This document shows positions 1 through 55,286 of a stretch of 55,286 nt of DNA, piece by piece. The number at the start of each line of letters is the position of its first letter. Position 1 is the stretch's first letter. The position numbers and the translations under genes were made by a program. The stretch comes from Sulfurimonas sp. GTDB lineage: Bacteria > Campylobacterota > Campylobacteria > Campylobacterales > Sulfurimonadaceae. The DNA lies in assembly GCA_027019325.1 (NCBI GenBank), contig JALUWT010000077.1, forward strand, positions 1 to 55,286. The letters are read 5' to 3'. The notes under the pieces were generated by a model. It did not search any database and had not been told where the DNA came from. It worked only from the letters and a program-made list of their open reading frames with translations.

Positions 1-261
1 AAGTTCTTTAAAGTTTATATCATTATCTAATAATAAGTGAGATGTTAAATTAGCACTACCAAATGTTAAATCAATAACTCTATCACAGTTAAATTTTTTT
101 AAGTCGTGAATATATCCAAAAAAAGCAGCTCTTTCTTGTGCAATGTCAGTCGGAACATAAAGTTTTAACTCATATCTTTTTGGCTCTTTACTACTATTTT
201 GATGATTAACAAATTCATCTATTTGTTTTAAAACTGCTGTCTTGGTAACTTCATTCACCAT
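1..261 (-). CDS. N-terminus of a protein with a possible SAM-methyltransferase-like motif, truncated by window edge
   Basis: Reverse-strand translation MVNEVTKTAVLKQIDEFVNHQ...RVIDLTFGSANLTSHLLLDND; start overlaps the hsdS-like stop; DLTFGSANLT resembles a methyltransferase motif I. Confidence 0.35.
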   Translation of the reverse strand, partial: MVNEVTKTAVLKQIDEFVNHQNSSKEPKRYELKLYVPTDIAQERAAFFGYIHDLKKFNCDRVIDLTFGSANLTSHLLLDNDINFKEL

Positions 262-1633
262 TAGACTGTCCTTTAAAAACTTCATTTAAAAATACTTTAT
301 CGAGCATGTTACTTTTATCTTGTACCGAATTGGCTAAATTTAACATCTTCTTTTTCCAGACATTAAATGTTCCTATGAACTCAGATAATATCTCTTGTAA
401 CTCATTCGAAGAGTAATTAGTTGTTATATCTGGGGTATTTATTGTATGTGTGCTCATATTCTCAACACTGGCAGTATTTTCTCCCCATTCATATTGAACA
501 TGATTTAAAATATTTAGCATAGAAAAATATAAATATAATGCATTGATATTATTTTCTGGAAGAATAGCTACATGATGTCTATCCATAGCAAATGGGAAAT
601 CTCTATAAAATACTTTTGTATCACCATCCTTATTAAAACTAACACAATTAATTCTTACCACATCGTCTTCATTGATAGCCTCAACATAGTATGCAATTGA
701 TTTATTCTTTACGGATCCAGTTGCAAGTGGTATATCACCTGGGTGAGATGTGTTGTATGATTTTATATAATGATTTTTGCCTTTTACAAATTTGAAATAA
801 TTTGTATCAGATAGTGATACAGAAATAAAATTAAAATCGCTACTGGTAACATTATATGATTTCAACTTAGCCCAATTATCAAACTGTTCTGAGATAAAGG
901 GATCTTTCATCTCAAAAACCTTGCTTAAAATAACTCTCGCTGTTTTACTAATATCATGTTTTAATAAAGTCATTTTGTGTGTAAGATTTTCTGTCTGAGC
1001 TTTTTGATAGTCTATAAATTCTACTATTGCTTCTTGAATCTCAAGTGAACTATAACCATCTACTGGCTCAGGAATCATTATTTTTATTTCTTTTTTGGAT
1101 TCATCATTTAGAGTCATTCCATTGTTGGTTTGAGTTCCATATTTTGGATATTCAATAATACAATTATATGCAACATATCTATTGTTAATATCTTTATTTA
1201 CAGTGAGAATATCAATTGCTTCATTACAATAAGCATGTTTATCAGAATTATAAATTTTTACCACACCAACAGTTAGTTTAAAAGATATAAGAATATCACC
1301 TTTTTTGATTGGGATTAGTTTTTCAGATTTACCTGTATTCTTTTTATCAACAGCATATCTAACTAATTCCATAGTTGTTTTTTCTTTTGTATTTGGATTG
1401 TCAATATATAAACCATCAATAGCATTCATATCAGAAACTTTAAACCAATCTATGTCACCTTCTGGATCTCTTTTTGGTGTAAACCCCATCCTTTTTATAC
1501 AAACCATCTCATCTGGATTATCTGAATAAATTCTTTTTGTTTTAAAAACAACATCATTCAAATCTAATTCAGTATATCTTCCAGTAGCTTTTTTATATTC
1601 CTCATATTTTTCAATAAGTGTAGGATTAAACAT
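251..1633 (-). CDS. hsdS: Type I restriction-modification specificity subunit (HsdS-like)
   Basis: Two TRD-like halves; follows the methylase gene with a short overlap; likely start is MFNPTLIEKYEEY. Confidence 0.7.
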   Translation of the reverse strand: MFNPTLIEKYEEYKKATGRYTELDLNDVVFKTKRIYSDNPDEMVCIKRMGFTPKRDPEGDIDWFKVSDMNAIDGLYIDNPNTKEKTTMELVRYAVDKKNTGKSEKLIPIKKGDILISFKLTVGVVKIYNSDKHAYCNEAIDILTVNKDINNRYVAYNCIIEYPKYGTQTNNGMTLNDESKKEIKIMIPEPVDGYSSLEIQEAIVEFIDYQKAQTENLTHKMTLLKHDISKTARVILSKVFEMKDPFISEQFDNWAKLKSYNVTSSDFNFISVSLSDTNYFKFVKGKNHYIKSYNTSHPGDIPLATGSVKNKSIAYYVEAINEDDVVRINCVSFNKDGDTKVFYRDFPFAMDRHHVAILPENNINALYLYFSMLNILNHVQYEWGENTASVENMSTHTINTPDITTNYSSNELQEILSEFIGTFNVWKKKMLNLANSVQDKSNMLDKVFLNEVFKGQSNGE

Positions 1634-3263
1634 GAAATATCTCCTGAACATTTTCGTATAGCTCACCCACAAGATCTTTTATTTCATTTTGCAATTGGGC
1701 TATATCTATATCTACATCTTCATTTTTAAAACCAATTTCCTTAGAAATCTCAATTCCATCACATTTGTTTCTAATTGTCTTACTAATATACTCATAATCT
1801 TTTTTAGCACTTAAATAATCTAATATTCTCTCGATGTCATCCTCAGAATAATAATGCTTCATTTTATCCTTAGAATATGGATGTGGAGAAAACAACTTAT
1901 CTTCTTTTGTATCTGCTTTTACAATTTTAATCGTCTTGTTAAAATTAGTATTTAAAAACCATAAATGAGAACTAATGTCTGTATTTGTAAACATTGCCTT
2001 TGGTTGTTCCAATACAGCTTTAACTATTCCCATATCAAATATGTGAGATCGTATTTTAGATTCACTTGATGAATCAGCTCCCGTAGATATTAATGTGCTT
2101 GAACTAATAATACAAGCAATTGCATCTTTATTGCGATTTTCTTTTTCCAGCTTCATCAAATTGATAATATGCTGCATAAATAAAAATTGTCCATCTGATT
2201 TTTTTGGTAAAACAACTTTACCTGTTTTATCATCTTTAATTACTTCAAAATTACTATTAACACTATTCATGTCTTCTACGATGATTTTATGGTCATGTTT
2301 CCAGTCAACACCAAACGGTGGATTAGCAATAATAAAGTTAAATGACTTGTCACTATTAATTTGTTTAGCAAATATAGGATTTGTTAAAGTGTTACCATAA
2401 GCGATTTGGTTTTCAATACCTTGACTTTTTCCATCAAGAGAAGTAATTTCTAAAAAGATTTTTGATAGCAACCAACTTTGACCATTATATTCTTGTCCAT
2501 ACACAGCAATTCTTTTCGCGGTTTTTTTTCTTTTTCCTGTTGGAGTTTTATTTAGGTTATTATCAAAGTAAATAGCTGATTCAATAACCATAGATCCAAC
2601 ACCACAAGTAGGATCATAGATAGCTATTTTTTCATCTTTGCGGATTGATTCTAAAGCAGATGCACAAGCTAAATGAATAATAGATTTTTGAGTAAAATGC
2701 TGACCTGTTAAAGTTCCGGATAGTTTTTTCATTCTAGCGATTGTTGTTTCATATAAATCTTTATATTTTTCCGATGGGTAATCAATAAAATTAGCTTTTT
2801 CAACATATATGTCTAATACCATTTCTAAATAACGAGGCTCTTCAAGCTCTTCAATATATTGAGATAATGTAAAGGTTTTTTTGTGATCCAAATATATCAG
2901 ACAGCTTTCTTCTACTGAGTTTTCCACACTGTCTTGTGCAGGAGTCATATAACTTGGCTGATTAAAATAAGAAAGATTAGAACCAAGATTTTTAATATCC
3001 GCAATGATATTCAAGAAAGTGTTTATTATGTTATCAGCTTCATACTCTTGATACTTGGCATCAGTAAGCCCAAATTTGTCTCTCCAGTCAAAGGTAAATT
3101 GAGTCTTCTTGTTATCAACGAGTAACTTTAATGCCATAAATGCAAGAATTCTCTGATCATAAACAGATTCATTAATACCGATTCCTCGAAGAATATCTGC
3201 ATATGCCCAATAGAAGTCACCTATCTTGTTTTCATCTTTTTTCATATCTGGTATCTTACTCAT
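1626..3263 (-). CDS. hsdM: N-6 adenine DNA methyltransferase (HsdM-like)
   Basis: Motif I region YDPTCGVGSMVIES and catalytic NPPFG (IIANPPFGVDW). Confidence 0.9.
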   Translation of the reverse strand: MSKIPDMKKDENKIGDFYWAYADILRGIGINESVYDQRILAFMALKLLVDNKKTQFTFDWRDKFGLTDAKYQEYEADNIINTFLNIIADIKNLGSNLSYFNQPSYMTPAQDSVENSVEESCLIYLDHKKTFTLSQYIEELEEPRYLEMVLDIYVEKANFIDYPSEKYKDLYETTIARMKKLSGTLTGQHFTQKSIIHLACASALESIRKDEKIAIYDPTCGVGSMVIESAIYFDNNLNKTPTGKRKKTAKRIAVYGQEYNGQSWLLSKIFLEITSLDGKSQGIENQIAYGNTLTNPIFAKQINSDKSFNFIIANPPFGVDWKHDHKIIVEDMNSVNSNFEVIKDDKTGKVVLPKKSDGQFLFMQHIINLMKLEKENRNKDAIACIISSSTLISTGADSSSESKIRSHIFDMGIVKAVLEQPKAMFTNTDISSHLWFLNTNFNKTIKIVKADTKEDKLFSPHPYSKDKMKHYYSEDDIERILDYLSAKKDYEYISKTIRNKCDGIEISKEIGFKNEDVDIDIAQLQNEIKDLVGELYENVQEIFHV

Positions 3264-3276
3264 AATTTATCCTTAA

Positions 3277-3510
3277 CTAGCAATTTTCTTTCCATTTTTT
3301 AACAATTTTTACAATATCAGCATCATCCATCATCGATAGTAAGCACATAATGTTATTTACAGCTTTAGGGTTTAGTGTCCCTTGCATATATTTTTGATAA
3401 GTTCCTGCCGAACAATGAATTCTTGCTGCCATCTCTTTTTGGGTAATTTTCTTACCTTCTTTTGAGACAATACTGCCGTGTATTGAAATAAATAATGACT
3501 TCATGTTCAT
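3277..3510 (-). CDS. XRE-family HTH regulator of the RM module
   Basis: Small HTH protein KKITQKEMAARIHCSAGTYQKYMQGTLNPKAVNNI, just upstream of hsdM on the same strand. Confidence 0.75.
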   Translation of the reverse strand: MNMKSLFISIHGSIVSKEGKKITQKEMAARIHCSAGTYQKYMQGTLNPKAVNNIMCLLSMMDDADIVKIVKKWKENC

Positions 3511-3523
3511 TGCTCTTCCTATA

Positions 3524-3600
3524 AAATAACTATACTAATTATATCATAAAATAGTTATTTATCTCTTTTAAATAATGTAAATCATTATTATAGTTATTAT
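3524..3600. promoter_or_regulatory. Repeated ATAGTTATT operator-like motifs upstream of the XRE gene
   Basis: AAATAACTAT (3524-3533) and ATAGTTATTT (3551-3560) are inverted; another ATAGTTATTAT at 3590-3600. Confidence 0.4.
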
Positions 3601-3754
3601 ATTTAGCATATAAATATAAATCATAATGATTTTTATATGTATTATTAGTATTATAATAGTGATTATACTATGAAATTTTTGAATTAATTAAAAAAAAATG
3701 ATGTGTAATTTTTACTTTGATTGGACTATTACTTTAAAATAGTACATATTATAA

Positions 3755-3772
3755 TGATAAAAATATTTATCA
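3755..3772. promoter_or_regulatory. Palindrome TGATAAA-AATA-TTTATCA upstream of capW (candidate CapW operator)
   Basis: 7-bp perfect arms; a 16-17 nt core recurs inverted after capW. Confidence 0.6.
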
Positions 3773-3816
3773 CTATTATTGTACAATCAATAAAAGCAAC
3801 TTGAAAAGGTCAATAT

Positions 3817-4767
3817 ATGGCAAAGAAGATTGAAGAGATACTTCCAAAGATTTTAAGAGATTTATCTAATGGAATAGCCATATCTACTGTTGAAGTTGAG
3901 AAAAAATATGGCTTTAGTGCAAGTGGAGTTAGAAATCATCTAAGAACACTAGAGCAAAGATTTTATAAGAATTGTTTCAAATATGATGGTAGTACAAAAA
4001 AATGGGTTGCTACGGATAGAGGATTTTTAACAAGAGAACTTTTAGAACCAGAAGAGGTAATTGTTTTAAACGGTATATATCGTAATAAAGATAGATTAGG
4101 TAGCTCTTTATCAAAAACACATGAAAATATGGTTGAGAGCTATTTAAAGAGAACTAAGAGCTATATTTTTAAGCAACATATAGCAGAAGATGTAACTGAA
4201 GATATGGAACAGGTTTTTGCCATATTTAAAAGAGCGATAAGTTCCAAAAATATAGTTGAACTAGATTACCCTTCAAAAGGTGCTTTGAAAACGAGAAGAG
4301 TATTCCCATATAAAATTGTGTACATAGAATATTATTGGTATCTGATATGTTATGAAGAAAACAAGAAAATAAAATCATTTCGTTTATCTCTTATACAATC
4401 TCCTCGCATACTCGATGAAGTGTATAAATATGATTTTGAAAATGTTAATTTGAGGCTAAAGTTAGCGATGAACGCTTATGTTGATTTTGAAGAGCCCATA
4501 AATACTGTTGACATTTTAGTAGCTAATCATCTTGTAAATCACATAGAGATAGCTTCATACTTTATGGCATGGAGAAAAACAGAGTATGTTACAGAAATTA
4601 ATAAAGTAAAGTATAGAAGATTTGAAGTGAATACTACTAACCCTAACTATAATGATATTATCCCTACAATTTTAAAATATATGCCACATATGCTTGTTGA
4701 GTCTCACGATGAATTAAAAGAAGCGATTGAAGAAAGGATGACAATTTATCAAAATAGTTACAAATGA
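3817..4767 (+). CDS. capW: HTH-WYL transcriptional regulator, CapW-like CBASS regulator
   Basis: N-terminal winged HTH and WYL-like domain (VELDYPSKGALKTRRVFPYKIVYIEYYWYLICYEE); directly upstream of a CBASS operon. Confidence 0.8.
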   Translation: MAKKIEEILPKILRDLSNGIAISTVEVEKKYGFSASGVRNHLRTLEQRFYKNCFKYDGSTKKWVATDRGFLTRELLEPEEVIVLNGIYRNKDRLGSSLSKTHENMVESYLKRTKSYIFKQHIAEDVTEDMEQVFAIFKRAISSKNIVELDYPSKGALKTRRVFPYKIVYIEYYWYLICYEENKKIKSFRLSLIQSPRILDEVYKYDFENVNLRLKLAMNAYVDFEEPINTVDILVANHLVNHIEIASYFMAWRKTEYVTEINKVKYRRFEVNTTNPNYNDIIPTILKYMPHMLVESHDELKEAIEERMTIYQNSYK

Positions 4768-4782
4768 TAAATATTTTTATCG
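4765..4782. promoter_or_regulatory. Palindrome GATAAA-TATT-TTTATC between capW and the CD-NTase (candidate CapW operator)
   Basis: TGATAAATATTTTTATCG; reverse complement matches the 3755-3772 core; overlaps the capW stop codon. Confidence 0.6.
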
Positions 4783-4895
4783 TTACATACTATACAATAC
4801 ATGATAGGTTTAAAATATTAGACAAATAAACACATTTATAGAAGCAGAACTCTGTTTACTATAATTGGAAATTTTAATCTAGATGGAGGATTATA

Positions 4896-5909
4896 ATGGC
4901 AAAGTTACAAAAAGAGTTCGGAAAATTTCATGAAGAAATAAAGCTCAAGAAATTTGATGAAAATAAAGATCTTAGAGAGAAAAGAGATTTACTTTTTAAA
5001 GATCTCAGAGAGGGTCTTAAAGACAAAAACATCCCAGGTACAACTAAAAAATTAACTTTCAGGGAAATTAATCAAGGTTCTTATTCTATGAATACGGGGA
5101 TTAAGCCTCAAAACGAAGATTATGATATTGATATAGGAGCTGTATTTAATATAACTAATGATGAGTATAACTCCGCAGAGTTAAAAAAGCTTGTGAGAGA
5201 TGCGCTAAATAAAGGAAATAGAACAGTTGTTTATAATCGTCCATGTTTAACCGTTGAGTATAAAACGGAAGATTATCATGTAGATTTAGCTGTATACTCT
5301 GAAAATAATGATGATATCCATATTGCTTGGGGAAAGGAGTTTTCGAGTGAAAAAATATGGTATAAGTCTGAACCTGAAGAGCTTACAACTTGGGTGTCTG
5401 ATGTATCTACTGTTGATGATGAATCTGCACAGTTTAGACGTAGTGTAAGATATCTTAAAAAATGGAAAGAAAAACATTTTTCAGCGAGTGGAAATAATGC
5501 ACCGCCATCTATTGGATTAACAATTCAAGCAAGGAAGGCTTTTAGCAGTTATGCCGCATATGATAATAATTATGACTTAACAGCACTAATAAGAGTTGTA
5601 ACATATATTAAGCAGGAATTTTCATCAAAATACGATTCTGATTCAGAAGTGTGGAAAGAGAGTATATCTGTAGCATTACCTGTTCAACCCTATAAAAATG
5701 TTTATTATAAAATGTCTTTAACCCAGCAAGATAATTTTTATAATAAAATATGCGACTTATTAGAACTTCTTGAAGCTGTAGATGCAGAAGAGTCAGATTT
5801 TGAAGCTAGTAAACTACTACAAAAGATTTTTGGAACTGATTTTCCACTTGCAGATGATATAAGAGCTTCAGAAAAAGCTCCATATGTAACTACAGGTCAG
5901 AATGCGTGA
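4896..5909 (+). CDS. CBASS CD-NTase (cGAS/DncV-like nucleotidyltransferase)
   Basis: GSYSMNTGIKPQNEDYDIDIGAVF plus VDLAVY nucleotidyltransferase motifs; followed by Cap2/Cap3/SAVED genes. Confidence 0.9.
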   Translation: MAKLQKEFGKFHEEIKLKKFDENKDLREKRDLLFKDLREGLKDKNIPGTTKKLTFREINQGSYSMNTGIKPQNEDYDIDIGAVFNITNDEYNSAELKKLVRDALNKGNRTVVYNRPCLTVEYKTEDYHVDLAVYSENNDDIHIAWGKEFSSEKIWYKSEPEELTTWVSDVSTVDDESAQFRRSVRYLKKWKEKHFSASGNNAPPSIGLTIQARKAFSSYAAYDNNYDLTALIRVVTYIKQEFSSKYDSDSEVWKESISVALPVQPYKNVYYKMSLTQQDNFYNKICDLLELLEAVDAEESDFEASKLLQKIFGTDFPLADDIRASEKAPYVTTGQNA

Positions 5910-7636
5910 CAGAGGATGAGATTGATACTTTAGTTTCTAAAGTATCATTATCAATAGTATTATCATATAAAAAGTCAGAAGAAAATAAGAGATATAATTT
6001 TGCACTTAAAGGTAGAAAAAGAGTCTGGAATATTTCATTGGATTTTCCCAATGACTTTCCTAAAAGTTTCCCAATAGTAAAGCTATTAGATATGTCTGAA
6101 GTTGGAAAAGTGGCACATGTTAATTCTGTTTGTACAGTTTGTATAGAAGAAAGTGACAGTGTACTTATTAATCATTATGAAGCAGTAAAAGTTCTAGAAC
6201 ACTATCTAGAAGATATTAAAACTTCTTTGGATAATTTTAGCTTAAGAGCATATCAGTATCAATTAATGGATGAATATGAAGGGTATTTTAACGCTAGTTT
6301 AGTAGATAGTGTAAATTCATTTTACAAAGCCACTGAAACATTAGAGTATGTATATTTGAAAGTGACACAGGTTTTAAAGAATAAAGATATATTTAATAGG
6401 GCACAAAGATATGATTATCCTGCCCTTATTTTAGATATGGATAATCTAGCCCCAAAAAACTATAGTAATGTGAAAAATATTAATGCAACAACTATAAAAG
6501 CTATTCATATACCATTGTTTAAACAAATTCTACCACCATCAAATGCAGAAAAAATATCATTGAGTTATTTGTATAATATTATCAAAAATATCACTTCAGA
6601 GAATCGAAATATTTTAGATATATTTTTAACAAAAGAAAAAGAAAAAAGACAATTTTTTGTTCTATTAAGCTTACCAAGAACAGAGAATGAAAGAACACAA
6701 TTATTATTAGAGTTTAGTTCAAAAAATAAATTAAAGCATCCTTTAACGGAACCCTCCGATGATTGGTTTATTGATTTATATTTTATAAACAGGCATAATC
6801 AAGAGTACTTACTTGAGAGGGGCGGTGCTGAAAATAGTTTACAAAATAAACATGTGACCATAGTAGGCTGTGGTTCAGTAGGTGGAGAAATTGCATATAT
6901 GTTGGCTAAAGCAGGTATTGGTAATTTAACATTGGTTGATAATGATAAATTACATCCTGACAATATTTACAGACATAGACTTGGTGGAAATATGATTAAT
7001 TATCTACCTAATAAAAAAACTGGAAAAGTAAAGCAATATAGTAAAACATTAGTATTAAAAAATTCATTAGAAAAAGATTTACCGCATATCAATGTTGATA
7101 TCAGATCAAAAAAGTTTGAGCAAGTATTAGATGAAGATTTTGTAAATGAATCAGACATGATAATAGTCGCTATAGGTTCTCCTATGCCAAGTTTTACAAT
7201 AAATGAAGAACTAAAAAAATTAGGAATTAATAAAGTAATTTTTTGTTGGAATGAACCAGCAAGTTATGGTGGTCATATAGTGCAACTGAACCTTCAGGAA
7301 TGTTGCTTACAGTGTCTTTACACATCAGACGATACTGGAGAGTTAGGAATATCTAAATTAGCTTTAGTAAAACCATCTCCAAAGATTTCAAAAAACTTAA
7401 CTGGGTGTGGAGGTGTATTTACACCTTTCTCATATTTAGATTCTTCCCAAACTGCTTTATTGGCATCTAAACAATGTGTTCGTGCCTTACAGACAGAGCT
7501 GGACTCCACTGCAATTAGCTGGAAAGATGAGGGAAATGGTATGTTAGAAACAACACAAAGATATGAAGATATTAATACCGTTGAGATGTCTTCTATCCAA
7601 TGTTCAGTAAAATGCAAGGTATGTAATAATGGATAA
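5906..7636 (+). CDS. cap2: CBASS Cap2, E2-E1 fusion ubiquitin-transferase-like enzyme
   Basis: N-terminal E2-like region with VCTVCIEE; ThiF/E1 fold VTIVGCGSVGGEIAYMLAKAGIGNLTLVDNDKLHPDNIYRH; E1-type cysteine TGCGGVFTPF; GTG start with 4-bp overlap. Confidence 0.92.
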   Translation: MTEDEIDTLVSKVSLSIVLSYKKSEENKRYNFALKGRKRVWNISLDFPNDFPKSFPIVKLLDMSEVGKVAHVNSVCTVCIEESDSVLINHYEAVKVLEHYLEDIKTSLDNFSLRAYQYQLMDEYEGYFNASLVDSVNSFYKATETLEYVYLKVTQVLKNKDIFNRAQRYDYPALILDMDNLAPKNYSNVKNINATTIKAIHIPLFKQILPPSNAEKISLSYLYNIIKNITSENRNILDIFLTKEKEKRQFFVLLSLPRTENERTQLLLEFSSKNKLKHPLTEPSDDWFIDLYFINRHNQEYLLERGGAENSLQNKHVTIVGCGSVGGEIAYMLAKAGIGNLTLVDNDKLHPDNIYRHRLGGNMINYLPNKKTGKVKQYSKTLVLKNSLEKDLPHINVDIRSKKFEQVLDEDFVNESDMIIVAIGSPMPSFTINEELKKLGINKVIFCWNEPASYGGHIVQLNLQECCLQCLYTSDDTGELGISKLALVKPSPKISKNLTGCGGVFTPFSYLDSSQTALLASKQCVRALQTELDSTAISWKDEGNGMLETTQRYEDINTVEMSSIQCSVKCKVCNNG

Positions 7637-8120
7637 CTCATGGGAAATAGAAATAAAAGGCATTGGACTACTTAAGATATCAGGTGAGCTTATTGAACAA
7701 TTAAAAGCATATCAGCAGCTCTCCACAGGTCAACTAGAATCTGGTGGTGTTCTTATAGGCAGTTTTTTGAATTCTGGCGGATACCTGATTATTAACAAAT
7801 TTACTCCACCACAAAATAATGATAAGCAGGGTAGATATCTTTTTTACCGCTCAAATGAGCATAATAAAGTTGTTAAAATAATTTGGGAAAAATCAAGTCA
7901 CATTTCAACATATGTAGGGTTATGGCATACACACGCTGAACCAATTCCTAGCTATTCTTCTCAAGATAAAAAAGATTGGAATGATACTCTTAATCAATCT
8001 GAATATGAGGGGAATAAATTATTTTTTTTTATCGTAGGACAAAGACATATAAGATGTTGGATGGGAATAAAAAAGATGTTTAGAAATAAAATAGAATTAA
8101 TAGGAGAAATACATGTTTGA
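7629..8120 (+). CDS. cap3: CBASS Cap3, JAB/JAMM isopeptidase
   Basis: JAMM motif: upstream ESGGVLIG glutamate and GLWHTHAEPIPSYSSQDKKDW. Confidence 0.92.
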   Translation: MDNSWEIEIKGIGLLKISGELIEQLKAYQQLSTGQLESGGVLIGSFLNSGGYLIINKFTPPQNNDKQGRYLFYRSNEHNKVVKIIWEKSSHISTYVGLWHTHAEPIPSYSSQDKKDWNDTLNQSEYEGNKLFFFIVGQRHIRCWMGIKKMFRNKIELIGEIHV

Positions 8121-9183
8121 GAAATGTTTAGCACTACTTAGGTATATCTTTGATACTTATATTAGATTTTGTAAAAGTACTTATCCAATGATTAAGTATG
8201 GGGTTAGGCTCTTATTGGGTACTCCATTGTTAGTGGGAGGAATTAATTTATTGCTATATGTGCCTTTGCCAGAAGATGTAGATTTTAAACTAATGGATAT
8301 ATCATATGGAGAAGTATCATATATCTCAATAGGAACAACAATTATAACAACTATATTAGGGGCAATACTCATAGCAGTAGGCTTAATAATGGCTAAACAA
8401 AAGGCAAGAAAAACTTCAAAAGTTTTAATTACATCTATGTTGGAAGAATCTGCTGAATTCCCAGATGATATATTAACAGATATAGAAAAAAAAGATGCTC
8501 GTGAAATGGTAGTCTTAGGATTAGTAGAAACAGAGAACTATGTTAACCAGTCAATAAAGATGTTTAATGCTGAACAAGAAGTGAATATATATGATCGTTT
8601 TATATTGAATCATGATTGTAAAAAGGTTCTATTGGGAGGTAGAGCTAGAGTGCCTTTTTTGGTTGCTTATGGCAGTAGATTTAGAAATATATCTGCAAAA
8701 ATAGTGTATTTCGACCAATTACATCAAAATCAAAAGTGGGAACTGTTAGATGATGTGAATGAAGATATATCAATTAATTATGAAGATATAGAAAGCATAG
8801 AAGCGAATAGAAATGGTGATATAGGTTTGGCAATAAGCTTCACAAGTCAAATATTAGATAGTCAACTCCCTCCATCCATTAAAAATCATACATTAATGAT
8901 TTCATCAAGTGTAGAACCTACAAGAAATTTAATAAAGAATCAGGATAATCTGCAAAAAATATCACATGAAATAAAATCTATTATAGATAAGCTATCTGTT
9001 AAAATAAACTGTAAATATATTCATATGTTCCTTTCAGTTCAAACATCTGTAGCATTAGAAATTGGTAGAAATTATCAAGAGGGAATGCATAAAAACTTTA
9101 TTGTGCATAATTTTGATGCAGTAGAGGGAAAATATGGTTGGAAAATTAATATTTGTAAAAATAAAATAGAAATACATGATTAA
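8113..9183 (+). CDS. cap14: CBASS effector: two transmembrane helices plus SAVED domain (Cap14-like)
   Basis: Two N-terminal hydrophobic helices then SAVED-like C-terminus KYIHMFLSVQTSVALEIGRNYQ...FIVHNFD; overlaps cap3. Confidence 0.8.
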   Translation: MFEKCLALLRYIFDTYIRFCKSTYPMIKYGVRLLLGTPLLVGGINLLLYVPLPEDVDFKLMDISYGEVSYISIGTTIITTILGAILIAVGLIMAKQKARKTSKVLITSMLEESAEFPDDILTDIEKKDAREMVVLGLVETENYVNQSIKMFNAEQEVNIYDRFILNHDCKKVLLGGRARVPFLVAYGSRFRNISAKIVYFDQLHQNQKWELLDDVNEDISINYEDIESIEANRNGDIGLAISFTSQILDSQLPPSIKNHTLMISSSVEPTRNLIKNQDNLQKISHEIKSIIDKLSVKINCKYIHMFLSVQTSVALEIGRNYQEGMHKNFIVHNFDAVEGKYGWKINICKNKIEIHD

Positions 9184-9200
9184 GTATATGGGGCTTTAAC

Positions 9201-10199
9201 ATGTCACTTATTCCATTTGCATATTCAACTCCATTAAAAAAACTTGTCGATGTAAGTGATGTGCCAAGTGGATTGTCTTGCATGTGTTTATGTCCATCAT
9301 GTAAAATGAAACTTCTTGCCAGAAAGGGTGAAGTAAATGAACATCATTTTAGTCATTTTGATAAAGCTATCAATGATTGTAATTATTCTTACTGGGTCTC
9401 TGTTCGAGATATGGCAAAACAAATTCTTGAAGCTTCTAAGTATATTAAAGTAAAGTTAAATAGTATATCCACTTTACAGGTACCACCATACTCCACTCAA
9501 TCAAATAGAATAGAACTTTTTCATATAAAAAAAGTACAAGGAAGTGACTATGTAGCAACTACATCTATTGGAAGAATTAAAATTTATCTAAGTACTCCAG
9601 AGCACACCAAGTTCTCACAAATAATAAAACAAGAAAGCTTTACGGATAATTTAGTTCTCAATATTGACCTATCTAAATATCAAAATTCCAAAAAAAGTGC
9701 TTTGGAAATACTTATTATAAATGACACAAAATGTAAAACTTTCTTATTACCTCGTCATCGATTAAGAGGACAAGAAGAGTCGTATATAGATGAGGATGAT
9801 GAGCTAGAGGAAAAAGTAAGTAATCCTACCCCTACTAAAGTAAAACAGAGTGATGAGGATGAGATATTACAAAAACTGTATCTTGATAGAAGAAATATTC
9901 AAGCAGGAATGCTTAAAACGATAAGGGAGATGAAGCCATTTTATTACGAGAGTGTTTTTGAATGCATGCATATGAATCCTTCTAAAGATTTTGAGGTTGT
10001 TCGCAGTAATGGTATTATTGACTATGTATCCTACAAGGAAAGTTTTTTTGCTTCAACAAAAATAGGTATTTACAATATAGTGTATGTCTATGATGAGGAT
10101 GAGTTTATTAAAGTGGCTAACACGACAAATAGTGATAACATATGTTATGCAATGGACAGATATCTCAATGAGTTGAATGAGGCAAATTTAGTATTTTAG
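9201..10199 (+). CDS. CoiA-like zinc-motif protein, function unknown, at end of the CBASS operon
   Basis: N-terminal LSCMCLCPSCKMKLLARKGEVNEHHFSHF resembles CoiA-family CPxC...HHFSH; 17 nt after cap14. Confidence 0.6.
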   Translation: MSLIPFAYSTPLKKLVDVSDVPSGLSCMCLCPSCKMKLLARKGEVNEHHFSHFDKAINDCNYSYWVSVRDMAKQILEASKYIKVKLNSISTLQVPPYSTQSNRIELFHIKKVQGSDYVATTSIGRIKIYLSTPEHTKFSQIIKQESFTDNLVLNIDLSKYQNSKKSALEILIINDTKCKTFLLPRHRLRGQEESYIDEDDELEEKVSNPTPTKVKQSDEDEILQKLYLDRRNIQAGMLKTIREMKPFYYESVFECMHMNPSKDFEVVRSNGIIDYVSYKESFFASTKIGIYNIVYVYDEDEFIKVANTTNSDNICYAMDRYLNELNEANLVF

Positions 10200-11669
10200 A
10201 TTGGTATCCTTTTCCTTAAGATATAAACTTGGAAAATAAAAAACTTCCCTACAAAGCCTAATATAACTATCACCATGAGCATCTTTTTTGACATTTCTCA
10301 AATCAATATACACATTATCCGGAACATGAATATTATGCAAATATCCTATCAGTATTTTAAAAAAATATTGCTGATGTTCTTGTTGATATTGAGGGTTATT
10401 CAGTATCTTTATCAGTCGCTGCTGAAGTAGTTCTTTGCTCTCATGTGCTTTTTCTAGTTTTGCTCGTGGGATGATGCTTATTTTTAGTTCGTATGAAAAT
10501 TGTTTAGATAAAAAGTTAGTAAACTCTGTTAATGAACTTCTTTGACCTGGATATATCCATAAATAGCCTTCCAAGATATACATATTTGGAGTTTCATTTT
10601 TAAAGTAATCACAATATTGAAGAAATTTTACCGCTGGAGTTAAAGCTAATCGTATAGATCTAAATGTAATCTTTTTCGATTTGAATTTTTGTAAAAGTTT
10701 TTCATAATAACTTTGTAAAAGGTTGGACCTATAATCATCTTTTTCAAAAGCATTGAGGTATTTCTGAATAAGGTTTAAATTTGCATATTTATCTTTAACA
10801 GCCCCATCAATTTTAAGTACACCAGCACTCTCAAAATAAAGATGGACTAATAGGTTTTTGCCTTGTGTAGCATGAGGGAAAGTTGCGAGTAACTCTTCAT
10901 AATTAGGTAATCTATCTAATTGAACACTTAACTTATCAATTTGAAAAAAATACTTTTGATAGTTTTGTATATGTGTTGATGTAAATAATACCCCTCGTCG
11001 CAATTTCAACCAATTTGAAAAATCAATAAAATGTTGATATGTGTGTTGTGACATTGCTTTTGCTATGAATGTGGCTTTTTTAATAAGAGCATTCTTGTAG
11101 TGACAACCTGAGCATATATGTCCAAATCCAGCAGAAAACTTCTCTCCACACATATTACAAATTCTAGTAATCTCGATAGAACATATTTTACAGAGTGGTC
11201 TCTTATCTAATTGATATGAAAAGGGTATTCTTCTATAGCCACAACCATTGCATGTTGGTAAAGTTTTATCATAGCACTTTTGACATAATAGTTTTTGTGA
11301 ACCATCAATTAGAGTACGGTTAGATGTCGGTGCATCATTTTGCTTACAAATAGAGCACTTTCTATGCTGTGTGTAATATTTAGCACATGAATTACAGACT
11401 GAACCATACTTAGTAATCTTACCATTAGTATATTGAGTTTTTTTACATCTAATGCAAGGCTTATCTTTTACTTGACAAAACTTACAGATAGGAGGTCTTT
11501 GAGAATAGTAAATTTTTCTTCGCCTGTTGCACTTGATACATATTTTATAATGAAATAGATAGTGATAACATTTTTTACAATAGTGTTTTCCTTGATATCT
11601 ATAATCCCAATCTGTTAAAATAAGACTACAATAATCACAACTCGTATTTTCAGGTAAACTATATCTCAT
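10188..11669 (-). CDS. tnsF: Zinc-finger-rich TnsF-like target selector (inactivated tyrosine-recombinase-like)
   Basis: Many CxxC pairs in the N-terminal half; core-binding-like region after residue ~290; no recognisable HxxR...Y catalytic set; overlaps tniQ start; element is in comM. Confidence 0.7.
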   Translation of the reverse strand: MRYSLPENTSCDYCSLILTDWDYRYQGKHYCKKCYHYLFHYKICIKCNRRRKIYYSQRPPICKFCQVKDKPCIRCKKTQYTNGKITKYGSVCNSCAKYYTQHRKCSICKQNDAPTSNRTLIDGSQKLLCQKCYDKTLPTCNGCGYRRIPFSYQLDKRPLCKICSIEITRICNMCGEKFSAGFGHICSGCHYKNALIKKATFIAKAMSQHTYQHFIDFSNWLKLRRGVLFTSTHIQNYQKYFFQIDKLSVQLDRLPNYEELLATFPHATQGKNLLVHLYFESAGVLKIDGAVKDKYANLNLIQKYLNAFEKDDYRSNLLQSYYEKLLQKFKSKKITFRSIRLALTPAVKFLQYCDYFKNETPNMYILEGYLWIYPGQRSSLTEFTNFLSKQFSYELKISIIPRAKLEKAHESKELLQQRLIKILNNPQYQQEHQQYFFKILIGYLHNIHVPDNVYIDLRNVKKDAHGDSYIRLCREVFYFPSLYLKEKDTNLKY

Positions 11670-12733
11670 ATCAACTCTAAAAGTTCACTATAGAGACGAT
11701 TAACTTCATCTTTAGCATTTGGCTTTATGGCATATTGCTTTGGATTTTCAATTTTTGAACTATCGGTTATTTTTAAAAATTTAGATAGATACAATATTGT
11801 TGGAGACATGGAAGCAGGCTTTGATGAAAAAACTTTGTTTGTTGTTTCTAGCTGCTGCAAAAGTTTCTTAATAGTCTCTATATCGGCTTGCAGAAATTGA
11901 TAAGTCAGCTTCAATAAAAACTCTCTATCATCTATGCTCATCTTCTCAAAGACATGCATTATTTTACTTTCTTCCATATAGTGAATATCGAGATCGAGTG
12001 TCTCAAAGAAAAGATGATATTTCTTTAGTTTGTATATTTGTTGAAAAAATGGGATTATGCTTCTAATGGTCATAAACAGGTCTTGTAGCGATTGTGTGTG
12101 CAATGCTGGAAAAGATGTTATTTGTGTATTAAAAATGGCTTTATTGAGTATCTCTTGAAACTTAAGAGCTTTCCCATCGGCGGGTGTAGTTTCTGCACCT
12201 CTTAAGTCAAATCCGCATGAGCTACATAGGTATATTTTTGGTGTGTCATACTTTAAAAGTTGAGGAGAAAATATAATCCTACAGTTTGGGCATTTATTTA
12301 GAAGTTTGATCTTGTGAACAGGACACCCTATGTTCCATGCTAATCGCCATTGTCTTTTTAAATATGGAGTTGAATCACTAAGACATTTAGAACAAAAGTG
12401 CATTCCATTTGTTTGAGATAAACCTCTCTTACCTCTAGGAATTAAAAAATACCATAAACCTAACGGATTCAAAGGCTTATCAATAATTTTTTGGAGATAA
12501 GGCTCTAATGTTAAATTTTTAATCTCTTCTGGAGTAAGTGCTGTCATTTTTGCTAAAGAATAAGCTTGTTGTTTTGGTAAGTGTTTGTCTAAATCTTTGT
12601 TCCAAGCTTTATACTCTTCCCATAAAGCGATATAAAAGCTTCGTGGGTCACTTCCATTTGCAATTGAACTTCTTATGAGCCAAGAGTTAAGCGACTCATC
12701 ACTAAAAACTTTTGGCTCAATTGAAAGTTTCAT
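11666..12733 (-). CDS. tniQ: TniQ-family transposition protein
   Basis: DESLNSWLIRSS start, zinc motifs CSKCL...NIGCPVHKIKLLNKCPNCR...CSSCGFDLRG; follows tniB. Confidence 0.9.
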   Translation of the reverse strand: MKLSIEPKVFSDESLNSWLIRSSIANGSDPRSFYIALWEEYKAWNKDLDKHLPKQQAYSLAKMTALTPEEIKNLTLEPYLQKIIDKPLNPLGLWYFLIPRGKRGLSQTNGMHFCSKCLSDSTPYLKRQWRLAWNIGCPVHKIKLLNKCPNCRIIFSPQLLKYDTPKIYLCSSCGFDLRGAETTPADGKALKFQEILNKAIFNTQITSFPALHTQSLQDLFMTIRSIIPFFQQIYKLKKYHLFFETLDLDIHYMEESKIMHVFEKMSIDDREFLLKLTYQFLQADIETIKKLLQQLETTNKVFSSKPASMSPTILYLSKFLKITDSSKIENPKQYAIKPNAKDEVNRLYSELLELI

Positions 12734-12734
12734 T

Positions 12735-13649
12735 TTAAATAGGTATCTCTCTAGGTGTTAGAGAGTTGGTCGGTTTAATCCATTTAAACTTATTGATAAT
12801 TTCAAGAGTTATTTCCTCTGTTTCATTTTTAATGGCAAAAGAGGCACACTCTATTAAAAGTCTATGCAAGTTACCTAAATTACCTTGGGAAATCATATGT
12901 AGAAGCGTGGCTTTCTCTTTAGATGCAAGATTAGAAGGTTTTTTAAGTGGTAATCTTTTTTCAAATGCTTGCAGGAGTACTCTAAAATCTTTATTGAGTT
13001 CCCACTTTGATAATTTAATCAAGTCAAATCTGCTACTAAGTTGTGGGTCAGAGGTTAAAATTAACGAAGCCTCTCTTAGTCCAACACCTACGATAGGTAT
13101 CATAAGTTTTGTGCCAATATTTTTAAGTGCATCCATCACATTGCGTTGCTGTTTAGAAGTACCTCTTAAAAAATGGTGTATCTCATCAATTATAAGTATC
13201 TTCACATTGCACTCTTGCATCTGGTGAAAAACTTGATGTCGCAGTTTTACAAGAGTATCTCCTGGATTAAATGGCGACCAAAAGGATTCTAATATAGAAG
13301 TATATAAATCTTTTACATCGGCATTATCAGAGGCTAGTGCTAAAATAACAGGTCTAACAATTACACTCATCTCGTTCTCATCTTCAATACCATAACTGTG
13401 ATGTTTTTTCTCAAATGAAGAGATTATTGAAGTCTTACCAATATTAGACTCTCCAATAATTAAAAGATTCTGCATTCTAGGTTTTTTTGGTCTATCCATT
13501 AGTTGATTAAGCAAGCTGTGAATCTCTTTTATTTTCGGATATTCAATCAAAATATCTTTATGCATATATCGTATTCTATCTTTTGCATCCAATAAAACGA
13601 TATCTTGACACTGCTCGTTTAGATGTTTATACACTATTTCCATTACCAA
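12735..13649 (-). CDS. tniB: TniB/TnsC AAA+ ATPase
   Basis: Walker A GESNIGKTS, Walker B VKILIIDEIHHFLRG. Confidence 0.93.
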   Translation of the reverse strand: MVMEIVYKHLNEQCQDIVLLDAKDRIRYMHKDILIEYPKIKEIHSLLNQLMDRPKKPRMQNLLIIGESNIGKTSIISSFEKKHHSYGIEDENEMSVIVRPVILALASDNADVKDLYTSILESFWSPFNPGDTLVKLRHQVFHQMQECNVKILIIDEIHHFLRGTSKQQRNVMDALKNIGTKLMIPIVGVGLREASLILTSDPQLSSRFDLIKLSKWELNKDFRVLLQAFEKRLPLKKPSNLASKEKATLLHMISQGNLGNLHRLLIECASFAIKNETEEITLEIINKFKWIKPTNSLTPREIPI

Positions 13650-15535
13650 TCCTCTGCTATATCTGAAACATCTTCATCCCAAAAATCATCATCTTGAACT
13701 TTTGGTACTATCTCTTTTGGTGGGGTCTGCTGAACCATCTCTTTATCTTTATTTTTGAGTCTCTGTTTTGCACGTCTTGCTTTTTTGCTTTTTTTCGATG
13801 CATCTTCTATCTGTCTATTTAGCTCTTCGTGCGCTTCTAGTATTTCAGCATTATTGATTTGTCTTGAACCAGACTCTCGTAGATGAGCTTTAATGGACTC
13901 CAATTCCCATAGAGTCATATCTGGCATTGATTGGTCTGCTGCTGGAATTTTAAAGTACTCTTGAGTTTCATCATTATAAAACCAAATAAATTTTATGTTC
14001 CGTGGATCTCTTTTAAAAATAAACCGCTTTTTCTTTCCATCATCATCGAGCATATTTATTTTTGAACGTAATAGATGGTCATAATAATTTATACCATCTA
14101 TATTAACACCATTCTTTTGAATAGTTCTTTTAAAGATTGGTAAAAAATCAATAGTTACACTTAATGGGTCTGTAGGTTTTGGCATTAATCCAACTGGTGC
14201 ATCTTCACCAAATACACCATCTTCCCAAAGTTGTTCTGGAGATAGATTGATTCCTGTATGTTTTCTCTTATGGTATATTTTTGTAATGAAAGTCACTAGC
14301 CATTTCTCAAATTCACTAAATGTCATTGATGAATGTTTATCTGAATCATACTCTTGGCGTTTTTGTATATTTGAAAATGTAGTACCTGGTATTTCATGAA
14401 CTGCATTCATAAGAGTGCCTATTACTCTTTCAATATGCCCTCCAAAGTTAGATCTTCCAACGGGACGAAATTCGATATTTATTCCATGAGCTAATCCCGC
14501 AGCTTTAATAGCCTCTGCTCTAAAATCTGCACCATTATCGACATGGATAGTCTCCGGAAAACCCCAAACATCCCAATTAGAATCAATATCTAGTTCTAAA
14601 AGGAGTTTGTCTTTTGGAAGTACCACATTTGTAATACACATAGCAACAGAAGTAACACTCGGAGCACTAAGCGATAGATAATATCCAACAATCATTCGAC
14701 TATAGATATCAATCGCTACCGTTATCCAAGGTCTTCCTATTGGTTCTCTGTGTTCATCATCAACTAAGATTAAATCTACAGGAGTATGGTCAATCTCAAT
14801 AAGTTGCATAGGATAATCAGATTCAAACTTTCCAGGAACAGGCTCAAATTTAGTTCTTGCCATAGAGCGATTGCCTTGCTTCTTAAGTACCTCATATTCT
14901 GAGAGTTTGTGAATCCTATTTCTGATTGTATTTTTTCCCGGTGCAACAATCTCACGGTTTTTGCATTCAATGTTTATCTTGCGAATTACTGCTTGAATAG
15001 ATGGTTTTTGTTTAGAAAGATAGTAGGTGCTAATAATATTTTGCATAATCTCTTCCGTTGCAAAATCTAGTCTAGTCTCCCCTTTCTTCCTTCCCGATGG
15101 TTTTGGTAGTAAACCGAGAAGAGTGCCAGTTGATTGGTATCGTCTTAGCCATCTATAGAGTGTCGTATAGTGAATATTAATTTTTTTTGCATGCTCTTCA
15201 ATCTCTTTACGTGAGATATTATCAGATAATAGAGGTTCTATAGCTAGATACTTTTTTTGTATCTCTTGAAATTCACTATCTGTGTATTCGCCTATATCAT
15301 TAAAGATTGCTAGCTTGATATCTTTACCATTTGAAATAGGCTTTATATCGCTTATTCGTAGTCTCTTTGCTCTTTTTGTTTTTATATCAATACCAACAAC
15401 TTCACTAAAGTCAATGACACTAGAGATTTTATACACTTCGCTCTGATACTCAACATACTCGTTTTCTTTAATTTGAATACTGCTCCTATTGAGCTTTATT
15501 GATTGTACTTCTTCTTTATGCATCATCCCCTCCAA
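13643..15535 (-). CDS. tniA: TniA/TnsB DDE transposase
   Basis: Mu-type integrase core IEIDHTPVDLIL...VAIDIYSRMIVGYY...IHVDNGADF...GHIERVIGTL. Confidence 0.95.
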   Translation of the reverse strand: MEGMMHKEEVQSIKLNRSSIQIKENEYVEYQSEVYKISSVIDFSEVVGIDIKTKRAKRLRISDIKPISNGKDIKLAIFNDIGEYTDSEFQEIQKKYLAIEPLLSDNISRKEIEEHAKKINIHYTTLYRWLRRYQSTGTLLGLLPKPSGRKKGETRLDFATEEIMQNIISTYYLSKQKPSIQAVIRKINIECKNREIVAPGKNTIRNRIHKLSEYEVLKKQGNRSMARTKFEPVPGKFESDYPMQLIEIDHTPVDLILVDDEHREPIGRPWITVAIDIYSRMIVGYYLSLSAPSVTSVAMCITNVVLPKDKLLLELDIDSNWDVWGFPETIHVDNGADFRAEAIKAAGLAHGINIEFRPVGRSNFGGHIERVIGTLMNAVHEIPGTTFSNIQKRQEYDSDKHSSMTFSEFEKWLVTFITKIYHKRKHTGINLSPEQLWEDGVFGEDAPVGLMPKPTDPLSVTIDFLPIFKRTIQKNGVNIDGINYYDHLLRSKINMLDDDGKKKRFIFKRDPRNIKFIWFYNDETQEYFKIPAADQSMPDMTLWELESIKAHLRESGSRQINNAEILEAHEELNRQIEDASKKSKKARRAKQRLKNKDKEMVQQTPPKEIVPKVQDDDFWDEDVSDIAEDW

Positions 15536-16217
15536 ATGATAAATTATTGTTTACCCACACTATAGTCTGCTTATCAAGTATCTTACTAAAATCACATAGT
15601 AGTCTTTTATTTGCAAGTAGATTCCAAATGTGTCCTAAGCCCATGGATTTTTGTTCTTTAGTCACAAATAGATATTCAATAGCAGCTTCAACAGTTAGTG
15701 AACCAGAACTATTTATATAGGCTAGAATATTGGATTCGTCTTCTTCTTTATATGTAAGCCTTTTATACCTTTTAAGAAAAAGAATATTTTTTAAGTAAGG
15801 GGTTCTAATTCTACTCTCATCATATATTTTAAAAATCATATCATTTGCATTGGCGTATTGCATTGCAACTTTAAATTTAGGTTTAAGTTCTGCAAAATGC
15901 TTTTGTAATTTTTCTCTAGGTTTTACTTCGATTAGCAATGGTTTTCTTGGTCGCTTTAGAAGTGAAGCCTCTGCCTCTTTAAAATCAACTAGAAAATCGG
16001 GAGTATAAGTTACAGCTCTTCCGTTGTGGTTTACATATTCGATAGTAAGTGGTTGTTCAATAACATCATTAACACTATCATTAAACTCTAACAGTGTTAG
16101 TAAATCTCTTTCAAGTGTTGATTCAAAGGCGATGCTTTTTTGTTTTCGAAATGCAAAGTGACCAGATACACTACCGTATGTATAACCAATTTTTCTTTTT
16201 TTCATAGATATCTTCAT
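15516..16217 (-). CDS. tnsA: TnsA endonuclease subunit of heteromeric transposase
   Basis: FESTLERDLLTLLEF...YTPDFLVDF...PLLIEVKPREKL matches TnsA E/D/ExK architecture; adjacent to tniA and the element end. Confidence 0.92.
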   Translation of the reverse strand: MKISMKKRKIGYTYGSVSGHFAFRKQKSIAFESTLERDLLTLLEFNDSVNDVIEQPLTIEYVNHNGRAVTYTPDFLVDFKEAEASLLKRPRKPLLIEVKPREKLQKHFAELKPKFKVAMQYANANDMIFKIYDESRIRTPYLKNILFLKRYKRLTYKEEDESNILAYINSSGSLTVEAAIEYLFVTKEQKSMGLGHIWNLLANKRLLCDFSKILDKQTIVWVNNNLSFGGDDA

Positions 16218-16240
16218 TTGTCACCTCTTAATTGGCAATG

Positions 16241-16374
16241 TTGTAGCTTGTTTAGTTGGATATGTTCTATGTTGTAGCATGGTTTATAGGTATTTGTAGC
16301 AATGTTAAGTGGAATAATCATCTATAAAGTCCTTATTTAGTGTTATATTGTAGCAGGTTTTAGTGGAAATGTCA
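16241..16374. mobile_element. Right end of the Tn7-like/Tn6022-like transposon with four TnsB-type repeats, ending TGTCA
   Basis: TTGTAGC repeats at 16241, 16272, 16294 and 16348 with related tails; the last runs to TGTCA at 16370-16374, then comM coding frame. Confidence 0.85.
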
Positions 16375-17015
16375 GCGGGAGTCATAAAGCCCGGATTGGT
16401 GAAGTTGGATTAGCGAACAACGGCATACTCTTCTTTGATGAGCTGCCATACTTTTCCAAATCTGTATTAGAGTCTCTGCGTGAGCCTATGCAGGAGAACA
16501 AAATACACATCTCACGTGTCAATGCAAAAGTGGAGTATCCGGCAAAATTTCTTTTTATCGGAGCGATGAACCCTTGTCCCTGTGGAAATCTTTTGGATGC
16601 GCATAAGGAGTGCCGCTGTAATGAACTTGAAATTCAGAGGTATAAAAACAGACTCTCTGAACCTTTTTTAGACAGGATTGACATATCGGTTGTGATGCAA
16701 AATGTAAGGGCTGAAGATAAGCCGAGTTTCTCTTCCAAAGAGTTGCATAAAAAGGTTGTTGAGGCAAATATTTTTAGACAAAAAAGAGGGCAGAAAAATT
16801 TTAATGCTAAGATGGCTGATAGTGAATTAGATGCGTATTGTGTGATGAGTGCAGCAGCAAATGAAACTTTGGCAATGGCCATAGAGCGCTTTCGCCTCTC
16901 TTTTAGAAGTATAAAAAAAGTGCAGAAAGTCTCTCGAACGATTGCAGATTTGGCAAGTTCTGAAGTGATTGAAAAAGAGCACCTGCTCGAGGCACTCTCA
17001 TATAGAAGACGTTAG
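16375..17015 (+). pseudogene. comM: 3' fragment of comM (YifB-family Mg-chelatase-like ATPase) interrupted by the transposon
   Basis: In-frame GSHKARIGEVGLANNGILFFDELPYFSKSVLESLREPMQENKIHISR...AMNPCPCGN, starting immediately after the TGTCA end. Confidence 0.93.
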
Positions 17016-20000
17016 CTAGACGTTGTAGTAGGTAGCATCAGGATGATAGACCACAAGGGCTGACGTTGACTGCTCCGGATGAATTTGAAATGTCTCACTC
17101 AACTCGATGCCGAACTCTTCAGGTTTTAAGAGATTAAAGAGTGGACGGTTAAGCTCTAGATCTGGACAGGCTGCATAGCCAAAGGAGTAACGGCTTCCCT
17201 GGTAACGGTTCATGCGTACATCTGCGAGAGTGTTTCCTTCATCTTTTGCGATGTTAAGATCAAGTCGTATCTGTTTGTGGGCAATTTCTGCAAGTGCCTC
17301 CGCAAGTTCGACACCCAGACCGTGAAACTGATAATACTCTGTATAATCTCCACGCTCATATATCTCACGCTCTGCATCACTGAGTCTGCTGCCGGCACTT
17401 ACACAAGTAAGAGCCAAACAGTCATGTCTGTCTGCATGAAAAAAGTCACTGAGTGCACGGTGTGGTTTTTTACGCTGTCTTGGAAAGCTGAAAATCTCTT
17501 CCGCTCTGCCGATAACATGTTCTAAAGAATCACGATTTATCTCATCTTCACTAAACCATCCTTCACTCTCATCAAAGATAAGCAGCGAGTTGTCATCGCT
17601 TCTGCAAGGCCAGTAACCATAGAGGATAGTCGGTTCAAAAAGCTTCTCTTCAATAAAACGCTTTTTGAGTTTTTCATAAGCTGGCCAGACAACTTCATCG
17701 AGCTGTTTTTCATATGCCTCTTTGCTCATGCCTTTAGAGGAGTAGCCCCAGCGGGATTTAAAGAGGAGTTTATGATTTATCCACTCAAATGCCATCTCTA
17801 TCTGCTGGTCTGTCAGTTTTATTGCACGTCGTCCCCAAAATGGTGGCGTAGGAACCGCTACATCACGAGAAGGCATCTTAATCTCTTCAAAGGGAGGAAT
17901 GATGTACTCTTTCTCCTCTTTTTTCTCAACTTTTGGAGCATCAGGATGCAGGTTTGTGTCCATATTGCCAGCTTCTATACGGCTCATCGCTGTTACTCCG
18001 TCAAAGGCATCTTTACAGTAAAATATAGGCCCACTGTAAGCTTTTCGGCAAAAATCATCAATGAAAGAGCGTGTGAGTGCCGCACCGCCAAGTAAAACTG
18101 GAATTTGAATTCCTTTTTCTTCCAGGGTTGTGAGATTTTCAAGCATAACCTGTGTTGATTTTACAAGCAAACCGCTAAAACCAAGCGCGGAGATATGTCC
18201 ATCATTTAGTGTGTCAAGGAACTGTTCAAGGTCTACTTTGATACCGAGATTTTTGACTTTGTAGCCGTTGTTTGAGAGGATGATATCGACAAGATTTTTT
18301 CCAACATCATGGACATCTCCTTTGACTGTTCCAAGAACAAGTGTTGTGTCAACTGCTTTTTCTATTTTTGGCAGATAAGGGTTGAGGTAGTCCACTGTTT
18401 TTTTCATTGTCTCTGCAGATTGTAGAACAAAAGGAAGTTGCATCTGTCCGCTTCCAAAAAGTTCACCGACAACTTTCATCGCATCTATGAGAATTTCATT
18501 AACGATTTTCTCAGGAGCTATTTGCTGGCGCGCCTCTTCTACAAGAGGGATCATACGCTCTTTATCGCCGTCCATCAACAGTTTTGCAATTTTTTCTTCA
18601 TTGCTCATAGCAAGATATTGGGCATCTTCGGCTTCGTTATCAACGGCCTCTTTAGAACTAAAAGAGTCAATAAAAGTAAAAAGTGGCTCGTGCCCGCGGT
18701 TAAAGATAAGATTATCACAAATCTCCTGTTCCTCTTTACTTATTCTGTTAATCGGAATGATATGTTTGACATTGATGATAACGGAAGTAAGTCCTGCTTT
18801 GAGACAGTGGTGTAAAAACATGGAATTAAGATATGGCCGTGCATCTTTATCGAGTCCAAAAGAGATGTTAGAGAGTCCAAGTGTTGTGCCAACTTCGGGA
18901 TGTCTGCGTCTCAACTCACGTATGGCTTCGATGGTGTTGATTCCTGCATCGAGATACTCTGCATCACCGCTTCCCAAGGTAAAAGTAAGCACATCAAAGA
19001 CGAGATCCTCTTTTTTTAGACCGTGACGCTCAGTAGCGAGTTTGATGATACGCTCGGCAACGGCAATTTTATTTTCAACTGTCTTTGCCATTCCTACTTC
19101 ATCAATCGTAAGACATACAAGGGCTGCACCAAATTTTTTGGCCAGAGAGCAGACGGCATCAAATTTCTCTTCACCATCTTCAAGGTTCACAGAGTTAAGG
19201 ATAGGGCGGCCACCTATGTTTTTGAGCGCTGTTTCGAGTCCTTTTGTCTGCGTGGAGTCTGGCATAAGTGGGATAGGGATTTTTTGATTGTACATTCCCA
19301 TAACGGCATTCATATCTTTTGTCTCATCCCGTCCTGCAAAACCGACATTGACATCTAAAACATGTGCTCCTGCACGTACCTGTTGTTGTGCTACTGAGAG
19401 AGTACCCTCATAATCTTCTGCCAAAAGAAGTTCACGGAAAGCTTTTGAACCGGTTGCATTGCTGCGCTCTCCCATAAGAAGAGGTGCCGGCTGCTGCATC
19501 AGAGGAACGGTTGAGAAAAGTGATGCCAGTGAGTTCTCCTGTGAGCCGCTTGCTGCTTTTGGAGTGAGATTTTCTACACGGTTAACAAGCGCACGGATAT
19601 GCTGCGGGGTTGTTCCACAGCAGCCGCCTAAAAAGCTGACACCGTCATACTTTAAAAAGTTCTCCTGCTTGTCTGCAAACTCATCCGGTCCCATTGGGTA
19701 GTAGGTATACCCTCCACGGTTTTGCGGCAGTCCGGCATTTGCGTGAACAGAAATCGGTTTTTCCCAAAGTTGTGAGAGGGTTTTGACATGCTTTTCAAGC
19801 TGCTCGGGCCCTGTTCCACAGTTGAAACCAAGTGAAATGATATTAAAAGGCTCCATAATAGTTGCAATTGTTTGCGCATCAGTTCCAATAAGCATCGAAC
19901 CACTCAGTTCAATTGTTACGGAGACCATAATAGGAATCTCGACCTCTTTTTGGCGGCAGGCCTCTTCGCAGGCATGCAGGGCTGCTTTTATTTGCAGTGG

Positions 20001-20504
20001 ATCTTGACAGGTTTCAAGCAGAAAAACATCAACGCCGCCATCTATGAGTGCTAGACAAAACTCTGTATACCCTGCGAACATTGCATCATAAGTGATGTGT
20101 CCCAAAGAGGGCAGCTTTGTTCCCGGTCCGATAGAGCCGAGACAAAAACGGGGATGCTCCGGTGTGGAAAATGCTGCACACTGTTTTTTTACCAGCTCGG
20201 CACCGGCTTTGGTAAGCTCATAAGCACGCTCACCTATTTGATACTCATCAAGAACCCAGGAAAAAGAGCCAAAAGTATTTGTCGTGATAAAATCTGCACC
20301 GGCAGTCAAGTACGCACTAAAAATATCATTCATAATATCAGGTGCTGTTACATTTAAGAGTTCATTACACCCCTCATTGTCTTCCCATGCTTCTTTTGAA
20401 ATCTGGTCATCACGCTGTTGCAGCTGCGTACCCATAGCCCCGTCAATGATAAGGGGACGTTTTTTGATAGTTTTTAAGATGTATTGTTTTGTTGTCATAT
20501 GCAA
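17016..20504 (-). CDS. metH: Cobalamin-dependent methionine synthase
   Basis: 1162 aa; IDGAMGTQLQQ, GGCCGTTPQHI, GTVKGDVHDVGKNLV; activation domain at C-terminus. Confidence 0.97.
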   Translation of the reverse strand: MHMTTKQYILKTIKKRPLIIDGAMGTQLQQRDDQISKEAWEDNEGCNELLNVTAPDIMNDIFSAYLTAGADFITTNTFGSFSWVLDEYQIGERAYELTKAGAELVKKQCAAFSTPEHPRFCLGSIGPGTKLPSLGHITYDAMFAGYTEFCLALIDGGVDVFLLETCQDPLQIKAALHACEEACRQKEVEIPIMVSVTIELSGSMLIGTDAQTIATIMEPFNIISLGFNCGTGPEQLEKHVKTLSQLWEKPISVHANAGLPQNRGGYTYYPMGPDEFADKQENFLKYDGVSFLGGCCGTTPQHIRALVNRVENLTPKAASGSQENSLASLFSTVPLMQQPAPLLMGERSNATGSKAFRELLLAEDYEGTLSVAQQQVRAGAHVLDVNVGFAGRDETKDMNAVMGMYNQKIPIPLMPDSTQTKGLETALKNIGGRPILNSVNLEDGEEKFDAVCSLAKKFGAALVCLTIDEVGMAKTVENKIAVAERIIKLATERHGLKKEDLVFDVLTFTLGSGDAEYLDAGINTIEAIRELRRRHPEVGTTLGLSNISFGLDKDARPYLNSMFLHHCLKAGLTSVIINVKHIIPINRISKEEQEICDNLIFNRGHEPLFTFIDSFSSKEAVDNEAEDAQYLAMSNEEKIAKLLMDGDKERMIPLVEEARQQIAPEKIVNEILIDAMKVVGELFGSGQMQLPFVLQSAETMKKTVDYLNPYLPKIEKAVDTTLVLGTVKGDVHDVGKNLVDIILSNNGYKVKNLGIKVDLEQFLDTLNDGHISALGFSGLLVKSTQVMLENLTTLEEKGIQIPVLLGGAALTRSFIDDFCRKAYSGPIFYCKDAFDGVTAMSRIEAGNMDTNLHPDAPKVEKKEEKEYIIPPFEEIKMPSRDVAVPTPPFWGRRAIKLTDQQIEMAFEWINHKLLFKSRWGYSSKGMSKEAYEKQLDEVVWPAYEKLKKRFIEEKLFEPTILYGYWPCRSDDNSLLIFDESEGWFSEDEINRDSLEHVIGRAEEIFSFPRQRKKPHRALSDFFHADRHDCLALTCVSAGSRLSDAEREIYERGDYTEYYQFHGLGVELAEALAEIAHKQIRLDLNIAKDEGNTLADVRMNRYQGSRYSFGYAACPDLELNRPLFNLLKPEEFGIELSETFQIHPEQSTSALVVYHPDATYYNV

Positions 20505-20604
20505 AATCTTTGTATAATATTGCTTTTATTTTAGCGAAAATGTTTATAAAAACTGCTGTATTTGAATCGGCAAAGAAATCTTTTAAGCAATAATAGAGAT
20601 AAAG

Positions 20605-20665
20605 TGACGAAATAAACTAAAAAAGTATTGACTTTATTCGTCAAAAGAGTGTATAATGACGATGA
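20605..20665. promoter_or_regulatory. Promoter with overlapping TGACGA inverted repeat
   Basis: TTGACT (20628-20633), 18-bp spacer, TATAAT (20652-20657); TGACGAAATAAA (20605-20616) inverted with TTTATTCGTCA (20633-20643); further TGACGA at 20657. Confidence 0.65.
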
Positions 20666-20698
20666 AAATCAATAAATAAGAGAGGTTTAATCGTTAAA

Positions 20699-21334
20699 AT
20701 GGTGATTGCATATATAAGACCAGATAAGAATTTTGCACCTGCACATGAACAATTGCAGTTGATAAACTCTTATGCTATGACGAACAATCTTGTTATTGAT
20801 GATGAATTTGTTGATTACACATCCCAAAACAAGCGTCTCCAAGAGAGAAGCGAAGTAACAAAATACTTTCAGTCAAAAATCAGAACGACACTGCTTATTT
20901 ATGATGTCTGGGTATTGACTACAAATATGGAAGATTTGATTCAGATGTTTTCCTGTCTGCTTAAAAATGAATTTAATGTTCATTTTATTAAGCAATCTGT
21001 TATAATGACACAACAGAGCAGTGTGATGCTTGTATTGGGATTGATGGATCAGCTTCGTCAAAGAGTTCAGAATGAATCCAAAAGGGTTATTGGTCGACCA
21101 AAGGGGAGTCGTTCGAATTCAAAATTTGATGTATATATAAATGATATTATTGCATTTATAAAAGATGGTAAAAGTGTGAGCGAAATGGCAAGGGTTTTAA
21201 ATGTGAGCAGAAGTTCACTCAAAGACTACATAGAGTCACGTGAACTGAAGCAGGTCGCATTTGGATCACTGCTGCCTAAAGCGCCAAAAGATGCAGAAGA
21301 ACAGGTAATCAATACAATTACCTGTCCAAATTAA
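20699..21334 (+). CDS. Serine-recombinase/resolvase-like protein with C-terminal HTH, possibly a repurposed regulator
   Basis: Resolvase-like N-terminus MVIAYIRPDKNFAPAHEQLQLINSYA and C-terminal IGRPKGSRS...DGKSVSEMARVLNVSRSSLKDYI; YxRVS serine motif not conserved. Confidence 0.7.
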   Translation: MVIAYIRPDKNFAPAHEQLQLINSYAMTNNLVIDDEFVDYTSQNKRLQERSEVTKYFQSKIRTTLLIYDVWVLTTNMEDLIQMFSCLLKNEFNVHFIKQSVIMTQQSSVMLVLGLMDQLRQRVQNESKRVIGRPKGSRSNSKFDVYINDIIAFIKDGKSVSEMARVLNVSRSSLKDYIESRELKQVAFGSLLPKAPKDAEEQVINTITCPN

Positions 21335-21352
21335 TAAAACGGGAGATTATAT

Positions 21353-22810
21353 ATGAGTGAAGAGAAAAAAGGTATAAAAATACCTACACCTTGGAGAATT
21401 AAAAGATATTATGTCTATGCATTGGCAACGGTTGTTGCTTTAGGACTTCCATGGATACATATTAATGGACATCAGTTTTTTATGCTGAGTTTTGATAAGA
21501 TGAAACTAGATCTTGCCTTTGTACAGTTTGACATGCAAGAGCTTTATCTTATGCCATTTTTACTTATGCTTCTGTTTTTAGGAATATTTGGAATGACAGT
21601 TATGGGTGGACGTGTTTTTTGTGGTTGGGTATGTCCGCAGACTGTATTTCGCGTTATCTACCGTGACCTGATTGAGACAAAACTTTTACATCTACGTAAA
21701 CGTATTGGCAATAAACAGCAAGATCCGGATATGTCAAAAGCAGAAAATAAAGTAAAAAAACTGCTTGCTATTCTCATTTGGACAATGTTGGCAATTGTTG
21801 CAGGTGCTGACTTTATGTGGTACTTTATTCCGCCAGAGACGTTCTTTCAGTATATTATGCATCCTGCTGAGCACACTACAATGCTTGGTTTCGTTTTTGG
21901 AATTGCTGCATTTTTAGTCTATGACATTGTAATTTTAAAAGAGAACTTTTGTGTCTATGTTTGTCCTTACTCTCGTGTGCAGTCAGTTCTGTATGATGAG
22001 CATACAGTTATGGCGCTATATGATGAGCACAGAGGTGGAAAAATTTATGATGATGATGAGCATGGCGAACATCATAAACTTGTAAACAAACAAAAAGAGC
22101 TGCAGGCAGTGGATCCAAGTGCTGAGTGTACAACTTGTGAGAAGTGTGTCACTGTTTGTCCTACACATATTGATATTCGTCAGGGTCTGCAGCTTGAGTG
22201 TATCAACTGTTTAGAGTGTGTGGATGCCTGTACAACGGTAATGGGTAAACTCGGCAAACCATCTCTTGTAACATGGTCAAGTGATTATGAGATTGTTGAG
22301 AGAAAAGGAAAAACTAAATATTTCCGTCCAAAAATTATTGCATACATTGTTTTACTTGTTGGTATTATGTTAGCGCTTGCATATATGGGTACAACAAAAG
22401 AGCATATGCTTCTCAATATCAACAAAGAGACAAGACTTTATTCCATCAGACATTATGAGAACAACAAGTTTGCGGTAGAGAACTCTTATATTTTTCTGTT
22501 ACAAAATACAGAGGGCAAAGCGATGAAATATTACTTTGATGTAATCTCTCCAAAAGGGATGGAAGGTAAAATTAAGATTATTAAACCATCTAAACCGTTT
22601 AGAGTAGTTCCAGATGTTAAAAAGAAAAAAATCGTTACGCTCAAAACAACAGAGATGCTCGCGGATAACACAAGAAAAGATACAGTAATTCCTATTAAGA
22701 TTCATGCATATGCACTTGACAAGGATGGTAAGCCAAGTAAAGTAATCTCTGTATATAGAGACACAATATTTATTTTTCCAAAAGAGGATGTCTTAGGAAT
22801 TAAAAAGTAA
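21353..22810 (+). CDS. ccoG: cbb3 oxidase accessory protein CcoG
   Basis: GGRVFCGWVCPQTVFR, two ferredoxin-type clusters CTTCEKCVTVCP and CINCLECVDAC. Confidence 0.95.
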   Translation: MSEEKKGIKIPTPWRIKRYYVYALATVVALGLPWIHINGHQFFMLSFDKMKLDLAFVQFDMQELYLMPFLLMLLFLGIFGMTVMGGRVFCGWVCPQTVFRVIYRDLIETKLLHLRKRIGNKQQDPDMSKAENKVKKLLAILIWTMLAIVAGADFMWYFIPPETFFQYIMHPAEHTTMLGFVFGIAAFLVYDIVILKENFCVYVCPYSRVQSVLYDEHTVMALYDEHRGGKIYDDDEHGEHHKLVNKQKELQAVDPSAECTTCEKCVTVCPTHIDIRQGLQLECINCLECVDACTTVMGKLGKPSLVTWSSDYEIVERKGKTKYFRPKIIAYIVLLVGIMLALAYMGTTKEHMLLNINKETRLYSIRHYENNKFAVENSYIFLLQNTEGKAMKYYFDVISPKGMEGKIKIIKPSKPFRVVPDVKKKKIVTLKTTEMLADNTRKDTVIPIKIHAYALDKDGKPSKVISVYRDTIFIFPKEDVLGIKK

Positions 22811-22866
22811 TAATCATACTTTAATCAAAAAAGGACTAAACTTCATTAATTTAATGGAGTTTAGTT

Positions 22867-25800
22867 TTGTTTAAAAAAATCGTCAAATCTCTCTTGTATT
22901 TTTTTCTTGCTTATCTCTTTGCAGGGTTTTTTATATTGCCTCTTATTTTAAAGCCGCAGTTGATTAAAATCATAGAAATGCAAACAAATACACAAGTTAG
23001 TATCAAATCGCTTGCTTTTAATCCCCTAATATTTAGACTTGCAATCAATGACCTTCGTCTTAAAAATCTTACAAATGAAGCCCTTTTCTCTTTTTACTCA
23101 TTGAACCTGAATCTCAACCCTATATCCCTTCTGTATGGTGCTTTAGAGCTAAAAGAGCTCTCTTTGGTATCGCCGCAACTCTATTTAGTCTATAACAAAG
23201 ACAAGAGTATCAATCTTCTTAATGTCCTGAAAAATAAAAAAGAGAGACAAAAAGAGGAGCCAAAAAATTCTGAAAAAAGTAGTATGCCAAGGGTGATTGT
23301 CGATAAGATAAAACTAGAGGGTGGTAGACTGTTTTATAAAGACTTTACACGTCCGACACCTTTTGCTTTCTCTTTGGAAAATATTGGCTTTACTCTCAAT
23401 AATTTTGATACAAAAAAAATCACAAAAAATAGTGCCGATCTTCGTCTCTACTCAAAACTGGGTGATGGCGGTTTTATTGATTTCAAAAGCCAAATATTGA
23501 GTCTAACACCTTTTAAAATCAAGGGAAGTTTGGCATTTGAAGCCAGTAAACTCTACACAGAGTGGAAGTATATGCAAGATGTGCTGAAGCTTGAAGTAGC
23601 TGATGGAAAAGTCTCTTTTAACACAAAATTTGCGCTAAATCTCGATGATTTGAATGCAACAAAGATAGAAGACTTTAATCTTGCGCTTGAAAAACTGCGC
23701 ATAAAACCAAAAGATAAAGAGAAAGATATACTCAACCTAGATATGCTTTATGTAAAAAATGCAAATATACTGCCCTTGCAGCAAGATGTCAAGATAGAAA
23801 AAATGGGACTTTACGGCTTGAATGTTAAAGTAAAACGTTCTAAAAATGGTCTTATTGACTGGCTGAATTATATAAAAATGCAGGGTGCTCAAAGTAATAG
23901 AACAAAAAAGAGTGCAGCTCAAAGCAGTAGCACAAAGCCATGGAGTGTTACACTTCAAGAGCTTGATTTGGAAAAGATTGCTCTGCGCTTTAAAGATGAA
24001 GCAGTCTATCCAAATGTCACAACGACGATTGATGAGCTGGATGTGCATGCGCAGAAGCTGACACTTTTAGGTCTGAAGCCTTTTGATTATCAGATAAAAG
24101 TAGCTTTGAATGGTTCAGGAGCATGCGATATTAATGGAACATTGGCACATAGAAATTTCAATCTTCTTGCAAATACAGCCTGTAAAAACCTTGACATTGC
24201 CCATTACAGACCTTACATAGAGACAGCCGCAAAAGCGAACCTGAAAAAATTTGACCTTAGTTTATCACGTGCATTTTTAGATTTTCAAGTAGCAACACAA
24301 GTTGCAGAGAATAACAGCAGTTTCGGGATTGCTGTAGAGGATGCAAATCTAAGTGTAAGAGAATTGCTTCTACGCAAAAAAAGTACAAAAGAGGAGTTGG
24401 TAAAGTTTAAAGATTTTACTATCAAGGGTATAGCGCTCAGTACTCCTAAAAGAGAGCTCTCTGTTGCAGATGTGGAGTTAAATAGATTTGTTGCGAATTT
24501 GGTACGACAAAAAAATGGTGTCATGAATGTTGCCGATATTGTTATTCCTAAAAAGAGCAAAAAATCTTCTCATAAATCAGCGAATAAAGAGAAAGCTTAT
24601 AGTGTTACAGTAAAACATATAGCGCTTAATGGCGCAAAAGTAGGGCTAGTAGATAAAACGCTCACACAAAACCAAAAACATTTACTCGATAAAATCAATA
24701 TAGCCGTGAATAATTTTGATATTAAAAAAAGAAGCTGGTTGCAATACAAAGCTTCTCTGCGTGTGAATAAAAAAGGAGTGATTCGCGCAGGTGGAAAGCT
24801 GAGACATACACCACTCAAGCAGAACGGATTTTTGAGTGCAAGAAGGCTCTCTTTAACTGATTTGACGCCTTACTTGCAGGAGAAAAGTTATCTGCGTGTT
24901 GATGACGGAAGGCTCTCGTTTAAAATAAAAGAGAGTTATGCCCACTCTAAAAAATATCCTGACTTGAGAATTAAGGGAGAGGCAGCGCTCAATTCCCTTT
25001 TTGTCAGCAACACAAATGATGCCAACTCTTCACTTTTTTCTTTAAATGAACTACGTGTGAAACCTTTTACACTGGAGCTGTTTCCAAACAGACTCTATGT
25101 CGATGAGGTAGATATAGACTCTTTTTATATTACGGCAGAGCTTGATGCAAACAAAACAACTAACTTTGCAAAATTAATGAAAAAAGGAACGCAAGCACAA
25201 GAACAGAAGCCGAAACAAGAGGTAAAAAAAGAGGCTAAAGCAAGTGCTTTCCCTGTTAAGGTTGTAAAAATAAATGTGAAAAACGGAAGTGCAGCTTTTA
25301 GTGATCTCTCTCTGCCTATAAAATTTAAAACACAAATTCATGGTTTAGAAGGCGCATTTTATGCAGTTTCAAGTACGCCCGGAGATACGACCTACGTAGA
25401 TATTGATGGTGAAGTAGATAAATATGGCTCGACAAAACTTATAGGAAGTGTTGACAGTTTTAACCCAAAAGAGTACACCGATTTGAATTTTAACTTTAAA
25501 AATCTAGACCTGCATGCGATGAGCGGTTACAGTGCTTCTTTTGCAGGCTATGAAATAAATTCGGGAAAACTTTATTTGGATTTGGGTTATGAGATTATGC
25601 ACGGGCAGCTTAATGCTACGAACAATATCATGATAAAGGAAATAAAACTTGGCAAGGAGCTTGAGAGTGAGGATGTGAATCATCTTCCCCTTGGTTTTGT
25701 CATAGGTTTGTTAGAAGACAGTGAAGGTATCATAGATATTGATATGCCGATTGCAGGGAATGTTGATGCACCAGATTTCAAATATGGCACTTTGGTTTGG

Positions 25801-26454
25801 AAAACGCTGGGTAATCTTATCGCTAAAGCAGTGACTTCTCCATTTAAATTCTTAGGCTCAATGATGGGACTTGACGGAGAAGATTTGGAGTTTATCGCTT
25901 TTGAATTTGGAAAAAGTGATATTACACCGCCACAGCGTGAGAAGCTTGATAAAATTGTCAAGTTGATGCGAAAACGTCCGAAAATCAATTTAGAGGTGAG
26001 TGCTGTTTATGATGATGTCAATGATTTAAAAGCCTTGAAATTACAAAAACTGGTTGCGATGGTTATCAAGAAAAGTGGTGATGAAAATATAAAAAATTCT
26101 AAAAATGCATTAAATATTGATATGCTAGAAGATGTTTATGCTCAGTTGCGTAAAGATGATAAGCTTGAAAAACTGCAAGAAAAACTGCAAAAAGAGTATA
26201 AAGATAAAGATGCGTATAAGAGAGCATATCAAAATAGTTTAATTGAACTCTGTACACAAATACAGCCTGTAAGTGAACAAGATCTAAAATTTTTAGCAAA
26301 TAAAAGAGCTGAAGAAATTCAGACGTATTTAGTTCAAGAAAAAGCGCTAGAACCGAGGAGAGTGCTAAAATCTGGGCTTGTTAAGCTGCATAAGGCAGAT
26401 GAAAAAGTCGTAAAACTTACACTAAACATAGAAGTTCAAAGCGTAGGTAAATAA
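22867..26454 (+). CDS. Large AsmA-like (DUF748) envelope protein
   Basis: 1195 aa, one N-terminal TM helix, repetitive AsmA/DUF748-like domains. Confidence 0.8.
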   Translation: MFKKIVKSLLYFFLAYLFAGFFILPLILKPQLIKIIEMQTNTQVSIKSLAFNPLIFRLAINDLRLKNLTNEALFSFYSLNLNLNPISLLYGALELKELSLVSPQLYLVYNKDKSINLLNVLKNKKERQKEEPKNSEKSSMPRVIVDKIKLEGGRLFYKDFTRPTPFAFSLENIGFTLNNFDTKKITKNSADLRLYSKLGDGGFIDFKSQILSLTPFKIKGSLAFEASKLYTEWKYMQDVLKLEVADGKVSFNTKFALNLDDLNATKIEDFNLALEKLRIKPKDKEKDILNLDMLYVKNANILPLQQDVKIEKMGLYGLNVKVKRSKNGLIDWLNYIKMQGAQSNRTKKSAAQSSSTKPWSVTLQELDLEKIALRFKDEAVYPNVTTTIDELDVHAQKLTLLGLKPFDYQIKVALNGSGACDINGTLAHRNFNLLANTACKNLDIAHYRPYIETAAKANLKKFDLSLSRAFLDFQVATQVAENNSSFGIAVEDANLSVRELLLRKKSTKEELVKFKDFTIKGIALSTPKRELSVADVELNRFVANLVRQKNGVMNVADIVIPKKSKKSSHKSANKEKAYSVTVKHIALNGAKVGLVDKTLTQNQKHLLDKINIAVNNFDIKKRSWLQYKASLRVNKKGVIRAGGKLRHTPLKQNGFLSARRLSLTDLTPYLQEKSYLRVDDGRLSFKIKESYAHSKKYPDLRIKGEAALNSLFVSNTNDANSSLFSLNELRVKPFTLELFPNRLYVDEVDIDSFYITAELDANKTTNFAKLMKKGTQAQEQKPKQEVKKEAKASAFPVKVVKINVKNGSAAFSDLSLPIKFKTQIHGLEGAFYAVSSTPGDTTYVDIDGEVDKYGSTKLIGSVDSFNPKEYTDLNFNFKNLDLHAMSGYSASFAGYEINSGKLYLDLGYEIMHGQLNATNNIMIKEIKLGKELESEDVNHLPLGFVIGLLEDSEGIIDIDMPIAGNVDAPDFKYGTLVWKTLGNLIAKAVTSPFKFLGSMMGLDGEDLEFIAFEFGKSDITPPQREKLDKIVKLMRKRPKINLEVSAVYDDVNDLKALKLQKLVAMVIKKSGDENIKNSKNALNIDMLEDVYAQLRKDDKLEKLQEKLQKEYKDKDAYKRAYQNSLIELCTQIQPVSEQDLKFLANKRAEEIQTYLVQEKALEPRRVLKSGLVKLHKADEKVVKLTLNIEVQSVGK

Positions 26455-26508
26455 TTATTTGCTATAATTGCACCTCTTATTTATAAAAATTTAAAATAAA
26501 GGTCTCTT

Positions 26509-27573
26509 ATGGCATTCTCACCAGAAAACAGAAAAGGTACCATGTCGGGTATCATTTTTGTTGCGATTTTTGCAGCAGCAGCAACTTCTATCGCGCAAAT
26601 TTCTTTTATACATAACCTTGGAATTTCTCCACTTGTAATCGGTATCGTTCTTGGTATCTTTTATGCAAACACACTCCATCAGCATATTCCTAGTGAATGG
26701 GGAACAGGTATTACATTTAGTGGTAAAAAAATTCTTCGTTTTGCAATCGTATTTTACGGCTTTAGAATTACATTTCAACAAATTATGGCAGTAGGATTGA
26801 GCGGTTTTACAGTTTCGCTTATTATGCTTTCAACAACATTTTTACTTGGAACATATCTTGGAGTCAAAGCATTTAAAATGGATAGAGACACATCTATGCT
26901 GACAGCTGCCGGTGGTGCAGTTTGTGGTGCAGCAGCTGTTCTTGCTACTGAACCGGTTTTAAAAGCAGAAGGTTACAAGACTGCAGTTGCTGTTTCTATG
27001 GTTGTGCTTTTTGGTACAATCTCAATGTTCTTGTATCCTGTTTTATACGCATCTATTATTGAACCGGCACAGGGGTTTTTACATATGACACCTGAGCAGT
27101 TTGGTATTTATACCGGTGGTACGATTCATGAAGTTGCACAGGTTGTTGCAGTTCCTGCTTCTATCCCTGGTTCACCTGAGATCATGGCGAATTCTGCGGT
27201 CATTGTTAAGATGACACGTGTTATTATGATTGCTCCTATGCTTATCGTTTTAGGAATTTATCTCTCAATGCAGGCAAAAAAATCTGGTAAAGCAGGTGGT
27301 AAATTACAGCTTGTAATTCCTTGGTTTGCAGTTTACTTCATCGGTATGGCAGGATTTAACTCACTGGATTTGGTAGCACATCCAATTGTAGGTGTAATTA
27401 ACCAAATAGATACTTTTCTTTTAACAATGGCAATGACAGCACTTGGTATGGGAACAATATTTTCAAAATTTAAAGGACTGGGATTAGCACCAATTTACAC
27501 TGCCGGTTCAATGTTTATATGGCTTGTTATTGGTGGTTTCATTGTGACAAAAGCGGTAACGGCTGTTTTATAA
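26509..27573 (+). CDS. YeiH/UPF0324 family putative sulfate exporter
   Basis: Multi-TM protein with LGISPLVIGIVLGIFYANT and TAAGGAVCGAAAVLA. Confidence 0.88.
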   Translation: MAFSPENRKGTMSGIIFVAIFAAAATSIAQISFIHNLGISPLVIGIVLGIFYANTLHQHIPSEWGTGITFSGKKILRFAIVFYGFRITFQQIMAVGLSGFTVSLIMLSTTFLLGTYLGVKAFKMDRDTSMLTAAGGAVCGAAAVLATEPVLKAEGYKTAVAVSMVVLFGTISMFLYPVLYASIIEPAQGFLHMTPEQFGIYTGGTIHEVAQVVAVPASIPGSPEIMANSAVIVKMTRVIMIAPMLIVLGIYLSMQAKKSGKAGGKLQLVIPWFAVYFIGMAGFNSLDLVAHPIVGVINQIDTFLLTMAMTALGMGTIFSKFKGLGLAPIYTAGSMFIWLVIGGFIVTKAVTAVL

Positions 27574-27672
27574 TTTTGTAAAGCTCGCACTCTCTTTTAG
27601 AGCACTTTAGAAAACTATTTGAAAAAAGATTATATAATCTATAAATAGAATTTTTAAAGGAGCCAAAAAGAG

Positions 27673-28140
27673 ATGTCCCCACTTCCAAACACACTGAACT
27701 CTTTTTGGTTATGGCGTGAAGTTTATGCAAAACTCGGCGTCTCCAATCCTGCTTACAAATACTGGAAGAACACCCAAACACTCAAACTCAATAACAAGTA
27801 CATTTTTATTCAAAAAGATACGCTTCCAATAAAACATGCATATGTACAAGAGGTTTTGACAGACCTTTCCGGACATCTTCCAATTAAGTATGCATCAGAT
27901 CAGCTGCATGTAAATGAACATTTGTTCATAAGCGATAAAATGAAGCTTCACAGGGAGTTTGAGTATAAGTTTGTAGAAGATGTAAAGTTTGTAAATATGA
28001 AGAAATTTTTTCGTGAGAACGGTATAGAAATTGGACGAAATGCTATTATTCAGCTTGGAAGAATGAAAGATTTGGAGATAACTCCTGAGGCTACTTTTTA
28101 TAATTTAAAAAATGATTATGGCTTAGTGGTGTATAACTGA
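27673..28140 (+). CDS. Conserved hypothetical protein
   Basis: Complete ORF overlapping the next start. Confidence 0.6.
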   Translation: MSPLPNTLNSFWLWREVYAKLGVSNPAYKYWKNTQTLKLNNKYIFIQKDTLPIKHAYVQEVLTDLSGHLPIKYASDQLHVNEHLFISDKMKLHREFEYKFVEDVKFVNMKKFFRENGIEIGRNAIIQLGRMKDLEITPEATFYNLKNDYGLVVYN

Positions 28141-29186
28141 TGGATATGTTCTTCATAGAGTTTCGTGACCCGCTCTTCTCCATAATCATTTTCTTTACCA
28201 TAATTTTTATCATAACTTTTTTCTCTTACTGGTGGGGGCGTTACAGGCGTACTCAAGATTCCAAACATCTTGACAGATTTTTGCGTCAATTTAAAGCACT
28301 TCCGTCAAAAGATGAGCTACAGGTATTGATATCAAGTGGAGAATTGTCTGAAAAATCGTGGCTGCTTTTGGCAAATTCCTACTATAAAAATGGCGATTAT
28401 GAAAAAAGTATAGAAATTTATAATGAGATACTCAATGTTGGCAGCAGTGCAAATGCAAAAGAGACGATGTTTCTGCTTGGTAAAACATACTTTAAAGCAG
28501 GTTTTTTGGAACGTTCCAAGCAGATTTTTTTAGAGATACTTAAATCAAGTCCCAGAACACCGCAGGCTCTGCATTATCTTCTTTTGGTTTATGAGTATAT
28601 GCGGGATTATAAATCTGCTTTAGAGGTGTTGGAGCCACTGGATGAGTTGGATGAAGATATCGCCTTGGAAAGAGCCTACCTGCAGGTTTTAGAGATTTTA
28701 AGCAGCGCACAGAGAAGTGAAGAGCAAAAGGTAGCGGATTTATTGGAGATTTATCAGGAGAATCATCAACTGAGTTATACTATTTTTGAGTATATCTTTC
28801 GTATTGATGCTAAAAAAGCATGGGAAAATCTTGATATTTCAAAGAGTGAACTGCTTGCAGAAGTACTTTGGAGTTGTGATGTAAAAAAGTTGAATTTAGA
28901 TATAATTTCAAAAAATGCTTTCCTTCGTGAGCTTTACAGTGCCCGAGGAAATTTGAAGCTTGCCAAGGGAAGCTCGGTTTTTGAGCTAGATATACTCATT
29001 AAACTCAATGGCAAAGCAAATGCAACACTCAGTTTTGAGTACATCTGCAGCAACTGTAAAAGTGTTTTTCCCTTTGCTTTTAGCCGTTGCAGCGCATGTC
29101 ATGCTATTGACACGGCTATGGTAGAGTGGAATGTTAGTAAAGATTACAGTAAGGATTTTGGTGAAGAAAATAACTCTTTTCAGTGA
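28140..29186 (+). CDS. TM-anchored TPR protein with C-terminal zinc ribbon
   Basis: N-terminal TM helix, TPR-like repeats, CSNCKSVFPFAFSRCSAC. Confidence 0.75.
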   Translation: MDMFFIEFRDPLFSIIIFFTIIFIITFFSYWWGRYRRTQDSKHLDRFLRQFKALPSKDELQVLISSGELSEKSWLLLANSYYKNGDYEKSIEIYNEILNVGSSANAKETMFLLGKTYFKAGFLERSKQIFLEILKSSPRTPQALHYLLLVYEYMRDYKSALEVLEPLDELDEDIALERAYLQVLEILSSAQRSEEQKVADLLEIYQENHQLSYTIFEYIFRIDAKKAWENLDISKSELLAEVLWSCDVKKLNLDIISKNAFLRELYSARGNLKLAKGSSVFELDILIKLNGKANATLSFEYICSNCKSVFPFAFSRCSACHAIDTAMVEWNVSKDYSKDFGEENNSFQ

Positions 29187-29589
29187 TGGAAGTGCCCTTG
29201 GAAACCCTGGCCCCGGAGGTTATGGTGTTGTACTGCGATATGAAGACAAAGAAAAAGAGCTCAGTGGTCAAGAAGCCCATACAACCAACAATAGAATGGA
29301 GCTCAAAGGTGCTATCGAGGGCTTGAAGGCTTTAAAAGAACCTTGTGATGTCGATATTGTCTCGGACTCTTCTTATGTCGTAAAGGGCATTAATGAGTGG
29401 TTGAGCGGTTGGATAAAAAAAGATTTTAAAAAAGTAAAAAATCCAGACCTTTGGAGAGAGTATATAGAAGTGGCAAAACAGCATAAAGTTCATGCGATTT
29501 GGGTTCGCGGCCATGATGGGCATGCTGAAAATGAGCGTTGCGATAAACTTGCGCGTGATGCGGCACAAAGAGCAAAGGATAATTTGTAA
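29161..29589 (+). CDS. rnhA: Ribonuclease HI
   Basis: [33 protein letters not shown]; probable GTG start at 29161. Confidence 0.95.
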
Positions 29590-29600
29590 ATGAGGATAGT

Positions 29601-30281
29601 ATGCATAAAGAGATAGAGACGTTAGAAGAAAAATTAGGATATGAGTTTAAAGATAAAAAGCTCATTATCGAAGCGCTGACACATAAAAGTTATAAACAGC
29701 CCTACGATAATGAGCGCTTGGAGTTTTTAGGAGATGCTGTTTTAGACCTCGTAGTAGGTGAGTATCTTTTTACAAAATTTCGGGATTCTGATGAGGGGAA
29801 ACTCTCAAAAATAAGAGCTTCGCTTGTGAATGAGACAGGTTTTGACAAATTGGCACGGGCACTGCATTTAGGTGATTATATCTTGCTCTCAAATGCAGAA
29901 GATAACAATGGAGGCCGTGAAAAGTCTTCACTGCTCTCCAATGCTTTTGAGGCAATCATGGGTGCTGTATATCTTGAAGCAGGACTCAAAACAGTTGAGA
30001 AAATTGCCATCAGACTTATAGAGACAAACCACGAAGAGATATCTCTGGCTTCTCTTTTTAGAGATTATAAAACAACACTGCAGGAGCTCACGCAGGCACG
30101 TTTTGGCATTACACCAGAGTACAAAGTGATTGCTTCACGGGGCCCCGACCATAAAAAAGAGTTTGAAGTGGCTGTTTATATAGAAGATAAAGAGTACGCA
30201 AGAGCAGTCGGTAAAAGTAAAAAAATAGCACAGCAAGAGGCTGCAGAATTAGCAGTAGATATACTAAAAGAGGAAAGATAG
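29601..30281 (+). CDS. rnc: Ribonuclease III
   Basis: [16 protein letters not shown] signature and C-terminal dsRBD. Confidence 0.96.
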
Positions 30282-31354
30282 TGAACAGTTTTGGAATGAA
30301 ATTACGATTTTCAACATTTGGTGAGTCGCATGGTAAGGCGCTTGGATGTATTTTGGACGGCGTTCCGGCTGGTTTAGATATAGATGAAACATTTATTCAA
30401 AGTGAGTTAGATCGACGTAAACCGGGCAAGAGTGAGTTTGAAACAGCGAGAAAAGAGGCTGACAAGGTAGAGATACTTTCTGGTGTTTTTGAAGGCAAAA
30501 GCACAGGTACGCCGATAGCTATGATTATTTACAACACAAATCAAAAGAGTAAAGATTACTCAAATATAAAAGATGTCTTTCGTCCAGGACATGCTGATTT
30601 TACCTATTTTCATAAATACGGCTTGCGTGATTATCGTGGCGGAGGAAGAAGTTCTGCCCGCGAAACTGCCGCTCGTGTAGCTGCAGGTGCTGTTGCAAAA
30701 TTGATGCTGCGTGAGCTTGGGATTGAAGTGCTGAGCGGTATTAGTGAAGTGCATGGCATAAAGGCTGAGAAGTATGACTACTCTCGCGTGAATGAGAGTA
30801 TTATCTATGCCCTTGATGCAGAGACAGAAGAGGCACAAAAAGCAGCGATTTTAGAGGCAAAAAACAGACATGATTCTGTTGGTGGTGTCTCCCGTGTACT
30901 TATTAAGGGTGCTCCCATTGGACTTGGCCAGCCGCTCTATTATAAACTTGATGGCGTGCTTGCAGATGCGATGATGGGTATTAATGCAGTTAAAGCGGTT
31001 GAAATTGGTGATGGAGAGCTGAGCTCACGTGTTTTAGGCTCGCAAAACAATGATGCCATTCGTGCTGGTGGATTTGAATCCAATCATGCAGGTGGAATTC
31101 TTGGCGGTATCAGTAACGGTGATGATATTGTACTTAATGTCTACTTTAAACCAACGCCTTCAATTTTTCAAGAGCAGCATACGATTACAACTACAAATAA
31201 AGAGGTGGATTTTGCACTTAAAGGCAGGCATGACCCTTGTGTCGCTATTCGCGGAACTATCGTGTGTGAGGCAATGGCCGCACTTGTTATAGCAGATATG
31301 CTGCTTTTAAATATGGGCTCAAAGATGCAAAGCGTCGTTAAATATTACAGTTAG
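30281..31354 (+). CDS. aroC: Chorismate synthase
   Basis: FGESHGKALGCILDGVPAGL, YRGGGRSSARETAARVAAG. Confidence 0.97.
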   Translation: MNSFGMKLRFSTFGESHGKALGCILDGVPAGLDIDETFIQSELDRRKPGKSEFETARKEADKVEILSGVFEGKSTGTPIAMIIYNTNQKSKDYSNIKDVFRPGHADFTYFHKYGLRDYRGGGRSSARETAARVAAGAVAKLMLRELGIEVLSGISEVHGIKAEKYDYSRVNESIIYALDAETEEAQKAAILEAKNRHDSVGGVSRVLIKGAPIGLGQPLYYKLDGVLADAMMGINAVKAVEIGDGELSSRVLGSQNNDAIRAGGFESNHAGGILGGISNGDDIVLNVYFKPTPSIFQEQHTITTTNKEVDFALKGRHDPCVAIRGTIVCEAMAALVIADMLLLNMGSKMQSVVKYYS

Positions 31355-31423
31355 AGTGCTACATTGTTCAAAGTATTACCTCTTTTGGTTATAATTGTAT
31401 AATAATTTATTATAGGAGTAATT

Positions 31424-32164
31424 TTGAATCTTAAAAGTTTTTTGTTGGAATATGGAGAAAAAGTTCCAGGATATGATGTTACAGTTGTCAATGAGAGAGA
31501 AGCAAGAGCAGCAGCTGGAATACTTTTCGCATTGGGTATGATGGTAATTTTTGTCGGTATCGGTTATGGGCATATTATAGTGGCACGGGTGTATCTAGCA
31601 TTCTTATTTCTTGATTTTACAGCAAGAATGATTTCTCCAAAATATTCTCCCTCTTTATTGTTAGGAAAGTTTGTTGTTAGTAATCAAAAGCCGGAGTATG
31701 TCGGCGGACTGCAGAAGCGATTTGCCTGGACACTTGGTTGGCTTATTTCTTTGCCGATGCTCGATTGGTTTGTGCTGCATTGGGATATTACCTTTTATAA
31801 AGTTTTGATTTGTGTACTTTGTCTCACTCTAATGTTTTTAGAAAGCGCATGGGCCATATGTGTAGGTTGTATGATTTATAAGCTTATAATACGAGAAGAT
31901 CCAACGTATTGTCCAGGGGGGACATGTGAAATACGAATCAAAGAACCAATACAAATGTTTAATCCTATGCAAAAGATTATTGCAGTTTTAGCAGTTATCG
32001 GGCTTATGGTAGGAGTTTATCTTTTTCTTGCCAAGACGGAATCGAAAACATTTTTTGGTCAGTTTTTACATGAACATATCTTAACAAAAGAACAGCTCAA
32101 AAAAGAACAAGATGAGAAATTCCAAAAAGAAGCAAATAAAGAGTTTCAAAATGATGATTTTTAA
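31424..32164 (+). CDS. DUF4395-like membrane protein
   Basis: Multi-TM; CVGCMIYKLI near the end of the TM region; TTG start. Confidence 0.65.
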   Translation: MNLKSFLLEYGEKVPGYDVTVVNEREARAAAGILFALGMMVIFVGIGYGHIIVARVYLAFLFLDFTARMISPKYSPSLLLGKFVVSNQKPEYVGGLQKRFAWTLGWLISLPMLDWFVLHWDITFYKVLICVLCLTLMFLESAWAICVGCMIYKLIIREDPTYCPGGTCEIRIKEPIQMFNPMQKIIAVLAVIGLMVGVYLFLAKTESKTFFGQFLHEHILTKEQLKKEQDEKFQKEANKEFQNDDF

Positions 32165-32187
32165 GGCAGTAAAAGGGAAAGAGTAGA

Positions 32188-33138
32188 CTACTCAGTCTGC
32201 TCTTTAATAATTTTTTTAATCATTCCCTGAGCCTTTTGAAGTGCTTTAATGGATGATTGGTCTTCAATATCAAGCGTGCTAATCCAGTTTTGTACCCCCA
32301 AAAATCCCATATGTATTTTGTTTTCACCTTTCTTCTTGTAAAGGTAAAATGAGCAAGGTGCCCAAGCACCAGCTTCAGGATGATATTTTGATACAGGGTA
32401 GATAACATCAAATTTACAGATAGAGTATGTATGATAAAAGTCATATTCATGGTAATCATAATCATCAAATATATCCTCTTGGAGATTCATGTAGTTTGGA
32501 AATAAAAATCCCAATGGCTCCATCTCTCCCTCAAATTCTGTTTCAAAATCGTCAATATAATCATCAATACTTTCACCCTCGTCTAAATCAACAGTAGCAG
32601 TAAAATTCACTTGCAAGGGTTGACCATTATGCGAGGGCTTAAAGTAGAGTTTTTTGAAATGACCATTGGGCATTGCTTTTCTCAGCGCCTTGTGTACAAG
32701 TGCAGCGTATGCTCTCAAATCTGTGTCAGTTGAAGGAATTCGTGAAGCTCTTGCCATACCATTAAAAGTGAGCGTAGAGATGTTCATACTTCCATCCTTC
32801 TCTTGCCATATAGACATAGTTAAAGGTGTTAATGCACCAAATTCAGGATATTTTTTTATAAGTTTAAAAGTGAGTTCACTGTTAGAAAATATTGCAAGGC
32901 TATAAACCTTATAGTAGAGCTTACCAAATCTTTTTGAAAATGGATTGTTCATGTCATTGTTGCCAGCTACACTTAATCCTACTGACTCAAAAGCAGCTTC
33001 TATACTTTTTGTTGTTACTTTCTTATCTTTGTTTGCTGTTGTATATATTTGAACATCTTGTACTGTCGCTTGGGCATTTGCTGTGAGCGCAGACAGAGCA
33101 ATAAATAGTGTGACTATATATGTAAATAATTTTTTCAA
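32188..33138 (-). CDS. Secreted protein, DUF302-like
   Basis: Signal peptide MKKLFTYIVTLFIALSALTANAQA; two DUF302-like repeats. Confidence 0.55.
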   Translation of the reverse strand: MKKLFTYIVTLFIALSALTANAQATVQDVQIYTTANKDKKVTTKSIEAAFESVGLSVAGNNDMNNPFSKRFGKLYYKVYSLAIFSNSELTFKLIKKYPEFGALTPLTMSIWQEKDGSMNISTLTFNGMARASRIPSTDTDLRAYAALVHKALRKAMPNGHFKKLYFKPSHNGQPLQVNFTATVDLDEGESIDDYIDDFETEFEGEMEPLGFLFPNYMNLQEDIFDDYDYHEYDFYHTYSICKFDVIYPVSKYHPEAGAWAPCSFYLYKKKGENKIHMGFLGVQNWISTLDIEDQSSIKALQKAQGMIKKIIKEQTE

Positions 33139-33205
33139 ATTTCCCCCTTAAAATATCATTTTATCTAACTTTAACATCATTTATATATAAATAATATTAA
33201 TAGAT

Positions 33206-33637
33206 TTAGATTTTTATGATATCGCCAATCTTTATAATTGCTGGACCGCTGATTACTTTGGCAAAAATTCCCCTGTCATTTTTAAGGAGTTTTGGAAGTT
33301 TGGCATTTACACTTGAAAGACCCTTGCAGAGAGTACAGTTTTGTGTAATCTCTAAAACTGTATCTCCTACTGTCAAGCTCTCCCCGGGAAGGAGATGGTA
33401 AGGACTTACGTCTACCAGAAGATTTTCCCCAAGAGAACCTTCTTCAATCTCTATATTGTTCTCCTGTGTAAGCTTATAGCTCTCTGTTGCTGTGATAAGA
33501 ATTGCGCGTTGTGTGTCTTTTGCATAAAATTTATCACCAATGATTCCTGCCTCGTCAACTTGAATTTCTTGAGGTGTTTCTCTTGTTTTATTTTTATTAT
33601 TTTTTGTAATAAAGATTTTTGTCACTTTTCCCTGCAT
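33206..33637 (-). CDS. MOSC domain protein
   Basis: GIIGDKFYAKDTQRAILI, GENLLVDVSPYHLLPG, CTLCKGLSSV. Confidence 0.85.
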   Translation of the reverse strand: MQGKVTKIFITKNNKNKTRETPQEIQVDEAGIIGDKFYAKDTQRAILITATESYKLTQENNIEIEEGSLGENLLVDVSPYHLLPGESLTVGDTVLEITQNCTLCKGLSSVNAKLPKLLKNDRGIFAKVISGPAIIKIGDIIKI

Positions 33638-33816
33638 CTGCTATCCATCCAATTATATCACTATTTTCGCAAAGTCTATTATCATTATGTAGGCAGTGTC
33701 ATAGAGTTTGAAAAAAGAGTAGTTGAGAAAATCATTATTGATTTTGAGATTAATATTTTAGTGTAAATTTAAAGAGGCAGCCAAGAAGCTGCTCTTTCAA
33801 AGAGCTAAAATCAAAA

Positions 33817-34131
33817 TTATTTGATTTTAGCTTTTCCTTTGTACGCTTTTCCATGATTGCTCATTGCAACAAGTTCAATTTTATCTTTTTTTGCTCCAAT
33901 ACCTTTAAATTCAAATTTAAAAATAGGGTTTTTAGATAAGAACTGAGAAGTTGAAAAGTCAGCTACAGTTTCACCATTCACAGTTGCACTAAGGTGCGTA
34001 ATAAAGTTTGCATTATCTCTACTTCCTGTTTTTTTCTCTGCCATATTGTATGTCATTGATGGGTTTTTAATCAATGCTTTAACTTTAACAACACCATTTT
34101 TAAATTTTGCTTTTGCTTTAATTCCAGCCAT
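33817..34131 (-). CDS. soxZ: Thiosulfate oxidation carrier SoxZ
   Basis: KIKAKAKFKNGVVKVKALIKNPS-type SoxZ; next to soxY. Confidence 0.92.
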   Translation of the reverse strand: MAGIKAKAKFKNGVVKVKALIKNPSMTYNMAEKKTGSRDNANFITHLSATVNGETVADFSTSQFLSKNPIFKFEFKGIGAKKDKIELVAMSNHGKAYKGKAKIK

Positions 34132-34181
34132 TTTATTTCCTTAATAAGTTATTTTTTAATTATCTTGTCTATATAAAAGGA

Positions 34182-34670
34182 TTAACCTTCACATCCACCA
34201 AGAGCAACATCGAGAGTTTTTTGAGCAGCATAAAGTTTACCGTCATTACCTTGAGCTACTATAGTAATAGTTCCAGAACTAGCCATTTTAATTTTGATAG
34301 AGTATTTATTCACACTGTATTTATTAACATCTACAACCATTACAGCAGCTTCAGGGTTAGCATTTTGGAATACTGCAATACTTTTAACATCTTTTTGTGT
34401 TGAAAAATCAACAGGAATAGCACCACCGTTACTTGCAACATCAGGAGCCTTTAGTTTTACGCCTTCCATAGTTAAAGAGTTTGAACCATAAAGTGCTTTT
34501 ATAGCACTCATTACACCCTCTTCAGTTACTTTCTTACCGTTCATCACATTTTTCGTAGCCCATACGGCCGGCTTTGATTTCCTGAAATCTTCCGCTCTCA
34601 CACTTGCAGGAACCGCAGCTAAAGCTACAGCACCTAAAGTCATACTTAAAAATTGTCTTCTTTCCATCAT
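34182..34670 (-). CDS. soxY: Thiosulfate oxidation carrier SoxY
   Basis: Tat-like ERRQFLSMTLG and C-terminal GGC swinging arm (GGCEG). Confidence 0.92.
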   Translation of the reverse strand: MMERRQFLSMTLGAVALAAVPASVRAEDFRKSKPAVWATKNVMNGKKVTEEGVMSAIKALYGSNSLTMEGVKLKAPDVASNGGAIPVDFSTQKDVKSIAVFQNANPEAAVMVVDVNKYSVNKYSIKIKMASSGTITIVAQGNDGKLYAAQKTLDVALGGCEG

Positions 34671-34685
34671 TTTTCCTTTTAGAAT

Positions 34686-35846
34686 TTATTTACTTTTGCT
34701 GATCATATAATCAACAACAGATTCGAAATCATTATCTGATAAATCAGAACCGCCTTTTGGAGGCATGCCATTTATACCATGGATACCATTAGAATAAGCT
34801 TTACTTTTTCCTTTACTTATAATAGCTGCCCATTCAGCTTTGTTACCAAGTACTGGGGCACCCATACCTTCAGCACCATGACACATTGCGCAGTTTGCTG
34901 TATATGCTTTTTCGGCATTAAAACCTGTGTTTTTCACTTTTGGTAAACTTCTTACTTGAGACAAGGGTGGATGAAAATCGCTAATTCCACCATTTTGAAT
35001 GTAAACTACTTTTGCAGTCGGTTCTTGACAGTTTGTCATACATCGTGATGCTGGTTTTTTAACATTATATGTTTGTCCACCAAAATTATGGGGATCAGCA
35101 TAATATTTACGAACATTTTCAGGACCCTTTGGACCATAGATATCAGGTTCAAATCCATATCTATTTGGCATTTTTATTTTTAAAAAACTTGCACGATTAA
35201 GTATGTAATCATCATCGACTTCAACACCGTCTATTTTCATTTCATTTGCGTTAAGTATAAATGCAACCAAAGAATAAACTTGGTTATCAGTTAAGCTGCC
35301 AGTAAACGGATGTGGCATAGCATCTTTAATGTACCACCAAAGTGTGCTTGCTTGTGGCCAGTATGAACCAAAAACACGTACTGGACCATCTTCATCAGGC
35401 TTTAGTCTTTGGTTTGTTAATGTTTTTTGTAATTCATATGCATTACCTTTAGATAATGCTGGATATCCACCACCACCTGAACCAAAGTCACCATGACACA
35501 TTACACATTTTGCATCATAAATATCACTACCTTCATCTGCTGTACCTTCACCTTCAGGAAGACCAGTACCATCAGGCATTATATCTGTGTTCCATGCAGC
35601 GTATTCTGCTGCTGTTGGGACCCGACCGTAATGGATTTTTTTTGCATCTTTTGCAACTTGCTCATTAACATCGTAAAGACTTGTCTTTCCATTAATAACA
35701 GGATAAGAAAGACCTCCATCTATACCTTTTTTTGTCTGTACAGGCGACTTTGTTGGAGAAACGTTTTCCATACATGCGGAGAGTCCCAATGAGAGAACAG
35801 CCACTGTAGAAACTGACACGACTATTTTTTTATTTATTTTGAACAT
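34686..35846 (-). CDS. soxD: Diheme cytochrome c, SoxD-like
   Basis: CVMCHG and CAMCHG heme motifs; between soxC and soxY. Confidence 0.88.
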   Translation of the reverse strand: MFKINKKIVVSVSTVAVLSLGLSACMENVSPTKSPVQTKKGIDGGLSYPVINGKTSLYDVNEQVAKDAKKIHYGRVPTAAEYAAWNTDIMPDGTGLPEGEGTADEGSDIYDAKCVMCHGDFGSGGGGYPALSKGNAYELQKTLTNQRLKPDEDGPVRVFGSYWPQASTLWWYIKDAMPHPFTGSLTDNQVYSLVAFILNANEMKIDGVEVDDDYILNRASFLKIKMPNRYGFEPDIYGPKGPENVRKYYADPHNFGGQTYNVKKPASRCMTNCQEPTAKVVYIQNGGISDFHPPLSQVRSLPKVKNTGFNAEKAYTANCAMCHGAEGMGAPVLGNKAEWAAIISKGKSKAYSNGIHGINGMPPKGGSDLSDNDFESVVDYMISKSK

Positions 35847-35848
35847 TG

Positions 35849-37246
35849 TTACACCTTCCCTTCAATAAATAATGGGCCTTTGCCTTTACGGTCAAGTTGA
35901 GAACGTACCTCGACATGCGTTACTTTCCCGTCTTTTTCAACTTTCCAAGTCTCCACGGCATTTCTATGATAAACTGCTTCCACACCGACAACTAGTTCTT
36001 CTTGATCAATTGTTGGTTGAATATTTCCATCATCATCCCTAGCGCGAGAAGTCAGTAAAAGTTCTTGGCCTTCTTTATATGTGTGCATATAACTCCAGCG
36101 AGTCCAACATTTAGGCAGAATTAAGCCTTTTAATTTAGCTTCAACATAGTTTTTACCACCGTCATATGAAAGATCAACACCAGTAATAGTTCCCATACCA
36201 GACCATGCAAGACCTTCGATTTCTACAATATCACCATCTTTTAAATCTGTCCAGTCAATTTCTGGACATGGAGATGTTACTGTTGAGTTTACTTCATTTG
36301 CATAGAAGTGTTGGATTGCTTTTCCAGTTGGTTTAAGAACTGTATATTTAGCAGTCTCTTCTTTACAAGCCCAAGGACCATTAGCAAAGTCTAATCTCCT
36401 TAACCATTTTACACATAAGTTGCCTTCCCAGCCTGGAACAAGTAAGCGGATTGGGTAACCTTGTTCTGGTCGCAGTGCTTCACCATTCTGCCCCCAAACA
36501 ATCATAGCATCATCTAGAACTTTATCTATAGGAATTGTTCTACCCATATGCGAAGAGTCTCCACCTTCTGCAAGCATCCATGTTGCATCTGGTTTTAAAC
36601 CCAAGTCCGCTAAAATATCTTTAATATAAACACCAGTCCACTGAGCGCAAGACATAAAACCTTTTGCAAATTGTAAAGAGTTATATTGTGGTCCTCTCCA
36701 CTCTTGGCCGCCATTAGCAGGGCATTCAATAAAGTGTGTACGAGTTACACTTGGATAGCGTTTAAGTTGTTTCATTGTAAGTACAAGAGGTTTATCAACC
36801 AAACCTGTAATCATAAGTCTGTGCTCATTGGGATCAATTTGTGCTACACCACCATGACAACGGCTAAAGAATAATCCATTTGGAGTAATTATTCCACTTA
36901 AGTCTTGTATAGGCGTAACTGCAATAGATGCTCTGTAGTTACCAGAAGAAAGAAGTTTTGAGTATCTTCTAATCACATTATGCTCATATTTTGATGGCAT
37001 TCCATAAAGATTTTCAGTTACAGGATTTCCCCATTTTGTTCCCCAAATAGTTGGTTCCAAAATAACAGGGTCTCCTTTTTCCGAAGCTAGAAGAGATGTT
37101 CCAGCAAGAGCAGTAGCGGAAAGTGCTGCTGTTTTTGCTAAAAAGTCTCTTCTGCTATTACTTATGCTCTTTGTATCAAAAGAGTCTAAGTCTTGTTGAG
37201 ATTTTTTAATATCCACAATTTTCTCCTTAATAAGATTGTTTATCAT
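35849..37246 (-). CDS. soxC: Molybdopterin sulfane dehydrogenase SoxC
   Basis: Tat-like SRRDFLAKTA; sulfite-oxidase fold THFIECPANGGQEWRG. Confidence 0.93.
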   Translation of the reverse strand: MINNLIKEKIVDIKKSQQDLDSFDTKSISNSRRDFLAKTAALSATALAGTSLLASEKGDPVILEPTIWGTKWGNPVTENLYGMPSKYEHNVIRRYSKLLSSGNYRASIAVTPIQDLSGIITPNGLFFSRCHGGVAQIDPNEHRLMITGLVDKPLVLTMKQLKRYPSVTRTHFIECPANGGQEWRGPQYNSLQFAKGFMSCAQWTGVYIKDILADLGLKPDATWMLAEGGDSSHMGRTIPIDKVLDDAMIVWGQNGEALRPEQGYPIRLLVPGWEGNLCVKWLRRLDFANGPWACKEETAKYTVLKPTGKAIQHFYANEVNSTVTSPCPEIDWTDLKDGDIVEIEGLAWSGMGTITGVDLSYDGGKNYVEAKLKGLILPKCWTRWSYMHTYKEGQELLLTSRARDDDGNIQPTIDQEELVVGVEAVYHRNAVETWKVEKDGKVTHVEVRSQLDRKGKGPLFIEGKV

Positions 37247-37494
37247 ATTTATATTTATATCACTTTGTAAAGTTTTTATATATACAAAGAGTTTACTCTA
37301 GCATTATGCCATTTTTTGCTTAACAATAAATAGATGCAAAGGCTATTATACAAAATTGTGAGATAAAAATATGATATTCTTGAGACAAATAGGAAAGGAT
37401 GTTTCAATTTGTAACCATTGAAAAATATAAATAATAATAATATTTCTTTAAGTAATTCTTATAATAATAAGGGGTTATTAAGTATGAAAAAAAC

Positions 37495-37764
37495 TTATTT
37501 TTTTACGATTCCCAAGATGAGATACGTATCTTTTATTTCATCAATATAGAAAGGAATTACTAATCCCTGATGCTCAATATCTCTGATATTTTCATCATCA
37601 AAATAGAGAGACTTTTTAAATTTTTGTATTTTTGTCGGCATGTTGAGAATAATTACGTCAAGATACATTTTAAAATTTTTGCAGGCTGCAAAATCTTCTG
37701 TTACGAATTCTAAAAGAAGTGCTTTGAGTTGTTGTTCAAATGTCTGTGTGCAAAGGATTTTCAT
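37495..37764 (-). CDS. Possible RelE/ParE-like small protein
   Basis: 89 aa from MKILCTQTFEQQ; ends IEHQGLVIPFYIDEIKDTYLILGIVKK. Confidence 0.4.
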   Translation of the reverse strand: MKILCTQTFEQQLKALLLEFVTEDFAACKNFKMYLDVIILNMPTKIQKFKKSLYFDDENIRDIEHQGLVIPFYIDEIKDTYLILGIVKK

Positions 37765-37904
37765 TATTTTGCCTTTCCTTTGAGCCAAGTGGAAATTTCT
37801 TGGGAGCAAGGATAGAACTCTTTTACAGAGCTTTTATCCTTTTTGTATGCTTCGAGAGCTTTTTGCATGGCTTTTTGTGCTTGTGTATCAATCGTTGTAT
37901 TCAT
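37764..37904 (-). CDS. 46-aa small protein, candidate antitoxin partner
   Basis: MNTTIDTQAQKAMQKALEAYKKDKSSVKEFYPCSQEISTWLKGKAK; TAATG overlap with the next start; not in ORF track. Confidence 0.5.
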   Translation of the reverse strand: MNTTIDTQAQKAMQKALEAYKKDKSSVKEFYPCSQEISTWLKGKAK

Positions 37905-37909
37905 AAGGA

Positions 37910-38518
37910 CTACTCGTCATCACCATCGTCATTTTCTGCTTTATTGCTCTCTTGTTCTTCAGCTTCACATCCTATTTTTTCACATGTTGCTTTACTTATT
38001 GAAGAAATCTTTTTTTGAATTAATTCAACTTTTTGGTCATCGTCAGCCATATCAAAATCTTCATTATTTGATATATACTTTTTCAACTGTGTCATTTCGA
38101 ATGGATTTCCATGTTCATACACAATTTCGCCACCATGTTTTCCTTGAAGAAGAGTGACTGCCATAACTACAATTGTAAGTAAAATACCAAAAATTTGAAT
38201 ACTGCTTTTTTTCATTCTGCATCCAATTATTTGTATAAGCGCAACAATTGCCATGGCAACGGCAAGATATCGGCCTAGATTTCTGTGATCTAGTAGTTCG
38301 GCTTTGCCGGCAGCATCAAGATAGTTATAGATTTCAGGACCGGCAATCTTCTCTCCTGTGTACCAAACACCTATCATAGCAATTGCTGCAATAAGCGCAG
38401 CTCGTGCAGAAATTTTCGACATTGTCTCTGTTTTGTTAATCATGTAAACAATCCCGAAAACGGAAGCTACAATTGGAAGAACCATAGCAAAATGTACAGT
38501 CGCTGGGTGTATTATCAT
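37910..38518 (-). CDS. DUF2231-like membrane protein
   Basis: MIIHPATVHFAMVLPIV and four TM helices. Confidence 0.75.
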   Translation of the reverse strand: MIIHPATVHFAMVLPIVASVFGIVYMINKTETMSKISARAALIAAIAMIGVWYTGEKIAGPEIYNYLDAAGKAELLDHRNLGRYLAVAMAIVALIQIIGCRMKKSSIQIFGILLTIVVMAVTLLQGKHGGEIVYEHGNPFEMTQLKKYISNNEDFDMADDDQKVELIQKKISSISKATCEKIGCEAEEQESNKAENDDGDDE

Positions 38519-38627
38519 AAAGTATCCTTTGTGTTGTGTTAAGTTTTTACGGTAAATTATAATACAAATATTATTATCACTTTTTAGTTATATATAATAA
38601 TTTATTATTTTAAGCTCTGCTTTATAT

Positions 38628-39668
38628 CTACTTTTTGTCTATAACGTCTTTTGCAGATTTTATGGCATTACCCAAAGCCTCTTTTGCTACAGAGAAGGCT
38701 TGAATACCCATGCGTTTTGCCTCTTTTGCTTTTGGTGACTTAAGGGCAAAGTCTGCTTTTTTTACTGCGAGTTTTGCAAATGATGAAAAACGTTCTTTCA
38801 TGACTTCGGCTGTCTCTTTAGAGATATGAACAAGTTCTTCCAGATCATATTTCATCTCATTGTTGATATCAAGAAGAATTTTTCGGATAGATTGAGAACT
38901 CTGGGATGCCTGAGTAATAACCACTTGGGAGAAGAGTGTGTCTGTCTGATTGAGATCTTCAATGATGGTGTCATAATCTTCTATAAGAATATGTTTGGCT
39001 TCTATAGGTACAAATGCAAGGCGTTTCTTAAACCTGTCTATAGATTGGATGAGTCCTGCACGCATCCCTTTGAGTGTCGCAGAGAGGATTTCGTCTGCTC
39101 TGTTTGGTGTTGCTTCGGAAACATCAATGGCAGTTGCTAAAATAGTAGAGAGAATTTTACGCACACGAATAGTGTTGAGTGAACCCTCTTTAATAGATTC
39201 AAATGTTATCTCTTTAATAAGCTCTTTGGTTGTCTCTACAATCTCTCCGTCTCTCTCTTTTTCCAAAGCGGTAATGATGGCAGACTCTACCATCTCAGAG
39301 AGGATGTCATAGAGGTCGATAGACTGGAGTTTTATCTGATGGAGTTTTACAAGAAGAGTGTTATCTGTGCTGAACTCATCTTCAAGGGCATGAAAAACAT
39401 CATACTTTTTCTCTTGAAGTTCTTCAGATTTTTTCTCTAAAGCTCGCTCGATTGCCTCTTTTTGTTCAAGGAGTTTTTCAACATCATCCTCAAGATTTTG
39501 TGTCTCTTTGTCTATAAAAAGATTTGCTATATTTTTAATCTCTTCAAGAGAAAGATGCTCTTCGTCAAGTTGAACTTCTTGTAGAGCAGAGACTACTCTT
39601 TTTTCAACTGTTTTGTATCGTTTGTTATATGCTTTTTCAAGCTTTTTTTGTAATTCCTCTGATTTCAT
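38628..39668 (-). CDS. Conserved helical hypothetical protein
   Basis: Long helical ORF; likely start MKSEELQKKLEKAYNKR. Confidence 0.6.
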   Translation of the reverse strand: MKSEELQKKLEKAYNKRYKTVEKRVVSALQEVQLDEEHLSLEEIKNIANLFIDKETQNLEDDVEKLLEQKEAIERALEKKSEELQEKKYDVFHALEDEFSTDNTLLVKLHQIKLQSIDLYDILSEMVESAIITALEKERDGEIVETTKELIKEITFESIKEGSLNTIRVRKILSTILATAIDVSEATPNRADEILSATLKGMRAGLIQSIDRFKKRLAFVPIEAKHILIEDYDTIIEDLNQTDTLFSQVVITQASQSSQSIRKILLDINNEMKYDLEELVHISKETAEVMKERFSSFAKLAVKKADFALKSPKAKEAKRMGIQAFSVAKEALGNAIKSAKDVIDKK

Positions 39669-39678
39669 TGCCAACTCC

Positions 39679-39987
39679 TTACAGTACCATTTTAATATCT
39701 TGATGTTTTTTGAGTGCATCAAAGATAAATTGTCTATCATCTTCATTGTGCACCAACAGATCGAGATTCATGCTAATAAACTTGCCTGTTTTTGATTTGT
39801 TGGATGCAGTCAGTGTATGCTCTCTCTCGTCAATAACATCTTTGACTGCTTTTTGAAGAGCCTCTTTTTCGCTGGCAATCACTTTATAACACCAGCTACA
39901 AGGGTATCCAATTTCGAGCTTTTTCCCTTTAAGTTTATCGTTTAAAGTCTCCACTTTTTCCTCCTGATTTTGCTTCAAGTTGTACAT
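39679..39987 (-). CDS. DUF493-like protein
   Basis: [26 protein letters not shown]. Confidence 0.65.
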
Positions 39988-40405
39988 TGCGGATTATCAT
40001 CCCTTTGTCTATTGCTTTTACCATATCATAGATAGTTAAAAGCCCAACAGAAGTACCCGTGAGTGCTTCCATCTCAACACCGGTTTGACCTGTGAGTTTT
40101 GCAGTGACTGTAAGTTTAAATCCTGGCAAATCTGCTAACTCTGCTACATCACAGTTAATACCTGAAAGATTGAGAGGATGACACATCGGAATGAGTGTAC
40201 TTGTCTGCTTTGTTCCCATAATTGCTGCGATGACGGCAGTCTGCAGAACAGGCCCTTTTTTTGTTTTTTCACTTACGATGGCATCATAAGCATCTTGGCT
40301 CATCTCTATAATACCGCTGGCTACGGCAACTCTTGTTGTATTGCTTTTATCGCTGACATCGACCATTTTCGGTCTTAGGTTCTCATCTAAATGTGTTAAG
40401 TTCAT
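39935..40405 (-). CDS. moaC: Molybdenum cofactor biosynthesis protein MoaC
   Basis: [48 protein letters not shown]. Confidence 0.96.
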
Positions 40406-40453
40406 GTTAAAATCTTTTTGCTTTTTTAATATTATAGCGAAGAGGTGTTAATT

Positions 40454-41026
40454 TTATAATAATTGGAGTGCTTTTTTGTAATCCTCTGGGTGATTCATAT
40501 TTAAAAAGGCTTCATTGTCATCAAAATAACAGTAGTTTGTGCGAGAGTTTTTGAGTAAAAAGCCAAGTTTATGGTTCTCTTCTTTTTGCATTTTTGCAAA
40601 CTCTTTGGCAAGACTTCTATGGTAAATACCGCAAAGGGGCTGCATGCCCTCTTGGGTTTTGGCAATAGTTGCATCAAATCCTGCTCTGTCTGCGTGAATA
40701 AGTTTGCTGATTATATTTTCATCTATAAAAGGAGCATCGACACTTAAAGCAAAAAAAGTATCTGATTCGAGTTTTTTAAAGCTTGCCAGAAATCCTGCTG
40801 TAGGTGCAAAAGTAGAGCTGTTTTTATCATCTTCTATAAAGTTTGCTGGAAAGTGAAAGTTTGTTTTGTCTTTGCAGGAGATATAGACGTCACTGAAGAG
40901 CTTTGAGAGTCTCGCATATTGATACTCAGCAAGTGTTGTATAAGAAGCAAACGGAAGAAGTGCTTTGTCTTCTCCCATGCGTGAACTTTTGCCACCTGCA
41001 AAGATGACACAGGGGATAGCAATCAT
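40454..41026 (-). CDS. mobA: Molybdenum cofactor guanylyltransferase
   Basis: VIFAGGKSSRMGEDKALLPF. Confidence 0.92.
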   Translation of the reverse strand: MIAIPCVIFAGGKSSRMGEDKALLPFASYTTLAEYQYARLSKLFSDVYISCKDKTNFHFPANFIEDDKNSSTFAPTAGFLASFKKLESDTFFALSVDAPFIDENIISKLIHADRAGFDATIAKTQEGMQPLCGIYHRSLAKEFAKMQKEENHKLGFLLKNSRTNYCYFDDNEAFLNMNHPEDYKKALQLL

Positions 41027-42292
41027 TTAGATAGAACGAGGATCGGTAATGTACCCAGTGATGGCAGAGATCGCAGCGACCGCTGAGTTTGCGAGATAGA
41101 CTTTCGAGCTGCGTGAGCCCATACGTCCGACAAAGTTTCTGTTTGTCGTAGAGATGGCTACTTCATTGTCTCCGAGTATTCCCATATAACCACCAAGACA
41201 TGCACCACAAGTCGGATTTGAAACAACACCGCCGGCGTCGACAATGATGTCAATGTAGCCTAGGTGATTTGCCTCACGCAGGATTTTTTGTGTTCCCGGT
41301 GTGACGATAAGACGGACATCAGGATGTACTTTTTTGCCTTTAAGTATCTCTGCTGCTACTTTTAAGTCAGCTAAACGGCCGTTTGTACAGCTTCCGATGA
41401 AAGCCTGGTCTACTTTGATTTTATCTGCTACAGCCTGAACGACTGAGTGACCGTTTGATGGCAAAAACGGGTAGGCGATAACGGGATCAAGATTGGCAAC
41501 ATCTATCTCTAAAATTTGAGAGTAACTTGCATCGACATCGGAGTAGTGCTCCTTTGGTCTACGTGCCAAATCTTTGTCAGCTAAAAACTCTCTAGTTATA
41601 TCATCAACTGCGACGATGCCGCTTTTTGCACCCGCTTCAATCGCCATATTACACATAGAAAATCGGTCGTCCATCGTTAAATGCTCAATTGTACTTCCTG
41701 TGAATTCAAGTGTTCTGTAGAGCGCACCATCAACACCAATCATACGGATAATCTCTAAGATGATGTCTTTTCCTGTTGTATGTTTTTCTGGTTTCCCAGA
41801 GAGAATAACTTTAATAGACTCCGGTACTTTGAACCAGTTCCCACCGCTAATCATAGCGAAGGCGAGGTCAGTTGAACCCATACCGGTAGAAAAAGCTCCT
41901 AAAGCTCCGTGTGTACATGTGTGAGAATCAGCTCCGATGATAACATCACCCGGAACAATAAGTCCTTTTTCAGGAAGGAGGGCATGCTCGATTCCCATAT
42001 CTTTTTCATCAAAAAAGTTTTTAAGATTATGTTTTTTTGCAAAATCACGAGAAATTCTTGCCTGATTTGCAGATGCAATATCTTTTGCAGGAATAAAGTG
42101 ATCGAGAACGATTGAAAAACCATCAGGATTTGCCAGTTTCTCTGCACCGCTGAGATTAAACGCAGAGATGGAGATAGGTGTTGTAATGTCATTTCCGATA
42201 ACCATGTCAATAGGAGAGCGTACAATCTCACCCGCATAAACCTCTTTGCCGACATGCTCAGAAAATATTTTTTCAGTTATAGTTTGACCCAT
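41027..42292 (-). CDS. leuC: 3-isopropylmalate dehydratase large subunit
   Basis: GADSHTCTHGALGAFSTGMGSTD, FIGSCTNGRL, NPTCGACLGG. Confidence 0.95.
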   Translation of the reverse strand: MGQTITEKIFSEHVGKEVYAGEIVRSPIDMVIGNDITTPISISAFNLSGAEKLANPDGFSIVLDHFIPAKDIASANQARISRDFAKKHNLKNFFDEKDMGIEHALLPEKGLIVPGDVIIGADSHTCTHGALGAFSTGMGSTDLAFAMISGGNWFKVPESIKVILSGKPEKHTTGKDIILEIIRMIGVDGALYRTLEFTGSTIEHLTMDDRFSMCNMAIEAGAKSGIVAVDDITREFLADKDLARRPKEHYSDVDASYSQILEIDVANLDPVIAYPFLPSNGHSVVQAVADKIKVDQAFIGSCTNGRLADLKVAAEILKGKKVHPDVRLIVTPGTQKILREANHLGYIDIIVDAGGVVSNPTCGACLGGYMGILGDNEVAISTTNRNFVGRMGSRSSKVYLANSAVAAISAITGYITDPRSI

Positions 42293-42336
42293 AATGTAAA
42301 ACCTTTATAGTTGTAAATAATTCCGCGATTATAACA

Positions 42337-42611
42337 TAAGTGCCAGACCATAGTAAATGGCATATTCAACAACATTTAAAAGGTTTAGATTCAAGGCAAA
42401 CTTTGGTTGGCGATGCTGGCATCGTTAGCCTAAGTTTAACGCAGAAGATGAATCTTTTAAATGCTGCCCTGTGGGTGAAAAAAGAGATAACAATCTACTG
42501 CGTTAAAAGCCCTTGAAGCTACCAGTAGCTCCTGCAGACTTTCGCCTTGCATCTTATTATCTCTTTTTTCATTGAGCTATGCCATTTACTATGGTCTGGC
42601 ACTTAAGTGCC
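42337..42611. repeat. MITE-like or cloverleaf structured element with 28-bp perfect terminal inverted repeats
   Basis: TAAGTGCCAGACCATAGTAAATGGCATA (42337-42364) is the exact reverse complement of 42578-42605; two internal hairpins. Confidence 0.8.
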
Positions 42612-43112
42612 TTAAGCCTCATATTTCATTGCTTTTTTACTCAGCTCTGTTGAACAGATAAAAAAGGAGATAAAGAGGGGAGAGAAGTGAACGTTTTGTT
42701 CTGTTGTCGTTTCAAAAATTTTAAATGTGAAGCTTTCTGTATCTTCTGAATTTTTAGGTTTTACTGTGAACTCTACAGGAGCGAGTGTTTTGAGCATGTT
42801 TATAATGTGCTTTTTCTTTTTTGGAGACTTTATCTCTGCTAGGTTGAGGCTCTCTTCTCCTGCCTCACGCAACTCAGAAATCACTGTATGCAAAAGTTCC
42901 GATTTGTCTTTAAAAATAACTTTATTCCATTCAATAGTTGTATGGTCTGAGATAATCTTTGTCCCTTTTGTAAGCGCATGTTGTTTTTTCTCTTTAATAG
43001 CCTCCATAAGTAGCAGTAAAAAGTTTAAACCGCCGACATTTTTTGCAGCTTGGCTGATAAGAGTATGAAGATTTTGTTTTTGTTCTTGGGTGAGTTCATT
43101 GAAGTTACACAT
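42612..43112 (-). CDS. Conserved hypothetical protein
   Basis: 166-aa ORF. Confidence 0.55.
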   Translation of the reverse strand: MCNFNELTQEQKQNLHTLISQAAKNVGGLNFLLLLMEAIKEKKQHALTKGTKIISDHTTIEWNKVIFKDKSELLHTVISELREAGEESLNLAEIKSPKKKKHIINMLKTLAPVEFTVKPKNSEDTESFTFKIFETTTEQNVHFSPLFISFFICSTELSKKAMKYEA

Positions 43113-43286
43113 TGTTTTATTCCTTTATAAAGGAGATTATAACATTATTGAAGACAATTTGAATTCTTAAACGATATATAAACTCAGTTTGACTTAAGCA
43201 AATCATAATGACAAAGCTATTATCATGTCAAAAGTAAAAGAAGACAAAAATTGTCCTATTTAAAAATTTAACCTAATAAGAGGTAA

Positions 43287-44515
<1,229 letters not shown>

Positions 44516-44516
<1 letters not shown>

Positions 44517-44623
44517 ATCGCACTTGTGCGATTGGGCTTCCTGCCGAAGGAAACCAAGTGTTAACGCAAATAATGGAATTACTTCCATTATCGTAACAAA
44601 AAGGGAATAAAAAAGGTTCCCTT
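44516..44623 (+). ncRNA. Structured nifS-nifU spacer (candidate RNA regulatory element)
   Basis: AATCGCA/TGCGATT, TTCC/GGAA, ATAATGGAA/TTCCATTAT, AAGGGAA/TTCCCTT hairpins. Confidence 0.35.
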
Positions 44624-44660
44624 GAAATTTTTGAAAAAAATTATAAGGAAATAGATAATT

Positions 44661-45641
44661 ATGGCAAAAGACGATTTATTAGGCGCATCACTTTGGGATG
44701 CGTACTCAAACAAAGTAACAACTTTAATGAACAACCCACAACATCAGGGAGAGATCACTCCTGAGGAAGCTGAGGGGCACGGCAACAAGCTTATCGTTGC
44801 AGATTTTGGTGCAGAAAGCTGCGGCGATGCAGTAAGACTTTACTGGGAAATTGATCCAAAAACAGACAAGATTGTAAACTCTAAGTTTAAATCTTTTGGT
44901 TGTGGTACTGCAATCGCATCAAGCGATGTTATGACGGAGCTTTGTATTGGAAAAACAGTTCAAGAAGCAGTAAAAATTACAAACATTGATGTTGAGTTTG
45001 CACTGCGTGATGATCCGGAAACTCCGGCAGTTCCACCACAAAAGATGCACTGTTCTGTTATGGCATATGATGTCATTAAAAAAGCAGCAGGTCTCTATCT
45101 TGGTGTTAATGAAGAGAGTTTTGAAGATGAAATTATCGTATGTGAATGTGCACGTGTTTCTCTTGGGACTATTCAAGAAGTCATCAAACTCAATGACCTG
45201 CACACGGTTGAAGAGATTACAGACTACACAAAAGCGGGTGGTTTTTGTAAGTCATGTATCAAACCAGGCGGTCATGAAGACAGAGAGTACTATCTTGTTG
45301 ATATCTTAGAGCAGACGCGTAAAGAGATGGATGAAGAGAAGATGAAAGCAGCAGCTGATGCACAGGCAAACGGTGCAGGAGCTTTTGAAGATATGACACT
45401 TGTACAGCAAATTAAAGCTGTTGATGCAATCATTGATGAAAATGTTCGTCAATTTCTTGTTATGGATGGTGGAGATATGGAGATTATTGACATTAAGAAA
45501 AATGATGAATATGTTGATATTTACATCAGATATCTTGGTGCATGTAATGGTTGTGCTTCATCTGCAACGGGGACACTCTATGCAATTGAATCAACACTCA
45601 AAGAGAAACTCTCTCCAAATATTCGCGTTTTACCTATCTAA
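44661..45641 (+). CDS. nifU: Fe-S cluster scaffold NifU
   Basis: IscU-like N-terminus, CECARVS...CKSCIKPGG, C-terminal GACNGCASS. Confidence 0.95.
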   Translation: MAKDDLLGASLWDAYSNKVTTLMNNPQHQGEITPEEAEGHGNKLIVADFGAESCGDAVRLYWEIDPKTDKIVNSKFKSFGCGTAIASSDVMTELCIGKTVQEAVKITNIDVEFALRDDPETPAVPPQKMHCSVMAYDVIKKAAGLYLGVNEESFEDEIIVCECARVSLGTIQEVIKLNDLHTVEEITDYTKAGGFCKSCIKPGGHEDREYYLVDILEQTRKEMDEEKMKAAADAQANGAGAFEDMTLVQQIKAVDAIIDENVRQFLVMDGGDMEIIDIKKNDEYVDIYIRYLGACNGCASSATGTLYAIESTLKEKLSPNIRVLPI

Positions 45642-45696
45642 CTCTTATTTTTGCAGTAGATTTCCAGCGTGAGAGGAAATCTGCTACAATGCTCTT

Positions 45697-46290
45697 ATGT
45701 ATAAAAAAATCTACGAAAATATCATTGATGAACTTGTTGAGAATGGCTATATAGTCATAGAAAATGCACTCCACAAGCAACTCGCATCCGAACTATTAGA
45801 CAAAGCAAAACAATCAGACAATTTTAAAAAAGCCGGCATTTCAGCAAGTAATGAGAAGCATATAGACGGCAGAAGAAGACGCGATAAAATCCTTTGGCTC
45901 GATGAGGACAATGACTGCGTGAGTAGATATCTTGCTTTTGCAAACGGCTTGCGTGAATATCTTAATCGTTCTTTGTATCTTGGACTCAGTTATTATGAGG
46001 CACATTTTGCAGTGTATCAAAAGGGTGATTTTTATGAGAAACATCTCGATGCTTTTAAAAACTCTAAAAATCGGGTAGTTACGACGGTTTATTATCTTAA
46101 TGATGTATGGAGTGAGGAGGATGGCGGGGAGTTGCTTATTTATGATAAAGAGGGGAATTTTATCAAAAAAGTGTACCCTAAAGCGAATACTCTTGTAGTC
46201 TTTATGAGTGAAGAGTTTCCTCATGAAGTACTTCCTGCAGGCAAAGAGCGTTATTCTATAGCCGGATGGTTTCGCATAGATAAAAGATGA
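45697..46290 (+). CDS. 2OG-Fe(II) oxygenase
   Basis: YEKHLDAFKN...VTTVYYLND...GGELLIY...FPHEVLPAGKERYSIAGWFR. Confidence 0.85.
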   Translation: MYKKIYENIIDELVENGYIVIENALHKQLASELLDKAKQSDNFKKAGISASNEKHIDGRRRRDKILWLDEDNDCVSRYLAFANGLREYLNRSLYLGLSYYEAHFAVYQKGDFYEKHLDAFKNSKNRVVTTVYYLNDVWSEEDGGELLIYDKEGNFIKKVYPKANTLVVFMSEEFPHEVLPAGKERYSIAGWFRIDKR

Positions 46291-46325
46291 AATTTGTTGT
46301 ATAATATTGTTATAGGATATAACAA

Positions 46326-47570
46326 ATGAAACATGTTTATGTAGCAAGACAACCAGTTTTAGATAAAAAGTCTAATATATGTGCCTATGAAATTCTTTAC
46401 AGAGACTCAAATCAAACAAATAGAGTTGAGAATGACCGTTACGCAAGTGCTTCGGTTATCAGCAGTGTACTCAATCGATTCGGAACAAAAAGAATTTTAG
46501 GTGATAAACACGCTTTTGTAAAGATTGATGAGAAGTTTCTTCTCAATGACATTATATTTTCCATTCCAAAAGAGTTTTTTATTTTTTCCATTTTCAGTAG
46601 TGTGAAAATGAGTAAAAAGATTGTTGAGAGAATAGAGCAACTGCATGCCAAAGGGTATATTATAGCCATTGACAACCTTGCGCTGACAGAGGAGGCCATG
46701 AGTGAGTACACTCCTCTACTTGCTCATCTCTCATATTTTAAAATTTTCATTGACAAGAGTGTAGAACTCAAAAAAAGCATACAGACGCTTCATGCCAAAA
46801 ACATCAAAGTTATCGGTGTAAAAATTGAAGATGAAATAAACTTTGAACTCGCCAAAGCCTTGAGCTGTGATGCCTTTGAGGGCTACTATTTCGCACAGCC
46901 GAAGATTATGGAGAATGCAGAGTACAATCCGACACGAATGGCCGTGCTGCGTCTTTATAATATTTTGATGGAAGACAGGAATATTGATGAGGCGGCAGAT
47001 GAGTTTGAAAAAAATCCGGAAATCACTGTACAGCTTCTGCAGTTCATAAACTCTGCAGCTTTTTCCTTCAGAAAAAAGATCTCTTCCATTCACCATGTGA
47101 TTGTGCTTATTGGACGTATTCAACTTGCAAAATGGTTGATGCTGATGATATATTCCAAATCAGTTTCATCAAGTTTTGAAGTCTCCCCTTTGATGTTAAT
47201 GGTGAAAAACAGAACAGAACTTATGGAAAGAATATTAAAAGAGATACGACCTGATGCCCGTTCCAATATGCTTGGCGAAGCTTATATGGTGGGTGTACTT
47301 TCATTGATGGATACGATTTTTTCTATGCCGCTTGAAGAAATTTTGCAAAACATTAATATCTCTGATGAGGTTAAAGATGCACTCTTGAACGATGCAGGTT
47401 TGTTTGGTGAGATATATAAGGTGGTTCGAAGTGTGGAAAAAATGGATATCAATACAATTGTAGATTTTGAGATGAAATACAAACTTGCGCCGAATAAAAT
47501 AAAAAACATTATTATGACAGCCATTGAAGAGGTCGCAAAACTGGAAAACCCTAGCGAAAATGAAGAGTAA
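46326..47570 (+). CDS. EAL-like and HDOD domain signalling protein
   Basis: VARQPVLDKKSNICAYEILYRD start; HDOD ITVQLLQFINSAAFSFRKKISSIHHVIVLIG. Confidence 0.85.
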   Translation: MKHVYVARQPVLDKKSNICAYEILYRDSNQTNRVENDRYASASVISSVLNRFGTKRILGDKHAFVKIDEKFLLNDIIFSIPKEFFIFSIFSSVKMSKKIVERIEQLHAKGYIIAIDNLALTEEAMSEYTPLLAHLSYFKIFIDKSVELKKSIQTLHAKNIKVIGVKIEDEINFELAKALSCDAFEGYYFAQPKIMENAEYNPTRMAVLRLYNILMEDRNIDEAADEFEKNPEITVQLLQFINSAAFSFRKKISSIHHVIVLIGRIQLAKWLMLMIYSKSVSSSFEVSPLMLMVKNRTELMERILKEIRPDARSNMLGEAYMVGVLSLMDTIFSMPLEEILQNINISDEVKDALLNDAGLFGEIYKVVRSVEKMDINTIVDFEMKYKLAPNKIKNIIMTAIEEVAKLENPSENEE

Positions 47571-48711
47571 TCTCAGTTCCTCTGTTTTTTTCTGATTGGA
47601 TTGCAAGAGTGTAGCCATACTCTTTGACGATGGAGTCAACAATGTTAAGCCCGACGCCAAATCCTCCGGCATAGGAGTTTGCCCGTATAAAACGTTGAAA
47701 AATGACTTCGAGTTTCTCTTTTTCTATGCCAATACCTTCATCTTTTATTGTAAAATTGTCTGCCGTTGTTGCGATGGTAATTGTTGTGTTTGGTTTTGAA
47801 TATTTGATGGCATTACTGAGCAAATTATTGATAAGCATTTTTGCTTTTGTCGGTGCAATGTTTAGCTCACACGTTTGAAGGTCAGCTTTGAGTGTTATTT
47901 TCTTCTTCTCCAAAAGCTCACGGAAGTAGTCCAGATCTTCTTTGACAACGGTATCAAAAGAGAGTTTTTCAGCAGCTTCGCTTTTTGTGTCAAAACTTAA
48001 AAAACTTAATGAGGAGTAGATATCGTAGAGCTGTTTTGTGCTGATAGAGATGTTTTTGACAATCTTTTCATCATACTCTTTTTTGGATCTGATGCGGGAT
48101 GTACTCATCATAAGTGCGGTTATGGGGGTGTTGAGTTCATGGGTTGTGTCTTTGACAAAGTTCTCTATTTCTTCCATTTTTTCTTTGATAGGTTTTAAAA
48201 AGATGTAGGACAAAAAGATAGCAATAAGGATGATGAGCGTTCCTGTAATGATGACGGCATAAGCAATTTTATTTTTTATTTTTTCAACATTTTTGACACA
48301 TTCATTACTCTGTACCACCACATACTGTACGTTCATATGACCTGCTGTACGCTGTGAAACAAGGGTAAAAACTCCTTTTTTCATGTAAAAATCATTTTTG
48401 AAATTAACTTTTTGTACACTCATGCCATAGAGCAGTTTACGATTTTTGTCATACAGAGCTATGGCAGCGCGTTGAAAGCGCTGCAGCTTAAAAGGGCGTT
48501 TTTCCATCTGTGAATGGATAACTTCTGCACTGATAAGGTCAGCAATGTGATTCATCTTGTAAAAATTGGCACTTTTTTCTACGGCTACCTGAGAGGTATA
48601 AAACCAGTAAGCGGCAAGTGTTAAAAAGATGAAGGAGCTGACAAGATAAAGAGCTAAAAAGGAGTAGAAAGATTTTTTCGTTATCTTATTCATAAAGATA
48701 GCCCTCACCAC
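47551..48711 (-). CDS. Sensor histidine kinase
   Basis: VKDTTHELNTPITALMMS H-box; LLSNAIKYSKP; DEGIGIEKEKL. Confidence 0.93.
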   Translation of the reverse strand: MVRAIFMNKITKKSFYSFLALYLVSSFIFLTLAAYWFYTSQVAVEKSANFYKMNHIADLISAEVIHSQMEKRPFKLQRFQRAAIALYDKNRKLLYGMSVQKVNFKNDFYMKKGVFTLVSQRTAGHMNVQYVVVQSNECVKNVEKIKNKIAYAVIITGTLIILIAIFLSYIFLKPIKEKMEEIENFVKDTTHELNTPITALMMSTSRIRSKKEYDEKIVKNISISTKQLYDIYSSLSFLSFDTKSEAAEKLSFDTVVKEDLDYFRELLEKKKITLKADLQTCELNIAPTKAKMLINNLLSNAIKYSKPNTTITIATTADNFTIKDEGIGIEKEKLEVIFQRFIRANSYAGGFGVGLNIVDSIVKEYGYTLAIQSEKNRGTEITLHFR

Positions 48712-49375
48712 GGATTGTTTTAATCTTCTCTTTTCCTATTATCTCACGCAGGGTCCGTATGTGTGAACGTAGTGTTGCATCACTTGGCATAGAGTCAAAA
48801 TCCCAGATATTTTGTATGAGCTCTTCATTGGATATAAGTCGTGTTCTGTTTTTTAAAAAGTAGGCAAGCAAGAGGGCATCTTTAGCGCCGAGTGAGATAA
48901 GTCCCTTTGGGGTTTGAATCTCTTTTGTCTGTGGATTGAAGCTCATATTTTCATTTATTGGTTCCTGTTGTGTTGTGTCTATGTGAAAAAGACGCTTTGT
49001 ACTTTCTATGCGCAGAGCAAGTTCTTCAAGTTCAAAAGGTTTTTTGATGTAATCATGTGCTCCTGCATCAAAAGCTTTTTGCAGATGCTCGGTGTCTCTG
49101 TAGGCTGTAATGAAAATGGCCGGCGTACTGTTTGAAAAAGAGCGCAGCTCTTCAAGCAGTTCTAAACCGTTTTGACCGGTGACATTGATGTCAAATATGA
49201 ACAAATCATAGCTCTTGTTCTCTAAAAGTGTATAGACCTCTTCAGAGTTAAAAGCGTAATCAACGCTGTAATCTTCACGCAAAAAGTCGAGTAAAATATC
49301 GGATAAAACCGGATCATCTTCCATAAGTAGTATATTCATGGTACTCATTTTAGCATAAGAATAGACTTCTTGCAA
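48686..49375 (-). CDS. OmpR-family response regulator
   Basis: LLMEDDPVLSDIL, LFIFDINVTGQNGLELL, winged-helix C-terminus. Confidence 0.94.
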   Translation of the reverse strand: MQEVYSYAKMSTMNILLMEDDPVLSDILLDFLREDYSVDYAFNSEEVYTLLENKSYDLFIFDINVTGQNGLELLEELRSFSNSTPAIFITAYRDTEHLQKAFDAGAHDYIKKPFELEELALRIESTKRLFHIDTTQQEPINENMSFNPQTKEIQTPKGLISLGAKDALLLAYFLKNRTRLISNEELIQNIWDFDSMPSDATLRSHIRTLREIIGKEKIKTIRGEGYLYE

Positions 49376-49402
49376 AACCCCTTGAATCGATTAAACTTGT
49401 TA

Positions 49403-49446
49403 ATCGTATAAAATTATGATACGATTATAAGAAATTATCGTATCAT
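49403..49446. promoter_or_regulatory. Palindromic operator ATGATACGAT-N11-ATCGTATCAT upstream of fic
   Basis: Perfect 10-bp arms at 49416-49425 and 49437-49446; extra ATCGTAT at 49403. Confidence 0.6.
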
Positions 49447-49461
49447 TGTAGGACATATAGT

Positions 49462-50586
49462 ATGAAAAAATGGTTATGGGAAGATGAAAGATATCCAAGT
49501 TTTCCTTATCAAGCGCAAAAATTAATAGATGCGATAGACAATACCGCTAAAAAAATAGGTCAGCTTTCTGCTCTCATTACTGTTTTAGATAAAGGTAAAG
49601 AGAATAATATTGTAATTGATACTTTGATTGAAGAGATTATATCGACCAATGCTATTGAGGGTGAATTACTTAATTATGAAAGTGTACGCTCATCGGTACG
49701 AAAACGTTTGGATAAGAATTTTACTCTTGGTGAAGATAGCTCTACACATCATACGGATGCTCTTACCGCTCTTCTTATGGATAGCTCCCTTAACCATGAA
49801 GAACTCACACTAGAACGATTACATAAATGGCACGCAGCACTCTTTGCAGGTGGATACTCCTCTTTGATGGGCGCAATTAATGTAGGAGTATTTCGTAATT
49901 ATGATGATATGGAAGTGGTATCAGGTGCACATACAAAAGAAAAAGTACACTATCGTGCTTTACCTGCTCAAAAAATTGAAAAAGATATAGAAAATCTCCT
50001 TGACTATATCAATAACAGTACGGAAAATATATATATAAAAAGTGCTAAGGCACATTTATGGTTTGTGAGTATCCATCCCTTTGATGATGGTAACGGCAGA
50101 ATCGCGCGGGTTATTGCTGATTATATCCTCTCTAAGGGCTTGAACTTTGAGTACAAATACTTTTCAATTTCATCAGCAATACAACTTGATAAAAAAGCTT
50201 ACTATGAAACCTTAGAACAGAGCCAAAATTTGCTCTATAATAGAGAGTATGATTTTACGAAATGGATAGGGTGGCATATTAAAATTCTAAGCGATTCAGT
50301 TGATTTAGGTCTTAAAAAAGTTGATATTGTCGTTCAAAGAGCAAGATTTTGGAACAGGGTAGATCAAGAACAACTCAATACCAGACAAATAAAAGTACTC
50401 AACAAGCTTTTGGAGTATTCTAAGGATGAATTTGAAGGAGGACTAAGTACCAGAAAATATATGAGTATGACAAAAGTTTCAAAACCAACTGCTTTTAGAG
50501 ATATGCAAGCGTTGGTCATTCTAGGCTATATTAAACAAATTGAAAGAACTGCTGGTCGAAATGTGAAATATGAACTTGCGATTTAA
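49462..50586 (+). CDS. Fic family protein with C-terminal HTH
   Basis: Fic motif HPFDDGNGRIAR; C-terminal winged-helix-like TKVSKPTAFRDMQALVILGYI. Confidence 0.93.
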   Translation: MKKWLWEDERYPSFPYQAQKLIDAIDNTAKKIGQLSALITVLDKGKENNIVIDTLIEEIISTNAIEGELLNYESVRSSVRKRLDKNFTLGEDSSTHHTDALTALLMDSSLNHEELTLERLHKWHAALFAGGYSSLMGAINVGVFRNYDDMEVVSGAHTKEKVHYRALPAQKIEKDIENLLDYINNSTENIYIKSAKAHLWFVSIHPFDDGNGRIARVIADYILSKGLNFEYKYFSISSAIQLDKKAYYETLEQSQNLLYNREYDFTKWIGWHIKILSDSVDLGLKKVDIVVQRARFWNRVDQEQLNTRQIKVLNKLLEYSKDEFEGGLSTRKYMSMTKVSKPTAFRDMQALVILGYIKQIERTAGRNVKYELAI

Positions 50587-50660
50587 TAAAGGATAAGCTC
50601 TTATTGGGAGAGGGCGGATTATATTACCTTCGCGCAAGAAGTTTACTATATAATACTGGC

Positions 50661-51434
50661 ATGATTATAGAAATAAAAAATATAGAAGATGATGCGTTTA
50701 AAGTCTATCATGCGCTGCGTGACAAAGGGATTTTAAATGACGGAAGTTTTATTGCTGATTCCCCAAAAGTGGTCAATCTCATTTTAGAAAAAACAGATAT
50801 TGTAATTCAGAGTATTTTGGCAACTCCGGAGTACTTTGAAGAGCATAAAGCACTGCTTGCTTCACGCAACATTCCCATAATGTATGTAGCAAGCAAAGAG
50901 GATATGGGCAAGATAGTCGGGCATAAGCTTCATCATAATTGCATGATGCATGCGAAACGTCCACGAGATGTGACTTTAGAAGCGATGGGTGAGCAGATTT
51001 TACTGCTTGATAACATCACTTCAAGTGAAAATGTCGGTGCGATTGCACGGAGTATGGCAGCACTTGGGGTAGATTCCTTTATGCTTGGAAAAAGTTCTCC
51101 TCATCCTTTTAACAGACGGGCACTACGGGTTTCGATGGGCTATGCTTCAATGCTGAAAGTGCATGTGTATGAAGAGTTAAAAGAGAGCATCCATACTTTG
51201 AAATCCTTGGGCTACACTATCTATGCCGCGGAAGTCAACGAGAATGCAAAACCGCTTGCTTCTGTCAACCCAGAGGGAAAATGGGTGCTTATTATGGGGC
51301 ATGAAGGCTTTGGCATAGCAGATGATATTTTAGAATTATGTGATGTGGTGGTAACTGTTGAGATGCAAGAAGATGTAAAAAGTTTCAATGTTGCCATTGC
51401 CGCTTCAATAATGATGTATAATTTCAAGAAATAA
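50661..51434 (+). CDS. TrmH-family RNA methyltransferase
   Basis: LLDNITSSENVGAIARSMAALGVD; ALRVSMGYAS; IMGHEGFGI; likely start at 50661. Confidence 0.9.
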   Translation: MIIEIKNIEDDAFKVYHALRDKGILNDGSFIADSPKVVNLILEKTDIVIQSILATPEYFEEHKALLASRNIPIMYVASKEDMGKIVGHKLHHNCMMHAKRPRDVTLEAMGEQILLLDNITSSENVGAIARSMAALGVDSFMLGKSSPHPFNRRALRVSMGYASMLKVHVYEELKESIHTLKSLGYTIYAAEVNENAKPLASVNPEGKWVLIMGHEGFGIADDILELCDVVVTVEMQEDVKSFNVAIAASIMMYNFKK

Positions 51435-51445
51435 GAGGTACTTTT

Positions 51446-52804
51446 ATGAATTTTTCAAAACTTCCACTCACGCAAGCAATGCTTACAAATTTAGATACGC
51501 TCGGCTATAAAAAGATGACACCCATTCAAGATGCGGCACTTCCTGCTGTTTTAGAGGGAAAAGATGTAATGGCCGAGGCAAAAACAGGTAGCGGAAAAAC
51601 GGCCGCTTTTGGCATAGGTGTTCTGCATAATCTTGATGTTAAAAAGTTTCGCGTGCAGTCTTTAATCCTCTGCCCGACACGTGAGCTTGCCGATCAGGTA
51701 GCAAAAGAGTTACGCAGGCTTGCACGTTTTGCGCATAATATTAAGATTTTGATGCTGACTGGCGGGGAGTCATTTGGAAAACAGCTCGGCTCACTTTCGC
51801 ATCAGGCACACATTGTTGTTGGAACACCCGGTCGTGTACTCAAACATCTCAACAAAGAGAGTCTGGACTTGAGTAATTTGAACACTTTTGTTCTCGATGA
51901 AGCAGACAGAATGCTTGACATGGGCTTCATCGAAGAGATAGAATCTGTGCTTTCCTTTATGCCAAAAGAGCGCCAAACTCTGCTTTTTTCCGCGACTTAT
52001 GACGGGGAAGTTAAAAAAGTGGCAAAGGAGTTTCTGCGTGAGCCTGTCATTGTTAAGACGACTGCAGATGAACTGCCTAATGAAATAGAAGAGATTTTTT
52101 ATGCATGCAGCGATAAATTAAATACATTTGTAAAGATACTCGCCCAAAAAAAGCCAAAAAATGTCATCATCTTTACCAATACAAAACTCGAAGCAAAAGA
52201 GTTGGCTGAGAAGCTGATAGAAAAAAAGATAGACGCTTTGGCAATTCACGGGGATTTAGAGCAGTATGAACGTAATGATGTTCTTGTACAGTTCGCAAAC
52301 GGCTCGACTCCCATACTTGTTGCAACAGATGTAGCAGCGCGCGGGCTTGACATCAAAGAGCTCTCCATGGTCGTCAATTATGACCTGCCTCATACTGAGG
52401 AGACCTACACGCACCGCATAGGACGGACAGGACGCGCAGGGGCAAAAGGTATTGCTATAACACTCTACTCCACTTATGAGATGGAAAAAGTAGAGCCTTA
52501 TAAAAGCAGTGAAAAACGACTGTTTTTAGAGGCGGATACACTACCTGAGGCAAAAGGGTTTGAAATGAAACCCGAGTTTGTTACACTTGTCATTGAGGGC
52601 GGAAAGAAAGACAAACTGCGTGCAGGGGACATCCTTGGAGCATTGACAGGAGAAGCCGGTTTACAGGGAAAAAGCATCGGCAAGATAGACATTTATGATA
52701 AGCAGGCCTATGTTGCAATAGCGGGTGATGTCATAGATAGAGCATATAAGTACCTCAAAGATGGTAAGATTAAAAATAGAAAATTCAGTATCTGGCAGCT
52801 TTAA
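51446..52804 (+). CDS. DEAD-box RNA helicase, DbpA-like
   Basis: AEAKTGSGKTAAF, VLDEADRML, HRIGRTGRAG; C-terminal DbpA-type RNA-binding domain. Confidence 0.93.
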   Translation: MNFSKLPLTQAMLTNLDTLGYKKMTPIQDAALPAVLEGKDVMAEAKTGSGKTAAFGIGVLHNLDVKKFRVQSLILCPTRELADQVAKELRRLARFAHNIKILMLTGGESFGKQLGSLSHQAHIVVGTPGRVLKHLNKESLDLSNLNTFVLDEADRMLDMGFIEEIESVLSFMPKERQTLLFSATYDGEVKKVAKEFLREPVIVKTTADELPNEIEEIFYACSDKLNTFVKILAQKKPKNVIIFTNTKLEAKELAEKLIEKKIDALAIHGDLEQYERNDVLVQFANGSTPILVATDVAARGLDIKELSMVVNYDLPHTEETYTHRIGRTGRAGAKGIAITLYSTYEMEKVEPYKSSEKRLFLEADTLPEAKGFEMKPEFVTLVIEGGKKDKLRAGDILGALTGEAGLQGKSIGKIDIYDKQAYVAIAGDVIDRAYKYLKDGKIKNRKFSIWQL

Positions 52805-52876
52805 AAATTTAAAGAAATAGTAAATAATTTATAATTTTTGTGCTATAATTTTTATATATGCGTTAAGGAGGATGAT

Positions 52877-53098
52877 ATGCAAATAGCTCAGTATACATTT
52901 CAATCACCTTATCCAAGTCCTGTTCAAGTAGGGCGATTGGATCCTAGCTCACTTAAAGAAAACAGCTCAAATGCGGGGCAATCAGACCCTGCTGCACTCA
53001 AAAATGTAACAGTGCAAAAAGCACAAAATTTTGAGGCTACAGAAAAAACAGAGGTAAAACCAATAGTAAGTGATACCCAGTTAGATATTTATGCTTAA
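52877..53098 (+). CDS. Small conserved hypothetical protein
   Basis: Strong AAGGAGG RBS before MQIAQYTFQSPYPSPVQVGRLDPSS. Confidence 0.55.
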   Translation: MQIAQYTFQSPYPSPVQVGRLDPSSLKENSSNAGQSDPAALKNVTVQKAQNFEATEKTEVKPIVSDTQLDIYA

Positions 53099-53640
53099 GA
53101 AGTACAGTCTTTTGAGACTTCCTTAAGCATCCACTCCCATTTTCCATAGCCACTGTCGGCATTGAGATGTCCACCGTTTTGTATCACTTTCATCTCTACA
53201 TCTAATGCTTTTTGTAAGCTTTGTGCCTCTTTTGGTCTCATATATGGGTCAGTTGTTGAGGTGACAAGTAAGACATCTTTAGCATAGAGATTTTGCGGCA
53301 ATGCTATGGGGAAAAATTCAGAAAGATTCTCTATATTACAAGAGAGACTAGGAGGTGCAACAAGATAGAGTTTTTGAACTTGCGTGAGGCTTTGTTTTGC
53401 ACAGAGGTGAAACCAGAGGGTATTTGCCAAAGAGTGACAGATGATGATGTCGGGTCTGAAATCTTCAAGTGCTGTATTGAGCTCACGCAGCCATACATCA
53501 AGCTTTGGCGTGTCAAAATTGGAAAATTTCAAAAAATTCACGCAGCCATAATCTTTTGCGAGTTCTCCTGCAAGCCAGCTTTGCCAGTGCGGATAACCAC
53601 TGCCGCCCCAACCATGCAGAAGAAGAACTTTTTTATGCAT
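53095..53640 (-). CDS. RBBP9/YdeN-like alpha/beta hydrolase
   Basis: LLLHGWGGSGYPHWQSWLA; IICHSLANTLWF. Confidence 0.85.
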   Translation of the reverse strand: MHKKVLLLHGWGGSGYPHWQSWLAGELAKDYGCVNFLKFSNFDTPKLDVWLRELNTALEDFRPDIIICHSLANTLWFHLCAKQSLTQVQKLYLVAPPSLSCNIENLSEFFPIALPQNLYAKDVLLVTSTTDPYMRPKEAQSLQKALDVEMKVIQNGGHLNADSGYGKWEWMLKEVSKDCTS

Positions 53641-53642
53641 CT

Positions 53643-54347
53643 TTACTCCACGAGCGCTTTGAAATTTTTCACTGTGTAGAGCTTGAGTTGCTCTCCTTTG
53701 AGTGATTTTAGTTCACTTGAAAAGCCTTTTTTTGCCACGAGAACAAAGATATCTGCTTGTATATTTGCTTTGGTGCAAAGCTCTTGCAGTCTTGTCAGTT
53801 CGCTTTTTTTGACCTTGTTGTTACTGTATTTACAGAGACCGACAACTCTTTTTTTCGATTTTGTAAGTCCGTAGATGTCTATTTCCAAACCATCATTCTG
53901 CCAATACTCAGACATCTCCATGATGGGCTCTTCTTTGAAACTCTCACGCAGAAGATCTTGAGATAGTTCTTTAAATGTCTGGTTTGTAAATTCATTTGCG
54001 TGACGTTCCCAACGCTCCTGTACTTCACGGTAGTCACCATCACGAATGCCTTTGAAAATAGGAGAGATAAAAGCAAACCAAAAACGTAAAAAAGGAGATG
54101 TAAAAAAGAGCTTGTCATCAGCACCTTTACAGCGTTTTTGGCGTAAAATTCCTCTCTCACGCAATGTTTCTATGGCTTTTTCTGCGATACCCTCTTCCAC
54201 CTTCGCACGTTTATAGACAGCATGAAGCTTTCCATCACTTAGAGCTATTGCACTTAAGATGGAGTGATAAAGCGGCTGACCGTCCGTGAGTTCAGTGATG
54301 TCATTTCTGATGTAGGTATAATCAGTGAGAATGAGTTTTTCAATCAA
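53643..54347 (-). CDS. DUF234-like protein (frame stays open upstream of the predicted TTG start)
   Basis: FFTSPFLRFWFAFISP and C-terminal nuclease-like region; in-frame coding-like sequence continues to about 54500+. Confidence 0.6.
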   Translation of the reverse strand: MIEKLILTDYTYIRNDITELTDGQPLYHSILSAIALSDGKLHAVYKRAKVEEGIAEKAIETLRERGILRQKRCKGADDKLFFTSPFLRFWFAFISPIFKGIRDGDYREVQERWERHANEFTNQTFKELSQDLLRESFKEEPIMEMSEYWQNDGLEIDIYGLTKSKKRVVGLCKYSNNKVKKSELTRLQELCTKANIQADIFVLVAKKGFSSELKSLKGEQLKLYTVKNFKALVE

Positions 54348-54657
54348 CTCATAGGAAGGTTTGCTTGTATCAATCTCTCCCCATGCAACACCACCGAAGA
54401 TAGCAAATTTTTCAACCGCATCTTCAAAGTTTTTTGGTTTATGGTCACTGCAGAAATTTTTAAATTGCTCTTTGAGAGTCTCTTTTTTTGATAAAATGGG
54501 AAAGCCTTTATTGTATAAATTATCTTTTATCTAATTATACAACATTACACAAACACTACACACTATTTTTGTAGAATATCTACAATGTAACTCGTGTAAC
54601 ATAAACATTTCTTATTTTATGTTACACTTGTTCAACTTAAATTCAAAGGATGAGAAA

Positions 54658-54912
54658 ATGAAAAAGTTAAATATGGCAGCGATGCTTTTAGGTGCAACAC
54701 TCTTTACAGGTCTTGGAGCGACTTCTTTAAGCGCAGCGATGAAGTGTGGTGCTGGTAAATGTGGTTCTTCTATGGAAAAACCTGTTAAGAAGACTGGTGA
54801 AGGTAAATGTGGCGCAAATAAGAAAGACATGAAGATGAGTAAATGTGGTGATAGCAAAAAAGCTATGAAAAAAGAGAAGAAAAAATCAATGAAATGCGGT
54901 ACAGGAAAGTGA
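54658..54912 (+). CDS. Secreted Cys-rich EGKCG peptide, HvfA/bufferin-like
   Basis: Signal peptide MKKLNMAAMLLGATLFTGLGATSLSAA then KCGAGKCGSS...GEGKCGAN...SKCGDS...KCGTGK. Confidence 0.6.
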   Translation: MKKLNMAAMLLGATLFTGLGATSLSAAMKCGAGKCGSSMEKPVKKTGEGKCGANKKDMKMSKCGDSKKAMKKEKKKSMKCGTGK

Positions 54913-54936
54913 GGAGGTAAATAAAACTTCTTGTGT

Positions 54937-54959
54937 AAAGTAGAGAGTTCCTCTACTTT
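54937..54959 (+). terminator. Hairpin downstream of the Cys-rich peptide gene
   Basis: AAAGTAGAG-agttc-CTCTACTTT, 9-bp stem. Confidence 0.55.
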
Positions 54960-55118
54960 ATCACTATCTTCATTCTTTTCTCAGAAAAAATAACTTTCCT
55001 CTTATAACTCTTCGTGATTTCTTCAAGTTTTCCCCCGTAAACTAGTATAGATTTTTTGTTCTTTGTTCTTTGTTGTTTGATTAAATATAGGGTATAATAA
55101 TCACAGAGGATGAAGCGT

Positions 55119-55286
55119 ATGATGGAAACGAATTTTTTAAAGAATATTATTGATAAAGAGTATTTGTTAGATACATTTGATAAATATGTTATTTTCTCTG
55201 CAACAGATTTAAAAGGAGAAATTGTATATGTAAGTGATGCTTTTAGTAGAATCAGTGGATATACAAAAGAGGAGCTTTTAGGAAAA
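55119..55286 (+). CDS. PAS-domain signalling protein, truncated by window end
   Basis: MMETNFLKNIIDKEYLLDTFDKYVIFSATDLKGEIVYVSDAFSRISGYTKEELLGK. Confidence 0.8.
   Translation, partial: MMETNFLKNIIDKEYLLDTFDKYVIFSATDLKGEIVYVSDAFSRISGYTKEELLGK

Follow-up and report, generated by a model that had tools for sequence, protein, structure and literature searches.

The window, the whole 55,286-nucleotide stretch of a Sulfurimonas sp. contig (JALUWT010000077.1), carries an operon of Tn7-type transposition genes, a transposon end and part of comM. The main features, in contig order, are as follows.

251 to 3263, minus strand: cargo at the contig edge, type I restriction specificity and methyltransferase subunits
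3817 to 9183, plus strand: cargo, a WYL regulator and then a type II CBASS (cyclase, E1-E2, JAB, 2TM-SAVED effector)
10188 to 11669, minus strand: tnsF, 493 aa, with 12 CxxC pairs (zinc fingers, aa 11-190), CB1-like helices (aa ~187-281), CB2-like helices (aa ~289-391) and a partial catalytic domain (aa ~412-479), the last three placed from the AlphaFold model
11666 to 12733, minus strand: tniQ, short, 355 aa (Pfam TniQ, E 1e-21)
12735 to 13649, minus strand: tniB, a tnsC-type AAA+ ATPase (Pfam TniB, E 5e-60)
13643 to 15535, minus strand: tniA, a tnsB-type DDE transposase (Pfam rve and Mu-transpos_C)
15516 to 16217, minus strand: tnsA endonuclease (Pfam Tn7_TnsA N and C)
16238 to 16374, no strand: transposon end, with four TTGTAGC repeats as putative TnsB sites (16238-16265, 16272-16292, 16294-16314, 16345-16372) and a terminal TGTCA at 16370-16374
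16375 to 16379: GCGGG, the expected 5-bp target duplication, with its other copy beyond the contig
16375 to 17015, plus strand: 3' part of comM (yifB, Mg-chelatase-like AAA+)

Read leftwards from comM, the gene order is tnsA, tniA, tniB, tniQ, tnsF. Both the order and the comM insertion proposed in an earlier note made from the sequence alone are confirmed. The junction lies at 16374/16375, and the codons for the Walker B motif of ComM (ILFFDEL) start 46 bp after GCGGG. The contig starts within the cargo, and for this reason the 5' half of comM was not found in the assembly of this genome; the duplication in the window copy is therefore expected rather than proven. Other contigs of the same genome gave two ChlI-domain matches. 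TniA is up to 73-74% identical to that of other elements, and TniQ has a C-terminal motif, PxxKxEVxxLxxEL, common to its relatives. Further along, in the chromosome of the host, a neighbour of the methionine synthase gene (20699-21334, plus strand) encodes a protein with a resolvase-type N-terminal domain.

The coordinates given earlier for tnsF stood, and the strand was corrected to minus. The gene is a full-length open reading frame whose start overlaps the tniQ stop. Its other end is overlapped by a convergent gene on the plus strand (9201-10199), whose 332-aa product weakly matches the N-terminal part of CoiA. The zinc-finger array described previously is present, with 12 CxxC pairs instead of about ten, all of them within residues 1-190, and 26 cysteines in the whole protein. 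In 10,000 shuffles of the complete TnsF sequence the mean number of such pairs was 1.3 and the maximum 6. Pfam and PDB sequence searches gave zinc-finger-like matches only, the PDB sequence profile and Foldseek matches to the N-terminal region being LIM/GATA-like, and neither these searches nor NCBIfam detected a recombinase domain.

An AlphaFold model built on an alignment of 19 sequences was confident (pLDDT 87) and comprised the zinc fingers, two helical domains at about 187-281 and 289-391, which agree with the core-binding-like helical region anticipated earlier, and a small alpha/beta end with a small beta-hairpin. Foldseek with the full model matched mainly LIM zinc fingers, with no significant tyrosine-recombinase match, and for that reason the C-terminal half was modelled separately (pLDDT 90). 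Two chains of the integron integrase 2a3v then ranked first (E 0.32 and 0.59), the better with a probability of 0.54, which is not significant alone. The structural check suggested in the earlier note delivered a confident model and, for the C-terminal half, a tyrosine recombinase as top match, at an E value short of significance. A similarly weak DALI score, 3.9, has been given for TnsF against XerH (PMC10293859).

Homology pointed to the identity of the protein. A tblastn search of plasmids led to the Tn7-like element of A. baumannii pA85-3, an AbaR4/Tn6022 derivative. The protein encoded after tniQ there is 24.7% identical to the window protein, with 97% of the query covered (E 2e-36). The gene formerly called orf3 or tniE in such elements was renamed TnsF by Faure et al. 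2023 (PMC10293859), and the Tn6022 protein has 498 aa, of which residues 1-199 hold the zinc fingers (PMC10293859). Tn6022-type TnsF of Acinetobacter, including AjTn6022, resembles the window protein in length (~481-498 against 493 aa), in its two helical domains and partial catalytic domain, and in its place after a short tniQ at a comM site beside Walker B. It differs in sequence (~25% identity), host phylum and cargo, and no tnsE, expected on the opposite strand in the Tn6022 family, was found in the part of the window element on the contig (no TnsE_C match; the contig ends within the element). In the alignment with Acinetobacter TnsF all 12 CxxC pairs are in register with nearly equal spacing, so the array is of standard size, and the idea of an unusually large one had to be dropped. 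Given the full-length homology to the pA85-3 protein, the operon position and the insertion at the same comM site, we regard the window gene as tnsF, and its element as a Tn7-like transposon of the Tn6022 family that has entered the comM of a Sulfurimonas-like bacterium, with a probability of roughly 0.93. The earlier proposal of a TnsF from a different phylum, here Campylobacterota, is upheld.

The same role, sequence-specific selection of a chromosomal site, is played in Tn7 by TnsD. TnsD is a TniQ protein with a long DNA-binding tail, whereas the window element has a short TniQ and a separate TnsF.

Relatives were sought in genome contigs. The single TnsF protein as query returned none, whereas alignment A1 as query returned 19 loci. 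Within Campylobacterota matches occurred in nine of the 398 sampled genomes, two of them weak (E ~8e-4); the counts were 7/228 in the family of the window genome, 5/104 in an Arcobacter-type family and 4/176 in another, with genomes overlapping between these counts. Members of the same genus with matches were, where named, Sulfurimonas MAGs. Other loci came from Gallionella, Rhodoferax, an uncultured betaproteobacterium, Ectothiorhodospira, Marinobacter, Aeromonas, Acinetobacter and Methylacidimicrobium, and the viral contigs scanned yielded none. A sibling, 86% identical, was found in a Campylobacterales MAG (L042 = G625) on a contig which carries the comM/left-end junction: comM reads ...TTTGGTGGAGG, and the left end follows with TGTCATTTCC.

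The position of tnsF directly after tniQ is conserved in the relatives, and the comM site of the window is that of eight proteobacterial or verrucomicrobial relatives. With the Campylobacterota included, relatives with full-length TnsF at this site span beta- and gammaproteobacteria and Verrucomicrobiota. Among relatives with both junctions, G172 (GGGGA), G348 (GCGGC), G426 (CAGAT) and G342 (CCTTG) have the 5-bp duplication on both sides, and in each of them the comM frame is open again once one of the copies is taken out; in G597 GTGGA is seen by inspection on both sides. The TnsF encoded at L039 (G452, ~1854) is nearly the same as the one in G172, and there the flank on the tnsA side is not comM; comM is thus not the sole target of such elements.

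The length of TnsF and the position in comM vary together. Thirteen elements with full-length TnsF and a readable junction (the window, G172, G348, G279, G597, L051-L055 and L057-L059) occupy the GGG/S site before Walker B. In five others, whose TnsF is short, the insertion lies ~203-238 bp farther downstream in comM, at one of two other conserved segments, NPCPC or ECRC; distances were counted by hand from joined comM frames. Three of the five, G426 (8 CxxC pairs), G549 (4) and G615 (0), lie in or beside ECRC, ~237-238 bp downstream, the position of G615 being taken solely from the start of its comM match. G342 (6 pairs) lies in NPCPC, 203 bp downstream. G358 (6 pairs) has its left end in NPCPC and is counted as complex, because a second tnsA and a remnant reach up to ECRC. 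On its contig C44 (L031, L032, L062, L063) two tnsA genes, together with a fragment of tniA, lie within a single comM, apparently a tandem or composite of two elements with the left end in NPCPC and the right end in ECRC. The N-truncated genes are those at L027/L043 (G426), L040 (G549), L080 (G615), L033 (G342), L031 (G358) and L041 (G520), the last (4 pairs) left out of the site comparison because its contig has no junction. A start-site or frameshift artefact was considered for the short proteins and rejected in G426, G520 and G615: tnsF begins there right at the tniQ stop or overlapping it, so that an extended N-terminus would not fit.

There were no exceptions to the association among the 13 full-length and five short elements. 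A naive exact test gives ~1e-4, a value that ignores kinship, and since the trees show about two independent short-TnsF groups the link is put forward as a hypothesis. At rather less than even odds, the N-terminal fingers may set the insertion site, 12 CxxC pairs placing the element before Walker B and shortened arrays placing it in NPCPC or ECRC. Short TnsF at other comM sites was not described in the open literature searched.

The shortened genes also give some substance to a different reading, in which TnsF no longer picks the target, TniQ or TnsE does so, and tnsF is a decaying passenger. In relatives tnsF is reduced to as little as 196 aa without a zinc finger (G615) and the elements are still in comM; moreover, TnsE_C matches lie within the elements of G597 (over the cut-off) and of G342 and G348 (both below it). 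The window gene does not look like one in decay, however: it is full-length and open, overlaps tniQ, keeps all 12 CxxC pairs and has an 86% identical sibling, and TnsF is essential in AjTn6022 (PMC10293859). We consider decay improbable, and prefer a TnsF that still selects the target.

The relationship to inactivated tyrosine recombinases proposed earlier is supported mainly through longer homologues on two plasmids, in Variovorax (L082, 605 aa) and Rhodococcus pNAPH (L084, 702 aa). Both adjoin tyrosine recombinase (YRec) and small HTH genes, the Tsy arrangement. The window protein matches the Variovorax homologue with E 2e-21, and Tsy-type TnsF-like proteins at 99.6% when profiles are compared (hhalign); zinc-finger array, helical domains and the start of the catalytic domain all align. 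The match stops at window residue 481, Variovorax residue 499. Beyond this point the Variovorax protein continues for ~100 residues; among them, near residue 582, is a KYW tyrosine that can be compared with Y584 in the Zoogloea Tsy TnsF (PMC10293859). As the match ends ahead of that tyrosine, the window TnsF is without the catalytic tail: its chain ends ~100 aa short of the tyrosine of its Tsy homologues and the R/HxxR/Y set is absent, in agreement with the earlier note, where none had been visible. Foldseek alone is consistent with the recombinase relationship and not decisive. The homology, the operon, the transposon end, the insertion site and the loss of the catalytic tail are all direct observations on the window element.

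The same homology might be taken to mean that the window protein is a catalytically active Tsy-type recombinase and not a Tn7 target selector, a reading which the missing tail refutes and to which we attach almost no weight. A Tsy transposon is defined by a YRec, an HTH protein and a TnsF-like protein with its tyrosine, and by the absence of Tn7 genes; the window element falls outside that definition, its gene being part of a tnsABC-tniQ operon with neither the YRec nor the HTH gene. It is just as improbable that the gene is a zinc-finger transcription regulator or unrelated cargo beside the transposition operon, as the purely zinc-finger-like Pfam and PDB sequence matches could suggest, given the conserved place right after tniQ and the full-length TnsF homology.

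The window TniA is 70-73% identical to those of G426 and G549, whereas its TniQ is only 34-35% identical to theirs; the TniQ proteins of G426 and G549 are 41% identical to each other. A TniQ tree in which the window is held with G426 and G549, its nearest kin in TniA, is rejected (p-AU 0.002). The TniA tree places the window among the short-TnsF group with support 98/94, but does not reject the alternative (p-AU 0.07), and the exchange of tniQ and tnsF is therefore kept as a suggestion: these trees hint that the pair moves between lineages as a unit.

In the AjTn6022 element of A. johnsonii TnsF is needed for transposition, and it binds both the Walker B segment of comM and TniQ (PMC10293859). 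If DNA binding, TniQ contact and order of recruitment are carried over from that system (PMC10293859), the window TnsF would use its zinc fingers and its two core-binding-like helical domains to bind the Walker B region of comM, and the C-terminal helix of the short TniQ would be the docking site for the truncated catalytic domain of TnsF. TniQ would then hand the target on to the ATPase TniB (TnsC), which would recruit TnsA and TniA (TnsB) carrying the transposon ends. The 5-bp duplication produced by insertion would lie 46 bp before the codons for Walker B.

TnsF-guided insertion at the Walker B site of comM thus extends to Campylobacterota, in an element whose zinc-finger layout, ends and site are the same as in Acinetobacter. 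Its relatives form a natural deletion series of TnsF at different comM positions, and which part of TnsF reads the target is therefore directly testable. Should the fingers indeed set the site, the series would be a natural one of retargeting through the removal of zinc-finger modules.

Follow-up and report, generated by a model that had tools for sequence, protein, structure and literature searches.

How does a Tn7-like transposon in a Sulfurimonas-group bacterium come to lie in comM, and does it occupy the same site as the AbaR/Tn6022 elements of Acinetobacter, as the preliminary description of this locus had proposed? The window analysed here is the whole 55,286-bp contig (C77) of a draft Sulfurimonas-group genome (218 contigs, 94% complete, 7.7% contaminated). 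The contig starts inside the element, and the left end, together with the second copy of the predicted target-site duplication, lies off the contig.

The junction at 16362-16385 reads AGTGGAAATGTCA/GCGGG/AGTCAT, where the slashes separate transposon, predicted duplication and comM. The sequence TGACATTTCCACT has a single exact occurrence in the window, at 16362-16374 on the minus strand, and all its other matches have 2 mismatches. The DNA to the left of TGTCA is a Tn7-type right end followed by tnsA, and not comM. To the right, the frame from 16380 (GSHKARIGEVGLANNGILFFDELP...) to 17015 encodes the C-terminal 211 codons of ComM/YifB, as expected from the earlier proposal that a comM frame begins directly after the TGTCA terminus. 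The identification is based on Pfam (Mg_chelatase, 6.5e-43; Mg_chelatase_C, 4.9e-26), on the NCBIfam model TIGR00368, of which positions 287-499 are matched, and on 96% identity to the intact ComM of G026, the closest relative.

The empty site is found in the same relative. The comM gene of G026 reads GGAGGTGGGAGTCAT across the insertion point without interruption, and a comM match was obtained in 53 of 60 related genomes, nearly all with uninterrupted frames of about 500 amino acids. The insertion point lies between the third glycine codon and the serine codon of a GGGS motif, such that Walker A (GCGKS) and Walker B (ILFFDE) of ComM fall on opposite sides of it. ComM should therefore be inactive in this host. 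Neither an intact comM spanning the site nor a second ComM C-terminal half was found in the 218-contig bin. Searches of the bin likewise found no N-terminal half of ComM and no counterpart of the DNA upstream of the G026 comM, and a search of this genome for the duplication joined to a transposon end, the pattern of a left junction, gave no match. Since the contig does not reach the left end and no comM 5' half was found in the bin, GCGGG is assigned as a 5-bp duplication by comparison with relatives that have complete duplications at this position (GGGGA and GCGGC), and its second copy would lie at the left end.

The features of the window that bear on the element are collected in the table.

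Features of the element and of its junction with comM (coordinates in the window)
Feature	Position	Strand	Evidence and remarks
Type I R-M HsdS	251..1672	-	PADLOC Specificity_I 8.3e-09; subunit R not in contig
Type I R-M HsdM	1626..3263	-	PADLOC MTase_I 9.4e-48
WYL-domain regulator next to CBASS, in the position of CapW	3817..4767	+	Pfam WYL 2.5e-11
CBASS CD-NTase cyclase	4896..5909	+	PADLOC 7.4e-110
CBASS Cap2-type E1-E2 protein	5906..7636	+	PADLOC 1.8e-200
CBASS Cap3-type JAB peptidase	7629..8120	+	PADLOC 1.7e-61
CBASS effector, 2TM-SAVED	8113..9183	+	PADLOC 1.2e-114; Pfam SAVED
ORF convergent with tnsF, CoiA-like N-domain	9201..10199	+	Pfam CoiA_N 2.4e-05, just below cut-off; not recognised as TnsE
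tnsF, 493-aa comM target selector	10188..11669	-	12 CxxC knuckles (six modules), residues 1-195; homology to Acinetobacter Tn6022-type TnsF
tniQ, 355-aa short adaptor	11666..12733	-	Pfam TniQ 9.8e-22
tnsC, 304-aa AAA+ ATPase	12735..13649	-	Pfam TniB 4.8e-60, above cut-off
tnsB, 630-aa DDE transposase	13643..15535	-	Pfam Mu-transpos_C above cut-off, rve slightly below
tnsA, 233 aa	15516..16217	-	Pfam TnsA N and C domains, above cut-off
Right-end array, four TnsB-type repeats TTGTAGCnnnnTTnnnnGGA	16241..16374	+	Repeats at 16241, 16272, 16294, 16348
Terminal pentamer TGACA/TGTCA, transposon right end	16370..16374	-	Same TG[TA]CA termini in relatives
GCGGG, one copy of the predicted 5-bp target-site duplication	16375..16379	.	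Homologous position to GGGGA (G172), GCGGC (G347), GCGGT (A. baumannii)
comM 3' half	16375..17015	+	Walker B ~16425-16442, stop 17013-17015; Pfam, TIGR00368, G026 identity

The right end contains four copies of a TTGTAGC-type repeat (TTGTAGCnnnnTT) adjoining the junction, and a search across the genome found close copies of this motif at this right end only. The genes tnsA, tnsB, tnsC, tniQ and tnsF all point inward from it. TnsB is 73-74% identical to the TnsB proteins of two related Campylobacterota elements, G548 and G425, and the tniQ and tnsF genes overlap by 4 nt at an ATGA junction. At 355 and 493 aa, their products agree in size with the short TniQ (about 360 aa) and the TnsF (about 490 aa) of Tn6022-like transposons. 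With high confidence the element can thus be described as a Tn6022-like transposon of the Tn7 family, represented here by at least 16.4 kb from its right-hand side and inserted in comM, presumably under the guidance of TnsF. The Tn6022-like, TnsF-guided family is known, and the present element is a further member of it.

The comparison with Acinetobacter establishes the identity of the site codon by codon. In A. baumannii CP104448.1 the 5' and 3' halves of comM overlap by GCGGT, directly before the serine codon (TCA) of GGG/S, and tnsA faces the 3' half. In the window, GCGGG stands directly before the homologous serine codon (AGT), and the codon, the phase and the orientation are those of A. 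baumannii. The comM 3' half begins at the same place in nine further elements from Betaproteobacteria, Gammaproteobacteria and Methylacidimicrobium. Three other Campylobacterota elements are also found at GGG/S, two with complete duplications (G172, GGGGA; G347, GCGGC) and one, G279, known by its right end only. The proposal of a site in common with AbaR/Tn6022 therefore stands, and so does that of a Campylobacterota host: the related loci G172 and G425 belong, according to their record names, to Sulfurimonas STE_9 and STA_12. The nearest relative of the element is L068, a contig of a Campylobacterales metagenome-assembled genome, the TnsF of which is 86% identical to that of the window. Its left junction, where the comM 5' half ends GGTGGAGG/TGTCATTTCC, is the only end available, and the break may be one base off the others. 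A TnsE homologue stands beside the left end of L068, and the TnsE of Tn6022 is likewise placed near the left end by Faure et al. (PMC10293859).

The preliminary description offered no reason for the coincidence of sites. The TnsF target selector, already published for Tn6022, explains it. Faure et al. (2023, PMC10293859) showed for A. johnsonii Tn6022 that insertion into comM depends on TnsF, that this protein interacts with TniQ, and that it requires a 10-bp region in the Walker B codons of comM. The window TnsF is 24.7-26.4% identical to the best Acinetobacter TnsF proteins over 96-97% of its length (tblastn, E 1e-36 to 7e-49). TnsF matches were found by tblastn in 90 plasmid records, 51 of them from Acinetobacter, and in an annotated example the TnsF homologue stands after TnsA, a DDE transposase, TniB and TniQ. 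A scan of genome contigs with the single TnsF sequence gave no loci and an alignment-based scan gave 17; no TnsF relatives were found in the viral contigs scanned. The 493-residue frame has no full Pfam match, and NCBIfam contains no model matching TnsF, TniQ or the TnsE homologue. AlphaFold gave a confident model of TnsF from the window (pLDDT 86), and Foldseek aligned it weakly with PINCH LIM, IntI and Cre (E 0.03 to 2, none significant). The structural matches being weak, it is on homology that the window TnsF is taken to have a tyrosine-recombinase-like fold that probably lacks a catalytic pocket. Choice of the target by a TnsD-like TniQ alone is not favoured, TniQ being encoded here by a separate, short gene beside tnsF.

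The likeness to the Tn6022/AbaR backbone extends to the gene order tnsA-tnsB-tnsC-tniQ-tnsF (TnsF being the former orf3/tniE), to the length of TnsF and its 12 CxxC knuckles, to the comM codon and orientation, to the site of the 5-bp duplication, which in the window is a predicted one, and to the TG[TA]CA termini. The two differ in that their proteins are only 25-47% identical and in that the present host is a campylobacterotan. The cargo of the window element includes anti-phage defence genes of the CBASS and type I R-M kinds in place of antibiotic-resistance islands. No TnsE was recognised in the window contig, which stops short of the left end.

Other explanations of the locus have to be weighed against that of TnsF-guided insertion. 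A transposon contig might have been falsely joined to a fragment of comM during assembly or binning, and the draft state and contamination of the bin, as well as the missing 5' half of the gene, speak for such an artefact. However, the join lies precisely at TGTCA, and its codon is shared with independent insertions (G172, G347, G279, A. baumannii), a precision that a chimera would not produce. Moreover, comM and metH are neighbours in both the window and Sulfurimonas G425, and G172 too has metH nearby. An artefact is thus very improbable. A small serine-recombinase-like ORF with a Resolvase N-terminal domain and an HTH is located at 20699-21334 of the window, between metH and a ccoG-like gene.

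It is less far-fetched, though still unlikely, that the insertion is degraded or one-ended, for example a product of recombination, instead of a simple transposition with a matching left end. No left end is present in the contig or was found in the bin, and stacked, partly deleted elements do occur in comM of Arcobacter caeni; yet none of the five tns/tni genes is broken, nothing is missing from the right end, and in L068, a close relative, the left junction is normal. The least credible alternative, to which we give almost no weight, is a different device that enters comM, either an active tyrosine-recombinase transposon (Tsy) or a CAST guided by a crRNA. Both are known to insert in comM (PMC10293859, PMC11406308). 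The Tsy transposon of Zoogloea also uses a TnsF homologue to enter comM, but it moves by tyrosine recombinase, has an active TnsF, inserts in the other direction and consists of YRec, HTH and TnsF genes with no Tns core, whereas the window has tnsA, tnsB and tnsC and a TnsF beside a short TniQ. The type I-B1 CAST shares with the window element its Tn7-like nature and comM as its attachment site, but is guided by crRNA (PMC11406308); in the 8 cargo ORFs scanned with PADLOC, which belong to the right-hand part of the element, no Cas effector genes or other Cas proteins were detected, apart from a match to a WYL-regulator model.

Taking the TnsF-guided reading, and by analogy with the reconstituted A. 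johnsonii Tn6022 system, the insertion may be pictured as follows. The conserved stretch of comM that surrounds the Walker B codons would be bound by TnsF, which would also contact the short TniQ. TniQ would recruit TnsC, which in turn would activate TnsA and TnsB. These would excise the element and integrate it some 57 bp upstream of the Walker B aspartate codon, with the right (tnsA) end toward the comM 3' half and a 5-bp duplication just before the serine codon of GGG/S. The resulting inactivation of ComM should lower recombination of divergent DNA after its uptake, and this could also make loss of the element by transformation less likely.

The element was also said to carry defence genes and to be able to reduce DNA uptake by its host. 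The former is confirmed by PADLOC, which identifies type I R-M subunits and a type II CBASS operon (cyclase, E1-E2, JAB and 2TM-SAVED); judging by its position, the WYL regulator next to this operon presumably has the role of CapW. The latter needs correcting, since ComM acts in recombination after DNA uptake and not in uptake itself (PMC11472951). In A. baumannii, CBASS loci are found in 40% of the comM interruptions that are not due to AbaR, and loss of comM is associated with non-transformability (PMC11472951). The window element resembles these CBASS-carrying insertions in its interrupted comM and its cargo, but comes from another phylum, PMC11472951 covering Acinetobacter and Legionella only. 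The window genome has ComEC- and DprA-family genes, which makes natural transformation plausible in this host.

Searches of Campylobacterota revealed about a dozen TnsF elements, and all those with a readable comM flank are inserted in comM, at three places. Site a (GGG/S) holds the window element and those of G172, G347, G279 (right end only) and L068 (left end only). Site b (NPCP/C, NPCPC) is occupied in G341 (CCTTG) and, by a left end, in Arcobacter caeni (G357). Site c (ECRC) is occupied in G425 (CAGAT), G702 (GCAGA, with a slightly changed left terminus) and G548 (right end only), and by a remnant in G357. The 5-bp duplications are complete in G172, G347, G341, G425 and G702. The comM gene of A. 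caeni (L054 9935-12047, L055 ~6108) holds two stacked TnsF-type elements: site b carries a left end, and site c a right remnant that consists of tnsA and the first part of tnsB and belongs to the clade of the window, with no comM DNA between them.

TnsF elements are also found outside comM. One in G451 (L071 ~1855-9914, Epsilonproteobacteria DE12.003) is nearly identical to that of G172, which belongs to another genus; it has a TnsE homologue and plausibly moved by the TnsE route. Elements with full-length TnsF are present on large plasmids with no comM nearby, namely a Methylobacter plasmid (L061) and A. baumannii pC13-2 (L059), the latter carrying copper-resistance genes.

The number of zinc knuckles in TnsF varies with the site. 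Each of the 13 TnsFs examined from site a has 12 CxxC knuckles, while the five at the downstream sites have 6 and 6 (site b) and 8, 4 and 0 (site c); this association, noticed after the fact in a small sample, gives a Fisher p = 1e-4 if relatedness is ignored. The TnsF of G702 (L099 12462-13052) has only 196 residues and no zinc finger, and its element lies in comM with the complete 5-bp duplication GCAGA. Miscalled starts were considered as the origin of the short forms and rejected: each short tnsF gene begins no more than 4 nt from the tniQ stop codon, which its start overlaps in G425, G357 and G341 and follows by 2-4 nt in G548 and G702. As the proteobacterial relatives at comM all have a full-length TnsF and lie at site a, the short forms look derived.

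The trees add a further observation. In the TnsABC tree the window groups with G425 and G548, with G702 outside (95/95), and thus stands among site-c elements, whereas in the TniQ tree it falls outside a well-supported group of G425, G548, G702 and G519 (100/99); support in the core tree is borderline, and the data provide two or three independent contrasts only. The simplest reading of this disagreement is an exchange of the tniQ-tnsF cassette, and it suggests that such a selector cassette was exchanged in the lineage of the window. These observations can be combined into a tentative proposal, to which we give slightly less than an even chance: the zinc-finger array of TnsF would decide the site in comM, 12 knuckles directing the element to site a and loss of N-terminal modules moving it some 67-79 codons downstream, to site b (6 knuckles) or site c (8, 4 or 0), and the tniQ-tnsF cassette of the window would have come, by exchange, to a core that otherwise inserts at site c, the site moving with the cassette. 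In the site-c elements without zinc fingers, TniQ or the C-terminal part of TnsF are candidates for reading the target. As a lead only, noted by eye and after the fact, site c is 54 nt upstream of the aspartate codon of FLDRID, and site a 57 nt upstream of the Walker B aspartate codon.

No description of this relation between zinc fingers and site was found in the passages of PMC10293859 consulted or in a full-text search of open-access papers for TnsF with comM; the relation is the novel part of the analysis and a lead worth following. Nature provides a series of TnsFs with 12, 8, 6, 4 and 0 knuckles, each tied to a defined site in one gene, so that it becomes directly testable which part of the selector sets the position of insertion.

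The element extends TnsF-guided homing on comM to Campylobacterota. A homologous codon is used across a very large evolutionary distance, as a selector that recognises a conserved ATPase motif would lead one to expect. Campylobacterota thus become a second phylum with defence-loaded elements that disrupt a transformation gene, as reported in Acinetobacter.
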